This document shows, piece by piece, positions 1 through 64,000 of a stretch of DNA of 64,000 nucleotides. The stretch's first letter is position 1. Each line of letters starts with the position of its first letter. Under the pieces are notes generated by a model. That model had not been told where the DNA came from. It saw nothing but the letters and a program-made list of their open reading frames with translations, and did not search any database. This stretch comes from Micromonospora sp. R77 (GTDB taxonomy: Bacteria; Actinomycetota; Actinomycetes; Mycobacteriales; Micromonosporaceae): contig NZ_JALDST010000001.1 of assembly GCF_022747945.1 (NCBI RefSeq), forward strand, positions 1 through 64,000. Direction: 5' to 3'. A program made the position numbers and the translations under genes.

Positions 1-24
1 CCGCCCGCCGACGGGACGGGCCAT
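1..24 (-). CDS. 5' end of probable conservon GTPase (partial)
   Basis: Eight codons (MARPVGGR) begin at an ATG directly after the stop of the DUF742 gene (TGAATG) and run off the window. In conservons the DUF742 gene is normally followed by a small Ras-like GTP-binding protein (CvnD type). The assignment rests on gene order only, since no nucleotide-binding motif lies inside the window. Confidence 0.4.
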
Positions 25-498
25 TCAGGAGATCGCACGGAGTCCATCAATCAGTCGCAGGATGAGGGCCGGGTCGAAGACGTCCTCGGTACCGCCGACG
101 TGCACGTCGAGGTGGCCGGCGGCGCGCAGGTCGCCGACCAGGACCCGGGTCACGCCGAAGTGCATCCGCATCCGGGCGGAGATCTCGGCGACCGAGATCG
201 GCTCGCCGCAGAGCGCGACGATCGCCTGGAGTTCGGGGGCGAGCCGGGACGACACCGCCCACGAGCCGGTCTCCGGGCGGGCGGTCACCTGGGTCTCCAG
301 GCCGATCGCCGGGTCGGCTCCGGTCGTCCGCCCGGCGGTCAGCACGAACGGTCGCGGGCTGGCCGGCCGGTCCGGGCCGGTGTCGACCCCCTCCGGCTCC
401 GCCGGCGGGGGCGGGCCGGCGGGGGACGACCGCAGGTAGGGCCGGATCCGGACGGCGGGGTCCGGATCCGGTTCCTCGCCGGCGACCTCGGGGGTCAT
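25..498 (-). CDS. DUF742 family protein (conservon component, CvnC type)
   Basis: 157-residue protein. The N-terminal 50 residues are Pro/Gly/Asp rich; the C-terminal part (about 75-157) is the DUF742 winged-helix-like region, with the stretches PELQAIVALCGEPISVAEIS and MRMHFGVTRVLVGDL. In actinobacteria DUF742 proteins work with a sensor kinase, a roadblock protein and a GTPase in membrane-associated conservon complexes that resemble G-protein signalling and influence development. The start ATG overlaps the stop of the roadblock gene by 4 bp (ATGA), so the two are translationally coupled. Family and context are clear; the process it controls is unknown. Confidence 0.88.
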   Translation of the reverse strand: MTPEVAGEEPDPDPAVRIRPYLRSSPAGPPPPAEPEGVDTGPDRPASPRPFVLTAGRTTGADPAIGLETQVTARPETGSWAVSSRLAPELQAIVALCGEPISVAEISARMRMHFGVTRVLVGDLRAAGHLDVHVGGTEDVFDPALILRLIDGLRAIS

Positions 499-956
499 TG
501 CTGAACGGCGTTCTTCAGCTCGGCGATGAGGCGCGGGGTCAGCGCGCCACCGGCCCGCCCGGCGAAGAGCGTCATCTCGTACGCGACGGTGCCGAGGTTG
601 GCGGACCGGTCCGCGACGACGCCGAGCACCGAGCCGCTGCTGATCGCGCTGATCAGCAGGTAGCCCTCGGCCATGTCGACGATCACCCGGTTCAGGCCGC
701 CGAGGGCGTACCAGCTGGCGGCGCCGCCGGCCAGGCTGGTCATCCCGGACACCACGGCGGCGAGCCGTTCCGCGTTGGAGCGGTCCTTGATCGCGGACAT
801 GGCCATCAGCAGGCCGTCCGAGGAGACCGCGATCGCCTCCATCACCCCCGCGGTGCTGGAGGTGAACGAGTCGAGCAGCCAGTTGAAGGTGCGGGCCTCC
901 GGGCTGAGCTCGCCGGGGTGGCTGTCGACGTTGTCGTGCAGGAAAGGGCTGGTCAC
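495..956 (-). CDS. Roadblock/LC7 domain protein (conservon component, CvnB type)
   Basis: 153 residues, the usual length for a single roadblock/LC7 fold. Typical segments are SSTAGVMEAIAVSSDGLLMA near residues 34-53 and a central stretch in which the dimer-forming helix and strand occur. In conservons this protein acts as regulator or scaffold for the downstream Ras-like GTPase, together with DUF742. It starts with GTG, overlapping the stop of the upstream histidine kinase remnant by 4 bp (GTGA), and ends overlapping the DUF742 start by 4 bp. The chain kinase-roadblock-DUF742-GTPase is therefore one operon read leftwards. Because the kinase upstream is truncated here, the operon's normal promoter is not in the window. 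Confidence 0.9.
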   Translation of the reverse strand: MTSPFLHDNVDSHPGELSPEARTFNWLLDSFTSSTAGVMEAIAVSSDGLLMAMSAIKDRSNAERLAAVVSGMTSLAGGAASWYALGGLNRVIVDMAEGYLLISAISSGSVLGVVADRSANLGTVAYEMTLFAGRAGGALTPRLIAELKNAVQQ

Positions 957-1390
957 CGTGATGATCCCTCTTCGTTGCGGCGGTCTGGACTGACTTCGCG
1001 CAGAGCACGGGCGACGCCCGCCTCGAACTGGGTGATGAGGTCGCGTACCTCGGCCGGGTCGCCGGGGTGCGGGCTGGGCGGTGGTGCGTGCGGTGCGGTG
1101 ACGGTGAGGTTCGCCCCGGGGACCCGCCGACTGAGCCGCGGTCGCTCGGGCGTGGGCTCCACCGGTCCCGCCGGGTCCGGCCCGACGACGCCGGCCCGGG
1201 TCGGTTCGGTCGTGGCCGCCCGGAAAGCTTCGGCGGCGTCCGCCCGGATCGCTTCGGGGACGTCGGCCCGGATCGGTTCCGGGACGTCCGTCCGGATCGG
1301 CCCGGTGGTGCTCGGCCGGGTGCGTTCCGCCCGGAGGATGCCGGACTGGAACTCCTCGACCAGCGCGCGGACGGCCGCCGGGTCGGCCGG
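953..1390 (-). pseudogene. 3' fragment of conservon sensor histidine kinase (CvnA type)
   Basis: About 145 codons remain of what should be a kinase of several hundred residues or more. The fragment opens around PADPAAVRALVEEFQSGI, continues with a proline- and charge-rich linker containing repeated short units (R-x-D-V/A-P/A-E), and ends with PAEVRDLITQFEAGVARAL. This kind of C-terminal tail is found on nitrate/nitrite-sensing-type conservon kinases. No sensor, HAMP, His box or ATPase domain is present. To its right the sequence switches abruptly at about 1385-1395 to the tail of an oppositely oriented DUF3500 gene, so both genes have lost their 5' parts at the same point. A real deletion or an assembly join are both possible. 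Confidence 0.65.
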
Positions 1391-1687
1391 CTCACGCCGA
1401 CCGGCCGGGCGCTGCTCGACCGGCTCGTCGCGCTCTACCTGGACCGGCTGCCACCCGAGCTGGCCGCCCGGGAGGCGAGCCGGCTCGACGGCGGTGAGCT
1501 GCACTTCGCCTGGGCCGGCCCGACCTCGCCCGGCCGACAGCACTACTACCGGGTGCAGGGCGACGACCTGCTGATCGAGTACGACAACACCACCGACGAC
1601 GGCAACCACGCGCACACCGTGCTGCGCCACCCCGCCACCGACTTCGGCCCCGATCCCCTGACCACCCACCACACCCACCACCACTGA
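1391..1687 (+). pseudogene. 3' fragment of DUF3500 protein
   Basis: From about 1391 the plus strand encodes LTPTGRALLDRLVALYLDRL, then HFAWAG, HYYRVQGDDLLIEYDNT and a closing block ANHAHTVLRHPATDFG-like (here GNHAHTVLRHP), ending in a His-rich tail. These are the C-terminal motifs of the DUF3500 family, whose members are normally around 300-400 residues and of unknown function. Only about 98 codons remain and no credible start codon or ribosome site precedes them. The upstream sequence is instead the coding strand of a kinase tail in the opposite direction. Family recognition is good; the truncation is certain within this sequence. Confidence 0.65.
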
Positions 1688-1761
1688 CCGTGACCCGCTC
1701 CCGGCGGACCCCGCATCGCCTCGCTCAACTCGCGGACGACCGCGTCTACCCGCCGTGATCA

Positions 1762-1824
1762 CGCTCGATCCTGGATCGAGTGGCATCCGGGCGAGTGGAT
1801 GGCCACTCGATCCAGGATCGAGCG
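1762..1824. terminator. 23-bp perfect inverted repeat between convergent genes
   Basis: Arms 1762-1784 and 1802-1824 are perfect reverse complements separated by 17 nt. Each arm itself contains the near-palindrome CGATCCTGGATCG, so two small cruciforms can form inside the large one. It lies between the 3' ends of the DUF3500 fragment (plus) and the DUF2231 gene (minus), the position of a bidirectional terminator. There is no U-tract, as is common for high-GC actinomycetes. It may also belong to a dispersed palindromic repeat family. Confidence 0.6.
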
Positions 1825-1869
1825 GCCAACCCGCCGACGCGGAGGTGGTCAGGCGAGGCGTGGGACGGG

Positions 1870-2370
1870 TCAGGCGCGGGGGCGGACGATCTCCACGGTG
1901 GAGCCGGCGACACCGTGCAGCGCCTCGAAGCCGCTGGGCTCGACGCGGCTGTGGTCGAACTGGCGCATCAGCCGCGCGCCCAGCGCGACGCCGAAACCGC
2001 CGAGCGCGAGGGCGACCAGCTCGGTGGCGAGCAGGGCGCCGGTGGCACCGCGCTGCGGCGAGTGCGACCGGATCAGGCAGACGAGCAGGAAGAGCCCGGC
2101 CATCGCCGCGTTGACCAGGTTGAAGGTCACCGCCGTCCGGCGGGTACGGCCGGCCCGGACGTCCCACAGGTCGACCATCCCGGCGAGGGTGGCGAGCGCG
2201 GCGGCGGCCAGCGCGGCGACCGACGTCCAGTAGCCGACCTCCCCGAGGAAGGCCGGTCCACCGGCCACGTCGGCCAGGTCGAAGACGGCGGCGCTGACGA
2301 AGAGCCCGAACGGGAACGTCACCAGCATCGGTTGGATCGGATTTCCGTGCACCCTCAGCCGGCTCTCCAT
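1870..2370 (-). CDS. DUF2231 integral membrane protein
   Basis: 166 residues with four predicted transmembrane segments (about 15-35, 46-65, 85-103 and 115-135). The N-terminal signature VHGNPIQPMLVTFPFGLFVS is characteristic of DUF2231, a family of small bacterial inner-membrane proteins of unknown role, sometimes adjacent to heme or redox genes. The C-terminal 30 residues are hydrophilic. The start ATG follows a GGAGG-containing leader (reverse strand, around 2375-2385). It is transcribed alone on the minus strand; the GAF-ANTAR gene upstream has a 77-nt gap. Confidence 0.85.
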   Translation of the reverse strand: MESRLRVHGNPIQPMLVTFPFGLFVSAAVFDLADVAGGPAFLGEVGYWTSVAALAAAALATLAGMVDLWDVRAGRTRRTAVTFNLVNAAMAGLFLLVCLIRSHSPQRGATGALLATELVALALGGFGVALGARLMRQFDHSRVEPSGFEALHGVAGSTVEIVRPRA

Positions 2371-2447
2371 CGGTTCCTCCCCAGATTCGCGCAGCTCACC
2401 AGTCCAGGGTGCTACCCGAGCGCCACCGGGGCGAAACGAAACCCCGC

Positions 2448-3164
2448 TCAGCTCTCCCGGGGCCGGGAGACGGTGACCACCAGCCGCTCGGCCACCTCGC
2501 GCAGCGGAATGTCCAACGAGGAGGCGGCGCTGCGGAGCACGTCGAGCGCCTCGGGCGCCGGGCAGCCGCGCTGGGTCATGATCACCCCGATGGCCTGGCC
2601 GACGACCCCCTTCTCCAGCAACGTGCTGTCCAGCGCGTCGGCCTGGGCGGCCCGTCGCTCCCGGTCCCGGACGGCGGCCAGCAGCAGTCCGGCGTGCTCG
2701 GCGAGGAGCATCGCGGTGAGCTGGTGCCGGGCGGTCAACGGGCCGGCCGCCCCGCCGTACAGGTTGATCACCCCGATCACCTGCTCGTCCACGTCCACCG
2801 GCGCGGAGATCACCGCCCGTACGCCGAGGTTGCGCGCCCGGGCGGTCCAGGCCGGCCAGCGTGCCTCCTGGTCCAGGTCGGACGCGGTGATCATCTCCCG
2901 GCGGTGGATGGCGCTCATGGCGGGCGAGTCCGGGCCGTGCCGGAGGTCGTCCAGCTCCGCCAGCTCCGGGTCGGAGGCGGCCACCCCGGCCGGCTCGCCG
3001 GCCCGCAGCGCCGTGAACCCGCAGCAGGTGACGCCCTCCACCGCGTCCCGGGCGATGCGGACCAGCTCGGTCAACGCCTCGTCGAAGGTGGTCACCGCGA
3101 TCAGGCCGGCGGTCAGCTCGCGCAGCAGCGCGGCGGTCTCCAGGGCCCCGAGCGTGTCGATCAT
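2448..3164 (-). CDS. GAF and ANTAR domain regulator
   Basis: 238 residues from the ATG at 3164. An N-terminal GAF domain (about 10-160) contains the typical VRAVISAPVDVDEQVIGVIN core. It is followed by an ANTAR RNA-binding domain (about 175-235) with ALDSTLLEKGVVGQAIGVIM and EALDVLRSAASSL. ANTAR proteins bind paired hairpins in nascent mRNA and cause antitermination; in actinobacteria GAF-ANTAR proteins are common, usually with unknown signals. A GTG 60 nt upstream (3224) keeps the frame open but adds a Gly/Arg-rich stretch, so the ATG beginning MIDTLGALETAALLREL is preferred. It lies upstream of the DUF2231 gene and downstream of the secA2 terminator. Confidence 0.85.
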   Translation of the reverse strand: MIDTLGALETAALLRELTAGLIAVTTFDEALTELVRIARDAVEGVTCCGFTALRAGEPAGVAASDPELAELDDLRHGPDSPAMSAIHRREMITASDLDQEARWPAWTARARNLGVRAVISAPVDVDEQVIGVINLYGGAAGPLTARHQLTAMLLAEHAGLLLAAVRDRERRAAQADALDSTLLEKGVVGQAIGVIMTQRGCPAPEALDVLRSAASSLDIPLREVAERLVVTVSRPRES

Positions 3165-3328
3165 GGGTTCCCGCGTGTCCAGGTTCACCGGGTCACGGTC
3201 CCCGCCACCCCCACGCACGACCACGCGGTGTCCCGGTACGGCGCCATTGCCTGTGTCATCCGCCTGCCTCTTCCCGACTCGAAAGCCCCGGGCTACTACC
3301 CTCGCAAATCAGCGCCGAAACCACGCAA

Positions 3329-3368
3329 AGGGGTCCCACCCGGCGACGGTACGCCGAACGGGACCCCT
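3329..3368 (-). terminator. Stacked hairpin terminator after secA2
   Basis: Outer arms 3329-3337 and 3360-3368 (AGGGGTCCC / GGGACCCCT) are perfect. An inner 5-bp stem (3341-3345 with 3352-3356) stacks within the loop. It sits just 3' of the secA2 stop codon at 3376 on the minus strand. Confidence 0.6.
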
Positions 3369-3375
3369 GAGCAGG

Positions 3376-5670
3376 TCAGCGGGAGCCGGAGATCAGCCGC
3401 CGCCCCACCGAGGCGATCAGCCGGTCCAGCTCCGAGCCGAACGGGTTGTCGTGCACGAGGTAGGTCCAGGTGGCGGTGGGCCGGACCAGCTTCGAGGCGT
3501 CCGGCTCCCAGTCCTCGCCGAACTCGGTCTCCTCGAAGGTCGCGATCGTCCGGGCCTCGATCTCCGGGATCAGCGCGTTGAACGCCGGCACCGCGCTGCG
3601 GTGGAACTCGTCCAACGGGTCGAGCCGCCCCAGGGCCCGCAGGTGTACGCCCTCGCGGACCTCGGAGAGCTCGGCCAGGTGCTCGGCCCAGAGCCGGTCG
3701 AGGTGATAGAGGGCGATCGACCGGGCGGCCCGGGCGAGCAGGTCCTCGTCCATCTCGCCGGCCTTCTCGGGCACCCGCTCCAGCAGCATCAGCGCCGCGA
3801 TGTCGCTGGTCAGCAGCCGCTCCCGCCGCTCGGCGAGGGCCTTGCGCTGCTGCTCGATCACCACGCTGTAGCGCCAGGTGTTGCGGTGGATCTCGTGGTT
3901 GACGCCCTCGGCGACCCGCTGGGCGTGCTCCACCGCGTAGTCGACCTGCGGATCGGTGACCAGACCGTCGGCGTTCATCCGCGGCGACGGCGGGACCGTG
4001 TCGCCGGCGTGCCGGACCACCAGGTCGTCCTCCAGGCTGACCAGGAAGACCGACCCACCCGGGTCGCCCTGCCGGCCGGCCCGGCCGCGCAGCTGGTCGT
4101 CGACCCGGCGGCTGTCGTGCCGGCCGCTGCCGATCACGTAGAGCCCGCCCAGCTCCGCCACCCGGTCCCGGTCGGCCTGGTCGCTGCCGCCGAGCCGGAT
4201 GTCGACGCCCCGACCGGCCATCTGGGTGGAGACGGTCACCGCACCGTACGCGCCGGCCTCGGCGATGATCGCCGCCTCGTCGTCGTCGTTCTTGGCGTTG
4301 AGCACCACGCAGGGCACCCCGGCGGCGTGCAGGCCGGCGGCCAGCCCCTCGGACTCCTTCACGTCGAGGGTGCCGACCAGCACCGGCCGTCCGCGCTCGT
4401 GGTTGCGCCGGATCTCGTCGATCAGCGCCTCTTCCTTCTCCGCCCGGGTGGCGTAGATCCGGTCCGGCTCGTCCTCCCGGACGCACGGGGTGTTCGGCGG
4501 GATCACCGCCACCTCGAGGCCGAAGAACTCGCGCAGCTGGTCACCGACGAGCACCGCGGTGGCGGTCATCCCGCACACCGTCGGATAGAGCGCGATGTAC
4601 GCCTGCACGGCGATCGTGCCGAGCACCTCGCCCTCGGCGGTGGCGTCCAGCCCCTCCTTCGCCTCGACCGCCGCCTGCAGCCCGTCGGGCCAGCGGCGGC
4701 GCTGGGCCACCCGGCCGCGCATCTCGTCGATCAGTTCCACCGAGCCGTCCCGGACGATGTAGTCGACGTCGCGGTGCAGCAGGGCGTACGCGTGCAGCGC
4801 CACGTTGACCGCGGAGAGCTGGCCGACGTGTTCCTCGTCGTACAGGTCGATGCCGCCGAGCTTGGCCTCGACGGTGGCCAGGCCGGCGGAGGTGAACGCG
4901 ACGCTGCGACCGTCCTCGGCGACGGTGTAGTGCCGGCCCCGCCGCAGGCCACGGACCAGCGCGGCGGCGGCGTGCACCGGGTCCTGCTCGCCGGCGACCG
5001 CGCCCGCGAGGACCATCGGCACCCGGGCCTCGTCGATGAGGATGGAGTCGGCCTCGTCGACGATGGCGGTCCGCAGCGGCGGCTGGACCCGGTCCTCGAG
5101 GTCGGTGACGAGCTGGTCGCGGAGGAAGTCGAAGCCGGCCTCGCTGACCGACACGTAGGTGACGTCGCAGCCGTACGCGGCGCGCCGCTCGTCGGGCGTG
5201 GATGCCTCGTTGACCCAGCCGACGGTCAGCCCGAGCAGCGTGTAGACCGGTGCCATCCACTCGGCGTCGCGGCGGGCCAGGTAGTCGTTGACGGTGAGCA
5301 CGTGCACCGGGCCGTTGCCCATCCGGACGTGCCCGTACGCGGCGACGGTCGCGGTGAGCGTCTTGCCCTCACCGGTGGCCATCTCGGCGACCTTGCCGGA
5401 CAGCAGCGCCATCGCGCCGAGCAGCTGCACGTCGTACGGCCGTTGGTCGAGGCCGCGGCGGGCGGCCTCCCGGCCGATCGCGCAGATCTCCTCGTAGCCG
5501 CTGGCGGTCGACGCGGCCTCGGTCAGCTCGGCGTCGTCGAGCTGCCGCAGCTCCTCCTCGCGCGCCTCGACGGCGGGGAGCAGCTTCTCCAGCGGGGCCA
5601 GGTCGACCGTCGTCCCCGGGCGCTGGAGGAACCGCCGGAACCTGCTCTTCAAGCGTTGCGACACACCCAT
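3376..5670 (-). CDS. secA2: Accessory Sec translocase ATPase SecA2
   Basis: 764 residues from the ATG at 5670 (an upstream in-frame TTG at 5679 is less likely). The DEAD motor is complete: Walker A ATGEGKT near residue 98-104, preprotein-binding region, DEAD-type Walker B VDEADSILIDEA at about 204-215, and NBD2 with GRAGRQGDPG. The protein is shorter than housekeeping actinobacterial SecA1 (usually over 900 residues) and lacks the C-terminal linker and Cys-His zinc site, the usual sign of SecA2. SecA2 drives export of a subset of proteins through SecYEG. No accessory Sec genes sit nearby, so substrates cannot be inferred. It is flanked by a terminator downstream and by an ABC exporter on the same strand with a 110-nt gap. 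Confidence 0.9.
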   Translation of the reverse strand: MGVSQRLKSRFRRFLQRPGTTVDLAPLEKLLPAVEAREEELRQLDDAELTEAASTASGYEEICAIGREAARRGLDQRPYDVQLLGAMALLSGKVAEMATGEGKTLTATVAAYGHVRMGNGPVHVLTVNDYLARRDAEWMAPVYTLLGLTVGWVNEASTPDERRAAYGCDVTYVSVSEAGFDFLRDQLVTDLEDRVQPPLRTAIVDEADSILIDEARVPMVLAGAVAGEQDPVHAAAALVRGLRRGRHYTVAEDGRSVAFTSAGLATVEAKLGGIDLYDEEHVGQLSAVNVALHAYALLHRDVDYIVRDGSVELIDEMRGRVAQRRRWPDGLQAAVEAKEGLDATAEGEVLGTIAVQAYIALYPTVCGMTATAVLVGDQLREFFGLEVAVIPPNTPCVREDEPDRIYATRAEKEEALIDEIRRNHERGRPVLVGTLDVKESEGLAAGLHAAGVPCVVLNAKNDDDEAAIIAEAGAYGAVTVSTQMAGRGVDIRLGGSDQADRDRVAELGGLYVIGSGRHDSRRVDDQLRGRAGRQGDPGGSVFLVSLEDDLVVRHAGDTVPPSPRMNADGLVTDPQVDYAVEHAQRVAEGVNHEIHRNTWRYSVVIEQQRKALAERRERLLTSDIAALMLLERVPEKAGEMDEDLLARAARSIALYHLDRLWAEHLAELSEVREGVHLRALGRLDPLDEFHRSAVPAFNALIPEIEARTIATFEETEFGEDWEPDASKLVRPTATWTYLVHDNPFGSELDRLIASVGRRLISGSR

Positions 5671-5780
5671 GAGCGGCAACGGTACGCGAATCGGGGCCCG
5701 TTGTGCGGCCCGGCCGGCGCCGGGTCGCGCGGGTGTCCGGAATCCGCCCTGTCCGCCCAGCTCAGGAGGGTTGGCGCGGG

Positions 5781-7523
5781 TCAGCTGACGAGGAGCTGGT
5801 GGGTGGCGAGTTCGCGGTAGAGCGGGCTGGTCACGGTCAGCTCGTCGTGGGTGCCGACGGCGACGACCCGACCGCCGTCCAGGACCACGATCTGGTCGGC
5901 GTCGACGACCGTGGAGAGCCGGTGCGCCACGATCAGCAGCGTACGCCGGACGGCGACCGCGTCGATGGCCCGGCGCAGCGCGGCCTCGTTGCGGGCGTCG
6001 AGGTTGCTGGTCGGCTCGTCGAGCAGCAGCACGGGCGGCCCGGCCAGCAGCGCCCGGGCGATGGCCAGCCGCTGCCGCTCCCCGCCGGAGAGCAGCACCC
6101 CGCCCTCCCCCACCTGCACGCCCAGCCCTTCGGGGGCGCGGTCGGCGAGGTGGCCGAGGTTGACCTCGGCGAGCACGGCGCGCAGTTCGTCGTCGGTGGT
6201 GTCCGGCGCGGTGATCAGCAGGTTCTCCCGGAGCGTGCCGGCCAGCACCGGCGCCTCCTGCTCGACGTAGCCGAGCCGGGACCGCAGCGCGTCGCGGGGC
6301 AGCTCCCGCACGTCGGTGCCGGCCAGCCGCAGCGTCCCCTCGGTGACCTCGTAGAAGCGTTCGACCAGGGCGAGCAGGGTCGACTTGCCGGCACCGGAGG
6401 GCCCGACCAGCGCGGTCCGGGTGCCGGCCGGCACGGTGAAGGTGACCTCGCGCAGCACCGGCGGACCGCCCGGATAGCCGAACCCGACCCCGTCGAACTC
6501 GACCGCGACCGGTCCGGCCGGGAGCGTCGCCGGCCGGGTCCGCCGGTCGTCGGCCCCCTCCACGGGTACGTCGAGGATCTCCTCGATCCGGGCGAGGGCG
6601 CCCAGCCCGGTCTGCAGCTGGGTGTAGGCGTGCACCGCCTGGCCGAGCGGCAGCACCAGGAAGAACAGGAACATGACGAAGGCGACCAGGTCGCCGACGC
6701 TGATCGCCCCGGCCGCGACCCGGGCCCCGCCGACGGCGAGGACCAGCAGGAAGGCGCCCTGCATGGTGACCGTGCCGACCGGCCCGACCACCGCCTGCAC
6801 CCGGGCCACCCGCAGCCCCGCCGCGTACGCCGACTCGGCGCTGCCGGCGACGGCGGTGGCCTCCCGGTCCTCGGCCCGGCTGGCCCGGATGGTGCGGGCG
6901 GCGGAGATGGCGCGCTCCACCGCGGAGGTCATCTCGCCGACCCGTTCCTGGGCGCGGCGGGCCAGGCCGCGCACCCGGCGGGCGACGGTGAGGGCGAAGC
7001 CGACGCCGAGCCCGACGGCGGCGAGGGTCACCCCGAACAGCGGCGGGTCGAGCAGCAGCATCGCGGTGCCGGCGCCGAGCACCATGACCGCGCCGGTGAC
7101 CGTCTCGAAGAGGCCGGAGGTGACCACCGCGCGCAGCAGGGTGGTGTCCGAGCCGACCCGGGACAGCAGGTCACCGGTGCGGCGGCGGTCGTACTCGGCG
7201 ATCGGCAGCCGCAGCAGGTGCCCGGCCAGCCGCCGCCGGGTGCCCAGCACCAGGCCCTCGGCGGTGCGTTGCAGCAGGTAGTCACGGATGCCACCGACCA
7301 CGGCGGCGGCCACCACCAGGGCGACCAGCAGCGCCACCAGCGCGCCGATCGGCCGGGTCGCGGTCATCCGGTCCAGCACGGCCCGGGTGAGCAGCGGCTG
7401 CCCGAGCGACGCCGCCGCGCCGGCCAGCGACAACGCGCCCACCACGGCGAGGGTGCCGCGGTGGGCGCGCAGGTAGGGCAGCAGGGCGGCCAGCCCCGGT
7501 GGGCGGCCGACATCGGTGGTCAT
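5781..7523 (-). CDS. ABC exporter, fused permease and ATPase
   Basis: 580 residues with the order of a half-size type IV exporter. Six transmembrane helices lie in about residues 20-310 (ABC_membrane). The ATPase follows, with Walker A GPSGAGKST (about 374-382), signature VLLSGGERQR (about 477-486), Walker B VLLLDEPTS (about 496-504) and H-loop IVAHRLST. It would work as a homodimer or with a partner half-transporter, exporting a lipid, peptide or drug; the substrate cannot be read from sequence. The upstream gene (dehydrogenase, stop at 7554) is 30 nt away on the same strand, so co-transcription is possible. The start ATG at 7523 gives MTTDVGRPPG. Confidence 0.9.
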   Translation of the reverse strand: MTTDVGRPPGLAALLPYLRAHRGTLAVVGALSLAGAAASLGQPLLTRAVLDRMTATRPIGALVALLVALVVAAAVVGGIRDYLLQRTAEGLVLGTRRRLAGHLLRLPIAEYDRRRTGDLLSRVGSDTTLLRAVVTSGLFETVTGAVMVLGAGTAMLLLDPPLFGVTLAAVGLGVGFALTVARRVRGLARRAQERVGEMTSAVERAISAARTIRASRAEDREATAVAGSAESAYAAGLRVARVQAVVGPVGTVTMQGAFLLVLAVGGARVAAGAISVGDLVAFVMFLFFLVLPLGQAVHAYTQLQTGLGALARIEEILDVPVEGADDRRTRPATLPAGPVAVEFDGVGFGYPGGPPVLREVTFTVPAGTRTALVGPSGAGKSTLLALVERFYEVTEGTLRLAGTDVRELPRDALRSRLGYVEQEAPVLAGTLRENLLITAPDTTDDELRAVLAEVNLGHLADRAPEGLGVQVGEGGVLLSGGERQRLAIARALLAGPPVLLLDEPTSNLDARNEAALRRAIDAVAVRRTLLIVAHRLSTVVDADQIVVLDGGRVVAVGTHDELTVTSPLYRELATHQLLVS

Positions 7524-7553
7524 GACAGCACCGTATCCGGCGCCGGCCCGGCC

Positions 7554-8642
7554 TCAGCGGGTGAGCACCACCTGGAGTTCCTGCCGACGACGCTCCGCCA
7601 GGTCGGTCAGCAGCGTCGGGGCCTGGTCGAACGGCACCACCGCCGAGACGAGGTGCTTGCGGATCTGGTCGCCGTACTCGCGCAGCAGGTCGATGGTCTC
7701 CCGGGACAGCCGCTCCCGGTCCCAGGTGGGGGCCAGGCCGCGCGGCACCCGGCCGATCTGGGCGCAGCGCAGCGTCAGGCCGTTGTGGTGGAACTCCTCA
7801 CCGAACCGGACCTCGTCCGCGCCGGCCTGGTAGAAGGCCAGGTCGACGACGGTGCCCTGGGGGCGCAGCAGGCGCAGCGCGAGCTGCAACGCCCAGGCCT
7901 GCCCCCGGCACTGGAAGACCACGTCGGCGCCCCGGTCCCCGGCGGCGTGGTTCCACCGGGTCTTCAGCACCACCGCCGGGTCGTCCGCCTCCGGGTCGAG
8001 GGTCTCCAGGCCGAGCGCCTCGGCGACCGCACGACGCTGCGGGGTCGGGTCGAGCACCACCACGGAGGCAGCGCCGTGCCGCTGCGCGAAGAGCGCGGTG
8101 AGCAGCGCCACCACCCCGCTGCCGACCACCGCCACCCGGCGGCCCCGGACCCCGTCGCCCAGCGACCGTACGTCGGTGCCGCAGAGGTCGGCTGCGGCGT
8201 GCAGCAGCCCGTTGGCGCAGATCGGGCCCATGTGCGCGACGTAGACGCCGAGCAGCGGATCGAGGTCGTCGGGGAGCGGGACGAAACGTTCGGCGACCGG
8301 GTCGGCGACGTAGCCGGTGCGGTGGCCGTAGGTCATCGCACCGACGGTGCCGACGGTGACCGCCGGGGTCCGGCTCTCCACCACCCGGCCGACCTGCATG
8401 TAGCCGAGCCGGTTCACCGGGTAGGGGGTGCTCGCCGCGCCGGGCTGGAAGAGGCCGAGGTCGCCGTTCCAGGTGACGTTCAGGTAGGGGTTGGTGCCCT
8501 TGACGAAGCTGAGTTCGGTGCCGGCGGACACTCCGCTGTAGAGGGTCTCCACCCGGAAGGTGCCCTCGCGCAGCTCACCGGCGTCCTGCTCGACCAGTTC
8601 CACCTGGCCGGGCCCGCTGACCACCACGACGCTGTCACGCAT
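7554..8642 (-). CDS. Medium-chain dehydrogenase (zinc-type alcohol dehydrogenase-like)
   Basis: 362 residues. An N-terminal GroES-like domain includes YSGVSAGTELSFVKG. The Rossmann NAD(P)-binding core follows, with VRGRRVAVVGSGVVALLTALF around residues 165-185. The canonical catalytic Cys-His-Cys zinc set and the structural four-Cys loop are not evident, so it may be zinc-independent, like the dehydrogenases often fused or paired with Gfo/Idh/MocA partners. The start overlaps the stop of that partner gene by 8 bp, so the two enzymes are translationally coupled and probably act on the same sugar or cyclitol substrate. The actual reaction is not determined. Confidence 0.8.
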   Translation of the reverse strand: MRDSVVVVSGPGQVELVEQDAGELREGTFRVETLYSGVSAGTELSFVKGTNPYLNVTWNGDLGLFQPGAASTPYPVNRLGYMQVGRVVESRTPAVTVGTVGAMTYGHRTGYVADPVAERFVPLPDDLDPLLGVYVAHMGPICANGLLHAAADLCGTDVRSLGDGVRGRRVAVVGSGVVALLTALFAQRHGAASVVVLDPTPQRRAVAEALGLETLDPEADDPAVVLKTRWNHAAGDRGADVVFQCRGQAWALQLALRLLRPQGTVVDLAFYQAGADEVRFGEEFHHNGLTLRCAQIGRVPRGLAPTWDRERLSRETIDLLREYGDQIRKHLVSAVVPFDQAPTLLTDLAERRRQELQVVLTR

Positions 8643-9654
8643 CGACGGTCACCCCCGCTGCGACGGCGGTGGCGGGCGCGGCGGCCGGACCGGTCGGCAG
8701 CGCCACGCTGCGTCCGGTCCGGGCGGACTCGGCGACGGCGAGGGCGAGCCGCTGGGTGCGCAGCGCCTCCGCGTACGGGACGCGGACGTCGTCGCCGACC
8801 CCACGGACCGCGTCGACGAAGGCCCGGTCGACGGCCACCCGGGCGCCGTCCGGATCGGCGGGCAGGTGCCGCTCGCCGTCGGCGTCCCGCACGGTCAGGC
8901 CGTCCTCGGCCAGCGACAGCGCCAGCCCGTCGGCGAGGATCTCCAGGCCGGCCCGGTGCTTCCAGGTCAACACGCAGGCGGCGGCGAGGGTGCCCACCGC
9001 CCCGCTCTCGAAACGCATGGTGGCCGCGGTCACCGAGTCGATGTCGGCGCCGTCGACCGGCGGCGGGGTGCCGTCGCCGTACGCGGTCACCTCGGTCGCC
9101 TCGCCGACCAGCGCGCGGACCAGGTCCAGCACGTGCGCGGCCTGTTCCACCACCGGGCCGCCTGACCGGTCCCGGCGGGCCCACCAGGCCACCGGCGGCA
9201 CCTTGTCCAGCCACGCGCCGTTGACCATCCGGACCGGATGGTCGGCGAGCAACTCCCGCGCCTGTTCCACCACGTGCAGGTAGCGCCAGTGGTGGCCGAC
9301 CGCGGTGAGCAGCCCACGCCGCTGCACCAGCTCGGCGATCCGCTCGGCGGTCTCCAGGTCCACCGCGACCGGCTTCTCCACGAACATCGGCACCCCGGCC
9401 GCGATCACCGCCTCCTCGACGGGCCCGTGCGCGAACGGCGGTACGCAGACGTACACGGCGTCCGGTCCGGCGGCGAGCAGTTCGTCCACATCGGCGAAGG
9501 CCCGGGCGCCGTGCGCCCCGGCGAGCGCCTCGGCCGCGCCCCGGTCGACATCGGTCACCCCGAGCAGCTCCACGTCGTCGAAGCCACCCAACACCCGCGC
9601 GTGGCGTTGCGCCACCCCGCCGGCCCCTACCAGTCCCACCCGGCACGTGCGCAT
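8635..9654 (-). CDS. Gfo/Idh/MocA family oxidoreductase
   Basis: 339 residues from ATG 9654, which has a GAGAGG ribosome site about 10 nt upstream; a GTG at 9681 would add nine residues. The N-terminal Rossmann fold shows VGLVGAGGVAQRHARVL (about 6-22). The family motif VFVEKP appears as MFVEKPVA (about 91-98), where the Lys is normally catalytic. The C-terminal GFO_IDH_MocA sheet domain spans about 125-300. Members oxidise, reduce or epimerise sugars and inositols with NAD(P). It is the first gene of a pair with the overlapping dehydrogenase and is divergent from gpgS. Confidence 0.88.
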   Translation of the reverse strand: MRTCRVGLVGAGGVAQRHARVLGGFDDVELLGVTDVDRGAAEALAGAHGARAFADVDELLAAGPDAVYVCVPPFAHGPVEEAVIAAGVPMFVEKPVAVDLETAERIAELVQRRGLLTAVGHHWRYLHVVEQARELLADHPVRMVNGAWLDKVPPVAWWARRDRSGGPVVEQAAHVLDLVRALVGEATEVTAYGDGTPPPVDGADIDSVTAATMRFESGAVGTLAAACVLTWKHRAGLEILADGLALSLAEDGLTVRDADGERHLPADPDGARVAVDRAFVDAVRGVGDDVRVPYAEALRTQRLALAVAESARTGRSVALPTGPAAAPATAVAAGVTVDA

Positions 9655-9867
9655 TCCATCGGCCCTCTCGCCACGGTTCACGGATACGTTTCAGCTCTCC
9701 CCCTGCCGGCACCGGGCCAAACCCGGCGGGTGGCGCAACGAGACGTTCATCCCCGGAAAACCTGCCGGTGTCCGATACGTGATCAAGCTGATAGGAACAA
9801 TCCGGTTAGCGGGCTGCGCGAACTGGGAAAACATTGTCTGCGTTTCCGCCACGACCAGGGGGTGCCT
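9655..9867. promoter_or_regulatory. Divergent intergenic region (oxidoreductase pair / gpgS)
   Basis: 213 nt between two divergent starts must hold promoters for both directions. The part at 9770-9840 is clearly less GC-rich than the surroundings. No convincing paired -35/-10 boxes could be fixed. A ribosome site AGGGGG lies at 9857-9862, ahead of the gpgS GTG. Confidence 0.35.
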
Positions 9868-10881
9868 GTGCGGGATACAGAACCGATCGTCTCACCGGTG
9901 GTGGAGGCCTGGGCCACGTATCGGACGACGTCGGCGGCCGAGTGGCCGGCCCGGCGGCTGATGCGGGCCAAGGGCGACAGCCGGGTCAGCGTGGTGCTGC
10001 CGGCACGGAACGAGGAGTCCACCGTCGGGGCGATCGTGTCGACGATCCGCGAACACCTGATGGACCGGGTGCCGCTCGTCGACGAGCTCATCGTGGTGGA
10101 CTCCCGGTCCACCGACCGGACCGCCCAGGTCGCCCGCGCCGCGGGCGCGGAGGTGGTCGGTCAGGACGCGATGACCCGGGGCCTGCCCCGACTCACCGGC
10201 AAGGGCGACGCGCTCTGGGCCGGCCTGGCCGCGGCCCAGGGCGACGTGGTCGCCTTCATCGACGCGGACCTGCGGGAGTTCCGCCCGCACTTCGTCACCG
10301 GCCTGATCGGGCCGCTGCTCACCGACCCGTCGGTGGACTTCGTGAAGGGCTTCTACCACCGGCCGTTGGTGGGGGCGACCGGGGTGGAGGCCGACGGCGG
10401 CGGCCGGGTGACCGAACTCATGGCCCGCCCGCTGCTCAACCTGTTCTGGCCGGAGCTGGCCGGTTTCGTCCAGCCCCTGGCCGGTGAGTACGCCGGCCGC
10501 CGGGAAGTGCTGGAGCGGGTGCCGTTCGTCTCCGGCTACGGGGTGGAGACCGCGATGCTGATCGACCTGCTGGAGCTGGTCGGTCTCGACGCGCTGGCCC
10601 AGGTCGACCTCGGCGAGCGCAAGCACCGCCACCAGGACACCGCCGCGCTGGGCCGGATGTCCGCGCAGATCATGCTCACCGCCTGGTCCCGCCTGCAGCG
10701 GCGCGGCTGGGCGAGCCCGGGCACGATGCCGGCCGCCCTGCTCACCCAGTTCCGGCGGGGCGGGTCCGAGGCGCTGCCCAACCTGGAGCGCGAGATCGTC
10801 GTCAACGACGTCTCGATCCAGGAGCGCCCGCCGCTGGCGGAGCTGCGCCACCGGGTGCCCCGCCGGCGGGTCGCCGCGTGA
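9868..10881 (+). CDS. gpgS: Glucosyl-3-phosphoglycerate synthase
   Basis: 337 residues, GT-A fold (GT81-like). The nucleotide-sugar region reads VSVVLPARNEESTVGAIVST near residue 35-54. The metal-binding motif is DAD at about 132-134 in FIDADLREFRPHFV, and GYGVETAMLIDL lies near 225. GpgS transfers glucose from an NDP-glucose to 3-phosphoglycerate, the first step toward glucosylglycerate and, in mycobacteria, toward methylglucose lipopolysaccharide. The GTG at 9868 is chosen because AGGGGG stands 6 nt upstream; a GTG at 9862 is possible. A GT4 glycosyltransferase follows after 46 nt, so the two probably form one operon that ends at the 12079-12128 hairpin. Confidence 0.88.
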   Translation: MRDTEPIVSPVVEAWATYRTTSAAEWPARRLMRAKGDSRVSVVLPARNEESTVGAIVSTIREHLMDRVPLVDELIVVDSRSTDRTAQVARAAGAEVVGQDAMTRGLPRLTGKGDALWAGLAAAQGDVVAFIDADLREFRPHFVTGLIGPLLTDPSVDFVKGFYHRPLVGATGVEADGGGRVTELMARPLLNLFWPELAGFVQPLAGEYAGRREVLERVPFVSGYGVETAMLIDLLELVGLDALAQVDLGERKHRHQDTAALGRMSAQIMLTAWSRLQRRGWASPGTMPAALLTQFRRGGSEALPNLEREIVVNDVSIQERPPLAELRHRVPRRRVAA

Positions 10882-10927
10882 CCGCCGTCAACACGTCGAT
10901 CCCCGTCCAGGGAAGGGACACCGCACG

Positions 10928-12073
10928 ATGAGTCTCACCGTTCTGATGAACGCCGGTCCCTGGTTGTCCGTGCCGCCGCCCGGTTACGGCGGCATCGAGA
11001 ACGTCGTCGCGACCCTGGTGCCGGAGCTGCGGCGGCTGGGCGTGCGGGTGGTGCTCGCCTCGGTGGAGAGCAGCACCCTGCCGGTCGACGAGAAGATCTC
11101 GGTCTTCCCGGACGGGCAGTTCCACGCCCTGCAACGGCCGTACAACCAGGTCTGCGGGGTGTCGCAGGCGCACCTGGGCGGGGTGGTCCGGGCGCTGCAC
11201 TCGCGCGACGACATCGACCTGGTGCACGACCACGTGGAGGCGGTCGGGCTGGCCACCATGGCCGCGATGGGCCCGGACGCGCCGCCGGCGCTGCACACCC
11301 TGCACTGGGACCTGGCCAAGCACCCCGAGCTCTACGGCCAGCTCGACGGCGGGGACCGGGTCCGGGTGAACGGGGTCTCCGCCTCGCAGCTCGCCCGCGC
11401 CCCGCGCGCCCTGCGCGACCACTCGGTGGGGCACGTGCACCTGTCCACCCCGCTCGCGGTCGGCGCCGACCGGCGGCCCCGGGTCGACAAGGGCGACTAC
11501 ATGATCATTCTCGGTCGGATCAACCCGGGCAAGGGACAGGACGTCGGTGCCCGGCTGGCCCGGCAGGTGGGCTTCCCGCTGGTCCTGGCCGGGCCGGTCG
11601 GCCCGTACCACCGGCCGGAGGACCTGGCCGCCGCCGGTGACGAGGCCCGGCAGAACCCGGACGTCCGGTTCTTCTACGACCACGTCGCCCCGCACATCGA
11701 CGGCGACCTGGTCCGCTGGGTGGGCACGGTGGCCGGCCAGGAGCGCGACGACCTGCTCGCCGGGGCCCGCGCCTCGCTGTTCCCGCTGCGCTGGGAGGAG
11801 CCCGGCGGCACCGCCGTGGTCGAGTCCCTGGCCCTGGGTACGCCGGTGGTCGCCACCGCCCGGGGCTGCCTGCCGGAGCTGATCGAGCACGGTCGTACCG
11901 GCCTGCTCACCGGCGACGAGGAGGAACTGGGCGACCTGGTCCTCGCCGCCGACCTGCTGGACGAGGCCGAGTGCCGGCGGGAGGCCGCCGCCCGGTTCAC
12001 CCCGGCGGTGATGGCGCAGCGCTACGTGGAGCTCTACGAGCGGGTCCGCCGGCTCGCCCTGCAACCCGCCTGA
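10928..12073 (+). CDS. GT4 family glycosyltransferase
   Basis: 381 residues, GT-B fold. The N-terminal acceptor domain begins MSLTVLMNAGPWLSVPPPGY, followed by the glycine-rich GGIENVV loop. The C-terminal donor domain has ILGRINPGKGQDVG (about 196-209). The family EX7E-type region appears as EEPGGTAVVESLALGTPVV (about 292-310), with ARGCLPELI after it. It probably uses a UDP- or GDP-sugar; acceptor unknown. The ribosome site GGAAGGGA lies 9 nt before the ATG. Its position directly after gpgS suggests a role in the same glucosylglycerate or related glycoside pathway, but that is inference. Confidence 0.85.
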   Translation: MSLTVLMNAGPWLSVPPPGYGGIENVVATLVPELRRLGVRVVLASVESSTLPVDEKISVFPDGQFHALQRPYNQVCGVSQAHLGGVVRALHSRDDIDLVHDHVEAVGLATMAAMGPDAPPALHTLHWDLAKHPELYGQLDGGDRVRVNGVSASQLARAPRALRDHSVGHVHLSTPLAVGADRRPRVDKGDYMIILGRINPGKGQDVGARLARQVGFPLVLAGPVGPYHRPEDLAAAGDEARQNPDVRFFYDHVAPHIDGDLVRWVGTVAGQERDDLLAGARASLFPLRWEEPGGTAVVESLALGTPVVATARGCLPELIEHGRTGLLTGDEEELGDLVLAADLLDEAECRREAAARFTPAVMAQRYVELYERVRRLALQPA

Positions 12074-12078
12074 GGTGT

Positions 12079-12128
12079 AAGGAGGGGCCCCTTGTTAACA
12101 CCCGTCTGTTAATAAGGGGCCCCTCCTT
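12079..12128 (+). terminator. 22-bp hairpin terminator after GT4 gene
   Basis: Arms 12079-12100 and 12107-12128 pair over 22 bp with one mismatch around a 6-nt loop. The core is AGGAGGGGCCCCTT. It starts 6 nt after the GT4 stop codon and has no long U-tract. It closes the gpgS-GT4 transcript and insulates the DUF4383 gene. Confidence 0.8.
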
Positions 12129-12184
12129 CGTTTGGGGTCGGGCGGGACGGGAAAGCGCCGGTGCCTCGATCCGGGGAGGGACCG

Positions 12185-12700
12185 GTGACGAACTCGACGG
12201 CTCACGCCCGGGCCCGCCGCAACCCGGCCGACGGCCGCGCCCCGGTACGCCGGGCGGCCGGCGGCCTCGCGGTCCTCTTCCTGCTGCTCGGGCTGCTCGG
12301 CTTCGTGCCCGGGGTGACCAGCGGCTTCGCCGACCTGCGCTGGGCGGGCCACCACTCGGGGGCGATGCTGCTCGGCGTCTTCCAGGTGTCGGTGCTGCAC
12401 AACGCCGTACACCTGCTCTTCGGGGTGGTCGGCCTGGCGCTGGCCCGGACCGCCGGTGGCGCGCGGACCTGGCTGGTCGGCGGCGGCGCGGTCTACCTGG
12501 TGCTCTGGCTCTACGGTCTCGCCGTCGACCAGCGCAGCGCGGCGAACTTCGTCCCGGTCAACGACGCGGACGGCTGGCTGCACCTGCTGCTCGGCGCCGC
12601 CATGATCGCGTCCGGTCTGCTCACCGGACGTGACGCGCATCGCCACCGACCAGGCCCGGGCGGGCGGCCGGTGCGGTTTGGCCGGCCGGGGCGCGGGTAG
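12185..12700 (+). CDS. DUF4383 membrane protein
   Basis: 171 residues from a GTG preceded by GGGGAGGG. After a basic N-terminus there are four hydrophobic segments (about 22-42, 58-82, 92-112 and 127-145). Signature stretches are HNAVHLLFGVVGLAL and DGWLHLLLGAAMI, diagnostic of DUF4383. The family is a small actinobacterial membrane protein of unknown function. The gene lies alone between the hairpin and the STAS gene, with a 35-nt gap to the latter. Confidence 0.85.
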   Translation: MTNSTAHARARRNPADGRAPVRRAAGGLAVLFLLLGLLGFVPGVTSGFADLRWAGHHSGAMLLGVFQVSVLHNAVHLLFGVVGLALARTAGGARTWLVGGGAVYLVLWLYGLAVDQRSAANFVPVNDADGWLHLLLGAAMIASGLLTGRDAHRHRPGPGGRPVRFGRPGRG

Positions 12701-12735
12701 TTTGCAGGCCTGCGAAACCACCGAAACGAGGCCTG

Positions 12736-13158
12736 ATGTCCACCGGTATCAGCTGCGAGGTCCGCGACGAGGCAGCCGTCACCGTCGTCCGCCTCGCCGG
12801 CGAGCTGGACCTGTCCACGATGCGCTCGCTGCACACCGTGCTCGACCACTGCCTCACCGCGCAGCCGGACGCGCTGGTGGTGGACCTGTCCCGACTCGCC
12901 GTGACCGACCCGCTGGCCCTGTCGGTGTTCGCGGCCGCCGCCCGCCGGGCCGCCGACTGGCCGGCCGTGCCGATGGTGCTCTGCTCCCCGCCGCCGGAGA
13001 CGGCGACCTGGCTCGCCGAGACCACCGCCTGTCGGGTGGTGCCGGTACGGCAGGACTGCGCCGAGGCGACCGCGGTGGCCAACGCCGCCGCCGCCCCTCG
13101 GCTGCGGGCCCGGCTGGAACCGGTCGCCGGCGCCTGCCGGCGGGCCCGGAGCTGGTGA
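12736..13158 (+). CDS. STAS domain half of a split STAS-HATPase regulator
   Basis: 140 residues; STAS domain at about 5-100 (VVRLAGELDLSTMRSL, ALVVDLSRLAVTDPLALSVF). The usual phosphorylated Ser in the D-S-T/S-G motif is replaced: Asp58-Pro59. Downstream, in another frame, an anti-sigma-type HATPase continues directly. In related proteins both domains lie on one chain joined by a segment like LEPVAGACRRAR-ELVTDAC. Here the STAS frame runs into RARSW and stops at 13156-13158. Restoring one G near 13148 would join the two. Either a base was lost (in the cell or in the consensus), or the two parts are made separately through the GTGA overlap. Confidence 0.7.
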   Translation: MSTGISCEVRDEAAVTVVRLAGELDLSTMRSLHTVLDHCLTAQPDALVVDLSRLAVTDPLALSVFAAAARRAADWPAVPMVLCSPPPETATWLAETTACRVVPVRQDCAEATAVANAAAAPRLRARLEPVAGACRRARSW

Positions 13159-13466
13159 CCGACGCCTGCGGGCGGTGGAACGTCCCGGAGCTGGCCGGTC
13201 CGGCCTCGCTGGTGCTCAGCGAGCTGGTCGGCAACGTGGTCCGGCACGCCGGCACCCCGATGCAGGTGACGCTGACCCTCCGCCGGCCCTACCTTCAGCT
13301 GGCCGTGGCCGACGGCAGCCGGCGGGCGGCGTGCGCCGCGACCGGCCGTGACCTGCGCGCCGAGGGCGGCCGAGGGCTGCTGCTGGTGCGGGAGCTGACG
13401 CAGCGCTGGGGCAGCGCCCCGGCCGGCGACGGAAAAGTCGTCTGGGCACTGCTACCGGCGATCTGA
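13155..13466 (+). CDS. HATPase (anti-sigma factor type) half of a split STAS-HATPase regulator
   Basis: About 103 residues if started at GTG 13155, which overlaps the STAS stop as GTGA with GGAG 3 nt before it. The Bergerat ATP-binding fold is visible: N-box LVLSELVGNVVRHA, a GRGLLLVRELTQRWG lid/G2 region (the canonical GxGL written as GGRGLL), and a C-terminal strand KVVWALLP. Such RsbW/SpoIIAB-like kinases phosphorylate STAS partners or sequester sigma factors. The sigma-STAS fusion gene at 15620-16756 is a possible target. The first helix is short unless the frame is joined to the upstream STAS part, which favours an original fusion protein. Confidence 0.65.
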   Translation: MTDACGRWNVPELAGPASLVLSELVGNVVRHAGTPMQVTLTLRRPYLQLAVADGSRRAACAATGRDLRAEGGRGLLLVRELTQRWGSAPAGDGKVVWALLPAI

Positions 13467-13554
13467 CCGAAATTATCCTTCTCGCCTGGTTACATGGGCG
13501 GAAGGGCGGGTAGGCACGCCCGTCCTTTCTGTCCTGACGACGGGGTGAGAAGCC

Positions 13555-15561
13555 ATGCCCAAGCGGGTAGTCACGGAACCGGCCCGAGACCGGGGGCCCG
13601 CCATCCTGGCACCGGCCCGGTTCGGCGGTTACCCGGGACCGGTGCGCGGAGCGGTCAAGGGCAGCTCGCTGATCAAGCTGCTCGCCACCACCGACGCGAA
13701 GCTGATCGGGCTGCTCTACCTGGGCACCTCGTTCGCGTACTTCCTCGTCGGCGGCTTCATGGCCATGCTGATCCGCGCCGAGCTGGCCCAGCCGGGCATG
13801 CAGTTCCTCTCCCCCGAGCAGTACAACCAGATGTTCACCATGCACGGCACGATCATGCTGCTGCTCTTCGCGACACCGATGGTGTTCGGGTTCGGCAACT
13901 ATCTCGTCCCGTTGCAGATCGGCGCCCCGGACGTGGCGTTCCCCCGGCTCAACGCCTTCGCGTACTGGCTGTACTTCTTCGGCGCGCTGATCGCCGTGGG
14001 CGGCTTCTTCACCCCGCAGGGCTCCGCCGACTTCGGCTGGACGGCGTACACCCCGCTGAGCACCGCGCAGCACAGCCCCGGGGTGGGGGCCAACATGTGG
14101 GTGGTCGGGCTGGCGGTCTCCGGCCTGGGCACCATCCTCGGCGCGGTCAACCTGATCACCACGGTGCTCACCCTGCGGGCCCCCGGCATGACCATGTTCC
14201 GGATGCCGATCTTCACCTGGAACCTGCTGCTGACCAGCGTGCTGGTGATCCTGGTCTTCCCGCTGCTGGCCGCCGCGCTCTTCGCACTCGCCGCGGACCG
14301 GATCCTGCACTCCCACGTGTTCGACCCGACCACCGGCGGACCGATGCTGTGGCAGCACCTGTTCTGGTTCTTCGGGCATCCCGAGGTCTACATCATCGCG
14401 CTGCCGTTCTTCGGCATCATCACCGAGATCATCCCGGTCTTCTCCCGCAAGCCGATCTTCGGCTACACCGGTCTGGTGCTCGCCACCATCGCCATCACCG
14501 TGCTGTCGATGAGCGTCTGGGCGCACCACATGTTCGCCACCGGCCAGGTGCTGCTGCCGTTCTTCAGCATCCTGAGCTATCTCATCGCGGTCCCCACCGG
14601 GGTGAAGTTCTTCAACTGGATCGGCACCATGTGGAAGGGGCAGCTGACCTTCGAGACGCCGATGCTCTTCGCCGTCGGTTTCCTGGTTACCTTCCTGCTC
14701 GGCGGCCTCACCGGGGTGCTGCTGGCCAGCCCGCCGGTGGACTTCCACGTCACCGACACCTACTTCGTGGTGGCCCACTTCCACTACGTCCTCTTCGGCA
14801 CCATCGTCTTCGCCGCCTTCGGCGGGCTCTACTTCTGGTTCCCGAAGATGACCGGCCGGCTGCTCGACGAGCGCCTCGGCAAGGCCCACTTCTGGACCAT
14901 GTTCATCGGCTTCCACGCCACCTTCCTGGTGCAGCACTGGCTCGGCAACGAGGGCATGCCCCGCCGCTATGCCGACTACCTGCCCAGTGACGGCTTCACC
15001 ACGCTGAACATGATCTCCACGATCGGGTCGTTCGTGCTCGGGGCGTCCACCCTCTTCCTGATCTGGAACATCTGGAAGTCCTGGCGGTACGGCGCGATGG
15101 TCACCGTCGACGACCCCTGGGGCTTCGGCAACTCGCTGGAATGGGCCACCACCTGCCCGCCCCCGCTGCGCAACTTCGACCGGATGCCGCGGATCCGCTC
15201 CGAACGGCCCGCCTTCGACGCCAAGTACGGCACGCTCGTCGCCGACCTCGGCCGGGACCTGCCGCAGCGGACCACCAAGCCGCCACAGCACTTCGCCGAG
15301 GAACTGCGCCACGAACGGCACCGCCCCGAGTCGCCGGCCGCCGAGGGGGCGCACGGCGCCCGCGCGGCCGTCGAGTACCAGCCCGCCCCGCAGTCCGGGG
15401 CGCGGCCGGTGGTGGTGCCCGAGCCGGAGCAGATCCGCCGGCCGAGCTTCGAGGAGACGGACGTGTCCGAGGAGGCCGAACCGGGCACGCCGGGCCAGCC
15501 ACCGCAGGAGACCGAGCGGTGGCGGCACCCGCGCGGCCACGGGGACACCCCGGAACACTGA
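13555..15561 (+). CDS. ctaD: Cytochrome c oxidase subunit I
   Basis: 668 residues, the catalytic subunit of the aa3-type oxidase that reduces O2 to water and pumps protons. Twelve membrane helices lie within about residues 40-545. Key ligands are present: His97 in MHGTIM (low-spin heme), His275 and Tyr279 in WFFGHPEVY (CuB with cross-linked Tyr), His324-His325 (CuB), and His408/His410 in HFHYVLFG (hemes a3 and a). The start ATG is preceded by GGGGTGAG. After residue 560 comes a hydrophilic, charged extension of about 100 residues not needed for catalysis. No other cta gene is adjacent, so this is a stand-alone copy, as is frequent in actinomycetes. Confidence 0.96.
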
Positions 15562-15572
15562 CGGGCACACCG

Positions 15573-15604
15573 GAGGGGCCGGCGCCATCGGGCGCCGACC
15601 CCTC
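15573..15604. terminator. Bidirectional hairpin between ctaD and the sigma gene
   Basis: 14-nt arms 15573-15586 and 15591-15604 pair with one mismatch around ATCG. It lies 11 nt past the ctaD stop and 15 nt past the stop of the convergent sigma-STAS gene. Confidence 0.7.
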
Positions 15605-15619
15605 TCGTCGTACGGAAGC

Positions 15620-16756
15620 TCAGTCGGCCGCGGGCAGGCCGGCGGCGGCCAGTGACCGGCGGACGGCCGGCTGGACCCGGGTCAGTCGCAGCGGCACCCC
15701 GGTGCGGACCGCCGCGTCCCGGCCGGCCATCAGCGCGGCGATGCCGCCGGCGTCGACGGCGCCCGCGCCGACCAGGTCGACCACCACCTCGCGGGGCTGC
15801 CCGGTCACCGCCTCCAGCATCGCCCGGCGCAACTTGTCCGCACCGTCCCGGTCGACCTCGCCGCCGACGGAGACGACCACCTGGTCGCCGTGCTGCTGCA
15901 CCGAGATCCGGGTCTTCGCCGGCTCCGCCTCGGCCGTCCCGTTCTGCCAGGGCGGCGGCGCGTCGGCGAGCATGGCCTGCCGCAGCCAGGTCAGCGCCCG
16001 GGACAGCAGCCGGGAGACGTGCATCTGGGAGATGCCGAACCGGGCGGCGATCTCCGCCTGCGTCTGGTTGCCGTAGAAGCGCATGGCGAGGATCCGCCGC
16101 TCCCGCCAGGGCAGCCGGTGCAGCAGTCCGCTGACCGTGACCCGGTCGTCGACCGATTCCAGCGCGCTGTCCGACTCACCGACCAGGTCGCCGAACTCGG
16201 CCGAACTCTCCCCACCGACCGGCGCGTTGAGCGAGGCCGGGCTGTAACCGGCGGCCGACTCCAGCGCGGCGAGGATCTCCTCCTCCGGCGTCTCCAACCG
16301 GGCGGACAGCTCGGCCACGGTGGGCGCGCGGGACAGCTCACTGGTGAGCGCCGCCGTGGCCTGCCCCACCTCCAGGATCAGGTCGCGCAACCGGCGGGGC
16401 ACGTGCACGCCCCAGGTGCGGTCCCGGAAGTGCCGTTTGATCTCACCGACGATGGTGATCGCCGCATACGCGGTGAACGAGCCCCGCTCCGGGTCGTACC
16501 GGTCGACCGCGTTGACCAGGCCGAGGCGGGCCACCTGCTCCAGGTCCTCCAGCGGCTCCCCCCGACCGCGGTAGCGGCGGGCGAGCCGGCCGGCGAAGGG
16601 CAGCGCGAACCGGACGAGGTCGTCCCGCGCCTCCTGCCGCCGCTCCGGCGGCAGCCCGGCGATCCGCGCCGCGTACGCCAGCGCCGCCGCGTCGAGATCC
16701 TCCAGCCCGCGCTCGGTGGGTGGTGGTGGTGTGGTCGTGGTGGTCTGTCCGAACAT
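15620..16756 (-). CDS. SigB/SigF-family sigma factor fused to a C-terminal STAS domain
   Basis: 378 residues from ATG 16756, with GGGAGG about 8 nt upstream. Residues about 30-265 form a group 3 sigma factor. Region 2 has LEDLEQVARLGLVNAVDRYD and GSFTAYAAITIVGEIKRHFR, region 3 has VHVPRRLRDLILEVG, and region 4 ends in the helix-turn-helix QAEIAARFGISQMHVSRLLS. After a linker (AEPAKTR) residues about 283-370 are a STAS domain (VVVSVGGEVDRDGADKL, EVVVDLVGAGAVDAGGIAAL). The position that is Ser in phosphorylatable anti-anti-sigma factors is Ala336 (D335-A-G-G). SigF-type factors are normally controlled by a separate anti-sigma kinase and a separate STAS antagonist; here antagonist and sigma share one chain. 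The nearby HATPase (13155-13466) is a plausible partner. Confidence 0.88.
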   Translation of the reverse strand: MFGQTTTTTPPPPTERGLEDLDAAALAYAARIAGLPPERRQEARDDLVRFALPFAGRLARRYRGRGEPLEDLEQVARLGLVNAVDRYDPERGSFTAYAAITIVGEIKRHFRDRTWGVHVPRRLRDLILEVGQATAALTSELSRAPTVAELSARLETPEEEILAALESAAGYSPASLNAPVGGESSAEFGDLVGESDSALESVDDRVTVSGLLHRLPWRERRILAMRFYGNQTQAEIAARFGISQMHVSRLLSRALTWLRQAMLADAPPPWQNGTAEAEPAKTRISVQQHGDQVVVSVGGEVDRDGADKLRRAMLEAVTGQPREVVVDLVGAGAVDAGGIAALMAGRDAAVRTGVPLRLTRVQPAVRRSLAAAGLPAAD

Positions 16757-17023
16757 CCGCGCCTCCCTCGCCGAAGGTCCCCCGCCCGGATTGGGAAACC
16801 GGTCGTGCGCGTGGTCGAGCCACGCACCGGGCCGGAAGTGGGTTACGTGACGGGCACGTAGGAAGCGACGACACGTCGCTGCGCAGCGCCGATCGCCGTC
16901 GCAGCGAGCGGTGTTCCCGCTCCGTAGGTACTCAATCACGGACCGCGAGGTCGTGAGGATGTTTCGCCGGGGTTGGTGGCACGAGGCGCGGGTCCGCCGC
17001 CGGCGCATCCCGGCAGGTGCCGC

Positions 17024-18465
17024 TCAGCTGACCAGCAGGCCCTGGTGGGCGCCCCCGTCGCGGAGCGCGTCGAGCGCGTCGACCATGCGCAGCGGCGGCG
17101 GCACCGGCAGGTCGTACGGCTGGTTGCGGAGCACCTCCGTGGCCCGGCGGGTGGGCACCGAGGAGACCGGGTAGCCGCGGGCCGAGCCCCGGTCCAGGGC
17201 CCGCCGCCGACGGCCGAACGCGGCCACGGCGAGCCACTGCGGCAGCCCGGCGAGGGCCGGCGAACGCACCCCGGGCGGCTCGGGCAGCACGTCCACCGAG
17301 CTGAACGGCTCGCTGCTGGCGAGCCACCACTCCACCCCCTCCACCCGGCGTCGGGTCGCGTTCTCGCACCAGTACGGCACCAGCCCGGCGCGCAGCACCT
17401 GCCAGGGGTCGAGCAGCCGCCCGCACTCGACCACCAGCCGGTTCCCGGTCTTGCCGTGCCGCCGCAGCCAGCGCCGGTACAGGTCGGCGACCACGGCGCT
17501 GAGCGCGTCCGGGTGCGGCACGCACACCCGGTGCAGCGGGTGACCGTGGCGGCCGGTCCAGCCCCGGACGGAATCGTCGAAACCGGACTCCACGCCGTGC
17601 TCGGCATCCCCGTGCGGGGTGGAGACCTGGGGCGGCACCCAGTGCCGCCCGTCCCCGCCGGCCGAGCGGAGCACCTGCCGCAGCGCGGGCGCGTCCGGGT
17701 GGAAGTCGACCGGGTCCAGGCCGCTGGCGGGGCAGCCGACCTGGAAGCTGTGCCCCCGTCCGTCGTCGAGCAGCGGCCAGGTGCGGGCGTCCCGCAGCAG
17801 CAGCACCGGGGCACCCGGGTCGAGCCGGTCGGCGAGGAAGCGCCGGTACGCCCCCGGCAGCGTCCGCCACCGTACGGCGAGGGCCACCGTCGCGCCGGCC
17901 AGGGCCCCCGGCTGGCCGGGCAGTGCACCTGCCGGACGTGCACGTCGGGGTTGCCGGCCAGCAGGCGGGCGGCGAGGGCCGCACCGTGGTCGAGGGCGTC
18001 CTGCGGCCGGTCCACCGCGCCGCGGCTCCAGTGCACCGTCGTCTCGAAGCCGGTCGGCAGCCAGGGCATCCCGAGGGCGACCGCCAGGTGCGCCGCCGCG
18101 CCGTGCGGCGAGCCGAGCACCACGCCCGGCCAGCGGCGGTGCGGATACTGGCCGGCGATCCAGCCGGCCACCCGCTCGGCGTCCACCTCGGCGGTCTGGG
18201 CCGGGGTGAGGGCGAGCCGACCGGCGGCCCGGGACGCCGCGGCCCGCCGGAGCGGTTCGGGGGCACCGACGAAACGGGACGGCGGGACGGGGCGACCCAG
18301 GTCGGCGCAGTCGTCGCCGCGCAGCGCCCGGGCGGTCGCCGCCACCAGCACCCGGGCGGTGCTGCCGACGGCGACGACCCGATCGCCGGCCAGGCCCGCG
18401 TCCGCCGCCGTCAACCCCACCGGCACCTTCGGCACCGGCCCCACCTTGCCTCGTTCGCTCACCAC
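17024..18465 (-). pseudogene. Unrecognised protein, one gene split by a frameshift
   Basis: I do not recognise this family. Two frames join into about 480 residues: an N-terminal half from GTG 18465 (VSERGKVGPVPKVPVGLTAA) to about 17906, and a C-terminal half to 17024 beginning near LAVRWRTLPGAYRRFLADRL. One base missing in a run of five C/G at 17905-17909 accounts for the shift. The N half has an Ala/Val-rich segment (VVLGSPHGAAAHLAVALGMP) that could be a nucleotide- or substrate-binding fold. The C half is rich in Trp and Arg. There are no signal peptide or membrane helices. It is read away from the sigma-STAS gene's upstream region on the same strand (gap 267 nt). Real gene, function unknown. 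Confidence 0.6.
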
Positions 18466-18659
18466 GCGGCCCGGCTTCCCGTCCCTATCGGGTCTAAACG
18501 GGCATCCCCCCACGCGCCGGACCAATCCCCGGTCCGGCGGCTGACCGGGCGGTAGCGACGCACGCCGCGCAGGGACACCGAGTCGCCGTGGTCCGGCGGT
18601 GCCGGGCGGAAGCAGGGCGGCCCGGCGTGGCGGGCACCCGGACGGGCACTCCAGCGCGC

Positions 18660-18980
18660 ATGCCCGACGACGAGCCCACTGCCCCGGCCGCCGCCACCAT
18701 CACCCCCTACCAGGACGGACCGCTGCTGGTCCGCGGCGACTTCGCCCTGGTCACCCCGGACGGGCAGCGCATCGACACCCGCCGCGGCACGGTCGCGCTC
18801 TGCCGCTGCGGCAAGTCCGCGCTGAAGCCGTTCTGCGACGGCACGCACAAGGCGGTGCGGTTCCGCGCCGGCACCGACCGCGAGGCCCGAGGCCCGGCTC
18901 AGGCGGCGGAACGGACCGCCCGAGCCCCGGCGACGGTACGCAACGACGAACGGCCGGCCGCCCAGCTGTCCAGCAGGTGA
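18660..18980 (+). CDS. CDGSH iron-sulfur domain protein
   Basis: 106 residues. The exact CDGSH cluster motif CRCGKSALKPFCDGTH occurs at about residues 44-59, where three Cys and one His hold a labile 2Fe-2S cluster. Proteins of this type are electron-transfer or cluster-transfer factors. The motif is preceded by the usual small beta region (YQDGPLLVRGDFALV). The tail after residue 70 overlaps, on the other strand, the remnant of an iron-containing redox enzyme gene. These two families are regular neighbours in actinobacteria, so they were probably a functional pair before the partner decayed. Confidence 0.85.
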   Translation: MPDDEPTAPAAATITPYQDGPLLVRGDFALVTPDGQRIDTRRGTVALCRCGKSALKPFCDGTHKAVRFRAGTDREARGPAQAAERTARAPATVRNDERPAAQLSSR

Positions 18981-19331
18981 GCGGTGAAGAGCGAGATGAG
19001 GTTGTTGGTCGCCAGGTTCACCGCCGGCACCCGGTCCAGGTGGGCGGCGTAGCCGGTGTCCAGGTCCAGCCGCTGCACGGTGACCCGGAACAGCTCGGCG
19101 TGCATCCGGTCCAGCCGGCCGTCGCCGTACTCGTCCATCTGGATCCCGACCAGCGCGGCCATGGCGGGACCGCCGAGGCGGTGACCGGGTCGACCGCGTC
19201 GACGTGCGCGCCGAGCCCGCCGGCAGGTCGTGCGGCGGCTGCCGCACCGCCGCCAGCAGGGCGGCGGACAGCGGGCCGCGCGCCACCGGCAGCGGCGCGG
19301 GCCCGTAGCGACGGTCGACGGATCCGGACAT
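18899..19331 (-). pseudogene. Decayed iron-containing redox enzyme gene
   Basis: Fragments of one heme-oxygenase-like diiron protein survive out of register. The start near 19331 reads PVARGPLSAALLAAVRQPPH. After a frame change, a core reads IQMDEYGDGRLDRMHAELF and DRVPAVNLATNNLISL. A probable C-terminal end, FTAHLLDSWAAGRSSLR, is attached directly to the core. Complete members are over 300 residues; fewer than 145 codons remain. At least two internal deletions and a frame change are needed to explain it. The adjacent CDGSH gene supports the identification. It is non-functional as it stands. Confidence 0.6.
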
Positions 19332-19380
19332 GCCACCTCCAGCGAAGACGATCTGCTGGACATGCCCTGGTCGGGGTCGA

Positions 19381-21138
19381 CTAGACGAGGCCGTCGGCGC
19401 CCACCGCCAGGTTGGCGAGCGTCCGCTCCCGCACCCGGCGGGCCGCGTCCCCGTCGGCGAAGAGGCCGCGCAGATCGGCCAGCGCCGGCTCCGGTGGGTC
19501 CAGCGGCACGGCCGGGTCCACGATCGCCTCCAGCACGCTGGGCCGGTCCGCGGCGAGGACCTCGTCCCAGGCGGGGCCGACCAGCTCCGGCCGGTCCACC
19601 CGGACGCCGTGCAACCCCAGCAGCCGGGCCCACCCGGCGTACGGCACGTCGGGGCGGCGGTCGGCCGACTCCCCTGGTGGGGTGCGCCCGGCGCCCCGGC
19701 CGGACTGGTCCCGGTTGTTGAGCACCAGCACCACCAGCCGGGGATCGCGCCACTGTGGCCAGTGGTGCGCCACGGTGATCAGCTCGGCCAGGCCGTTGAG
19801 CTGCATCGCCCCGTCGCCGAGCAGCGCGACCACCGGTCGGTCCGGACGGGCCAGCTTGGCGGCCACCGCGTACGGCAGGGCGCAGCCCATCGAGCCGAGC
19901 GTGCCGCACAACTGGGCGGTGACCTCCGGCGGCAGCGCCAGGTGCCGGGCGTACCAGTAGAGGACCGAACCCACGTCGACGGCGAGGGCGCCACGACGGG
20001 GCAGCCGGGTGCCGAGTTCCTGGAGCACCAGTTGCGGGTTGATCGGCTCCGCCGGCACGGCGGCCCGTTCCGCCACCTCCGCCCGCCACCGGTCGACGGA
20101 ACCCTCCACCACGCCGCGCCACTGCTGGTGGCGGCGGCCGGGCACCCGGGTCAACAGGGCACGCAGCGTCTCCACGGCGTCACCCACCAGCGGCACGTCC
20201 ACCGGGTAGCGGGCGCCGATCCGGCGCCCGTCGATGTCGATCTGGACGGTCCGGGCCTGCCCCGGCACCGGGAGGTAGTCGGTCCACGGGTCGTTGGTGC
20301 CGACCAGCAGCAGGGTGTCGCAGCTGCCCATCAGCTGGGCGGCGGCGGTGGTGCCGACCTCGCCGAGCACGCCGGTGTGGAACGGCAGCCGCTCGTCGAG
20401 CACCGGCTTGCCCAGCAGCGAGGTGGCCACCCCGGCGCCGAGCCGGTCGGCGAGCGCAACGATCTCGTCGGCCGCGCCGTGCGCGCCCTGCCCCACCAGG
20501 ATCGCCACCCGCTGGCCGGTGCTCAGCACCGACGCGGCGGCGGCCAGGTCGCCGTCGTGCGGCAGCACCCGGGCCAGTGGCTCCCCCGGCGTCGCCGAGA
20601 GGATCCCGGCGGCCTGCGGCAGCAGTTCCCGCACCGGGGCGAGCTGCACCTCGCGCGGCAGCACCACGCAGGTGGGGCTCCGGGTCGCCGCCGCGGTACG
20701 GAACGCCTGGTCCAGCACCGCGGGCACCTGTTCCGGGGCCCGGGCGTAGCGGACGAACTGGCAGACGTCGCCGAAGAGCCGGCTCAGGCCGATCTCCTCG
20801 TGGGCCGCGCCCAGCGGGCCCGAGACGTCCTCCCCGATGATCGCCACCACCGGTTTGCTGTCCAGCTTGGCGTCGTAGAGGCCGTTGAGCAGATGCACCG
20901 CGTTCGGTCCCTGGGTGGCCAGGCACACCCCGATCTCGCCGGTGAACTTGGCGTGCCCGGTGGCCATGAAGGCGGCGGTCTCCTCGTGCCGGGCGGGGAT
21001 GAACTCCGGGTCCCCGCCCGAGGCGTCCAGGGCCGCCACCACGGGGGCGATCGCCGGCGCGGGACAGCCGAAGGCGCGCGGCACCCGCCAGGCGCGCAGC
21101 CGCTCCACCACCAGGTCCGCCCCCGTACGGTCAGCCAT
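19381..21138 (-). CDS. Thiamine pyrophosphate-dependent enzyme (pyruvate oxidase / acetolactate synthase type)
   Basis: 585 residues from ATG 21138. The usual three domains are present. The TPP pyrimidine domain (about 1-170) has the catalytic Glu near 52 (ARHEETAAFMATGHAK). The central domain covers about 190-330. The TPP pyrophosphate domain (about 370-545) has GDGAMQLNG followed about 25 residues later by NN (LVLNNRDQSGRGAG). The family decarboxylates 2-oxoacids; the sequence looks closest to the pyruvate oxidase/dehydrogenase (PoxB-like) group, but substrate and FAD use are uncertain. Its start overlaps the eRF1-like gene stop by 8 bp. Confidence 0.82.
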   Translation of the reverse strand: MADRTGADLVVERLRAWRVPRAFGCPAPAIAPVVAALDASGGDPEFIPARHEETAAFMATGHAKFTGEIGVCLATQGPNAVHLLNGLYDAKLDSKPVVAIIGEDVSGPLGAAHEEIGLSRLFGDVCQFVRYARAPEQVPAVLDQAFRTAAATRSPTCVVLPREVQLAPVRELLPQAAGILSATPGEPLARVLPHDGDLAAAASVLSTGQRVAILVGQGAHGAADEIVALADRLGAGVATSLLGKPVLDERLPFHTGVLGEVGTTAAAQLMGSCDTLLLVGTNDPWTDYLPVPGQARTVQIDIDGRRIGARYPVDVPLVGDAVETLRALLTRVPGRRHQQWRGVVEGSVDRWRAEVAERAAVPAEPINPQLVLQELGTRLPRRGALAVDVGSVLYWYARHLALPPEVTAQLCGTLGSMGCALPYAVAAKLARPDRPVVALLGDGAMQLNGLAELITVAHHWPQWRDPRLVVLVLNNRDQSGRGAGRTPPGESADRRPDVPYAGWARLLGLHGVRVDRPELVGPAWDEVLAADRPSVLEAIVDPAVPLDPPEPALADLRGLFADGDAARRVRERTLANLAVGADGLV

Positions 21139-22255
21139 TGCCCCGCCCGGGGGTGCTCGCGTCGACGTAGCGCAGCACCGCACCGACCCCGTCGGTGAGC
21201 TCCGGCGCCTCCTCCGGCGCCAGCACGGTCAGCTCGGCGTCGGTGCCGACCAGCGCCCGCAGCAGGGCGGCGTCGGCGCGCACCGGCTGCGGGTCGGCGA
21301 CCGACATGGCGGCGAGCTGGTCCGGGTCGGTGGCGATCTCGGTCGGGTCGGGGCCGACCCACAGCTGCCCGTCGGCGGAGGCGTCGTCCACGATGAGCAT
21401 GGTGTCGACCTGGTTGCGCTGCAGCGCCCGGACCACGGCGTCCAGGCCCGCGCCGACGTCCTCCTGCAGGCCGAACCGGTCCAGCGCGGCGGTGACCCGC
21501 TGGTCGGCCACCTCGGCGATGGTCTGCACGGTCAGGTCGTCCATCGCCGTCGGGTCGGCGCCGCCGGCCCGCTTGCCCGCGTCGGTACGCACCAGCACGT
21601 CCTGCCACCGCTCGGGGAGCTGGGCGGCGATCATGCCGGTGGCCCGGATGTCGCCGGCCACCAGCACCACGTCGGCGCCGACCTTGTCGGCCAGCTCGGC
21701 GGTGGCCGCGGCGGCGTCGCCGGCGTTGTGGTGCCACGCCTCCATGGCGGCCCGCTGATAGCGGGACTGGGACCAGCCGCCCGGCTGCACCCGGCGCAGC
21801 TGCCAGCTCTCCCGCCCCTGCACGTGGGCGCGGCGGGGCACCCCGCCGGCGCTGACCGCCACGGCGTCGGCGCCGGTCCGGTCGGCGAGCACCCGCACCC
21901 AGGCGACCTGCTCACCACGCTGGGCGACCAGCGGCATGGTGTGCGGCAGCGCGGACCAGGTGGCCAGGTCACGCAGCGGCGGGGCGGCCAGGTACTCGGT
22001 GAGCACCACCCGCCCGCCGGTGGCGAAGACGGCCACGCCGTAGTCGCCCGGCATCGGGTCGTGCCCGCGGACCACCCGTTCCACCGCGTCGATGGTCCCC
22101 GCGTCGGCGCCCTGCTCCAGCAGTTGGCCCTTGAGGGCCCGCCAGCGCAGGTCCAGCGCGGGACGCGAGTCGTGGGTGTCCCGGGAGGCGTCCAGATAGA
22201 CCGAGCACCACGGCCCGGGACGGTCGTAGAGCGGGCGCAGGAAGGACAGCTGCAT
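21131..22255 (-). CDS. Bacterial eRF1-like protein (Rv2629 / Vms1-type)
   Basis: 374 residues, with the layout of the bacterial archaeo-eukaryotic release factor group. An N-terminal domain begins FLRPLYDRPGPWCSVYLDAS. A middle RNase-H-like region has VLVAGDIRATGMIAAQLPE, and an L7Ae-like C-terminal region has NQVDTMLIVDDASADGQLWV. Family members include mycobacterial Rv2629; relatives are linked to peptidyl-tRNA hydrolysis and ribosome rescue or hypoxic dormancy. No GGQ motif is seen, so classical termination is not expected. It is the first gene of a two-gene unit with the TPP enzyme and is divergent from the 22405 gene. Confidence 0.8.
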   Translation of the reverse strand: MQLSFLRPLYDRPGPWCSVYLDASRDTHDSRPALDLRWRALKGQLLEQGADAGTIDAVERVVRGHDPMPGDYGVAVFATGGRVVLTEYLAAPPLRDLATWSALPHTMPLVAQRGEQVAWVRVLADRTGADAVAVSAGGVPRRAHVQGRESWQLRRVQPGGWSQSRYQRAAMEAWHHNAGDAAAATAELADKVGADVVLVAGDIRATGMIAAQLPERWQDVLVRTDAGKRAGGADPTAMDDLTVQTIAEVADQRVTAALDRFGLQEDVGAGLDAVVRALQRNQVDTMLIVDDASADGQLWVGPDPTEIATDPDQLAAMSVADPQPVRADAALLRALVGTDAELTVLAPEEAPELTDGVGAVLRYVDASTPGRGNG

Positions 22256-22404
22256 GCTCGACCCCTTTCCGGCTCGGCCGCACGCATACCCGCGCCGGTC
22301 CGGAGTTCACCTGCCGGTCAACCGCGTGAAGTGTGTTCATTCACGTCGTTCAACCCGATCGGCCGATACCATCGGTACACGTAACGGAACTCTGGGTGGT
22401 GACC

Positions 22405-22944
22405 ATGGAAACGGACCTGCACACTCCCCGCGTCGTCCACCCGACGGAGCGGATCGTCACCGGCCGGGTGCTCCGGCTGCTGGAGGGCTACCCGCGCGAG
22501 GTCCGGGTGGGGCAGCCGGTCCTGGTGGCGGTCCTGACGGCCGCGGGCGTGGTGGGACTGCTGATGCTGCTGGTGCGCTCGCTGCTGACGAACGTCGGCG
22601 GAGGCGCCCGACGCAGCTTCAAGGAGCTGAAGAAGGGCCCGGAGTTCCTGGTCACCCCGGTGCGGCTGCGGGACCGCGCGGAACGGCTGGTCGAGGTGGA
22701 GCTGCACGGGCACCTGCCGCAGAGCGCCCTGCACCCCGGCGACCACGTGCAGGTGACGCTCCGCCCCCAGCCCGACGCCGACCTGCCGCCGAAGATCGAG
22801 CGGATCGTCAACCTCACCACCGGGCAGCTGCTCACGCCGCGCACGGCCACGGTGTGGTCGCACCTGGGTCCGGCGCTGCTGCTGCAGGCCACGCTCGGCG
22901 CGCTGCTGCTGTGCGGCATCGCCGCCTGGTCGATGCTCCGCTAG
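22405..22944 (+). CDS. Hypothetical membrane protein with two transmembrane segments
   Basis: 179 residues, not recognised. Helices lie at about 36-56 and 155-177, enclosing a hydrophilic central domain with basic segments (SFKELKKGPEFLV) and a small beta-rich part (LVEVELHGHLPQSALHPGDH). The likely topology is a cytoplasmic or extracytoplasmic loop held between two anchors. The start METDLHTPR is preferred over an upstream open stretch because of its local GGTGGTGACC leader and because upstream codons look non-coding. Convergent with the DUF3817 gene. Confidence 0.6.
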   Translation: METDLHTPRVVHPTERIVTGRVLRLLEGYPREVRVGQPVLVAVLTAAGVVGLLMLLVRSLLTNVGGGARRSFKELKKGPEFLVTPVRLRDRAERLVEVELHGHLPQSALHPGDHVQVTLRPQPDADLPPKIERIVNLTTGQLLTPRTATVWSHLGPALLLQATLGALLLCGIAAWSMLR

Positions 22945-22964
22945 CCGCTCGCGTCGACCGCCGG

Positions 22965-23303
22965 TCAGCCGACCGGGGTCGGCGTCCGGCGCGCGTCGGT
23001 CGGGTCGTCGAGCAGGCCACGCCGGCGGGCCCGGCGCTCGAAGACGACGGTCGCGAACGGCGGCACCGCGCAGGCCAACGCCACCACGGTGGTCACCGGC
23101 GACCAGCCGCGCAACCGCGCCACCACCAGCACGAGGATCCCGTACGCCACGAAGAGCGCGCCGTGGATCGGCCCGAAGACGTGCACGCCGATCTCGTTGC
23201 CGGGCGGGCCGTACTTGACGGCCATCCCGGCGAGCAGCGCCGCCCAGGAGCAGGCCTCGGCGATCGCCGCCCACACGAACAGCCTGGTCGCCTTCTCGCG
23301 CAT
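22965..23303 (-). CDS. DUF3817 membrane protein
   Basis: 112 residues, with three hydrophobic segments (about 8-26, 43-62 and 70-90). The core YGPPGNEIGVHVFGPIHGAL is the DUF3817 signature. The gene starts at ATG 23303 with GGGGGAG 6 nt upstream. Function is unknown; family members are small actinobacterial integral membrane proteins. It is divergent from the glutamate-cysteine ligase gene. Confidence 0.85.
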   Translation of the reverse strand: MREKATRLFVWAAIAEACSWAALLAGMAVKYGPPGNEIGVHVFGPIHGALFVAYGILVLVVARLRGWSPVTTVVALACAVPPFATVVFERRARRRGLLDDPTDARRTPTPVG

Positions 23304-23487
23304 CGCACTCCCCCACCCGACGGTCGCCGCCATGGTAACCAGCCGGCCGGCCCGAGCCGCGCCGCCGGACCCGGACGCGACCGGGATCACCCGGCCGCGG
23401 ACGGGGTAGGTAAAGGGACCTTCGGGTCTTCCCCGCCCCACGGTGTCGTGCAAGGTTAGGGGAACCAACGGTGACAGGGTGGTGACC

Positions 23488-24966
23488 ATGGGCGAGGATG
23501 TCGGCGCACGGACGTTCAGCCGGGAGGACCGGGCCCGCTACCGCGAGAAGGTCCGGCGCTGCCTGGACGTCTTCGCCGAGATGCTGCGCGAGTCGCGCTT
23601 CGACGTGGAACGGCCGATGACCGGCCTGGAGATCGAGCTGAACCTGGTCGACGACGACTCGCTGCCGGCGATGCGCAACGCCGACGTGCTGGCCGCCATC
23701 GCCGATCCGGACTTCCAGACCGAGCTGGGCCAGTTCAACGTCGAGATCAACGTGGCGCCGCGCCGGCTGACCGGCACCGGCACCGCGCAGTTCGAGGAGC
23801 ACGTCCGGGCCAGCCTGAACGCCGCCGAGACCAAGGCCCGGACCGTCGGCGCGCACATGGTCATGATCGGCATCCTGCCGACCCTGCGCCCGGCGCACCT
23901 GACCGCCGACACGCTGTCGGCCAATCCGCGCTACGCGCTGCTCAACGAGCAGATCTTCGCGGCCCGCGGCGAGGACCTGCAGATCTCCATCGGCGGGGTG
24001 GAACGCCTCGCCACCACCGCGGACACCATCACCCCGGAGGCCGCCTGCACCAGCACCCAGTTCCACCTCCAGGTCAGCCCGGCCCAGTTCGCCGACTACT
24101 GGAACGCCGCCCAGGCCGTCGCCGGCATCCAGGTCGCCCTCGGCGCGAACTCGCCGCTCTTCTTCGGCCGGGAGCTGTGGCGGGAGACCCGGGTACCGCT
24201 GTTCCAGCAGGCCACCGACACCCGCTCCGAGGAGATCAAGGCCCAGGGGGTACGCCCCCGGGTCTGGTTCGGGGAACGCTGGATCACCACCGTCTTCGAC
24301 CTGTTCGAGGAGAACGTCCGCTACTTCCCGGCGCTGCTGCCGGTCTGCGACCCGGAGGACCCGGCGGCCACCCTGGCCGAGGGGGGCGTGCCGAAGCTCG
24401 CCGAGCTGCGCCTGCACAACGGCACCATCTACCGCTGGAACCGCCCGGTCTACGACGTGCTCAAGGGACGCCCGCACCTGCGGGTGGAGAACCGGGTGCT
24501 GCCGGCCGGGCCGACCGTGGTGGACACCGTCGCCAACGGCGCGTTCTACTTCGGCCTGGTCCGGGCCCTCGCCGAGTCGGACCGTCCGCTGTGGTCGCAG
24601 ATGTCGTTCAGCGCCGCCGAGGAGAACTTCCACACCTGCGCCCGGCACGGCATCGACGCCCAGGTGTTCTGGCCCGGGCTGGGTTACCTGCCGGTGACCG
24701 AGCTGGTGCTGCGCCGGCTGCTGCCGCTGGCCCATCAGGGGCTGGACCGGTGGGGACTCGACCCGGGCGAGCGGGACCGGCTGCTCGGCATCATCGAGCA
24801 GCGCTGCCTGACCGGGCGCAACGGCGCGACCTGGCAGGTGGAGACGCTGCACCGGCTGGAGTCGGCGGACCATCTGGACCGCCCGGAGGCGCTGCGAGAG
24901 GTGGTCCGCCACTACGTCGAGCTGATGCACAGCAACCGCCCGGTCCACGAGTGGCCGCTGCCCTGA
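23488..24966 (+). CDS. Glutamate-cysteine ligase family protein (GCS2)
   Basis: 492 residues. GCS2-type ATP-grasp-like ligase with TGLEIELNLVDD near residue 45, a glutamate/metal-binding region. The block FNVEINVAPRRLTG, the tail-side motif EIKAQGVRPRVWFGERW and the block RVENRVLPAGPT are typical of the actinobacterial subgroup. GCS2 enzymes join glutamate to cysteine or a related amine. Actinomycetes use mycothiol rather than glutathione, so the product may be a gamma-glutamyl compound other than glutathione; the true substrate is open. The ATG at 23488 lies after GGTGGTGACC. It forms a single-gene unit ending before the dehydrogenase gene, which is convergent. Confidence 0.85.
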   Translation: MGEDVGARTFSREDRARYREKVRRCLDVFAEMLRESRFDVERPMTGLEIELNLVDDDSLPAMRNADVLAAIADPDFQTELGQFNVEINVAPRRLTGTGTAQFEEHVRASLNAAETKARTVGAHMVMIGILPTLRPAHLTADTLSANPRYALLNEQIFAARGEDLQISIGGVERLATTADTITPEAACTSTQFHLQVSPAQFADYWNAAQAVAGIQVALGANSPLFFGRELWRETRVPLFQQATDTRSEEIKAQGVRPRVWFGERWITTVFDLFEENVRYFPALLPVCDPEDPAATLAEGGVPKLAELRLHNGTIYRWNRPVYDVLKGRPHLRVENRVLPAGPTVVDTVANGAFYFGLVRALAESDRPLWSQMSFSAAEENFHTCARHGIDAQVFWPGLGYLPVTELVLRRLLPLAHQGLDRWGLDPGERDRLLGIIEQRCLTGRNGATWQVETLHRLESADHLDRPEALREVVRHYVELMHSNRPVHEWPLP

Positions 24967-25014
24967 GCGGCCCGCCCGGGCATGACCTGCCGGGCAGGCC
25001 GGGGCACGACGCGG

Positions 25015-26187
25015 TCAGACCTTCAGCACGACCTTCGTGCAGTCGTCCTGCTTCTTCTGGAAGATCTGGTAGCCCTTCGCGGCGTCCTTGAGCGGCAGGT
25101 GGTGGCTGATGACGAAGCTCGGGTCGATCTCGCCCCGCCGGATGCGCTCCAGCAGCGGCCGGGTGTAGCGCTGGACGTGGCACTGCCCGGTCCGCATGAT
25201 CAGCGACCGGTTCATGAACGCGCCCATCGGGAACTTGTCCACGAACCCGCCGTACGCGCCGATCACCGAGACCACTCCCCCGCTGCGGCAGGCCAGGATC
25301 GCCTCGCGCAGCGCGAACGGCCGCTCGGTCTCCACCCGCGCCGCCTGCTTCGCCCGGTCGTAGGCGTACATCGCGGCGTTGCCGTGGTGGCCCTCCAGGC
25401 CGACCGCGTCGATGCAGGCGTCCGGGCCCCGGCCGGCGGTCAGCTCGTTGAGCGCGTCGAGGACGTCGGTCTCCTCGTAGTTCAGCACCTCCGCCCCGGC
25501 CCGGTCGGCCGCCAGCCGCAGCCGGTACGGGTACCGGTCGATGACGATGACCCGTTCCGCGCCGAGCAGCCGGGCGCTGGCGGCGGCGAGCAGCCCGACC
25601 GGTCCGGCGCCCCAGACGGCCACCACGTCGCCGGGCGTGATGTCGCACATCTCGGCACCCATGTAACCGGTGGGGAAGATGTCGGCGAGCATCAGCGCCT
25701 GGTCGTCGGGCACCTCGTCGGGGACCTTCAGCGGGCCGACGTCGGCGAAGGGCACCCGGGCGTACTCCGCCTGACCGCCGGCGTAGCCGCCGGTGAGGTG
25801 GGAGTAGCCGAAGATGCCGGCAGGCGAGTGGCCCATCAGTTTCTCGGCGAAGCCGGCGTTCGGGTTGGAGTTCTCGCAGACCGAGAAGAGTCCCTGCTGG
25901 CAGGAGCGACAGCGGCCGCAGGCGATGGGGAAGGGCACCACCACCCGGTCGCCGACGGCGAGGTTGCCCACCTCGGGGCCGACCTCGACCACCTCGCCCA
26001 TGAACTCGTGGCCGAGGATGTCGCCCTCGCGCATCGCGGGGATGTAGCCGTGGTAGAGGTGCAGGTCGGAGCCGCAGATCGCGGTGGAGCTGATCTTCAC
26101 GATCGCGTCCCGCGAGTTCATGATCTTCGGGTCCGGGACGTCGACGACCTTGACCTTGTCCTTGCCCACCCAGGTGGTGGCCTTCAT
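25015..26187 (-). CDS. Zinc-dependent alcohol/formaldehyde dehydrogenase
   Basis: 390 residues, medium-chain dehydrogenase of the glutathione-independent formaldehyde dehydrogenase-like branch. The catalytic zinc region has ICGSDLHLY and GHEFMGEV. The structural zinc loop is CGRCRSCQQGLFSVC with four Cys. The cofactor fold is VVAVWGAGPVGLLAA (about 185-200). The start ATG 26187 has GAAGGAG 6 nt upstream. The SRPBCC gene ends 19 nt before it, so the two form an operon read leftwards. The pairing of a cyclase/SRPBCC gene and this dehydrogenase recurs in actinobacteria. Confidence 0.9.
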   Translation of the reverse strand: MKATTWVGKDKVKVVDVPDPKIMNSRDAIVKISSTAICGSDLHLYHGYIPAMREGDILGHEFMGEVVEVGPEVGNLAVGDRVVVPFPIACGRCRSCQQGLFSVCENSNPNAGFAEKLMGHSPAGIFGYSHLTGGYAGGQAEYARVPFADVGPLKVPDEVPDDQALMLADIFPTGYMGAEMCDITPGDVVAVWGAGPVGLLAAASARLLGAERVIVIDRYPYRLRLAADRAGAEVLNYEETDVLDALNELTAGRGPDACIDAVGLEGHHGNAAMYAYDRAKQAARVETERPFALREAILACRSGGVVSVIGAYGGFVDKFPMGAFMNRSLIMRTGQCHVQRYTRPLLERIRRGEIDPSFVISHHLPLKDAAKGYQIFQKKQDDCTKVVLKV

Positions 26188-26206
26188 CGTGTCTCCTTCG
26201 GGCAGG

Positions 26207-27168
26207 TCAGCGGCCGGAGCCGGCGGACAGGGGCTGGGCAGGGCGCTGGCGGAGCTGCTGCCCCAGCGAGATCCCGTCGGGGCCGGCGTCGGAGCGGACC
26301 ACCTCGCCGGTCTCCAGCACCTGCTTGAAGCGGCGCAGGTCGTCGCGGACCTGCTGCTCGGGCTCCTCGCCGAACAGCTTCGCCACGGCCCGACCGAGGC
26401 GACCGGCGGGCGGCGCGTAGCCGAGCTGCACGCGGACCTCGGTGCCCCGGTCGCCGGGGGCCGGCAGGAAGCGCACCCGACCGGCGTTCGGCACCCGCGC
26501 GCCGGGCAGCGAGCGCCAGGCGAGCGACTCGTTCGGCCGGTCGTCGACGATCTCCGCGTCCCAGGAGATCGACCGGCCCGCCGGTCCCCGCGCCACCCAG
26601 TGGGAACGGCGCAGGTCGTCGGCCCGGACCGACTCCAGGTGGGTCATGAACCGGGGCAGGTTCTCCAGGTTCCGCCAGAACCGGTACGCCTCGCTGGCCG
26701 GGGTGTTGACGGTCACCGCGAGTTCCATCCGGACCAGTCGCCGGCGGGCCCGCCGGGCTCGCCCCGCGCGCAGCGTGGCCACCACGTCCACGGCGGTGAT
26801 GCCGGCGATGACGGCGGTGGTCACGGCGACCCGACGGCGTCGGTCGCCGGACCGGTCGGCCCAGGCCCGCCCGAGCAGCGCCAGGTCCATCGCGTCCCCG
26901 CCGACCCGGCTCCCCGTCCACCGGCCGGGGTGCCGCCCCGCAGCAACCCGGCGGCGGGGGCCAGCTCACGCAGCCCGATCGCCGGCAGCAGCGCCCGGGC
27001 CTCGCGCGAGTCGTCCAGGCCGGTCCACCGGGCGACCAGGTCCGGCGCGAGCAGCGCGCCCGCGCCGAGGGCCAGGCTGACCAGCCCGAGGGTACGCGGC
27101 AGCGCGCCGCTGCGCGCCGACCCGTCCAGTTCGGGCAGCACCACCCCGTCGATTCTCTCCACGTCCAC
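26207..27168 (-). pseudogene. SRPBCC (polyketide cyclase/dehydrase-like) membrane protein, frameshifted
   Basis: Two frames form one protein of about 320 residues. The N part, from GTG 27168 with GGGAG upstream, contains membrane segments (RTLGLVSLALGAGALLAPDL and LLPAIGLRELAPAAGLL). The C part is open from ATG 26890 (MDLALLGRAW) and contains one more helix and then an SRPBCC domain (VTVNTPASEAYRFWRNLENL, then VRVQLGYAPPAG). Adding one base near 26918-26925 restores a continuous chain through GTPAG and W-T-G-S-R-V-G-G-D-A. SRPBCC folds bind hydrophobic ligands. The gene is upstream of the formaldehyde-type dehydrogenase. As written it is interrupted; consensus error is a realistic alternative. 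Confidence 0.65.
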
Positions 27169-27796
27169 GCCTCGCTCCCGCGTCGTCGGGACCGCCCCGC
27201 CCGGCGGCCGGCGGTGATCCCGCCATGCTGACGCTATGCCCCCGAATCGGGACACGAACCCCGAATCCACGCGCGGGCCGCCGGATATCGACCGCTGGGT
27301 GCCGGAGGCCGGATGCCGACCTCTGCGCGCCGGAAGCCGGATGCCGGTCGGGCACCAGGCGCTCTTCCGGCGACGACCAGCACGATGCCCCGGTTCTCCT
27401 TGCCGCCGGTGGGCACCGGCGAGTCCTCCGCCCGGTCCCGTTGTTCACCGAGCCGGACCAGGCTCACGGCCGCTACGAACCTGATTACATCAGTGGATCA
27501 GGCACTCGACGGTGATCATGATTCATGTGGGTAATCAGGTTCGTAGCGGCAGGGCAGCGTCTTCTCCCGTCGCGTATCTCACCCACCGGCGGCGGGCCCG
27601 GACGGGGCTGCTCACGGCATGCCAGCCGGTGACGAGACCGTTCGCGAAGCCGGACACCGGCCAGCGGCGGGCGAGGACGGCCGGCGAACCAACCCGGCCA
27701 CCGGCTGAACCTGGCCAGCACCCGACCCGGCCGAGGACCCGACCCGGCGGGACGGACAGCGGCGGCCGGGTGCTCGGCCGCCACTGCCGGGGCGGC
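27169..27796. other. 628-nt gene-free stretch between treZ and the SRPBCC gene
   Basis: No open frame here has credible codon use or a start. It holds the upstream region of the SRPBCC gene, two imperfect copies of a GCCGGA(G/A)GCCGGATGCCG unit near 27300-27350, and the 82-bp inverted-repeat element at 27469-27550, where base composition drops. The remainder, 27560-27796, is GC-rich with no recognisable feature. Confidence 0.5.
27469..27550. repeat. 82-bp element with 20-bp perfect inverted ends
   Basis: Arms 27469-27488 and 27531-27550 are exact reverse complements (GCCGCTACGAACCTGATTAC and its complement), separated by 42 nt. The interior is AT-richer and has partly palindromic TGATCATGA and TGATTACATCAGTGGATCA sequences. 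Possibilities are a miniature inverted-repeat element, a long-stem terminator or a recombination site. No obvious target duplication flanks it. Confidence 0.6.
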
Positions 27797-29527
27797 TCAG
27801 GCGACGATTGCGGCCGTCTCGGCCGGCAGCTGGAGGCCGTCCCGCATCACCGTGACCCCGGTGCCGGTGGTCAGCAGGACGGTGCGTACCGGGCCGGGCA
27901 GGTTGATCCGCTGTGCCTTGCCGGCCAGGTTCGCCACCACCAGCGTCTCGCCCCGGCGCATCACCAGGAACTGGTCGCCGTGCCGGACCTCGACCGCGTC
28001 CAGTCGGGGGTCGGACAGGTCGGCGCGGCTCTTGCGCAGGGCGATCAGCCGCCGGTGGAAGTCGTACATCTCGCGGTGTTCGGGTTTGTCCAGCTCGGCC
28101 CAGTCGAGCCGGGAGCGGACGAAGGTCTGCCGGTCCTGGGGATCGGGCACGTCCCCGGGCGGCCAGCCGTGCGCGGCGAACTCGCGCCGACGGCCGGTGG
28201 CGACGGCGGTGGCCAGCTCCGGCTCCGGGTGGCTGGTGAAGAACTGCCACGGGGTGCTGGCCGCCCACTCCTCCCCCATGAACAGCATCGGGGTGAACGG
28301 CGCGGTCATCAGCAGCGTCGCCCCGACCCGCAGCAGCGCCGGGGAGAGCGTGGCGGAGATCCGGTCACCGGTGGCCCGGTTGCCGATCTGGTCGTGGTTC
28401 TGCAGGTACGCCACGAACCGGTGCCCCGGCGTCCGCTGCCGGTCCACCGGCCGGCCGTGGCTGCGCCTGCGGAAGCTGGACCAGGTGCCGGCGTGGAAGA
28501 ACGCTCCGGTCAGCACGTCCGCCAGGCACTCCAGGGAGCCGAAGTCGCCGTAGTAGCCCTGCCGCTCGCCGGTGAGCAGGGTGTGCAGCGCGTGGTGGGC
28601 GTCGTCGTTCCACTGGGCGTGCAGGCCGTACCCGCCGGCCTCCCGTGGCGTGATCAGTTTCGCGTCGTTGAGGTCGGACTCGGCGATCAGCGACAGCGGC
28701 CGGCCGAGGTGGGTGGCCAGGGCCTCCACCTCCACGGCGACCTGCTCCAGGAAGTGGGTGGCCCGGGAGTCGGGCATGGCGTGCACGGCGTCCAGCCGCA
28801 GCCCGTCGACGTGGTAGTCGCGCAGCCACATCAGCACGCTGTCGATGATGTAGCGGCGCACCCCGTCGGAGTGCGGGCCGTCCAGGTTGACGGTGCGGCC
28901 CCAGGTGTTGCTCTGCTCGGTCAGGTAGGGCGCGAACATCGGCGCGTAGGCCCCGGAGGGCCCGAAATGGTTGTAGACGACGTCGAGGATCACCCCCAGC
29001 CCCTTGGCGTGGGCGGCGTCGACCAGTCGTTTCAGCCCGTCCGGTCCCCCGTACGGCTGGTGCGGGGCATACCAGCAGACCCCGTCGTAACCCCAGTTGT
29101 GCTCGCCGTTGAAAGCGTTGACCGGCAGCAGCTCGATCAGGTCGACGCCGAGGTCGACCAGGTGGTCGAGGCGGCCGATCGCCGCGTCGAAGGTGCCCTC
29201 CGGGGTGAAGGTGCCGATGTGCAGCTCGTAGAGGATGCTGCCGGGCAGCTGCCGGCCGGTCCAGCCCTGGTCGGTCCAGTCGAACGCGGCGTGGTCGTAG
29301 CGGCGGCTCGGGCCGTGCACGCCGGCCGGCTGCCAGGCCGATCGGGGGTCGGGCAGCGCCCGCTCGTCGTCGCCGAGGACGAAGGCGTAGTCGGTGCCCG
29401 GGCCGGCGTCGGGCACCTCGACCCGCCACCAGCCGTCCGGGCCGGAACGCATCTCGTGGTCGGCGACGCCGGGCAGGCGCAGCCGGACCCGGGCGGCCTC
29501 GGGCGCCCACACCGTGAACTCGGTCAT
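27797..29527 (-). CDS. treZ: Malto-oligosyltrehalose trehalohydrolase
   Basis: 576 residues, GH13. An N-terminal carbohydrate-binding-like domain (about 1-90) is followed by a TIM barrel. Conserved blocks are LDVVYNHFG, the nucleophile region DGLRLDAVHA, the acid/base region LIAESDLND and LQNHDQIGN. TreZ releases trehalose from maltooligosyltrehalose made by TreY. The start ATG overlaps the treY stop by 4 bp (ATGA). It is the last gene of the treX-treY-treZ operon. Confidence 0.95.
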   Translation of the reverse strand: MTEFTVWAPEAARVRLRLPGVADHEMRSGPDGWWRVEVPDAGPGTDYAFVLGDDERALPDPRSAWQPAGVHGPSRRYDHAAFDWTDQGWTGRQLPGSILYELHIGTFTPEGTFDAAIGRLDHLVDLGVDLIELLPVNAFNGEHNWGYDGVCWYAPHQPYGGPDGLKRLVDAAHAKGLGVILDVVYNHFGPSGAYAPMFAPYLTEQSNTWGRTVNLDGPHSDGVRRYIIDSVLMWLRDYHVDGLRLDAVHAMPDSRATHFLEQVAVEVEALATHLGRPLSLIAESDLNDAKLITPREAGGYGLHAQWNDDAHHALHTLLTGERQGYYGDFGSLECLADVLTGAFFHAGTWSSFRRRSHGRPVDRQRTPGHRFVAYLQNHDQIGNRATGDRISATLSPALLRVGATLLMTAPFTPMLFMGEEWAASTPWQFFTSHPEPELATAVATGRRREFAAHGWPPGDVPDPQDRQTFVRSRLDWAELDKPEHREMYDFHRRLIALRKSRADLSDPRLDAVEVRHGDQFLVMRRGETLVVANLAGKAQRINLPGPVRTVLLTTGTGVTVMRDGLQLPAETAAIVA

Positions 29528-31848
29528 GCGGCAGCCTCCACGGAGTCGGTGGGAGCCAGGAGGGCGACGGGATAGGTGCTCAACAGATCATGAAGGAGCA
29601 GCTCAGAACCACTGTAGACCCGACCGGTGAACAGGTCGGTCACCGGATGAACAGGAAGTGACAGAGTCGTGTCGCGCCAGCCGCCGGCCTCGGCCAGACC
29701 GAGCGGCAGCCGGGTGGCCACGGCGATCGCCCCGCCCCGGTCGAAGGCGACCACGTGCGTCCCGGCCGGCCCGTGCGCCGGCACCGGCCGGTAGCCGGCG
29801 AACAGCTCCGGGCGGTCCCGGCGCAACCGCAGCGTCCGGGACACCACCAGCAGCTTCGCCGCGCCGTCGGCGGCCACGTCGGGCCGCCGGCCGGCGTCGA
29901 GCCGGGCCAGCAGCTCCCGGCGTACGGCGAAGTCGACCGGGCGGCGGTTGTCGGGATCGACCAGCGAGTTCTCCCAGAGCTCGGTGCCCTGGTAGGTGTC
30001 CGGCACACCGGGCATGGCGAGCTGGACCAGCTTCTGCCCGAGCGAGTTGGACCAGCCGGCCGGGGTGATCCCGGCGGCGAAGGCGGTCAGCTCGGCGTGC
30101 AGCTCCGGGTCGTCGTACATCCGGTCGACCAGGGCGTGCAGCTGCCGCTCGAAGGCCGGGTCGGGGTCGGCCCAGCTGGTGGAGACCGACGCCTCCCGGG
30201 CGGCCTTCTCCACGTACGCGTGCAGGCGCTCCCGCTCGATCGGCCAGGCGCCGACGGCGGTCTGCCAGAGCAGGTGGGCGAAGGCGGGGTCGGCCAGCGG
30301 GGCGCGGGACATCCAGTCGCCGACCCGCTCGGCCCAGCGGCCGGGCAGCTCGGACAGGACGGCCAGCCGGGCCCGGACGTCCTCGCCGCGCTTGGTGTCG
30401 TGGGTGGAGAGGGCGGTCATGCTCGCCGGCCAGCGCACCTGGCGGGCGGCGGCGAAGCGGTGGAACTCGGCCGGCGGCACGCCGAAGTGGGCGGGGCTGC
30501 CGCCGACCTCGTTGAGCGCGACGAACCGGCTCCACCGGTAGTAGGCGGTGTCCTCGACGCCCTTGGCCATCACCGCGCCGGTGAGCTGCGGGAACCGGGC
30601 GGCCAGCTCGTGGTCGGGGTCGCGGAGCCGGGCGGTGACCGCGTCCAGGGTGGCGGTCAGGTCGGGGCGGCGGCGCCCGGCCTCGGCGCGGGCGGCGGCC
30701 AGGTGCCGGGCCCCCTCCGGCGGGTAGCCGCGGTAGACCGGGAAGCAGGCGGCCAGCTCGGTGAGGGCGGCCCGGACCTGTTCACGCTCCAGCTCGGGCA
30801 CGAGCGCGGCGAGCCGGCTCAGCTCGGCGGCGAGCAGCCGGGTGGCGGCCTCCAGCTTCGTGTCGTGGGTCAGGTTCGGCCAGGAGGTGGCCTGCCCGGT
30901 GAGCCGGGTGTCCAGGGCGGTGAAGTCGCCCTCGGCGCGCGGGTCGACGAAGAGACCGCTGACGGCGGCGAGGGCGTCGTAGCCGGTGGTGCCGTCGACC
31001 GGCCAGTCGGGCAGCTCCTCGCCGTACTCCAGGATCTTCTCCACGACCAGCCACGCGGCGGGCGCGGCGGCGCGCAGCCGGGCCAGGTATTCCGCCGGGT
31101 CGCGCAGCCCGTCCGGGTGGTCCACCCGGATGCCGTCCAGCTCGCCGGCGTCGGCCCAGCGCAGGATCTCCGCGTGGGTGGCCCGGAAGACCTCCGGGTC
31201 CTCCACCCGCAGGCCGGCCAGGTCGGAGACGGCGAAGAACCGGCGGTACGTCAGCTCGCTGTCGCCGCGCCGCCAGGAGACCAGCTCGTAGTGCTGCCGG
31301 TCGTGCACCTGCCGGGGGTTGCCGGCGTCGGTGCCGTCGGCGATCGGGAAGCGGTGCTCGTGGTAGCGCAGCTCCCCGTCGGCGACCTTGAGGTCGTCGA
31401 GGGCGTCGGGGGTGTCGGCGAGCACCGGCAGCAGCAGCCGACCCCGGTCCCAGTCGATGTCGAACCAGTCCGCGTACGCCGACTCGCGGCCCCGGCGCAG
31501 CACGTCCCACCAGGCGGGGTTGGCCGCGGGTCGGGCCACCCCGGCGTGGTTGGGCACGATGTCCACGACCAGGCCCAGGCCGGCGGCGCGCAGCGCCCGG
31601 ACCAGCCGCTGCCGGCCGGCCTCGCCGCCGAGTTCGGGGTTGACCGCGCGGTGGTCGACCACGTCGTAGCCGTGCGCCGAGCCGGGGGTGGCGGTGAGCA
31701 GCGGCGCGCTGTAGAGGTGGGTGACGCCGAGGTCGGCGAGGTAGCCGGTGAGGCCGGCGGTGGCGTCGAGGTCGAACCCGGGCCGCACCTGGACGCGGTA
31801 GGTCGACCCCACCCGCGTCGTCGCGTCGGGTCGGGGGATGTCGGTCAT
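29524..31848 (-). CDS. treY: Malto-oligosyltrehalose synthase
   Basis: 774 residues from ATG 31848. GH13 TreY: the N-terminus STYRVQVRPGFDLDATAGLT is the standard opening, then VDIVPNHAGV. The nucleophile block is GIRVDHPDGLRDP, the acid block VVEKILEYGE, and the C-terminal block LSTHDTKRGEDVRARL. It converts the reducing end of maltodextrin to a trehalose unit, giving the TreZ substrate. It starts 2 nt after the glgX/treX stop and overlaps treZ by 4 bp, so the three are tightly coupled. An in-frame extension up to 31968 runs through treX coding sequence and is rejected. Confidence 0.95.
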   Translation of the reverse strand: MTDIPRPDATTRVGSTYRVQVRPGFDLDATAGLTGYLADLGVTHLYSAPLLTATPGSAHGYDVVDHRAVNPELGGEAGRQRLVRALRAAGLGLVVDIVPNHAGVARPAANPAWWDVLRRGRESAYADWFDIDWDRGRLLLPVLADTPDALDDLKVADGELRYHEHRFPIADGTDAGNPRQVHDRQHYELVSWRRGDSELTYRRFFAVSDLAGLRVEDPEVFRATHAEILRWADAGELDGIRVDHPDGLRDPAEYLARLRAAAPAAWLVVEKILEYGEELPDWPVDGTTGYDALAAVSGLFVDPRAEGDFTALDTRLTGQATSWPNLTHDTKLEAATRLLAAELSRLAALVPELEREQVRAALTELAACFPVYRGYPPEGARHLAAARAEAGRRRPDLTATLDAVTARLRDPDHELAARFPQLTGAVMAKGVEDTAYYRWSRFVALNEVGGSPAHFGVPPAEFHRFAAARQVRWPASMTALSTHDTKRGEDVRARLAVLSELPGRWAERVGDWMSRAPLADPAFAHLLWQTAVGAWPIERERLHAYVEKAAREASVSTSWADPDPAFERQLHALVDRMYDDPELHAELTAFAAGITPAGWSNSLGQKLVQLAMPGVPDTYQGTELWENSLVDPDNRRPVDFAVRRELLARLDAGRRPDVAADGAAKLLVVSRTLRLRRDRPELFAGYRPVPAHGPAGTHVVAFDRGGAIAVATRLPLGLAEAGGWRDTTLSLPVHPVTDLFTGRVYSGSELLLHDLLSTYPVALLAPTDSVEAAA

Positions 31849-31850
31849 GG

Positions 31851-33968
<2,118 letters not shown>

Positions 33969-34284
33969 GTCGCTCCTTCGGCCCATGATCATGAACGCAC
34001 CGGTGGGCGTCCCGCCGGTGCGCACGCCGCTAATGCCCAGCGTCCCGCGCGCCCAATCCACCCGTTCGGACCGTAACCGAAATCCACCCACCTGAGGCGG
34101 GGTGGACCTTTGGGTGTCGTCCGTCACGATCGCGCCTCTCGAGATGCGGTGCGGCGCGGAATGCCCTTTGCTGGTGCTCGGACGCGCGCGCACGCGTCGT
34201 CCGTCCGGCCCTCGGCCACCCCCACCACGCTCCCCCGCCGCCAGTGTCGTCGGCGCGCCCCTGCATGTATGGATGGAGATTGAT
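33969..34284. promoter_or_regulatory. 316-nt divergent region, treXYZ / glucosyltransferase
   Basis: Gene-free interval carrying the promoters of two divergent alpha-glucan units. A 7-bp stem (34083-34089 with 34100-34106) and a GCACCGG/CCGGTGC inverted pair near 33996-34022 could be operators. No reliable -35/-10 pair could be fixed. Confidence 0.35.
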
Positions 34285-35688
34285 GTGACGACCCTGCGGG
34301 TCGGCGAGCAGACCGCCACCGCCGTGGACCGGACCCACCGGCCCACCCTCACCTCCCGGCCCCAGCTCCCCCCGCCCGGCGGCGGCGGCGTCCCGCCCCG
34401 GACCCGGCGCATCCTGATGCTCTCCTGGGAGTACCCGCCGGTGCTCGTCGGTGGCCTCGGCCGGCACGTGCACGCGCTCTCCGTCGCGCTGGCCGCCGCC
34501 GGGCACGAGGTCACCGTCGTCACCCGCCACACCGAGGGCGCCCCGCTGGAGGAGTACGCCGACGGCGTGCGGATCGTCCGCGCCGCCGAGGACCCGGTCA
34601 CCTTCCCGCTCGCCACGAACTCCCTGCTCGCCTGGACGATGGCGTTCAACCACACGCTCACCCGGGCCGCCCTGCGCGCCGCCGAGTCCGGCTCGTACGA
34701 CGTGATCCACGCCCACGACTGGCTGGTCGCGCACACCGCGATGACCCTGCGCGAACACCTGGACGTGCCGCTGGTCAGCACCATCCACGCCACCGAGGCG
34801 GGCCGGCACCAGGGCTGGCTGCCGGAGGAGATGAACCGCACCATCCACGGCGTCGAGCAGTGGCTCGCCGCCGAGTCCGGCCGGGTGATCGTCTGCTCCG
34901 GCTACATGCGCGACGAGGTGGGCGCGCTCTTCGGGGTTCCGGGCGCCCGCGTCGACGTGGTGCCCAACGGGGTGGAGCCGCACCGCTGGAAGGTGTCGGC
35001 GTCGGCGGTGGCCGCCGCCCGGACCCGGTACGCCGGGGACGGCCCCCTGGTCACCTTCGCCGGCCGGCTGGTCTACGAGAAGGGCGTGCAGCACCTGCTC
35101 GCCGGGCTGCCCCGGCTGCGCGACCGGCACCCGGGCCTGCGCGCGGTGATCGTCGGCGACGGCCCGTACAAGGCGGCGCTGGAGGCCGAGGTGCACCGGC
35201 TCGGGCTGGGCGGCACGGTCAGCATGCCCGGCTTCCTCGGCGGCACCGACCTGCCCGCCGTGATGGCCGCCTCGGACTGCTTCGCGGTGCCGAGCATCTA
35301 CGAGCCGTTCGGCATGGTGGCCCTGGAGGGCGCCGCCGCCGGGGCGCCCCTGGCGGTGGCCCGCACCGGCGGGCTGGCCGAGATCGTCGAGACCGGGGTC
35401 ACCGGGATGACCTTCGCCCCGCAGGACCCGGACGGGCTGAGCGAGGCGGTGCACGCGCTGCTGTCCGACCGGGAGCGGGCCCGCACCCTGGCCCGCCGCG
35501 CCCGGCGGATGGTGCACGAGCAGTACGGCTGGTCCGCCATCGCGGCCCGCACCGCCGCCGCGTACGCCGCCGCCATCGCGGGCGACGCCCGGTTCACCGC
35601 CGAGCGCACCGAACAGCGGATGGCGCTCGGCCGTACCCTGCCCGCCCTCCCCGACGGCAACCTTCTCGCCGCCGCCGGCCTCCGCTGA
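34285..35688 (+). CDS. GT4 alpha-glucosyltransferase, Rv3032-like
   Basis: 467 residues. After a disordered Pro/Gly-rich start of about 35 residues, the GT-B fold begins RILMLSWEYPPVLVGGLGRH. This opening plus VIHAHDWLVAHTAM and STIHATEAGRHQGWLPEEMN closely match, from memory, mycobacterial Rv3032, an alpha-1,4-glucosyltransferase for methylglucose lipopolysaccharide and glycogen. Donor domain: FAGRLVYEKGVQHLL and EPFGMVALEGAAAG. GTG 34285 is chosen because GGAG lies 6 nt upstream; ATG 34273 is an alternative. It is divergent from treXYZ, and GpgS of the same pathway is encoded at 9868. It ends at the 35713-35746 terminator. Confidence 0.85.
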   Translation: MTTLRVGEQTATAVDRTHRPTLTSRPQLPPPGGGGVPPRTRRILMLSWEYPPVLVGGLGRHVHALSVALAAAGHEVTVVTRHTEGAPLEEYADGVRIVRAAEDPVTFPLATNSLLAWTMAFNHTLTRAALRAAESGSYDVIHAHDWLVAHTAMTLREHLDVPLVSTIHATEAGRHQGWLPEEMNRTIHGVEQWLAAESGRVIVCSGYMRDEVGALFGVPGARVDVVPNGVEPHRWKVSASAVAAARTRYAGDGPLVTFAGRLVYEKGVQHLLAGLPRLRDRHPGLRAVIVGDGPYKAALEAEVHRLGLGGTVSMPGFLGGTDLPAVMAASDCFAVPSIYEPFGMVALEGAAAGAPLAVARTGGLAEIVETGVTGMTFAPQDPDGLSEAVHALLSDRERARTLARRARRMVHEQYGWSAIAARTAAAYAAAIAGDARFTAERTEQRMALGRTLPALPDGNLLAAAGLR

Positions 35689-35712
35689 CCCCGCGCGGGG
35701 CGCGTACGCGAA

Positions 35713-35746
35713 AAGGCCGCCGACCCCTCGCGGGGTCGGCGGCCTT
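35713..35746. terminator. 15-bp perfect hairpin, bidirectional
   Basis: Arms 35713-35727 and 35732-35746 (AAGGCCGCCGACCCC and complement) with a TCGC loop. It lies between the convergent glucosyltransferase and citrate synthase genes, with AAAA before the left arm and CTT at the end of the right arm. Confidence 0.88.
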
Positions 35747-35763
35747 CGTCGTGGGTGCGGGGC

Positions 35764-37047
<1,284 letters not shown>

Positions 37048-37290
37048 GTGTTCCCTCGCTTCGCCGGCAAGATCTTCGCTGAATTGCCTTCGCTTTTACC
37101 GTAAACACGGTCGTGGGGACACCGCTCGCCGTGGTTCTGCGGTGAGGTATGCGTCACCCGTTTCCCGACGAGTCGGCGCGGAAACCCGGCCGGGCGGGTC
37201 CGGGCCGCCGACGGGTGCCCCGCCGGACGACGCTGGGAGCGCGCCCAGGAAATGCCTGGTGGAGGGCCTGGTGGTGGCGTGGGCGGCGGC

Positions 37291-39336
37291 TCAGGAGAGG
37301 GTGAGGCGGCGCAGGGTGCCGTCGGCGGCCACCCGGAAGAGGTCGAGCCGGTTCGGTCCGGCGGCGAAGAGCCGGTCGTCGGGGAGGAACGCGGCGAACC
37401 GGCGTCCGCCGGAGTCGGCGGGGACGACCGGGACGACCGCCCCGATGGTGCCGTTGACCGCGACGGCGAGCTTCGTGCCGTCCGGCACCGAGGCGGGGAC
37501 GGTGCCCCAGACCAGCGCCGGCAGTTCGCCGTGCGCGGGGTCGACCGCGCGGAACGCGTCGAGGTTCGCCACCCGGGCGGTCCCGCCGACCGGCCGCTCC
37601 CCCGGCCGGGTGCCGACCAGCGGGTCCGGTGCCGGGGGCGGGAGCGGGGCGGGCACGCCGCCGGTGATGGTGGTCGGCTGGCCGGGACGGTCGTAGAAGA
37701 GCTTGTCGCCGCCGGGGCGGGGGGCCTGCCGGGCGGAGCGGCCGTCCATCCGCCACGGGATCCGGACGTGCGTCTCGTCGGCGATGGTGGGCAGCAGGTC
37801 CACGTGCTGCCAGTTGCGGTCGTCGACCCGGCCGGCGCGCTGGCCGGGCTCCTTGACGAACATCGGCACCCAGGCGACCTGGCCGGCGGCGTGCACGATC
37901 GCGTCCATCCCCCGCCCCTGCCAGTCCCGGGTGAAGCTCACCCCGTGGTCGGCGGTGACCAGGACCAGCGCCTTGTCGTACAGGCCGGTGGCGCGCAGGG
38001 TGCGCAGCGTCTCGCCGATCAGCCGGTCGGTGTAGCCGAGCTGGGCGAGGTGCCGCTGCCGGGCCAGCTCCACCCAGCCGGCGCCGTCGTTGGGCAGGTC
38101 CTCCGGGGCGGCGTAGTGCGCCCCGGACGGCAGCCAGACCCACGGCGAGTGCGGCATGAGCAGGTGCAGGAAGTGCAGGGTCGGGCGGGCCGACGGGCGC
38201 AGCCCGGCCAGGAACTCGGTGAACCGGGCCGGCTGGTTGTCGTCGAGGGTGTCCCAGCGGAACTTCGGGTCGACGGGCACCGGCTCGGCGGCGTCCAGGC
38301 CCGCCTCGGCGCGGCTCAGCTCGCGGTAGGAGTCCTCCGGGTCGACCCGGCTGTCGACCGGCGCGGTGACCTGCCGCAGGAGCCGGCCGCTCTCCCGGAC
38401 CAGCACGCCGAGCCCCTGCTCGGGGCTGGCCGGCTGCTCGCAGCGGCTGGGCGGGCAGAGCCGGGTGATGCTCTCCTGGGCGCGGACGTCGTAGAGGCCG
38501 CCGAGGGCGGTGAAGAGGTTGTCCGGGTACTGCGAGTAGTGCGGGGCGACAGGTCGGGCCGGGTAGCGGCCGGTCAGCATGGCCGGCAGCGCGTAGGGCG
38601 TCCAGCCGCTGACGCCGGTGGCGTTGCGGTACCAGGTCGACCCGGCCGCCAGCTCGGCGAAGTGCGGATAGCGGGCGGAGTCGATCTTCCCGTCCGGGCC
38701 GAGCAACGAGACCAGCGGCAGCTCGTCGAGGACGATCATGACGACCGGTGGGTGGCTGCCCGGGCCGGCCACCCCCGCCGCGCCGGAGTGCGCGCGGGGC
38801 AGCACCACCGCCGAGGCCGGTGAGGCGAAGAGGAAGAGCCCGACGAAGACCGGCGGCCCGATCGCCGCGGCCCGCAGCACCCGGCCGGGCACCCGCCAGC
38901 GCCGGTGGGCGGCCGCGCCGGCCGCGCCGGCCACCCCCGCAACCAGCAGCAGGGGTACGCCCCGCAGCGGCGTGAGGTGCCGCCCCACCTGCACGGCGAG
39001 CGCGCCGAGCAGCAGCCCGACGAGCAGCGTGTGCACGGCCGCGCGGGCGGTCCGACCGGCCATCCGGCTCACCACCCCGACCAGCGCGACCGCCACCGTC
39101 GGCACCACGGCGATGAGCGCCACCAGCAGCAGGATGTCGGCCGGGGCGGCCCGGTGGAACAGGAAGAAGTCCGGGCTGCGCCCGAGCACGTCGAGCAGGG
39201 GCTGGGTGACCACCAGCCCGACCAGGGCGGCCACCTCCAGCAGCCGGCCCGCCTCCGCCCGCCACCGCCGGCCGGGCCGCGCCGGCTCGGCCGCGACCGG
39301 CCGCAGCCCGGGTGGGGCGAGGGTGTCCTCAGCCAC
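37291..39336 (-). CDS. Membrane sulfatase-like (alkaline phosphatase superfamily) protein
   Basis: 681 residues from GTG 39336. The N-terminal region has about five membrane helices (residues 30-190), then an extracytoplasmic sulfatase-fold domain with metal site VVMIVLDELPLVSL. The nucleophile region GWTPYALPAMLTGRYP has Thr rather than the Cys/Ser of formylglycine sulfatases, as in LTA-synthase and phosphoethanolamine transferase types. DHG in VTADHGVSF is the second metal motif. A C-terminal globular domain of about 100 residues follows. It probably transfers or hydrolyses a phospho-group on an envelope polymer. The start overlaps the methyltransferase stop by 8 bp. Confidence 0.83.
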   Translation of the reverse strand: MAEDTLAPPGLRPVAAEPARPGRRWRAEAGRLLEVAALVGLVVTQPLLDVLGRSPDFFLFHRAAPADILLLVALIAVVPTVAVALVGVVSRMAGRTARAAVHTLLVGLLLGALAVQVGRHLTPLRGVPLLLVAGVAGAAGAAAHRRWRVPGRVLRAAAIGPPVFVGLFLFASPASAVVLPRAHSGAAGVAGPGSHPPVVMIVLDELPLVSLLGPDGKIDSARYPHFAELAAGSTWYRNATGVSGWTPYALPAMLTGRYPARPVAPHYSQYPDNLFTALGGLYDVRAQESITRLCPPSRCEQPASPEQGLGVLVRESGRLLRQVTAPVDSRVDPEDSYRELSRAEAGLDAAEPVPVDPKFRWDTLDDNQPARFTEFLAGLRPSARPTLHFLHLLMPHSPWVWLPSGAHYAAPEDLPNDGAGWVELARQRHLAQLGYTDRLIGETLRTLRATGLYDKALVLVTADHGVSFTRDWQGRGMDAIVHAAGQVAWVPMFVKEPGQRAGRVDDRNWQHVDLLPTIADETHVRIPWRMDGRSARQAPRPGGDKLFYDRPGQPTTITGGVPAPLPPPAPDPLVGTRPGERPVGGTARVANLDAFRAVDPAHGELPALVWGTVPASVPDGTKLAVAVNGTIGAVVPVVPADSGGRRFAAFLPDDRLFAAGPNRLDLFRVAADGTLRRLTLS

Positions 39337-40732
39337 CCACGACCGCCTGGTAGAGCGTCCGGGTGCCGGAGGGCAGCTCCCAGCGACGCTCGACCCGGCA
39401 GCGCGCGGCGAGCAGCCGTTCGAACTCCTCCCGGCGGTAGTCGGGGAAGAGGCCGTCCGGCTTGTTGGCCAGCAGCCGGCGGGCCATCGGGTCCTCCGGG
39501 TGCACGAACTCCACCACCAGCCGGCCACCGGGCACACCGAACCCGACGAACTGGTCCACCACCTCGGCCAGCGGCACGTTCCGGCCGATCGCGAGGTGGT
39601 GCGCCACGGCCAGGGCGAGCACCACGTCCGCCCGGGTACGCGCGGCGAAGCCGGCCCGCTCGACGCCGCGCCAGCCACCGCCGGGCGACGGGTCGGCGAG
39701 GTCCATCACCAGCGGCAGGATGCGCCGCTCCCCCTCGGCGTGCAGCGCCCGCCAGAGCGCGTCGACCACGGCGGGATCCTGCTCGACGGCGACCACGTAG
39801 CCGGCGTGCCGGGCGGCGATGCGCGCGTACCGGCCGTCGTTGGCGCCCAGGTCGACCGCGAGCGCGGGTGAGCCGGCGGCGGCCACCGCCCGGTCGACGA
39901 AGCGCTCCTTGGCCAGCCGGTCCGCCGCCGAGTAGGCGCAGGTGCGCTGGTAGTCCGCCCAGTGGCTCTCCCCCGGCCGCCGGTCCAGCCGGCGGACCAG
40001 CTTCTCCAGCCCGCGTACGGTCGCCGCCGCCAGCTCCCGGGAGTAGCCGGCGGCCCGCAGCTGGGCCCGGACGTCGGCGGTGCTGGCCCGGGCGTTGCGC
40101 TGCTGCATCGCGCCGTGCAGGTGCACGTGGGTGAGCACGCCGGGCAGCAGCCGGCGGCTGCCGCGGAAGAGCGGGCGCAGCTGTTCCGGGTCGATGCCGT
40201 CGACCCGGGCCCGTAGCCACGGCTGGAAGTCCACCCCGAGGTGGGCCTGGAGCAGCAGCGGGCAGAGCAGGGTCTGGCAGAACTGCCGGTAGCCGGCCCA
40301 GGGTTCGCCGTCGCGCAGCGGCGTGAACGAGCCGACGTCGATGAAGACGGGGTACGCGCCGCGCCACTGGAGGTTGTAGGCCGAGCCGTCCTTGGTGGTG
40401 AAGCCGGCCGCGACGGCCTCCCGCAGGATCTCCAGGTGCAGCAGGGCGGCCTCGCGCAGCATCCCGGACGACCACTCGTACGGGTGCGAGACGAACGGGA
40501 TGCGCTCGTGCCGGAGCACCGCGGACCAGGGCGGGGTCGCGGCGACCTCCTCGGTGCCGCAGACCCGGCCGTCGGCGAGCAGGGCGCGGAAGAAGTCGCT
40601 GGCCGCCAGGGCCCGCCAGTCCGCGGCCGACCGCTCGTCGAGGCCGCGCAGCACCTCGGTGCCGCGGTGGAAGACCCGGTTGCCCGGGTCGCGGAAGGAG
40701 CCCGGTTCCACCCGGGTGTCGGTGGCGGTCAT
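39329..40732 (-). CDS. Class I SAM-dependent methyltransferase
   Basis: 467 residues. The N-terminal 250 residues form a helical domain with DGSAYNLQWRGAYPVFIDVG. The methyltransferase core contains motif I LAVDLGANDGRY (about 290-301), an acidic ribose contact (VAVEQDP) and motif IV-like VVLALAVAHHLAIG. Architecture and neighbours (sulfatase-like protein and a small membrane protein) are those of an envelope or secondary polysaccharide modification unit. Substrate unknown. It starts at ATG 40732, 12 nt after the small gene's stop. Confidence 0.83.
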   Translation of the reverse strand: MTATDTRVEPGSFRDPGNRVFHRGTEVLRGLDERSAADWRALAASDFFRALLADGRVCGTEEVAATPPWSAVLRHERIPFVSHPYEWSSGMLREAALLHLEILREAVAAGFTTKDGSAYNLQWRGAYPVFIDVGSFTPLRDGEPWAGYRQFCQTLLCPLLLQAHLGVDFQPWLRARVDGIDPEQLRPLFRGSRRLLPGVLTHVHLHGAMQQRNARASTADVRAQLRAAGYSRELAAATVRGLEKLVRRLDRRPGESHWADYQRTCAYSAADRLAKERFVDRAVAAAGSPALAVDLGANDGRYARIAARHAGYVVAVEQDPAVVDALWRALHAEGERRILPLVMDLADPSPGGGWRGVERAGFAARTRADVVLALAVAHHLAIGRNVPLAEVVDQFVGFGVPGGRLVVEFVHPEDPMARRLLANKPDGLFPDYRREEFERLLAARCRVERRWELPSGTRTLYQAVVGG

Positions 40733-40744
40733 CGCCGGGCCCGG

Positions 40745-40954
40745 TCAGATGTCGGCGGACTGGCGCCGGGGCACGCCGTCCGGGTCGGCCGGCAGCGGGT
40801 CGGCCGGGGCCGGGTCGGTCGGCCGGGGGCGGAACCGGCCGACCAGCCGGCGCCAGTAGAGCTTGGCCGCGACCGCCACACCCGCCACGCCGCCGACCAC
40901 TGCCTGCACGATCAGGCTGCCGGAACCCGCGTCCAGGTAGGCCAGGTGCATCAT
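40745..40954 (-). CDS. 69-residue single-pass membrane protein
   Basis: Begins MMHLAYLDAGSGSLIVQAVV, then a single hydrophobic helix (about 12-32) and a basic KLYWRRLVGRF followed by a Pro/Asp-rich tail. The Y-L-D-x-G-S-G-S-L-x-x-Q motif occurs in a widespread family of tiny membrane proteins next to polysaccharide or methyltransferase genes. The ribosome site GGGAAGGAA lies about 8 nt before the ATG at 40954. It is the first gene of the operon with the methyltransferase and sulfatase-like protein. Function unknown. Confidence 0.75.
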   Translation of the reverse strand: MMHLAYLDAGSGSLIVQAVVGGVAGVAVAAKLYWRRLVGRFRPRPTDPAPADPLPADPDGVPRRQSADI

Positions 40955-41140
40955 CGACCGTTTCCTTCCCTCGCCGTCGTGGCACCGACCGGGTACGCCG
41001 ATAAGCGGCTTTTGACCCGTATAGCCGGAGTTGTCCTCGACACTAGCCCGGACGAGCCGGGCGTGCGGGGCACACGGACCACTCCACCGCCGTCCGTTTC
41101 GTTCGAGACGGCCGGCCGGGACCGGTCCTGGCGTGGCCGC

Positions 41141-41218
41141 ATGGCACCTCGCTTCGACTTCATCGGCCTCGTCGTCACCGACATGGCCCGCAGTCTCGAC
41201 TTCTACCGGCGGCTCGCC
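41141..41218 (+). pseudogene. 5' remnant of a VOC/glyoxalase family gene
   Basis: An ATG opens FDFIGLVVTDMARSLDFYRR, the standard first strand and helix of a vicinal oxygen chelate (glyoxalase/bleomycin-resistance) protein. After about 26 codons the similarity stops and the sequence runs into the 3' end of the oppositely oriented GT2-GtrA gene. Complete members have 110-140 residues, so only the start remains. Confidence 0.55.
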
Positions 41219-41235
41219 ACCCCGACCTCCCGACG

Positions 41236-42456
41236 TCAGGTCCGCCCGTGGTGCATGGCGAGGCGGAGCAGGACGAACCGCGACACGGTGGCCACCAGGT
41301 TCGCGGCGACCAGCACGGTCAGCTCCAGCGGGCGGGACGGCGTCGTGCCGGCGTGCAGGACGGCGAGCGAGCCGCTGGTGAGCGCCAGGCCCAGCGCCAG
41401 GGCGAGCAGGCCCTGCAGGTGATGCCGGCCGGCGTGCCGGCGGCCGGTGACGCCGAAGGTGAGCCGCCGGTTCGCGGCGGTGTTCGCCACCGCCGTCACC
41501 AGCAGGGCCAGCAGGTTCGCCGCCTGGGCCCCGAGCACGCCCCGGGTCGCCACGAACAGCGCCAGGTAGGCCAGCGTGCTGGCCACCCCGACGGCGGCGA
41601 ACCGGACCAGTTGTCGGGGCAGCCCCACCGGCACCCGGGCCGGGGGCGGCGTGAGCGGGGCCCGGCCCAGCTGCGCCCGCAGCTCGGCCAGCGGCAGCGC
41701 GCCCGTCACCAGCGCCCGGGCCAGCCGGCCGATGCCGCGCAGGTCGGCCAGGGCGGTGGCCACGATGTCGACCCGGCTGTCCGGGTCGTCCACCCAGTCC
41801 ACCGGCACCTCGTGGATGCGCAGCCCGGCCCGCTGCGCCAGCACCAGCAGCTCGGTGTCGAAGAACCAGCCGGTGTCCCGGACCAGCGGCAGCAGGCGGG
41901 CGGCCACGTCGGCCCGGATCGCCTTGAAGCCGCACTGCGCGTCGGAGAACCGCACCGCCAGGGTGCCCCGCAGCAGCAGGTTGTAGCCGCGCGAGATGAC
42001 CTCCCGCTTGGCGCCCCGGACCACCCGGGAGGTGCGCGCCAGCCGGGTGCCGATGGCCAGGTCGGAGTGGCCGGAGATGAGCGGCGCGACCAGCGGCAGC
42101 AGGGCCGCCAGGTCGGTGGAGAGGTCGACGTCCAGATAGGCCAGCACCGGGGCCGGCGACGCCGACCAGGCCGCCCGCAGGGCGCGTCCGCGCCCCTTGG
42201 CGGGCAGGTGCAGCACCGCCACGTCCGGCAGCTCCGCGGCGAGCGTACGGGCCACCGCGAGGGTGCCGTCGACGCTGGCGTTGTCCGCGACGGTGATCCG
42301 GAACGGGTACGGGAAGTGTGCGGTCAGGTGCGCGTGCAGCCGGCGTACGCAGGGGCCGAGGTCCCGCTCCTCGTTGTGGACCGGCACCACCACGTCGAGC
42401 ACGGCGGCCGGCGTCGTCGGCCGGGCCCGGACGGCGGACCGAGGGGACGTGCTCAT
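41236..42456 (-). CDS. Bifunctional GT2 glycosyltransferase / GtrA membrane protein
   Basis: 406 residues from ATG 42456 (AGGGGGAG 4 nt upstream; a GTG at 42471 overlapping the previous stop is possible). Domain 1 (about 20-235) is a polyprenol-phosphate glycosyltransferase of the DPM/DPG type: VLDVVVPVHNEERDLGPCVR, DVDLSTDLAALLPL and SDAQCGFKAIRAD. Domain 2 (about 275-400) is GtrA with four membrane helices. The fusion would make a polyprenyl-linked sugar and help flip it. It is adjacent to a GT39-type transferase that uses polyprenyl sugars, so the two likely act in one envelope glycosylation path. Confidence 0.9.
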   Translation of the reverse strand: MSTSPRSAVRARPTTPAAVLDVVVPVHNEERDLGPCVRRLHAHLTAHFPYPFRITVADNASVDGTLAVARTLAAELPDVAVLHLPAKGRGRALRAAWSASPAPVLAYLDVDLSTDLAALLPLVAPLISGHSDLAIGTRLARTSRVVRGAKREVISRGYNLLLRGTLAVRFSDAQCGFKAIRADVAARLLPLVRDTGWFFDTELLVLAQRAGLRIHEVPVDWVDDPDSRVDIVATALADLRGIGRLARALVTGALPLAELRAQLGRAPLTPPPARVPVGLPRQLVRFAAVGVASTLAYLALFVATRGVLGAQAANLLALLVTAVANTAANRRLTFGVTGRRHAGRHHLQGLLALALGLALTSGSLAVLHAGTTPSRPLELTVLVAANLVATVSRFVLLRLAMHHGRT

Positions 42457-42467
42457 CGCGCTCCCCC

Positions 42468-44697
42468 TCACTGTCCGCTGGTCAGGTCATAGACGGTGAC
42501 CCCGTCGACGGTCTTCGCGGCGTAGTGCCCGGCGACCCAGGCGGCGATCTCCCGGGAGGCGCTGCTGCCGCCGTCGGCCCGGAACCCGGCGCCACCGAGG
42601 AAGTAGTGGATCTTCCCCTCGGCGACGTACCGCTGGAACCGGGCGAGGGTCGGTGACGGGTCGCTGCCGTTGAAGCCGCCGATCGCCATCACCGGCCGCC
42701 CGGTGGCGAGCTGGTAGCCGGCGGCGTTGTTCGACCCGATCGTCGCCGCCACCCAGGTGTACGCGTCGGCGTCCGCCGTCAGCAGCGCCGTCATCTCGGC
42801 GCTCGGCTCGCGGGCGTCCAGCAGACCGCCCGGGCCGCCGCTCCGGGTGCCGCGGCCGTCCGGGAAGCCCGGGAACTGCCCGGTCTGCCCGCCGGTGCTG
42901 CCCGGCACGCCCGGCAGGCCCGGCGGCAGCTGCCCGTTCTGCCCGCCGCCGGGGAAACCGGGAACCTGACCGGTGCCGTCGTTCTGGCGCGTGCCGCCGT
43001 CCTGACCCGTGCCGCCGGTCTGACCGGTGCCGCCCGGGAAGCCGGGGAACTCGCCGCCCGGGAACCGGCCGCCGGGGAAGCCGCCCCGGCCGGGACCGAA
43101 GGCGCCCTGGACGAACGGGCCGGCGGTGGGGATGGAGCCGGTGTGCGGGGTGGCGGCGGTCTGCACCGCGTAGCCCACCGGACCGGCCAGCGCGGCGGCC
43201 ACGCCGAGCGCCAGCACCAGCGCGACGGCCCGGCGGGGCAAACGGTCGACCAGTACGACCAGCACCGCGGCGGCGAGCCCGGCCACGATCACCGCGATCC
43301 GCAGCCACGGCTGCCAGTCGGCGCTGCGGGTGAGCAGTCGCCACGACCACCAGGCGGTGAGCACGAGGGTGAGGGCGAGCACGGCGGTGGCGGCCGGGGC
43401 GCGCCACCGGGCGGCGGCCGGCGGGACGGGCTCCACCGGTCCGGCCGCGGCGGTCCGCTCCTGCCAGAGCAGGGTGGCGCTCGATGCCCACCAGCGCGCC
43501 GACGGCCGGGGCGAGCGCCACCGTGTAGTACGCGTGGAAGATGCCGGACATGAAGCTGAAGACCAGCCCGGTGACCAGCAGCCAGCCGCCCCAGAGCAGC
43601 AGGCCGGCCCGCCGCCGGTCGGTCCGGGGCGCCCGACCGACCAGCACCAGGGCCGCCACCAGCAGGACCAGCGCGGCCGGCAGCAGCCAGGACACCTGCC
43701 CGCCGACCTCGGTGTCGAACATCCGCAGCCAGCCGGTCTGCCCGGAGAACGGACCGCCACCGCCCATCGGCCCACCACCGCCGACCCGGCCCTCCTCGTC
43801 GCCGGTGAGCCGGCCGAGACCGTTGTAGCCGAGGGTCAGCTCCAGGATGCTGTCGTGCTGCGACCCGCCGATCCAGGGGCGGGCGCCGGAGGGCACGAGT
43901 TCCACGATCGCCACCCACCAGCCGGCGGTGACCAGCAGCGCCAGCCCGGACAGCAGCAGCTGCCCCACGCGACGCCACCGCCCGGTCGGCGCGGCCAGCA
44001 GGTACACCCCGGCGAAGACCGGGATCACCAGGAACGCCTGGAGCATCTTGGTGAGGAAGCCGAGGCCGACCAGCACGCCGACCAGCGCGAGCCACCGGGT
44101 GCTCGCCGTCTCCACCGCGCGGACCGTGGCGTACGCGGCGGCGACGAGGAGCAGGACCAGCAGCGCGTCGGGGTTGTTGAACCGGAACATCAGCGCGGCG
44201 ACCGGGGTGGTGGCGAGCACCGCGCCGGCGAGCAGACCGGCCACCGCACCGTGCCAGCGGCGGACGGTGGCGAACAGGACGCCGACCGAGGCGACGCCGA
44301 GCAGCGCCTGCGGCACCAGGATCGACCAGCTGCTCAGCCCGAAGATCCGCACCGACAGGGCCATCAGCCAGAGCGCGGCCGGCGTCTTGTCCACCGTGAT
44401 GGAGTTCGCCGCGTCGGACGAGCCGTAGAAGAACGCCTGCCAGCTCTGGGCGCCGGCCTGCGCCGCCGCAGAGTAGAACGAGTTGGCCCAGCCGGACGCG
44501 CCCAGCCCCCACAGGTAGAGCAGCCCGGTGACCAGCAGCAGGGCCGCCAGGGCCGGCCGGGTCCACCGGGGATCGGCCGGTCGGTCACCCGGCCACCGGA
44601 CGGGTTCGGGGCCGGTCACGGCGGGCGTGGGTGCCGACGGGGGTTCGGGGTCCGTCGGCGCCCCGGGCGCGGTCAGCAGGCGCTCTGTTCTGTCCAT
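42468..44697 (-). pseudogene. GT39/ArnT-like membrane glycosyltransferase, frameshifted
   Basis: One protein of about 740 residues spread over two frames. From ATG 44697: a cytoplasmic tail, about nine membrane helices and the GT39 signature region SYYS-like (NSFYSAAAQAGAQSWQAFFY) with VDKTPAALWLMAL. The chain reaches APAVGALVGI near 43481, then continues in another frame with ATLLWQERTAAAGPVEPVP, more helices, a Gly/Pro/Thr-rich low-complexity loop (about 42840-43100) and a C-terminal globular domain ending at 42468. Removing one base at about 43481 restores the chain. Members transfer mannose or another sugar from polyprenyl phosphate to lipids or proteins. It precedes the GT2-GtrA donor-making gene. 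Confidence 0.75.
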
Positions 44698-44742
44698 GCC
44701 GGGAAGCCTCCGGGAGCCCGCTGACCCGGTCCCGTGAGCGAC

Positions 44743-46245
44743 CTATGCGTCGGCTGTGGAACCGGGCAGCCACACGGTGAAGGCGGTACGGCCGGGGCGG
44801 CTGGCCAGCTCCACCCGGCCGTGGTGGGCCTCCACCACGGCGGCCACGATGGCCAGGCCGAGGCCGGTGCTCCCGTGCTCCCGGGACCGGGAGCTGTCCC
44901 CGCGGGCGAACCGCTCGAAGACCTCCGCCTGCAGGTCGGGCGGCACACCGGGCCCGTCGTCGACGACGCTCAGCTCGACGCCACCGTCGACCGGGGCGAG
45001 TCGGGTGGTCACCGTGGTGCCGGGCGGGGTGTGCACCCGGGCGTTGCCGAGCAGGTTCGCGACCACCTGGTGCAGCCGGGGCGCGTCGCCGGTCACGCCC
45101 ATCGGCTCGTCGGGCAGGTCGAGCTGCCAGTGGTGCTCCGGGCCGGCGACGTGCGCGTCGCTGACCGCGTCGACCACGAGCGCGGTCAGGTCCACCGGCT
45201 CGGCCACCAGGGGTCGGCCGGAGTCCAGCCGGGCCAGCAGCAGCAGGTCGTCGACGAGGCTGGTCATCCGGGTGCCCTCGGACTCCACCCGGCGCAGCGC
45301 GTGGGCCACGTCCGGGGGCACCCGGTCCCGCCCGCGCCGGGCCACCTCCGCATAGCCCCGGATGGCCGCCAGGGGCGTACGCAGCTCGTGGCTGGCGTCC
45401 GCGACGAACTGGCGTACCCGCGTCTCGCTGGCCTGCCGCGCGGCCAGCGCGGCGGCGACGTGGCCCAGCATCCGGTTCAGCGCGCCGCCCACCTGACCCA
45501 CCTCGGTACGCGGGTCCGTGTCGGACGCCGGCACCCGCACCGACAGGGCCACCTCGCCCCGGTCCAGGGGCAGCTCGGCGACCCGGGCGGCGGTGGCGGC
45601 GACCCGGTTGAGCGGGCGGAGGGCGGCCCGGACGATGAGCGCGCCGAGGAGCCCGGCGATCACCAGGCCGGCGGTGACCACCCCGGCCTGGGCGAGGACC
45701 ATCCACATGACGATCTCCTGCACCCGGCCGAGCGGGTAGGCGAACACCAGGACGTCGCCGTCGGACACCTGCCGCGCGACGGCCCGGTAGTCGCCGTGGT
45801 CGCCGAGGTCCACGGTGCGCGGCCGGCCGTCGGTGGGCAGCCGGGTCAGTGGGGTCACCTCGCCGGCCGGCAGCGACTCGGCGGTGCCGGCGGCGGTCCG
45901 GATCCGGCTGCAGGTGACCTGCCCGCCCACCACCTTGACCGCCACCGAACCGGACGGGAAGCCCGGTGGCGGTTCCGGCCCGCACGACTGAGGGGTGCGG
46001 GGGAACGACGCCGGATCGCGGAAGAACGGCGGCACGTCCTCGCGCCGGCGGTCACCCGCGGTGAGCTGGTTGTCGACCTGGGTGATCAGGAAGTGTCGCA
46101 GCGCGACCGTGGTCAGGCCGCCGACGCCGATGCTGACCAGGGCGAGCAGCGCCACCACGGAGACCACCAGCCGACGGCGCAGGGTCCAGCCGGCGAGCCG
46201 GGCCCGCAGCCGCCCGGCCAGGTCACTCGGCGGGCTTGAGGACAT
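44743..46245 (-). CDS. Sensor histidine kinase
   Basis: 500 residues. Two membrane helices (about 25-48 and 182-205) flank an extracytoplasmic sensor domain. HAMP follows (about 206-262), the dimerisation/phosphoacceptor box is FVADASHELRTPLAAIRGYA (about 290), and HATPase N, G1 and G2 boxes are present (NLLGNARVHTP, VDDGPGVP, GSTGLGLAIV). It is a classical OmpR-linked kinase of the PrrB/MprB-like group. Its start overlaps the response regulator stop by 23 bp, giving translational coupling. The downstream GT39 gene on the same strand (gap 45 nt) may be a target or passenger. Confidence 0.92.
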   Translation of the reverse strand: MSSSPPSDLAGRLRARLAGWTLRRRLVVSVVALLALVSIGVGGLTTVALRHFLITQVDNQLTAGDRRREDVPPFFRDPASFPRTPQSCGPEPPPGFPSGSVAVKVVGGQVTCSRIRTAAGTAESLPAGEVTPLTRLPTDGRPRTVDLGDHGDYRAVARQVSDGDVLVFAYPLGRVQEIVMWMVLAQAGVVTAGLVIAGLLGALIVRAALRPLNRVAATAARVAELPLDRGEVALSVRVPASDTDPRTEVGQVGGALNRMLGHVAAALAARQASETRVRQFVADASHELRTPLAAIRGYAEVARRGRDRVPPDVAHALRRVESEGTRMTSLVDDLLLLARLDSGRPLVAEPVDLTALVVDAVSDAHVAGPEHHWQLDLPDEPMGVTGDAPRLHQVVANLLGNARVHTPPGTTVTTRLAPVDGGVELSVVDDGPGVPPDLQAEVFERFARGDSSRSREHGSTGLGLAIVAAVVEAHHGRVELASRPGRTAFTVWLPGSTADA

Positions 46246-46963
46246 ACCCCGCGCCGCGCAGCGTGTGGATCATCGGCTCCCGGCCGGCGTCGATCTTCTT
46301 CCGCAGGTACGAGATGTAGAGCTCCACGACGTTGGCCTGGCCGCCGAAGTCGTAGTTCCAGACCCGGTCGAGGATCTGCGCCTTGCTCAGCACCCGGCGC
46401 GGGTTGCGCATCAGATAGCGGAGCAGTTCGAACTCGGTGGCGGTGAGGGTGATCATGTCCGGCCCCCGGCGTACCTCGTGGCTGTCCTCGTCGAGGGTGA
46501 GGTCGCCGACGGTGAGCACGGCGTCCTCCCGGGCGGCCACGGCGAACCCGGAGCGGCGCAGCAGCGCGCGCAGCCGGGCGATCACCTCCTCCAGGCTGAA
46601 CGGCTTGGTGACGTAGTCGTCGCCGCCGACGGTGAGCCCGGCGATCCGCTCCTCCACCGCGTCCCGCGCGGTCAGGAAGAGCACCGGCACCGTGGGGGTC
46701 TGCTCGCGCAGCCGGCGCAGCACCTGGAAGCCGTCGAGGTCGGGCAGCATCACGTCGAGCACCACCGCGTCCGGCTGGAACTGCCGGGCGGTGCTCAACG
46801 CCGCCATGCCGTTGCCGGCGCTGCGCACCTGCCAGCCCTCATAGCGCAGGGCCATCGACAGCAGGTCGGTCAGGGTCGGCTCGTCGTCCACCACCAGCAC
46901 CCGGACCGGCTCGCCGTCCGGTCGGCGCAGCTCGATCCGGCCCTGCGCGGCCTGCCCCTCCAT
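46223..46963 (-). CDS. OmpR-family response regulator
   Basis: 246 residues from ATG 46963, placed 7 nt after GGGGGA; ATG 46978 adds five residues. The receiver domain (about 20-135) has acidic pocket VVDDE, phospho-Asp in DAVVLDVMLPDLDG and Lys in YVTKPF. The winged-helix DNA-binding domain (about 150-245) has LTATEFELLRYLM and YISYLRKKID. It is cotranscribed with and coupled to the sensor kinase. The signal is unknown. Upstream, 46979-47068, is the promoter side of the pair. Confidence 0.93.
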   Translation of the reverse strand: MEGQAAQGRIELRRPDGEPVRVLVVDDEPTLTDLLSMALRYEGWQVRSAGNGMAALSTARQFQPDAVVLDVMLPDLDGFQVLRRLREQTPTVPVLFLTARDAVEERIAGLTVGGDDYVTKPFSLEEVIARLRALLRRSGFAVAAREDAVLTVGDLTLDEDSHEVRRGPDMITLTATEFELLRYLMRNPRRVLSKAQILDRVWNYDFGGQANVVELYISYLRKKIDAGREPMIHTLRGAGYVLKPAE

Positions 46964-47068
46964 GACCATGTCCCCCATCGTGGGCGCGGTCGCTGTACCG
47001 GCCCTGTCCCGATCCTGTGTACCAGCTGTGCGGGCGGTGCACCCCGTACCCGAGCGCCGCCCGGCCGG

Positions 47069-47302
47069 TCACTCGGTGTCGCCGAACGGGTCGGTCCGGA
47101 CGAAGCGCATGGTCCAGACGCCGTAGCCGTCGCGGCGGTCCCGTTCGTAGAGGTGGTCGGGCCCGCCGCCGGCCGGGGACGGCTGCCCGCCGGGGTGCCG
47201 CACGATCCAGCGTCGCGGGGGCTCGCCGTCCGGGTCGGCGGGCAGCTCCCGGACCAGTTCGTCGGCCGGTCCGCCGACGAACCGTACGCTCACCACACCC
47301 AC
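47069..47302 (-). CDS. Small hypothetical protein
   Basis: Up to 77 residues; several adjacent GTG codons (47302, 47296 and 47293) could start it, with AGGGTGGG upstream. It contains VRFVGGPADELVRELPADPD and ends GYGVWTMRFVRTDPFGD. Codon use is convincingly coding. No signal peptide or membrane helix, and no known family. It is divergent from the protein kinase gene across 167 nt. Confidence 0.55.
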   Translation of the reverse strand: MGVVSVRFVGGPADELVRELPADPDGEPPRRWIVRHPGGQPSPAGGGPDHLYERDRRDGYGVWTMRFVRTDPFGDTE

Positions 47303-47469
47303 CCTGCACCACCCTCCGCCATGGACTCGTCACGCCGCGTCAGCGTCGTCCCTGCTGGGCAAGCTACCGCGCGTGCGACGACGCTCCCGGCGGTTTGCCC
47401 AGCTCGGACGCCGGGTACCGCGTCCCGAAGTGCCGGTGTCACCGGCGGGACGAGGGCGAGGAGCGATCG

Positions 47470-48417
47470 ATGAGGACGCTGGGCGGGCGGTACCGGCTCG
47501 AACAGCGCATCGGCATCGGCGGCATGTCCGAGGTGTGGCGCGCCCACGATCTCGTGCTGGACCGACCGGTGGCGGTCAAACTCATCTCCCCCGGCCTCGA
47601 CCACGAGGCGGCGTCCGTGGAGCGGATCCGGGACGAGGCCCGCTCGGCCGCCCGGCTGGTGCACCCGAACGTGGCCAGCGTGCACGACTTCGGCACCGCC
47701 GCGTCGGTGCCCGGGCGCGAGCTGCCGTACATCGTGATGGAGTTGGCCGAGGGCGAGACGCTCGCCGTCCACCTGCGCGAGGGTCCGCTCGACTGGCGGA
47801 TCGCGGTACGGGTCTGCGCCGAGGTGAGCGCCGCGCTGGCCGCCGCGCACGCGCACGGCATCGTGCACCGGGACGTGAAGCCGGCCAACGTGATGCTCAC
47901 CCCGGCCGGGGTGAAGGTCCTCGACTTCGGCATCGCCACTCCGGCCGGCGCGCCGGACCGCACGCCGGACGGGATCGTGGTGGGCACCCCGGCCTATCTG
48001 GCACCGGAGCAGCTGGACCGGCAGCCGGCCACCCCGGCCGCGGACATGTACGCCCTCGGCGTGCTGCTCTACTACTGCCTGACCGGTCGGCTGCCGTACG
48101 CGGCCAGCAGCACCACCCAGTTGCTGGGGGAACGTCGGCGGCAGGCGCCGGAGCCGCTGCCGGAGATCGAGAGGCTGCCCGCCGAGGTGGCCGACCTGTG
48201 CCGGCGCTGCCTCGCCGACGACCCGTCGAGCCGACCGACCAGCCTGATGGCCGCCCTGGTGCTGGCCGAGGTGGTGGACGCCCGGGTGTACGTGCCGATG
48301 CTCGCGACCCCGCCGCGGCAGCGCAACGGGACGGTGTCCCGGTGGACCGAGCGGGCGGCGACCGAGGCGACCGAGGCGGTGGCGCTGGACGGGCCGCCGA
48401 CCGCCTGGGGCGGCTGA
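47470..48417 (+). CDS. Soluble Ser/Thr protein kinase
   Basis: 315 residues. Pkn-type kinase: glycine loop IGIGGMSEVW (about 14-23), VAVKLI lysine (about 38), catalytic loop HRDVKPANVML (about 136), DFGIATPAG and PAYLAPEQLD. The C-terminal 50 residues carry many Thr/Glu (TERAATEATEAVALDG). There is no transmembrane helix or PASTA repeat, so it is cytosolic. It starts at ATG 47470 after GAGGAGC. Substrates are not evident; nearby partner-switch proteins are possible targets. Confidence 0.9.
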   Translation: MRTLGGRYRLEQRIGIGGMSEVWRAHDLVLDRPVAVKLISPGLDHEAASVERIRDEARSAARLVHPNVASVHDFGTAASVPGRELPYIVMELAEGETLAVHLREGPLDWRIAVRVCAEVSAALAAAHAHGIVHRDVKPANVMLTPAGVKVLDFGIATPAGAPDRTPDGIVVGTPAYLAPEQLDRQPATPAADMYALGVLLYYCLTGRLPYAASSTTQLLGERRRQAPEPLPEIERLPAEVADLCRRCLADDPSSRPTSLMAALVLAEVVDARVYVPMLATPPRQRNGTVSRWTERAATEATEAVALDGPPTAWGG

Positions 48418-48486
48418 CGCGGCACCCCGGCGGTTTCACCCGGGCGGGGTCGGGAACCCGGGCCGGTGAGCGACGGGAGGAACGCG

Positions 48487-48912
48487 ATGCCGGATCCGAG
48501 TTCCTGGCTGCATGAGGCCACCGCGACCGCGGCGGGCGGCCACGTACGCACCGACGACGGAGGGCTCTCCTCGGCGCTGGCGTCGCCGTTGGCGCCGCAC
48601 TGCACCGGGCTGACCCCCGAACAGCTGCTGGCCGCCGCGTTCGCCTCGTGCCTGCACCACGCGGCGGTGGAGGCGGCCGGCGGGATCACCGACGAGGCGC
48701 ACACGGTGCAGGTGACCGCGGAGGCGAAGCTGGGCCGCGACGACGACGGCCGCTACCGCGCCGACGTGCGCGCGCAGATCTCGTCGGCCGGGTTGAGCCG
48801 GCAGCAGCTGGCCGAGCTGGTGGAGCACGCGGACCGCCTCTGGCCCTTCTCCAGTGGGGACAACTCCCGCCACCGGCTGACCGTCACCCCGGCGGAGAAC
48901 GGGCGGCACTGA
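48487..48912 (+). CDS. OsmC/Ohr-like protein lacking the second cysteine
   Basis: 141 residues from ATG 48487, with GGGAGGAAC 5 nt upstream. The fold signature TPEQLLAAAFASCLHHAAVE places the peroxidatic Cys at 55. In Ohr and OsmC the second (resolving) Cys stands in a V-C-P-Y-S-type segment near residue 120; here that segment is DRLWPFSSGDN, with Trp119 at the Cys position. Ohr enzymes reduce organic hydroperoxides through a disulfide between the two Cys. This one would need a different resolving thiol or may have lost peroxidase activity. Convergent with the exonuclease-phosphatase gene, stop to stop. Confidence 0.82.
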   Translation: MPDPSSWLHEATATAAGGHVRTDDGGLSSALASPLAPHCTGLTPEQLLAAAFASCLHHAAVEAAGGITDEAHTVQVTAEAKLGRDDDGRYRADVRAQISSAGLSRQQLAELVEHADRLWPFSSGDNSRHRLTVTPAENGRH

Positions 48913-49866
48913 CTACCAGCGGAATCCGGCGGTGACCGCGCGGTGGTCACTGTCCGGCGTGTGCAGCACCCCGGCCGAGGTGGGGGTGAGCCCCCGGTAG
49001 AGGACGTGGTCCGGTCGGGTCACCGGCACCGGTGCCGGCCAGGTGAACCCGAAGCCCTGCCCGGCGTCGCTCTGGGCGTCGTGCAGCAGCCGGGCGAGCG
49101 GCGCGAAGACCCGGTCGGTGGGGGCGGTGTTGAGGTCGCCGAGCACCACCAGCCGGGGCGCGTGGTCGGCGCGCAGGGTGGCGGCCAGCGCGGCGACCGT
49201 CTCGTCCCGGGTGGCGGTGTCCCCGGCGCGGGCCGAGCCGAGGTGGACCACGTAGACCACCAGGTCACCGTCGGGGGCGGCGACGACGGCGCGCAGCGCC
49301 CGGGTCCAGCCGAGCCCGGTGTCGACGCCGGTGGAGCCGCGGATCGGCCAGCGACTCCAGAGGGCGACCGTGGAGACGGTCGCCCGGTGCGGGTAGCGCC
49401 CGCCGAGGGCGGCGTCGATCTGCCGGTCGTCGTCGACCTCCTGCAGAGCGATCAGGTCGGCCCCGGAGGCGGCGAGCGCGTCGACGGTCGCGCTCGGGTC
49501 GGGGTTGCCGGAGCGGAGGTTCTGGCTGGCCACCCGCACGGCGGCCGGCCCGGCGCCGGCGGCCGGGGGCAGCCACTCGCCGCCGTACAGGGCCAGCCAG
49601 ACGACCGCCGGCACCAACACGGCCGCGAGCGCCGGCCGGGAGCGGCGCAGCAGCGCCACGAGGGCGAGCAGGGGTACGCCGAGACCGAGCAGCGGGGTGG
49701 CACTGTCCAGGAGACTGCCGAGGCCGTGCACGTTGGGGACCGCCCGGTGGCCGGCGAGCACCGCGGCGAGCAGGCCGGCGAGGAGGCCGACGACGAGTCC
49801 CCGTCGGCCTCGGTTCGGCTCGCCTGCCGGCGGTTCGTCGCTCACGTGCCCGGTCACCGTCCGCAT
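48913..49866 (-). CDS. Membrane-anchored endonuclease/exonuclease/phosphatase family protein
   Basis: 317 residues. Three membrane helices (about 25-43, 53-72 and 78-96) precede an extracytoplasmic EEP domain with catalytic motifs SQNLRSGNPD, IALQEVDDD, LVVLGDLNTAPTD and PDSDHRAV. EEP enzymes cleave phosphodiesters in nucleic acids, lipids or inositol phosphates. Export-facing position suggests an envelope or extracellular substrate. The TAG stop directly follows the OsmC-like gene's stop on the other strand, so a shared terminator is not visible. Confidence 0.83.
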   Translation of the reverse strand: MRTVTGHVSDEPPAGEPNRGRRGLVVGLLAGLLAAVLAGHRAVPNVHGLGSLLDSATPLLGLGVPLLALVALLRRSRPALAAVLVPAVVWLALYGGEWLPPAAGAGPAAVRVASQNLRSGNPDPSATVDALAASGADLIALQEVDDDRQIDAALGGRYPHRATVSTVALWSRWPIRGSTGVDTGLGWTRALRAVVAAPDGDLVVYVVHLGSARAGDTATRDETVAALAATLRADHAPRLVVLGDLNTAPTDRVFAPLARLLHDAQSDAGQGFGFTWPAPVPVTRPDHVLYRGLTPTSAGVLHTPDSDHRAVTAGFRW

Positions 49867-50177
49867 CGTACCGAGCGGCGGTCGCCCGCCGGTCGCCGAT
49901 CACCGGGCCGGGCCTTCGGGCCCACGGTGGAGCCGATGCCACCGATGAGGCCGATGCCCACCCGGGCCGAACGGCCGATGGCCGCCCGCCGACCGGGAAA
50001 GACGATCTTCGGGGGTCTTTGCACCACCAAGGGCGACTTGCCGGATATTTACGATGGAACCGGTGAGCCTGTTTCATAGTCATCTGGGCTGATTGTGCGG
50101 ACGGATAGCGGCAAATTGTGACTCAAGGCACCAACTATCCCGATGGCAACGGCCGCGTGGCTCTCTAGCCTCGGCGG
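49867..50177. promoter_or_regulatory. 311-nt divergent region with AT-richer core
   Basis: Upstream of both the exonuclease-phosphatase and the lysozyme-like gene. The part 50000-50160 is the least GC-rich noncoding stretch nearby, including GATATTTACGATGG and a CAAATTGTGACTC segment. It probably contains the promoter of the rightward gene. No riboswitch consensus could be matched. Confidence 0.35.
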
Positions 50178-50993
50178 GTGCATCCCGACGACTCCCCCAC
50201 GCAGCAGACGACCGAGGCGCGACCCGCTGACCGCTCCACCGACGTCGCATCAGCCGAACGGATGATCGGACGCCACCGGACCCCGCCGCCGCCCCGGCGA
50301 CGGCCCCTCGCCTCCACCCCGGCCCGGGTCGCCGTGGCCACCGGCGTCAGCTGCTGTCTCGGCCTCGTCGCCGTCGTCGGCGCCCGGGACACCGGGCAAC
50401 GGCACGAGCCCGTCCGGGAGGTCCTCGCGGACCGAGCCGCGGCCGACCAGCGCGCCTCCCGTGACTTCCAGCGCGGTGCCCCGCCCGTCACCCCGACCGC
50501 GGGTGTCCGCCCCACCGCCACCGCGACCCCGGCGCGCCGGCCCGTCACGCCGCAACGGCCCCGCCCGGTCGCCGGACTCGACCAGCGCCAGATGGACAAC
50601 GCCAAGGTCATCGTGGACGTCGGACGGGACATGCGGATGCCGCGCCGCGCCCTGGTGGTGGCGCTCGCCACCGCCATGCAGGAGAGCGACCTGCACAACC
50701 TGGCCAGCGACGTGCTGCCCGAGTCGTACGACTATCCGCACCAGGGCAGCGGCGCCGACCACGACTCGCTCGGGCTGTTCCAGCAGCGCCCGAGCAGCGG
50801 CTGGGGCAGCGTGGCCCAGCTGATGCGCCCCGCGTACGCGGCCCGGGCGTTCTACGCGGCGCTGAAGGAGGTGCCCGACTGGCAGGAGCTCAGCGTCACC
50901 GACGCGGCCCAGGCCGTGCAGAGCTCCGCATTCCCCGGCGCGTACGCCAAGCACGAGAAGCGGGCCACCACGGTGGTCGACGTGCTGGTCTGA
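50178..50993 (+). CDS. Secreted or anchored lysozyme-like cell-wall protein
   Basis: 271 residues from GTG 50178. The basic, Pro-rich N-terminus, a single hydrophobic segment (RVAVATGVSCCLGLVAVVGA, about 49-68) and a Pro/Thr linker up to residue 130 fit an anchored or secreted topology. The C-terminal domain (about 135-270) has AMQESDLHNL and GADHDSLGLFQQRPSSGWGS, typical of lytic-transglycosylase-like folds of actinobacteria, with a candidate catalytic Glu in MQES. It likely acts on peptidoglycan. It is convergent with the DivIVA-like gene, 7 nt between stops. Confidence 0.7.
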   Translation: MHPDDSPTQQTTEARPADRSTDVASAERMIGRHRTPPPPRRRPLASTPARVAVATGVSCCLGLVAVVGARDTGQRHEPVREVLADRAAADQRASRDFQRGAPPVTPTAGVRPTATATPARRPVTPQRPRPVAGLDQRQMDNAKVIVDVGRDMRMPRRALVVALATAMQESDLHNLASDVLPESYDYPHQGSGADHDSLGLFQQRPSSGWGSVAQLMRPAYAARAFYAALKEVPDWQELSVTDAAQAVQSSAFPGAYAKHEKRATTVVDVLV

Positions 50994-51000
50994 GCACGGT

Positions 51001-51528
51001 TCAGGCGGCGCTGCGCTCGCCCGGCGGCTCCTGCGTCGCGTCGGTCGCCGGACCCGCCGCCCGGGTCACCGGGACGCCGGCCGCGGCGGTGGGCGTGTCG
51101 GCCGGCACCGGGTCGACGGCCACGCCGGCCAGCAGGTCGTCCACCCGGGCCGCGCGCCGGTGCCGGGCCAGCAGCGCGGCCTCGAGGTCCCGGCGCGCCC
51201 GCACCGCCTCCGCGTACGCCCGCTCCCGGACCTGACGGGCCTCCTCGCGGGCGGCGTCGAGTTCGCCGCGGGCGCGGGCCAGCAGGTCGGCCGCCTCCCG
51301 CTCGACGGTCGCCGCACCCGCGCGCACCGCCACCACGTCACCGTCCACCGGCCCGGCCAGCAGGTCGCGCAGGACGGTCGCCTCCTGCCGGATCCCGTCC
51401 CACTCGCGGCCCACCCCGGCGGCGCTCTCCGCGCGCGCCGCGAGCCGACTCAACCGGACCGCCAGCTCGTCCAGGCAGGAATCGACCTGCCGCTGGTCGT
51501 AACCGGTCCCGACGACGGAGAACCTCAT
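51001..51528 (-). CDS. DivIVA-like coiled-coil protein
   Basis: 175 residues from ATG 51528 after GGGGGCGAC. The N-terminal segment RFSVVGTGYDQRQVDSCLDE matches the short G-Y-D-x-x-x-V-D lipid-binding start of DivIVA-domain proteins. Residues about 30-145 are highly helical and Ala/Arg/Glu rich, giving a coiled coil (REEARQVRERAYAEAVRARRD-like heptads). The tail is disordered and Thr/Pro rich. DivIVA proteins mark curved membrane and organise polar growth in actinobacteria. This short version may be an accessory. An ATG at 51567 would add 13 residues. Confidence 0.75.
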   Translation of the reverse strand: MRFSVVGTGYDQRQVDSCLDELAVRLSRLAARAESAAGVGREWDGIRQEATVLRDLLAGPVDGDVVAVRAGAATVEREAADLLARARGELDAAREEARQVRERAYAEAVRARRDLEAALLARHRRAARVDDLLAGVAVDPVPADTPTAAAGVPVTRAAGPATDATQEPPGERSAA

Positions 51529-51639
51529 ACTGTCGCCCCCCAGGCAGCTGCTGTTTCCTTCCCCCACCCGCCGATCCTGGACGGTGCCGGGCCCGGCCGG
51601 GGCGGTTGGCGGAAAATGTTCAGCATCCGCAGGTCGCGG

Positions 51640-52086
51640 TCAGCCCCGCTTGGGCAGCACCACCACCCGGCCGAAGAACTCGTCGATCCGGCGCACCACG
51701 TCGTTGAAGTCGTCCAGGTCGATCGGCTTCGTCACGTACGCGTTCGCCTGGAGGGTGTAGCTGCCGACGATGTCGGTGTCCGCGTTCGAGGTGGTCAGCA
51801 CCACGATCGGGATGGTCCGCAGGTCCTCGTCCTGCTTCACCTCGCCGAGCACCTGCCGGCCGTCCATCCGCGGCATGTTCAGGTCGAGCAGGATCACGTC
51901 GGGGCGGTGCGCGTCGGTGTGCCGGCCCTCCCGGCGGAGGAACTCCATCGCCTCCTGGCCGTCGCTGACCACGTCGATGACCTTCTCGACGTCGGAGTCC
52001 GCGAGGGCCTCCTCGATCATCAGGACGTCACCGGGATCGTCGTCCACCACCAGGATGCGGACGGGGCTCGGGGTGCCTGGACCCAT
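51640..52086 (-). CDS. Stand-alone response regulator (Rcp1-like receiver)
   Basis: 148 residues from ATG 52086: only a receiver domain. VDDDPGD at about 11-17, phospho-Asp in VILLDLNMPRMDG, Thr in VLTTSN and Lys in VTKPIDLDDF. The insertion and the extended loop after the first helix are those of the Rcp1/CheY-like group that pairs with phytochrome-type or other hybrid kinases. There is no output domain, so it acts by protein contact. It lies at the edge of the STAS/SpoIIE/B12 island, 73 nt downstream of the STAS gene, and may be part of that pathway. Confidence 0.88.
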   Translation of the reverse strand: MGPGTPSPVRILVVDDDPGDVLMIEEALADSDVEKVIDVVSDGQEAMEFLRREGRHTDAHRPDVILLDLNMPRMDGRQVLGEVKQDEDLRTIPIVVLTTSNADTDIVGSYTLQANAYVTKPIDLDDFNDVVRRIDEFFGRVVVLPKRG

Positions 52087-52159
52087 GGATCTACCTGCTT
52101 CGTCTAGAAGGCGGAACAGCGACCGCACGGTCACCTGTTGGCGGGCGAAATCTAGCCCA

Positions 52160-52504
52160 TCACGAGGCCGACTGCGACCTCGGGTCGGGCACCGCGTCGT
52201 ACGTCAGGACCTCGGCGAGACCGGTCACCTGGAGCACCCGGGCGACCCGCCCGGTCGCGCCGGTGACCCGCAACCAGCCGCCGTCGACGGAGGCGCGGTT
52301 GTCGCCGCGGACGAAGGCCGCGATGCCGGTCGAGTCGCAGAAGGTGAGCTCGGTCAGGTCGACCAGGAACTGCCGGACGCCGTCGGCGACCAGCCCGTCG
52401 ATCGCGGCGTTGAGCTGCGGGGCGCTGCTCATGTCGAGCTCACCGGCGAGGCGCAGGCACACGGGCGCGCCGTCCCGGCGGGCGTACGCGACGGTGAAGG
52501 TCAC
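52160..52504 (-). CDS. STAS domain anti-anti-sigma factor
   Basis: 114 residues starting at GTG 52504. Full STAS domain: VCLRLAGELDMSSAPQLNAA and FLVDLTELTFCDSTGIAAFV, with Ser in D-S-T-G as the phosphorylation site. Unphosphorylated STAS proteins of this kind bind an anti-sigma kinase and release a sigma factor; SpoIIE-type phosphatases reactivate them. It is 72 nt downstream of the B12-binding gene on the same strand and therefore probably within the same regulatory unit. Confidence 0.9.
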   Translation of the reverse strand: MTFTVAYARRDGAPVCLRLAGELDMSSAPQLNAAIDGLVADGVRQFLVDLTELTFCDSTGIAAFVRGDNRASVDGGWLRVTGATGRVARVLQVTGLAEVLTYDAVPDPRSQSAS

Positions 52505-52576
52505 CGTGGCCCCCCTCGCTCCACCGCAGGCGGATGCTTGCAGTGGAGCAAGTATAAGCAGGGGGTCGGGCCGTCC

Positions 52577-53617
52577 TCAGCGCCCCGCCGCCGCCGAGAC
52601 CAGGACGCGGCTCTGCGCCAGGAACGCCGCCGCGCGGGGGAAGTCCCGCAGCAGCTGGCCGTAGTGCTCCAGGGTCAACCCCACCGCGCCGGCCGGCACC
52701 CCCCGACTGGTCAGGATCGACACCAGCCAGCCGACGAACTCGGTGAAGAGCGTGCCGTCGTCGACGAAGAGCGCGGCGGCCAGGAAGTCGACGATGTAGC
52801 CGAGGTCGCTGATGGTCGAGTCGAGCTGCGCGTCGGTGTAGTCGTTGACGCTCGGCACCCGCTCCCGCAGGTCCGCCAGGGCACTGTCGATCAGCTCGCC
52901 GCGCCGCTTCACCAGGCTCGCGTACTCGTCGTCGGCCAGGTGGTCCAGCCGGGCCGGGGTGACCCGGCGCAGCGCCCGCTCGTCGGCCACCAGGTCGGCG
53001 GCCGACGGCGCGTCCGGCGCCCACGGCACCCCGAGCCGGGCCGCCCAACGCCCGTCGTCGCCGAAGCCGCGCCCGCCCACCAGCACCGGCACGTCCGCCC
53101 GGCGGCACGCCTCGATCATCCGGTGCGCGTACGGCAGCCGCATCGGCAGCGCGCAGGCCAGCGCGACCGCGTCGGCGTCGTACCGGTGCAGGTACGACAC
53201 CAGGTGCGCGGCCGGCACGCTGGCCCCGAGGAAGGTCACCTGCCAGCCACGCAGCCGCAGCACCTCCGCCACCAGCCGGGGCGGCAGCGCGTGCCACTCC
53301 CCGTCCATGCAGGCGACCACGATCCGGCCGCGCTCCGGGCGCGGGTTGGCGTACGCGGCGACCGCCGCCACCACCCGCTCGCTGATGTGCGTCGCGGCGT
53401 GCTCCTGGGCCACGCTCCACTCGTTACGCGCCCAGCGCTCCCCCACCTCGGCCTGCGCCGGGGCGACCAGGTCCAGCAGCACCCGCTCGGCGGGCACCCC
53501 CGCCTCGATCAGCCCGAGCGCCACCTCGACCGCGCCGTACTCGTCGGCGTCGGCCAGGAACTCCAGATAGCCGGGGTAGGCGTGGGCCGGGTCGGCCGCC
53601 GTGCTGGTCGCGGTCAC
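52577..53617 (-). CDS. Cobalamin-binding protein with CarH-like sensor module
   Basis: 346 residues from GTG 53617, overlapping the SpoIIE-type gene by 4 bp (GTGA). Residues about 10-95 form a four-helix B12 cap with WARNEWSVAQEH at 62-73, that is W-x9-E-H, the cap signature reported for CarH adenosylcobalamin photoreceptors. Residues about 98-215 are the Rossmann B12 domain with DGEWH (105-109; His109 is the candidate lower ligand) and WQVTFLGASVP. The C-terminal 130 residues are helical and of unknown type (VNDYTDAQLDSTISDLGYIV). No MerR DNA-binding domain is present, so output is through protein contact, probably with the coupled phosphatase. Confidence 0.85.
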   Translation of the reverse strand: MTATSTAADPAHAYPGYLEFLADADEYGAVEVALGLIEAGVPAERVLLDLVAPAQAEVGERWARNEWSVAQEHAATHISERVVAAVAAYANPRPERGRIVVACMDGEWHALPPRLVAEVLRLRGWQVTFLGASVPAAHLVSYLHRYDADAVALACALPMRLPYAHRMIEACRRADVPVLVGGRGFGDDGRWAARLGVPWAPDAPSAADLVADERALRRVTPARLDHLADDEYASLVKRRGELIDSALADLRERVPSVNDYTDAQLDSTISDLGYIVDFLAAALFVDDGTLFTEFVGWLVSILTSRGVPAGAVGLTLEHYGQLLRDFPRAAAFLAQSRVLVSAAAGR

Positions 53618-55374
53618 GCGCTGCTCTCCCTCGGGTCGTCGGCGGGGGCCCGGTTGGGCACCGCGTGCAGGTGGCGGGGCGCCCGGGTGCCGGTGCCGGT
53701 CGCCCGGAGCGCCAGCACGGCGATGTCGTCGTGGTCGCCGTGCGCCAGCCAGTCGCAAGTCACCTGCTCGACCCGCTCGGCGAGCGCCGGCGCCGGCATG
53801 CGCGCGCAGCCGGAGACGGCGGTCAGCAGCCGGTCGGTGCCGAACTGCTCGTCGCCCCGCCGCCCGCCGCGCGCCTCGGTGACCCCGTCGCTGTAGAGCA
53901 GGCAGGTCTCGCCGGGCTCCAGCCGGACGGTGACCTCCCCGATGCGGGGGTCGGGGACGACGCCGATGAGCATTCCGCTCAGCGGCACCGCCTCGACCTC
54001 GCCGGAGGCCCGCAGCAGCAGCGGTGGGAGATGGCCACCGCCGGCCATGGTGAGGGTCAGGCTGCCGTCGCGGTGCGGGCGCACCACGCCCAGCACCATC
54101 GTGGCGAACCGGCCCTGGCCGTGCGCCTGGGTGGTCTCCAGCAGCGCGTCGTTGAGCAGTTTCAGCAGCCGGCCCGGTTGCGACTCGACCCGGTGCAGCG
54201 CCTGGAGGCACTGGCGGAGCTGCCCGGTGAAGACCGCCGCCTCCACCCCCTTGCCGGAGACGTCGCCGAGGAAGAAGACCGAGCCGCCGTCGGCGAGCCG
54301 GTGCGAACCGTAGAAGTCGCCGCCGATGCGCAGTCCGGCCTGCGCCGGCCGGTACGCCGTACCCCACTGCACGCCGGTCGCCGGGGTCGGCTCGACCGGC
54401 ACCAGGCTGGCCTGGAGGGTGTCGGCGACCTCGGCCTGGTCGCGATAGAGCACCGCGGTGGTCAGGGCCGCCCCGGCCCGGCCGGCGAAGGCGCGGACCA
54501 GGTCGATGTCGGCCTCGTCGTACCAGCGGGCGGTGCGCCGGGCGACCAGCAGCACGCCGACCGGATCGTCACGACCGGGCAGCGGCACCACCCGGGCGGT
54601 GGCCTCGCCGGTCGTCAGCCCGGGCAGCCAGCCGGCCTCCACCGCCTGCTCGACCAGCCAGTCCAGGGTGTGCGGCTCGACGCCGCCGAGGCCCTCGGCG
54701 ATCGCCGCCGGCAGCGCCGTCGAGCTGAGCATGCCGCTGTCCACCGCCGGGGCCTCGTCGTCGCTGCGGGAGGCCCGCCACCAGCGGGCCCGCCCCGAGC
54801 GCGGGGCCAGCACCAGCACGGCGACGTCGGCGAGGGTGGGCACGGCGAGCCGGACCACGGCGGCGGCGGCCCGGTCGGGGTGCAGCGGGTTGCCGAGCTT
54901 CTCCCCGACCACCGCCAGGAACGCTGAGCGGGCCCGCTCGGCCAGCAGCGCGTCCGCCCGGCTGACGCTCTCGGTGACGTCCTCGACGTACCAGCAGCAG
55001 CGGGCGGCCGAGAGCGGGACCTGGCGCATCCGCAGCCGGCGCTCCCGGTGGGTGAACTCGGCCGGCCCGCTGCCGGTGAACGGTGCCAGGCCGGTGGCCT
55101 CGAGCACCGCGCCGGCGCGGACCTCGGGCAGCAGCCGCTCGGCGACGGGGCTGACGTGCCGCACCACGCCGTCGGCGTCGCAGACGATCAGGCCCTCACG
55201 GAAGTGCTCGACCACCTCCGACCAGTCGGGCGTGGCGAGGTCGCGGTCCGGAGCCAACGGGGGCAGGGCGGACCGGGCCGGGACGGCGGCGGACCGGGCC
55301 GGGGCCCGTGCGGCACTCGGCGTGGAGATCCGTCCGTCGCCCGGGTCCCAGTCCCTGACGTCGGCAGCAGTCAC
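53614..55374 (-). CDS. PAS-GAF-SpoIIE (PP2C) phosphatase
   Basis: 586 residues from GTG 55374; a GTG at 55389 is an alternative. A PAS-like domain (about 50-140; EGLIVCDADGVVRHVSPVAE) is followed by a GAF domain (about 160-320). The SpoIIE/PP2C phosphatase domain (about 345-570) has metal motifs GGDFYGS and FLGDVSGKGVEAAV, then AGGGHLPPLLL and LLYSDGVTEA. Such enzymes dephosphorylate STAS anti-anti-sigma factors. The B12 gene is coupled downstream; STAS genes lie on both sides. The protein therefore probably integrates a PAS/GAF signal and a B12/light signal to set STAS phosphorylation. Confidence 0.9.
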   Translation of the reverse strand: MTAADVRDWDPGDGRISTPSAARAPARSAAVPARSALPPLAPDRDLATPDWSEVVEHFREGLIVCDADGVVRHVSPVAERLLPEVRAGAVLEATGLAPFTGSGPAEFTHRERRLRMRQVPLSAARCCWYVEDVTESVSRADALLAERARSAFLAVVGEKLGNPLHPDRAAAAVVRLAVPTLADVAVLVLAPRSGRARWWRASRSDDEAPAVDSGMLSSTALPAAIAEGLGGVEPHTLDWLVEQAVEAGWLPGLTTGEATARVVPLPGRDDPVGVLLVARRTARWYDEADIDLVRAFAGRAGAALTTAVLYRDQAEVADTLQASLVPVEPTPATGVQWGTAYRPAQAGLRIGGDFYGSHRLADGGSVFFLGDVSGKGVEAAVFTGQLRQCLQALHRVESQPGRLLKLLNDALLETTQAHGQGRFATMVLGVVRPHRDGSLTLTMAGGGHLPPLLLRASGEVEAVPLSGMLIGVVPDPRIGEVTVRLEPGETCLLYSDGVTEARGGRRGDEQFGTDRLLTAVSGCARMPAPALAERVEQVTCDWLAHGDHDDIAVLALRATGTGTRAPRHLHAVPNRAPADDPRESSA

Positions 55375-55606
55375 CAGCTTGAGCCCCACTCCTTGTCGAC
55401 ATCCGCGGCGTCGATACCCGCGGTCCACCGGAAACAGCCAGTGTGTTCCAATCTCTTCGCCCCACCCTACGCCGGTATGCCGGGACCGCCACTCCTACGG
55501 GCGCGTGAGCCGGCCGGGCGCTCGTCACCGGGCGGGGTGGTTGCCGGGTTGTTACGATCTGGACGGCCCTTGTTTCCCGATCGACAGCCGACGGAAAGGC
55601 GTGAGT

Positions 55607-55999
55607 GTGGTGTCCCAACGGAGGAAGCCCGAGGCGACCCCGCTGACCATCTCCGTCGACCGCACCGACCCGCACGCCCCGGTCGTCCTGATCGGCGGTG
55701 ACCTGGCCTTCACCACCGCCGCACCGCTGCGCACCGAGGTGGACCGGCTGTTGGCCGAGGCTCCGCCCGTCATCGTGCTGGACTTCGCCGATCTGCTCTT
55801 CATCGACAGCACCGGCCTGGCGGTGATCGTGCACGCCTGGCGGGAGGGTCAGCAGGGTGGCACCGCCCTCCGGCTGCGTGCCACGCCGCGCTTCCTGGAG
55901 ACGATCCTCGACATGACCGGTGTCACCGGCCTGCTCGCCCGGCCGCAGCCCGGCGAGCGCGCCGACCTGTCCCAGGCGGACACCGCCACGTCGGCCTGA
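55607..55999 (+). CDS. STAS domain anti-anti-sigma factor
   Basis: 130 residues from GTG 55607 (AAAGG 7 nt upstream; GTG 55601 and 55610 are alternatives). STAS core: HAPVVLIGGDLAFTTAAPLR, then VIVLDFADLLFIDSTGLAVI, where Ser in D-S-T-G is the phosphosite. A short acidic tail follows. It is divergent from the SpoIIE-type phosphatase, which would be the natural activator, and is followed 47 nt later by another STAS gene. Confidence 0.88.
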   Translation: MVSQRRKPEATPLTISVDRTDPHAPVVLIGGDLAFTTAAPLRTEVDRLLAEAPPVIVLDFADLLFIDSTGLAVIVHAWREGQQGGTALRLRATPRFLETILDMTGVTGLLARPQPGERADLSQADTATSA

Positions 56000-56046
56000 G
56001 CCACCCCGGGGTTTCCCCGGCGGGACGGGCTGGGAACAATGGAGTC

Positions 56047-56394
56047 ATGCCCGCCCAGCTGTTGACCATCGAGGTGCACCGGCTCGACGCCGGTCGCGCC
56101 CGACTCCGGCTGGCCGGCGACTTGGACTTCGACACCGCGCCACAGCTGGTGGCCGCCGCCGCCGAGCTGCGCCGGGACGGCTGCCAGGAGCTGCTGCTCG
56201 ACTTCGCCGAGGTCGGGCTCTGTGACTCCTCCGGGCTCAGCGCGCTCGTGCTGATCCACCGCGCCGGCACCGGGCCCATCCGGCTCAGCGGCACCAACCC
56301 GCAGGTCCAGCAACTGCTGGACCGCACCGGCCTGGGCGAGCTGCTGGCGGTGGCACCCCCCGTCGCCCGCGACGACACCCGCGAGGTCGGCTGA
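56047..56394 (+). CDS. STAS domain anti-anti-sigma factor
   Basis: 115 residues. Compact STAS domain with ARLRLAGDLDFDTAPQLV and LLLDFAEVGLCDSSGLSALV; the phosphosite is Ser in D-S-S-G. A 6-bp hairpin (56006-56020) in the short space after the previous STAS gene may attenuate read-through. Three STAS proteins with intact phosphosites within 4 kb imply either several sigma targets or graded response around one phosphatase. Confidence 0.9.
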   Translation: MPAQLLTIEVHRLDAGRARLRLAGDLDFDTAPQLVAAAAELRRDGCQELLLDFAEVGLCDSSGLSALVLIHRAGTGPIRLSGTNPQVQQLLDRTGLGELLAVAPPVARDDTREVG

Positions 56395-56579
56395 CAGAGT
56401 GCGGCGACCCGTCGGGCCGACATTTCATTCATGATCGTCTGCACTCCGTGGTCACGACACGCCGGGCCGACGTGCCGCCACCATCAGACGATCTTCGTCG
56501 GCCGGGAGGCCGCTGAGACCGGGACCACACTCCGTCGTGGCGGGCGGTGGGCCACCCGGGCGGCGCCCCGGAGAGGGGT

Positions 56580-56612
56580 GGCCCCCGACCCTGGGACCAG
56601 GGGTCGGGGGCC
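56580..56612 (-). terminator. Hairpin terminator after small hypothetical gene
   Basis: Arms 56580-56594 and 56597-56612 pair over about 15 bp with one bulged base (GGCCCCCGACC core). It lies 12 nt past the stop of the minus-strand gene at 56624. Confidence 0.7.
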
Positions 56613-56623
56613 GGGAGAAAGGC

Positions 56624-56938
56624 TCAGGCGGCCGGGACGGGTTGCAGGCGCGGGCCGCTCTCCCGCAGCTGCTCCGCGCCGGGCGGCTCGGCGTCCTCCG
56701 GTGGCCCGGAATCGGGCGTCTGGAAGAGATAGCGGACGAACTCCCCACCCGCCTCGTTGTCGTCCGCTCCGGGCCACTGCCCGACACAGTCGACGCCGAC
56801 CACCTCACGGCCGGTGCCGTCGGCCTCCTCCAGCAGTGCCCAGAGGGACACCGGATAGCAGCGGGTGGCCTCGGGCGTCACCTGCCAGCGGGCGTACCAG
56901 CCGGGTCGGGCGGGGACGATCTCGACGATCCTCTTCAT
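56624..56938 (-). CDS. Small hypothetical protein
   Basis: 104 residues from ATG 56938, with the strong ribosome site GGAAGGGAAGG. Begins MKRIVEIVPARPGWYARWQV and contains YPVSLWALLEEADG and VVGVDCVGQWPGADD; the tail is Pro/Glu rich. Coding character is clear and it has its own hairpin terminator. No family recognised; no membrane segment. Confidence 0.65.
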   Translation of the reverse strand: MKRIVEIVPARPGWYARWQVTPEATRCYPVSLWALLEEADGTGREVVGVDCVGQWPGADDNEAGGEFVRYLFQTPDSGPPEDAEPPGAEQLRESGPRLQPVPAA

Positions 56939-57134
56939 GACGACCTTCCCTTCCGCGTGCGTCGGAAGATTTCCGGTCCGTCCCGAGCGTGCCGGCCGGG
57001 CGGGTGACCGGCCCTCACCCGCTGCGAATGAAGCCGGCCGGCCGGATCGTCCGGGGCGGCCGGCCCGCCGTTTCGGTGCCGGGCACCCGGGAAGGCTCAC
57101 CGTCGAGCAGTCCGACGAGGAACGAGGTGTGACG

Positions 57135-58103
57135 ATGCGCAAGCAGATGGAGGGCGACAACCAGCGCCGTCGAGCGCTGGCCCGCCAGGCCCGGGAGCAG
57201 GGTCGGCAGCCGAGCGAGACCGGCGCGAGCCTGAGCGCGTCCAAGCAGGTCACCTCCCTGGACCGGGGGCGGCGGACCGGTCCCCCACCGGCCGGGCGGC
57301 ACAAGCCGGACAGCACGCGCGGCGGACCCGCCCCGCCGCCGGCCGGCATGCCGGAGCGCCCCCGGCCGCAGCCGCGGCCCGGCCCGGCGGTGACCACCCT
57401 CGGCTACCGCGATCTGGTCGACGACGTGGGTCGCCGCGCCGGTGTCGACTTCTCCACCGCGAAGGTGGGTGCCGAGGCGACCGTGCTCGCGCTGGCCTGG
57501 GCGCTGGACGAGGCGGCCCGCGAGCGGCTGCTGGAGGCGGTGCCGGTGAAGCTGCACGACGTCGTGCCGGTGGACGGCATCGAACGGCACGAGGAGCTGC
57601 CCGGCTTCCTGGCCGAGGTGGCCCGGATCAGTGGTCGCAGCCCCGAGCAGGCCCGCTATCAGGCGGAGGCGACCCTCGCCGCGCTGGCCGAGGCGGACGG
57701 CGACCTGGTCGAGTCGCTCCGCGTACCGGACGGGTTGCGGGAGTTGCTGACGCCGCCGGCACCCGGCGGCGGCCTGGTGGGGCCGGCGTCCGCCGCCGCG
57801 CCGCTGACCGACCAGGAGCTGCGGGAGGCCCTCACTCGGCTGCCGTACTGGTCGAGTGACCGGCAGTCGCTGGTGCGGACCATCGAGCTGCCCGCCGGCA
57901 ACCTGGACCGGGTGCTCGACCGGATCGACCAGCTCCGGGTGGACCTCGGACGCGGCCCGCAGATCGGCCGGCCGGAGCCGGACAGCGCCGTGCTGACCGT
58001 GCGCAACCGCCAGGTCGACGGGGTGACTGCCGCGGACGTCGACCTGGCCCGGCGGATCGACGACGCCATCGAGGAGGCCGGCGCGGGGATGGCCGCCGGC
58101 TGA
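57135..58103 (+). CDS. DUF2267 domain fused to a degenerate pterin dehydratase-like domain
   Basis: 322 residues. A basic, Pro-rich N-terminus (about 1-85) is followed by a DUF2267 domain (about 90-215; YRDLVDDVGRRAGVDFSTAK, RHEELPGFLAEVARISG). The C-terminal region (about 228-318) resembles PCD/DCoH (LTDQELREALTRLPYWSSD to GVTAADVDLARRIDDAIEEA). In active PCD the His-His-Pro and later T-H-x-x-x-G-L-T motifs are catalytic; here the corresponding places read LGRGPQIGRP and NRQVDGVTAADVDLA, so dehydratase activity is unlikely. It may work as a dimerisation or binding domain, as DCoH does. It ends at the 58109 hairpin. Confidence 0.75.
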   Translation: MRKQMEGDNQRRRALARQAREQGRQPSETGASLSASKQVTSLDRGRRTGPPPAGRHKPDSTRGGPAPPPAGMPERPRPQPRPGPAVTTLGYRDLVDDVGRRAGVDFSTAKVGAEATVLALAWALDEAARERLLEAVPVKLHDVVPVDGIERHEELPGFLAEVARISGRSPEQARYQAEATLAALAEADGDLVESLRVPDGLRELLTPPAPGGGLVGPASAAAPLTDQELREALTRLPYWSSDRQSLVRTIELPAGNLDRVLDRIDQLRVDLGRGPQIGRPEPDSAVLTVRNRQVDGVTAADVDLARRIDDAIEEAGAGMAAG

Positions 58104-58108
58104 CCGAG

Positions 58109-58137
58109 GGGCCGGCGGGCGGTGCGCCCGCCGGCCC
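58109..58137 (+). terminator. 13-bp perfect hairpin terminator
   Basis: Arms 58109-58121 and 58125-58137 with a GTG loop, 5 nt after the stop of the DUF2267-PCD gene and ahead of the spermidine-synthase-like gene. Confidence 0.75.
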
Positions 58138-58157
58138 ACCCGGTACCGTGGCCCGCC

Positions 58158-58946
58158 ATGGACAGCCCCGCCGACGAGCTCACGCTGGTCGTCGACCCGG
58201 CCCGGCGGACCGGGCGTACGCTGCTGGCCGGCGGCGTGGCCCAGTCGTACGTGGACGTCGTCGACCCCCGGCACCTGCACTTCGAGTACGTCCGCCGGAT
58301 GGCCGCGGTGCTCGACCTGGCCGCCCCGCCCGGCCGGCCGCTGGAGGTGCTGCACCTGGGCGGTGGCGCGCTCACCCTGCCCCGCTGGCTGGCCGCCACC
58401 CGCCCCGGGTCGGCGCAGCGGGTGGTGGAGCGGGATCCGGCGGTGGTCGACCTGGTCCGCCGGGAGTTGCCGGCACTGCCGCCGGAGGTGGAGGTGACGG
58501 TCGGCGACGCCCGGGACGTGGTGACCGCCGCCCCGCCCGCCCGGTACGACGTGGTGCTCGCCGACATCTACCGGGCCGCCCGGATGCCCGCCCACGTGGC
58601 CGGCGTCGAGTTCGTCACCGAGGTTGCCCGGACGCTGCGCCCGGAGGGCGTCTACCTGGTCAACGTGACCGACCTGCCCCCGCTGACCTTCTCCCGTACC
58701 CAGGTGGCGACGCTGCGCGCCGTCTTCGCCGACGTGTGCCTGGTGGCGGACCGCCGGATGCTGCGCGGCCGCCGGTACGGCAACCTGGTGCTCGCCGCCG
58801 CGCACCGCCCCGACCGACTGCCGGTACGCCGGCTGGCGGCCCGGGTGGCCGCCGATCCGCTGCCCGGCGGGGTGCTGCACGGCGCGGCCCTGGCCGCCTT
58901 CGTCTCCGGTGCCCGCCCGGCCACCGACGCCACCCTCGCCCGCTGA
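58158..58946 (+). CDS. Spermidine synthase-like methyltransferase-fold protein
   Basis: 262 residues. Rossmann SAM-fold: LEVLHLGGGALTLPRWLAAT (about 62-81), then VVERDPAVV with the acidic ribose contact, VTVGDARDVV and YDVVLADIYRAA. Closest to the SpeE-like (fused MnmC/spermidine synthase) group often encoded singly in actinobacteria. The polyamine site residues cannot be confirmed, so it may be a methyltransferase. It is the last core gene before the NB-ARC/WD40 insertion. Confidence 0.75.
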   Translation: MDSPADELTLVVDPARRTGRTLLAGGVAQSYVDVVDPRHLHFEYVRRMAAVLDLAAPPGRPLEVLHLGGGALTLPRWLAATRPGSAQRVVERDPAVVDLVRRELPALPPEVEVTVGDARDVVTAAPPARYDVVLADIYRAARMPAHVAGVEFVTEVARTLRPEGVYLVNVTDLPPLTFSRTQVATLRAVFADVCLVADRRMLRGRRYGNLVLAAAHRPDRLPVRRLAARVAADPLPGGVLHGAALAAFVSGARPATDATLAR

Positions 58947-58983
58947 CATCGACCAGCCGCCGAACACCCGGGGTCCCAACTCC

Positions 58984-59074
58984 GAGACTGCGTTAGGTAG
59001 TCTCCCGAACGCATCCGGTGGAGAGCTGGCGAGAACGAACCGGGGCGACGACACACGTCTTCGGTCCTAAGGAC
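58984..59074. promoter_or_regulatory. Palindromes upstream of the NB-ARC/WD40 gene
   Basis: Between the spermidine-synthase-like stop and the next gene (217 nt) there is a 6-bp inverted repeat GAGACT/AGTCTC (58984-58989 and 58999-59004) and an 11-bp palindrome GTCCTAAGGAC (59064-59074). Composition is less GC-rich than around it. These are plausible operator or promoter elements; no factor is known. Confidence 0.3.
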
Positions 59075-59163
59075 GGCCCTCGGCTCCGGCAGTCCATACG
59101 GCAGGGTTGACGACCTCGGGTACGGAGACCTCGCTGGCAACCTCTAGCGTTACAGGGGATCAG

Positions 59164-62100
59164 ATGGCACGTGGGCGCCGGGCACAGGCCGCCAGGTATG
59201 CCCTGTACCTCGTACTCACGGTCATGATCACAAACCTGACCGGCTTAGCGATCAACATTCTGTCGTCCGGTGAGGGGAAGCTACCTTTTGGCTTGGAGAG
59301 CCTCCGCGACCATGCCGTCGAGTGGACCGTCGGTCTGACGCTGGCAATGGGCGCACTGGCGCTGGTGATGTGGCGGCGCCAGGGGGACAGTTCACCGCAG
59401 CAGAGCGATCCACCGCCCCCCACTCTGCAGGAACCACCGGGTTGGGTGGTGAAACGACCAGCCGAAGTGGACCATGTAGTTCACGGCCTGATTAGGGGTG
59501 ACGGTCAGGCGGTCGGAATTACGACGGCGCTGCAGGGGGCCGGCGGATTCGGCAAGACGACGCTCGCCACCGTCGTATGCGCGGACCCTCGCATCCGCCG
59601 CCGGTTCCGAGGTCGCGTGTACCAGGTCACCCTGGGCCGGGACCTTGTCTCGCCGGAGGCCATCGCCAGCAGGGTGAACGACACCATTCGCATCATCACC
59701 GGAGAGGACACCAACTACTCCGACCCGCGACTCGCCGGACAGCACCTTGGCCGGCTGCTGCACGACCGGCCCCGGATGCTGCTGCTCGTCGACGATGTCT
59801 GGAACCGCGACCAGGTGTCTCCGTTCCTTCTCGGCGGTCCGAGATGTGCTCGGCTCGTGACAACCCGGGTTTCTTCCGCGCTCCCTGGTGACGCCACCAC
59901 GATCAAGGTCGACCAGATGTCGCCGGAGCAAGCACGACAGGTGCTCGTGTGGTCGCTGCCCAGCCTTCCACACCAGACGGTGGAGCAACTGCTAGCCGCG
60001 ACGGGGCGGTGGCCCTTGCTGCTACGCCTGGTGAACCGGGTAATCGCCAACGCCGTCGAGGAGAATCGTGATCCGGCCAGGACGGCCGCGGACATCCTTC
60101 GGCTCCTGAGTGAAGGGGGCCCCGCAGAAATCGACGGCCTCACCGACTCCTGGCAGGAACTGGACCTCAACATTCCGGAACAACGCGCGCGAGCGGTGCG
60201 CGCGACCATCGAGGCCAGCACCAAACTGCTCGATAACGGCGGTGACCAGCGCCTCGCCGAACTGGGGATCTTCGTGGAGGACGAGTCGATCCCTATCCGG
60301 GCGATTGCAGTGCTGTGGGAGCGGACCTCGTCTCTGACCCGGACGGAGTCCGAGACGCTGTGCCGCAGAATGGTCCAACTCGCGCTGGTGCGCCACGCCT
60401 CAACCGACGGCACCTCGTTCGCGATCCACGATGTAGTCCGCGACTTCCTTCGCGCCGAGCTCGGCGCAGACAAACTTGAGGCACTCAACAAGACGCTCGT
60501 TGAGGCAGTTGCGCAACGGCTGCCCCGGGTTGCGGCAGCGGCAGCGGACTCGTCCTCGCGGATTCGAATTGCCTGGTGGGAGCTCAAACGGGAAGATCGC
60601 TACCTCTGGGATCACCTCATCACACACCTGGTGGCAGCCGGCCGGGCCGACGAGGGTGAAGAACTCGCCGGTAACCTGGTGTGGGCGGGACAACGGCTGA
60701 TGCGTTTCGGTCCCGCCGCCCCCTACAGCGATCTCGCAGCCTTCGACACCCCAGGAAGTCGGTTGCTCCGGGCCGACCTCGGTCGCGCCTCACACCTGCT
60801 CGCACCGACCGATCCCCCAGAAGCGGTCATCCACATCCTGCACAGTCGCCTTCGCGACCGATCGAGTTGGCAGGCACAGGTGAAGCAACTCGACAGCGTC
60901 ACGGTCGGCCCGCGCTTGATACACCGCTGGGCCATGCCGGACCTGCCGCACCCGGCAATGCGACGCAACCTGGTGGACCACGATGGCGCGGTCCTCGCCG
61001 TCGCCATGGCGTCTGACGGCGCTTGGCTAGCGACGTCCGGCGAGGACGCAAAGGTCCGACTGTGGGACAGCGCGACCGGTCAGATCAGGGCGACTCTGGA
61101 CGGCCACACCGGTCCCGTTCGGTTGATCCGTCTGAGCGCCGACGACAAACGGGTGGTCACGGCCAGCGGGGACGACGTGCGGATCTGGGAGGCGTCGAGC
61201 GGACGAATGCTCATGCGCCTACCCGTTCAGGGCGGAGTGGTTAACGACTTGGCCCTAGCGGCCGACGGGACATGGGTGGTGACAGCTGGCAGCGACCCTG
61301 CCGCGCGGATCTGGGACACGGTGAGCGGACGGCTAATACGCAAGCTTCCCGGCCACGCCTCGACGGTCACGGCCGTTACGATGCCTCCGGACAACTCCTG
61401 GATCGCTACCAGCAGTGGATGCACTGTACGGATCTGGGACGCCTCGACGGGACAACTCAGCGCGACTTGCACCGGCCATCGCGGAGAGGTCACTTTGCTT
61501 TCGGCCTCGCCCGACGGTCGATGGCTGGCATCCGCTGGAAAGGACGAGGCCGCGCGAGTATGGAGCAGTTCAGACGGGTCTCCGCTCGCTGTACTTCATT
61601 CCGGTTCCGGCTGGTTGTCGGCTATTGCCTTCGGAGCCGACAGCAGCTGGGTCGCCACCGCCAGCAAAGCTTTCGTCCATCTCTGGAGGCTCCATACACC
61701 CGACAAGCCGGTCGTCCTAGACACATCGGCGGGCCACGTGGTGGGTCTGCGTTCGTCGCCCACGTCCCGGTGGCTGGCCAGCGCGGGCAGCGATGCGACC
61801 ATTCGCCTCTGGAACACCAGATCTGGTCGCTCGATCGCGACGCTCGGTGGCCACGCGGACCGGCTGACGGCCCTCCGCGTCGCCCCTGACGCGTCCTGGC
61901 TGGTCTCCACCAGCCGAGACGGCACTGTTCGAACGTGGGACGTCGAGGCAGCGAGCGAGCAGGTCACCCGTACAGGTGACAACAGACTCGCCCACATCAG
62001 CGCGGCGGCCGATGGCTCTTGGATCGTCGCTACGGGAGGCGGTGATGGCGCTCGTGTATGGAAAGTGTCGGATGCCAGAAAACTGCGGGTGATCCACCAC

Positions 62101-62877
62101 GATCCCCTCAAGAAGGTGGGCTCCGGCGCTGAGTCGACCCTGAACGCGATCGGCGTCACCGGCGGTTTCCTCGCCACCTTCGGCAACGACGAGAGAATCC
62201 GCATCTGGGACCCCTTCGTAGAATCGGACGTGCATGAACTACGCCTAGACGAGAACGAGCGGGCGGGCCGGCGCGTCAAGGCCATCGCATCCGATCCATC
62301 GGGGCCCTGGTTAGTGGCCCACGACTCGGAGAACAACCTTCGCGCATGGAATCTTGAGCACCAACAGCAGATTGACGGGAGAATCCTGGACAAGGCCCTT
62401 ACATTCAAGATCGGTGCGGACCGGACGGCGGCTCTTGCCGTACGCCAAGGGACACTGCTCATTGGTGAGGCCAACGGGTCAGTCCGCACCTGGGAATTGG
62501 AGACCGACTCTGTCCGATGGTCCACGGTGGGTACAGGTCCGGTCACCGCCGTAGAATTTTTGCCGGAACAGGGCATAATCGTCACCTCCAGCAACGCTGC
62601 TGCAGTAGTGATCTGGCGGGAAGGCCAGCCGAAGCCTGTTACGGAGCTCGCCACCGACGGTAAGGTGACCGGCCTCGTCGCGACACTCGACTGCCACCAC
62701 CTTGTCGTCACCACAGCTCGGGGAAGCATGGAAGTCTTCGCCGTGGAGTCCTGGAGGCGGGTGACCGTAATGCGCATCGACGGTGACCTCACCTGCTGCA
62801 CCCGAATTCCCGGCAGCAACCTCATTGCGGTGGGCGGTTTGCGCGGTCTATACATGTTCGAGCTCCGGACGGACTAG
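59164..62877 (+). CDS. Membrane-anchored NB-ARC/WD40 STAND protein (Apaf-1-like architecture)
   Basis: 1237 residues from ATG 59164, with AGGGG 6 nt upstream (a frame extension to 59107 is possible). Order: two helices (about 12-33 and 54-70) with a short loop. NB-ARC follows, with P-loop GAGGFGKTT (Lys131), kinase-2 LLLVDDVW (Asp210-211), R-L-V-T-T-R sensor (230-235), a GLPL-like GRWPLLL (281-287) and an MHD-like IHDVVRDF (421-428). A helical arm (about 430-595; YLWDHLITHLVAAGR) resembles the Apaf-1 helical domain. About 14-15 WD40 repeats run from about 600 to the end (repeated GHxxxV...VRIWD). STAND proteins oligomerise when a ligand releases the sensor; the N-terminal helices could be the effector. 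Codon use differs from neighbours (AGA, ATA, CTA, AAA; TTA at 59245 and 62311). Confidence 0.9.
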   Translation: MARGRRAQAARYALYLVLTVMITNLTGLAINILSSGEGKLPFGLESLRDHAVEWTVGLTLAMGALALVMWRRQGDSSPQQSDPPPPTLQEPPGWVVKRPAEVDHVVHGLIRGDGQAVGITTALQGAGGFGKTTLATVVCADPRIRRRFRGRVYQVTLGRDLVSPEAIASRVNDTIRIITGEDTNYSDPRLAGQHLGRLLHDRPRMLLLVDDVWNRDQVSPFLLGGPRCARLVTTRVSSALPGDATTIKVDQMSPEQARQVLVWSLPSLPHQTVEQLLAATGRWPLLLRLVNRVIANAVEENRDPARTAADILRLLSEGGPAEIDGLTDSWQELDLNIPEQRARAVRATIEASTKLLDNGGDQRLAELGIFVEDESIPIRAIAVLWERTSSLTRTESETLCRRMVQLALVRHASTDGTSFAIHDVVRDFLRAELGADKLEALNKTLVEAVAQRLPRVAAAAADSSSRIRIAWWELKREDRYLWDHLITHLVAAGRADEGEELAGNLVWAGQRLMRFGPAAPYSDLAAFDTPGSRLLRADLGRASHLLAPTDPPEAVIHILHSRLRDRSSWQAQVKQLDSVTVGPRLIHRWAMPDLPHPAMRRNLVDHDGAVLAVAMASDGAWLATSGEDAKVRLWDSATGQIRATLDGHTGPVRLIRLSADDKRVVTASGDDVRIWEASSGRMLMRLPVQGGVVNDLALAADGTWVVTAGSDPAARIWDTVSGRLIRKLPGHASTVTAVTMPPDNSWIATSSGCTVRIWDASTGQLSATCTGHRGEVTLLSASPDGRWLASAGKDEAARVWSSSDGSPLAVLHSGSGWLSAIAFGADSSWVATASKAFVHLWRLHTPDKPVVLDTSAGHVVGLRSSPTSRWLASAGSDATIRLWNTRSGRSIATLGGHADRLTALRVAPDASWLVSTSRDGTVRTWDVEAASEQVTRTGDNRLAHISAAADGSWIVATGGGDGARVWKVSDARKLRVIHHDPLKKVGSGAESTLNAIGVTGGFLATFGNDERIRIWDPFVESDVHELRLDENERAGRRVKAIASDPSGPWLVAHDSENNLRAWNLEHQQQIDGRILDKALTFKIGADRTAALAVRQGTLLIGEANGSVRTWELETDSVRWSTVGTGPVTAVEFLPEQGIIVTSSNAAAVVIWREGQPKPVTELATDGKVTGLVATLDCHHLVVTTARGSMEVFAVESWRRVTVMRIDGDLTCCTRIPGSNLIAVGGLRGLYMFELRTD

Positions 62878-62923
62878 TACATCAAGTAGGTTTTCCGCGC
62901 CCCCGGCCGGGTAGCCGCGCCGG

Positions 62924-64000
62924 ATGAGCAGAGCCGAGGACCGGGGCACCGCCCGCCGGGCGCTGATCGTCATCGGTCTGGTGCTGGTCACCCTGCTCGC
63001 GCTGGCCCTGGTCTGGGCCACCCGACGGGTGCTGATCTGGCTGCTGGTGGCGGTCTTCTTCGCGGTGGCGTTGAAACCGCTGGTGGACCGGGTGGAGCGG
63101 CGCTGGGTGCGCCGTCGCGCGCTGGCCACCCTGCTGGTCTTCCTGGCGGTGTTCGGGCTGCTCGGCGCGCTCGCCGCGGGGATCGTGCTGCCGTTGCTGG
63201 ACGAGGTGGGGCGGTTCGCCGACCGGGCGCCGGAGCTGCTGCGCGAGGCCCGCGCCGGCCGGGGACCGATCGGCGAGGTGCTGCAACGGCTGCAGCTGCG
63301 GCAGTACGCCAACAGCCACTCCCACCAGATCAGGGAGTACGGCGCACAGCTGCGGCAGCCGGCGGTGGGGCTGGTCCGGGGCGTGCTGGAGACCCTCGCC
63401 GGCCTGGTGACGGTGATCGTGCTGGCGTACCTGATGGTGCTGGAGGCCCCGAAGCTCATCGCCGGGACGCTCGCCCTGGTCGGCGACGGCCCGGCGGAGC
63501 GGCTGCGCCGGGTCGGCCGGGACACCTCCCGCACGATCACCGGCTATCTCAGCGGCAACCTGCTGATCAGCGTGATCTGCGGCGGTCTGACCTTCCTGGT
63601 GCTCTTCGTCACCGGCGTGCCGTTCGCGGCGGTGATCGCGCTGCTGGTGGCGATCGCGGACCTGATCCCGCTGGTCGGCGCGACGCTGGGGGCGATCCTC
63701 GCGGCCGGGGCCGGTTTCCTGCACTCGCCGGGCACCGGCGTGGTGGTGCTGGTCTTCTTCGTCGTCTACCAGCAGGTGGAGAACCACCTGCTGCAACCGC
63801 TGATCATGTCCCGCGCGGTCCGGTTGAACCCGCTGACCGTGCTGGTCAGCGTGCTGCTCGCCGCCGAGCTGGCCGGCCTGGTGGGTGCCCTGCTGGCCAT
63901 CCCGGCGGCGGGCGTCGGGCAGATCCTGCTGCGGGAGTTCGCGCCGGCCGGGCTGCGGACCGTGCCCGCACCGGCCAGCGACGACGATTCGGCCGGCGGC
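62924..64000 (+). CDS. AI-2E family transporter (3' end outside window)
   Basis: 359 codons are visible with no stop. About eight membrane helices in the AI-2E/PerM pattern: RALIVIGLVLVTLLALALVW near the start, LIWLLVAVFFAVALKPLVDR, and a large soluble loop (about 90-150). The family-typical block is TITGYLSGNLLISVICGG, then ADLIPLVGATLGAILAAG, QQVENHLLQPLIMSRAVRLN and LAAELAGLVGALLAIPAAG. Members are exporters or Na+/H+-linked permeases; the AI-2 name is historical and the substrate here is unknown. It starts 46 nt after the NB-ARC/WD40 stop. Confidence 0.88.
   Translation, partial: MSRAEDRGTARRALIVIGLVLVTLLALALVWATRRVLIWLLVAVFFAVALKPLVDRVERRWVRRRALATLLVFLAVFGLLGALAAGIVLPLLDEVGRFADRAPELLREARAGRGPIGEVLQRLQLRQYANSHSHQIREYGAQLRQPAVGLVRGVLETLAGLVTVIVLAYLMVLEAPKLIAGTLALVGDGPAERLRRVGRDTSRTITGYLSGNLLISVICGGLTFLVLFVTGVPFAAVIALLVAIADLIPLVGATLGAILAAGAGFLHSPGTGVVVLVFFVVYQQVENHLLQPLIMSRAVRLNPLTVLVSVLLAAELAGLVGALLAIPAAGVGQILLREFAPAGLRTVPAPASDDDSAGG

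Follow-up and report, generated by a model that had tools for sequence, protein, structure and literature searches.

A single-gene, predicted membrane-anchored NB-ARC/WD40 protein resembling Apaf-1 in Micromonospora sp. R77

Within the 64,000 nucleotides of the soil bacterium Micromonospora sp. R77 analysed here (the window), one gene encodes a stand-alone, Apaf-1-like NB-ARC/double-WD40 STAND protein, as the initial annotation had proposed. According to Pfam, AlphaFold and structure comparison, an N-terminal effector position is followed by a STAND ATPase and a C-terminal sensor. Taken together, the domain content, intact ATPase motifs, match to Apaf-1, predicted N-terminal hairpin, exchange of effectors among relatives, patchy occurrence at sites that vary, and a sensor that diverges faster than the core lead us to regard the protein as probably a STAND (AP-ATPase) sensor of the NLR/apoptosome type that is encoded by one gene, is anchored in the inner membrane and most likely acts against phage. 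It would give Apaf-1 a counterpart in bacteria that extends to the helical arm and both propellers and whose death-executing part is a predicted membrane hairpin, and it sits in a family whose executing part is visibly swapped. The features are as follows, where invariance refers to the 16 aligned rows over which motif conservation was scored:

58947-62888, no strand: insert of about 3.94 kb, missing from the congeners compared, its ends accurate to within a few bp (blastn, GC, congener flanks)
59154-59159, plus strand: ribosome-binding-site-like AGGGGA, 5' of the ATG (sequence)
59164-62877, plus strand: 2TM-NB-ARC-HD2-double-WD40 protein, 1237 aa (sequence, Pfam, hydropathy)
59209-59265, plus strand: predicted transmembrane helix 1, aa 16-34 (hydropathy 1.81; AlphaFold helix 2-34)
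59314-59370, plus strand: predicted transmembrane helix 2, aa 51-69 (hydropathy 1.69; AlphaFold helix 51-76)
59386-59457, plus strand: Pro-rich linker, aa 75-98, ending in the family signature P-x-W-V-V-x-R (P92, W94, R98 invariant)
59536-59559, plus strand: P-loop GAGGFGKT with Lys131 (invariant)
59773-59802, plus strand: kinase-2/Walker B RMLLLVDDVW (D210, D211 invariant)
59851-59868, plus strand: RLVTTR motif, aa 230-235 (L231, T233-R235 invariant)
60004-60021, plus strand: GLPL-like GRWPLL, aa 281-286 (W283, L285, L286 invariant)
60424-60432, plus strand: MHD-like IHD, aa 421-423 (H422, D423 invariant)
60481-60948, plus strand: helical arm, counterpart of Apaf-1 HD2, aa about 440-595 (structure alignment, modelled helices)
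60949-61950, plus strand: first propeller of WD40 repeats with 8 blades, aa 596-929
61951-62874, plus strand: second propeller of WD40 repeats with about 7 blades, aa 930-1237 (from 27 strands, modelled at lower confidence)

No match to a sigma-70-type promoter was found for the 59164-62877 gene. The profile search suggested by the initial annotation places the ATPase inside the NB-ARC/STAND group, at 51.4 bits against a curated Pfam cut-off of 23.5, and the full motif set read from the sequence stands, with the key residues of every motif invariant. When the N-terminal half was compared with solved structures, Apaf-1 was the best match among those listed; the top of the list, united by the NBD-HD1-WHD fold, holds Apaf-1, Dark, CED-4, NRC and other plant NLR resistosome chains. 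The alignment to Apaf-1 residues 112-596 spans HD2, which confirms the Apaf-1-like helical arm. The 14-15 WD40 repeats first counted, enough for two propellers, were recovered as about 15 blades, modelled as 8 plus roughly 7. Both structure models of the protein have middling pTM (0.56 and 0.57).

The expectation of a CARD-like N-terminus did not survive. Hydropathy, the structure model and the absence of any Pfam match in the first 124 aa at E 0.05 led us to reject a CARD or death fold, and a two-helix membrane hairpin is predicted instead. Its hydropathy values are modest for transmembrane helices; two predicted transmembrane helices are common to most relatives examined. A search with a hairpin alone (aa 1-85 of relative P0099) retrieved 7 proteins, the query among them; every one has NB-ARC, and at that sensitivity no hairpin was seen outside NB-ARC proteins. 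In a few family members a trypsin-like peptidase or a DUF4062/TIR-like domain replaces the hairpin (classes assigned by Pfam on N-termini), with DUF4062 found in two members of the actinobacterial family; phmmer with N-terminal pieces was uninformative because the shared linker matched most rows. Judged from these sequences, the N-terminus acts as a slot in which effectors are interchangeable, and because this slot is exchanged among relatives we read it as the effector. The hairpin region itself shows little conservation (identity of 28% to P0002, 25% to P0003 and 36% to P0005), which would also suit a non-lethal membrane scaffold, its hairpin serving only as an anchor and its WD40 platform recruiting an effector encoded elsewhere, much as Apaf-1 itself acts as a recruiter. 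However, relatives carry peptidase or TIR-like domains at this position, and no partner gene recurred among the 80 loci or 148 sampled neighbours surveyed, which makes such a scaffold very improbable.

The gene was probably acquired horizontally. Only the NB-ARC/WD40 gene and its 217-bp leader lie in the insert, which has a GC content of 0.649 compared to 0.735 for the window; a blastn alignment of six loci (five congeners) picks up again on both sides of it, and the genes flanking it are adjacent, 45-143 bp apart, in 22 of 40 sampled Micromonospora congeners. The insert ends carry no terminal repeat of at least 14 nt. Distribution within the genus is patchy (10 of 160 congeners), and the closest Micromonospora relative, with 74% core identity, occupies a different genomic site. 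Four Lentzea species hold the family gene in a common setting, so the family is not always mobile. Relatives occur on 12 Streptomyces plasmid records, and no homologue of aa 1-600 was found in 50,697 phage records. A scan of genome contigs with the single protein as query found no relative and was repeated with an alignment as query. Of 1253 related database proteins scored, the 120 listed either lack a name or are labelled in general terms ('NB-ARC domain-containing protein', 'WD40 repeat protein', 'hypothetical protein'). We considered and rejected the idea that defence genes gather at this site: in one congener, G228, it is occupied by other genes, which by sequence look like a TetR-type regulator and an aldo/keto reductase.

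This distribution bears on whether the protein might instead be a membrane-tethered STAND protein that regulates development or stress responses (sporulation, the onset of antibiotic production, envelope stress), an AfsR-like NB-ARC without a DNA-binding domain. By sequence, AfsR is the core's best match among solved structures (E 1.7e-8), and the two NCBIfam matches, both below cut-off, are AfsR (44.3 bits vs 1430 required, covering aa 102-437 only) and FxSxx_TPR; many hosts, moreover, are actinobacteria of mycelial habit such as Streptomyces and Actinoplanes. Against this, neither the SARP DNA-binding domain nor the TPRs of AfsR were found in the window protein, and no DNA-binding domain appears among the 25 listed of 44 matched Pfam families. 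A gene held by so few congeners, in a one-gene insert at a site that is not conserved, with no recurrent neighbour found and with peptidase and TIR-like domains in the N-terminal slot of relatives, is unlikely to be such a regulator.

Linkage to known defence genes, which the initial annotation had proposed to survey, shows no clear increase when set against a rough control. The comparison sampled 148 of the 287 neighbours that were eligible and 148 of 177 control genes; the controls all came from the window's own family and were not genus-matched, and hits were few in both sets. PADLOC assigned AbiEi to 3 of the 148 neighbours and to none of the 148 controls; its other models matched control genes too (for neighbours, 25 listed of 42 matched families). 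PADLOC 2.0.0 (library of 2023) at E 0.01 gave no family for the full protein or its core and no match for the Micromonospora relative P0002, and at the closest relative's locus it matched only the GlgB model, on two amylase-type genes. Together with the lack of phage homologues and the common setting in Lentzea, these PADLOC and neighbourhood results weigh against the anti-phage reading. Matches to HEAT-ARM_XIII in L136, L131 and P0021 have their best stretch within WD40, and we set them aside as propeller matches rather than membership. We likewise rejected a housekeeping partner, as none recurs among 80 loci or the 148 sampled neighbours: besides the family itself, the commonest clusters are ABC transporters (13 of 80 loci) and response regulators (8 of 80), generic by sequence, and no Pfam family occurs in more than 2 of the 148. 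The gene caller was rough, missing the family's own gene at 15 of 80 loci, and because it favours high third-position GC, foreign low-GC neighbours are under-sampled. The initial annotation had named three outcomes that would count against it; the ATPase instead lies within NB-ARC, the blades number about 15 and no recurring housekeeping neighbour was found.

The WD40 sensor diverges faster than the NB-ARC core, the second propeller being the faster of the two. Across 119 homologues the WD40 region ranges from 412 to 765 aa, and repeat identity at a one-repeat shift reaches 0.80; in the query it is 0.14. On alignment evidence, this divergence fits an immune-type sensor and would also fit relaxed constraint; effector exchange and patchiness fit an immune-type sensor as well. 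The same fast divergence and repeat turnover, with the plasmid-borne relatives, may speak for kin or non-self recognition or an anti-plasmid system, in which propellers sense foreign or non-kin proteins and a compartment that has been fused or invaded is killed by the hairpin; a parallel exists in fungal heterokaryon incompatibility, in which WD40 NLRs act according to passages of PMC10907252. The query's own repeats, however, are not homogenised and its DNA repeats are short only, and we consider this reading quite improbable.

Under the anti-phage reading that we prefer, the protein is probably an alarm that harms its own cell once triggered. At rest, the double propeller and HD2 arm would keep NB-ARC closed with ADP. 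The propellers would bind a ligand that is most likely a product of infection or a protein of the invader, upon which NB-ARC would swap ADP for ATP and assemble into a ring beneath the membrane. Such a ring would gather the transmembrane hairpins (an Apaf-1-like heptamer would bring together 14 helices), which may permeabilise or depolarise the membrane, leading to cell death or arrest and limiting phage spread. We also entertain, as a possible but rather doubtful extension, that Actinobacteria possess a mobile, self-contained 'apoptosome', an Apaf-1-type wheel under the membrane whose clustered hairpins form the pore, from which Apaf-1 would be one further swap. Because hairpin, peptidase and TIR-like NADase domains replace one another repeatedly on this chassis, Apaf-1 itself may represent a CARD swap on a pre-existing bacterial NBD-HD1-WHD-HD2-double-propeller chassis. 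Whether the animal apoptosome arose from a bacterial immune chassis is a long-standing question that now becomes testable with one gene in laboratory Streptomyces, and a testable mechanism is offered for a large set of generically named database proteins.

No paper on a 2TM-NB-ARC-WD40 family was found among the matches listed in open-licence full texts (main text only). Bacterial anti-phage STAND proteins (Avs, bNACHT) were reportedly described by Gao in 2022 and Kibby in 2023. Their ATPases belong to STAND clades other than NB-ARC and their sensors are of TPR type, whereas the window protein combines NB-ARC with a WD40 sensor and matches no PADLOC model. It nevertheless shares their tripartite layout, given in passages of PMC10907252 as N-terminal effector, STAND ATPase and variable C-terminal sensor. 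CARD-NLR systems (Lysobacter; Caulobacter LypABC), as far as passages of PMC13236601 describe them, tie an NLR-like ATPase to lytic cell death and are multi-gene, with a CARD, a trypsin-like peptidase and a gasdermin or other effector. The window system, by contrast, has one gene and no CARD. The actinobacterial NB-ARC regulators AfsR and FxSxx_TPR are related to the window protein in NB-ARC sequence, but AfsR carries a SARP DNA-binding domain and TPRs in place of a WD40 sensor. In TEP1, NWD1 and Swarozyc, DUF4062-STAND-WD40 proteins treated in parts of a preprint (PMC13174449), an effector domain sits where Apaf-1 has its CARD, on a chassis like that of Apaf-1. The window's actinobacterial family appears to follow the same logic, although those parts of the preprint call the TEP1 ATPase NACHT, vs NB-ARC here, and the window member has a predicted membrane hairpin. 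Where Apaf-1 has a CARD, the window protein has that hairpin, and no caspase gene was seen beside it. The propellers of Apaf-1 have 7 and then 8 blades, whereas those of the window protein are modelled with 8 and then about 7 (the second by strand count, at lower confidence). With Apaf-1 of the animal apoptosome, and with fly Dark, the window protein shares the NBD-HD1-WHD-HD2 core and two WD40 propellers.

On sequence grounds the open reading frame under study is genuine, since its ATG start is preceded by AGGGGA and 1253 database proteins, among 7989 candidates, match its product at E 1e-3 or better.

59164-62877 (plus strand): gene of 1237 aa, with two predicted transmembrane helices, NB-ARC, HD2 and a double WD40 propeller
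58947-62888: insert of about 3.94 kb that holds this gene

NB-ARC scores 51.4 bits in Pfam against a cut-off of 23.5 and WD40 scores 194.5 bits, and a 16-row alignment shows no variation at the key residues of any of its motifs (P-loop, kinase-2, VTTR, GLPL-like and MHD-like). These results bear out the full NB-ARC motif set and the WD40 repeats proposed in the initial annotation, as well as its placing of Lys131 as the P-loop lysine. Eight NB-ARC matches above cut-off occur in the window's own genome (contig G000:C1), and in a whole-protein search no other place in that genome matched across both NB-ARC and WD40.

The N-terminus had been described as helices, and it is indeed helical in the predicted structure (aa 2-34 and 51-76), but by hydropathy it consists of a pair of hydrophobic segments (aa 16-34 and aa 51-69), which we call the hairpin. 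Both hairpin ends are probably cytoplasmic by the positive-inside rule, used to orient transmembrane segments, because basic residues lie ahead of the first segment (MARGRRAQAARY) and past the second (WRRQ). The database entry for the protein starts 20 aa downstream of the frame's Met; the alignment of its closest relative begins at that same Met. A hydropathy-based scan of the 130 aa ahead of the P-loop predicts at least one segment in 96 of the 119 best-listed homologues, two or more in 70 and none in 23. Fewer than 90 aa precede the P-loop in 16 of these 23, and for one of them, P0074 (plasmid hit H1), the match starts 279 bp ahead of the start given in the annotation; some hairpin absences are therefore start-site errors. 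With open frames read back to the preceding stop regardless of the true start, a segment is predicted in 68 of the 78 genomic loci (80 scanned) whose P-loop is recognisable. Proteins P0124-P0126 (two clusters named Streptomyces albidoflavus) have a similar hairpin and NB-ARC, with no WD40 among the Pfam domains listed (PF07676 or none), and from these the hairpin may pair with other sensors.

Above curated Pfam cut-offs, the N-terminus carries Trypsin_2 in homologues P0021 and P0034 and in locus L131 (Spongiactinospora), and carries DUF4062 in L136 (Actinomadura craniellae) and in L144 (Frankia); no Pfam match at E 0.05 was found for the N-terminal pieces of L113, L142, P0045 and P0026 or for the first 124 aa of the window's protein. 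On a quickly built 103-row tree of the core (NB-ARC to HD2), with transmembrane labels taken from hydropathy, the trypsin label requires three changes, at least two of them forced by well-supported branches, and the DUF4062 label two; P0021 and P0034 are nested in a supported 14-row set (nine transmembrane, three other, two trypsin). Trypsin and DUF4062 rows are so few that every label shuffle gives as few changes, and the tree therefore shows nesting rather than a tested rate of exchange. DUF4062, which is TIR-like, is fused to the NB-ARC/WD40 chassis at L136:9413-14101 and L144:9278-13255; a preprint reports it as an anti-phage NADase (PMC13174449).

By blastn the alignment of the window breaks off at 58939-58947 and resumes at 62889 in five congeners (G223, G215, G127, G116 and G045), where 4 to 108 bp separate the two aligned parts. 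Of 40 sampled congeners, 22 have the flanking aminopropyltransferase-like and AI-2E-transporter genes on the same contig and strand with 45-143 bp between them; 17 are without one or both close flanking orthologues, including G209, at a contig edge. In congener G228 the flanking genes are 1.8 kb apart, with what seem to be a TetR-type regulator and an aldo/keto reductase between them (L184, G228:C115, 1439-3105), and the site thus accepts unrelated inserts. GC content is 0.649 in the insert against 0.735 in the window. Neither a second plausible gene nor an integrase or transposase was seen in the insert when translations were read by eye, and its ends showed no repeats of at least 14 nt. Elsewhere in the window, translations of 51640-56394 show receiver, STAS, B12-binding-like and GAF/PP2C-like frames on both strands, a cluster that looks like a partner-switching signalling block.

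With the own genome counted in each case, 10 of 160 congeners, and 2 of 396 genomes sampled across the phylum, have a match to the core at E 1e-40; aa 1-625 find a match in 42 of 200 family genomes. The 80 loci kept, out of 197 encoding a relative, are all actinobacterial by title. A match at E 1e-60 occurs in 14 plasmid records: 12 are from Streptomyces, and those from Acaryochloris and Rhizobium are more distant (26-28% identity). No phage record matches aa 1-600. On plasmid NZ_CP108986.1 (L061) a DUF2399 gene, with an SbcC/MukB-like gene after it, lies some 2.6 kb from a relative, with a Ku gene between; the pair looks Wadjet-like. The closest congeneric relative (G295, core identity 74%) has flanks without sequence common to window positions 50000-64000 and is adjoined by a GHKL-ATPase protein and two alpha-amylase-family proteins. 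The GHKL ATPase beside it (HATPase_c_3, L156:5267-7225), with a sub-threshold HSDR_N-like end, is a possible defence gene and has no PADLOC match. Relatives cluster across genera in the core tree, the Micromonospora G271 copy with Dactylosporangium for example; the gene's setting is common to four Lentzea species, which counts against mobility.

Clustering the predicted genes of the 80 loci yielded no recurrent partner gene, the commonest clusters besides the family itself being transporter-like (13 loci) and response-regulator-like (8 loci). The initial annotation had called for a survey of linkage to known defence genes. From 88 loci entered, one without a recognised target, we sampled 148 of 287 eligible neighbours, among which two occurrences are the most that any Pfam family reaches at E 1e-8. 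They match 42 PADLOC families at E 1e-10 (among the 25 listed, AbiEi three times, mad3 twice, and others such as LmuB, mad6 and MkoA once each, many PD-T4-6 models having one protein apiece), and the controls match six (mad3 four times, mad8 three, and dGTPase, GlgB, mad2 and mad1 once each). With neighbours called by a gene caller biased against low-GC genes, and the 148 control genes drawn from 20 stretches of genomes of the window's family, not matched by genus, defence genes show no clear enrichment near relatives.

Identity to the G295 copy is 55% in the hairpin, 74% in the core, 63% in propeller 1 and 48% in propeller 2; to homologue P0002 the last three are 59, 49 and 31%, and the hairpin region, at 28%, is conserved no better than propeller 2. 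The WD40 part is less similar than the core in all 25 of the most core-similar homologue pairs (mean 76 against 87%), which have members in common and are not independent. Among homologues the WD40 region ranges from 412 to 765 aa, and mean internal repeat identity is 0.48 against 0.14 in the window's protein. The arrays of P0057, P0038, P0024 and P0007 are almost homogenised (0.75-0.80 identity at a one-repeat shift), suggesting recent repeat turnover in these relatives.

The protein's anatomy, together with the mode of action of Apaf-1 and of bacterial STAND proteins, in part general background, leads us to propose a scheme of sensing, switching and breaching. The propellers would act as the sensor, as architecture and fast divergence suggest; NB-ARC, with its intact motifs and Apaf-1-like fold, would switch and then oligomerise; and the hairpins might cluster and breach the membrane, a step suggested by the hairpin itself and its exchange for a peptidase or TIR-like domain. 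The scheme draws on published accounts of Apaf-1 and bacterial STAND proteins (PMC13174449, PMC7159879, PMC10907252).

The window's protein is an NB-ARC STAND protein, laid out to function in the manner of an NLR or apoptosome; lacking a CARD, it does not qualify as an Apaf-1 orthologue. WD40-bearing bacterial AP-ATPases have been described in broad terms for two decades, reportedly through Koonin and Aravind in 2002 and Leipe in 2004. Database names of the relatives are generic, and no paper on the hairpin family is among the open-licence papers that the searches listed; we therefore regard the protein as a variant within a known kind. The DUF4062 fusions of A. craniellae and Frankia, for their part, look like bacterial versions of the TEP1/NWD layout of animals.
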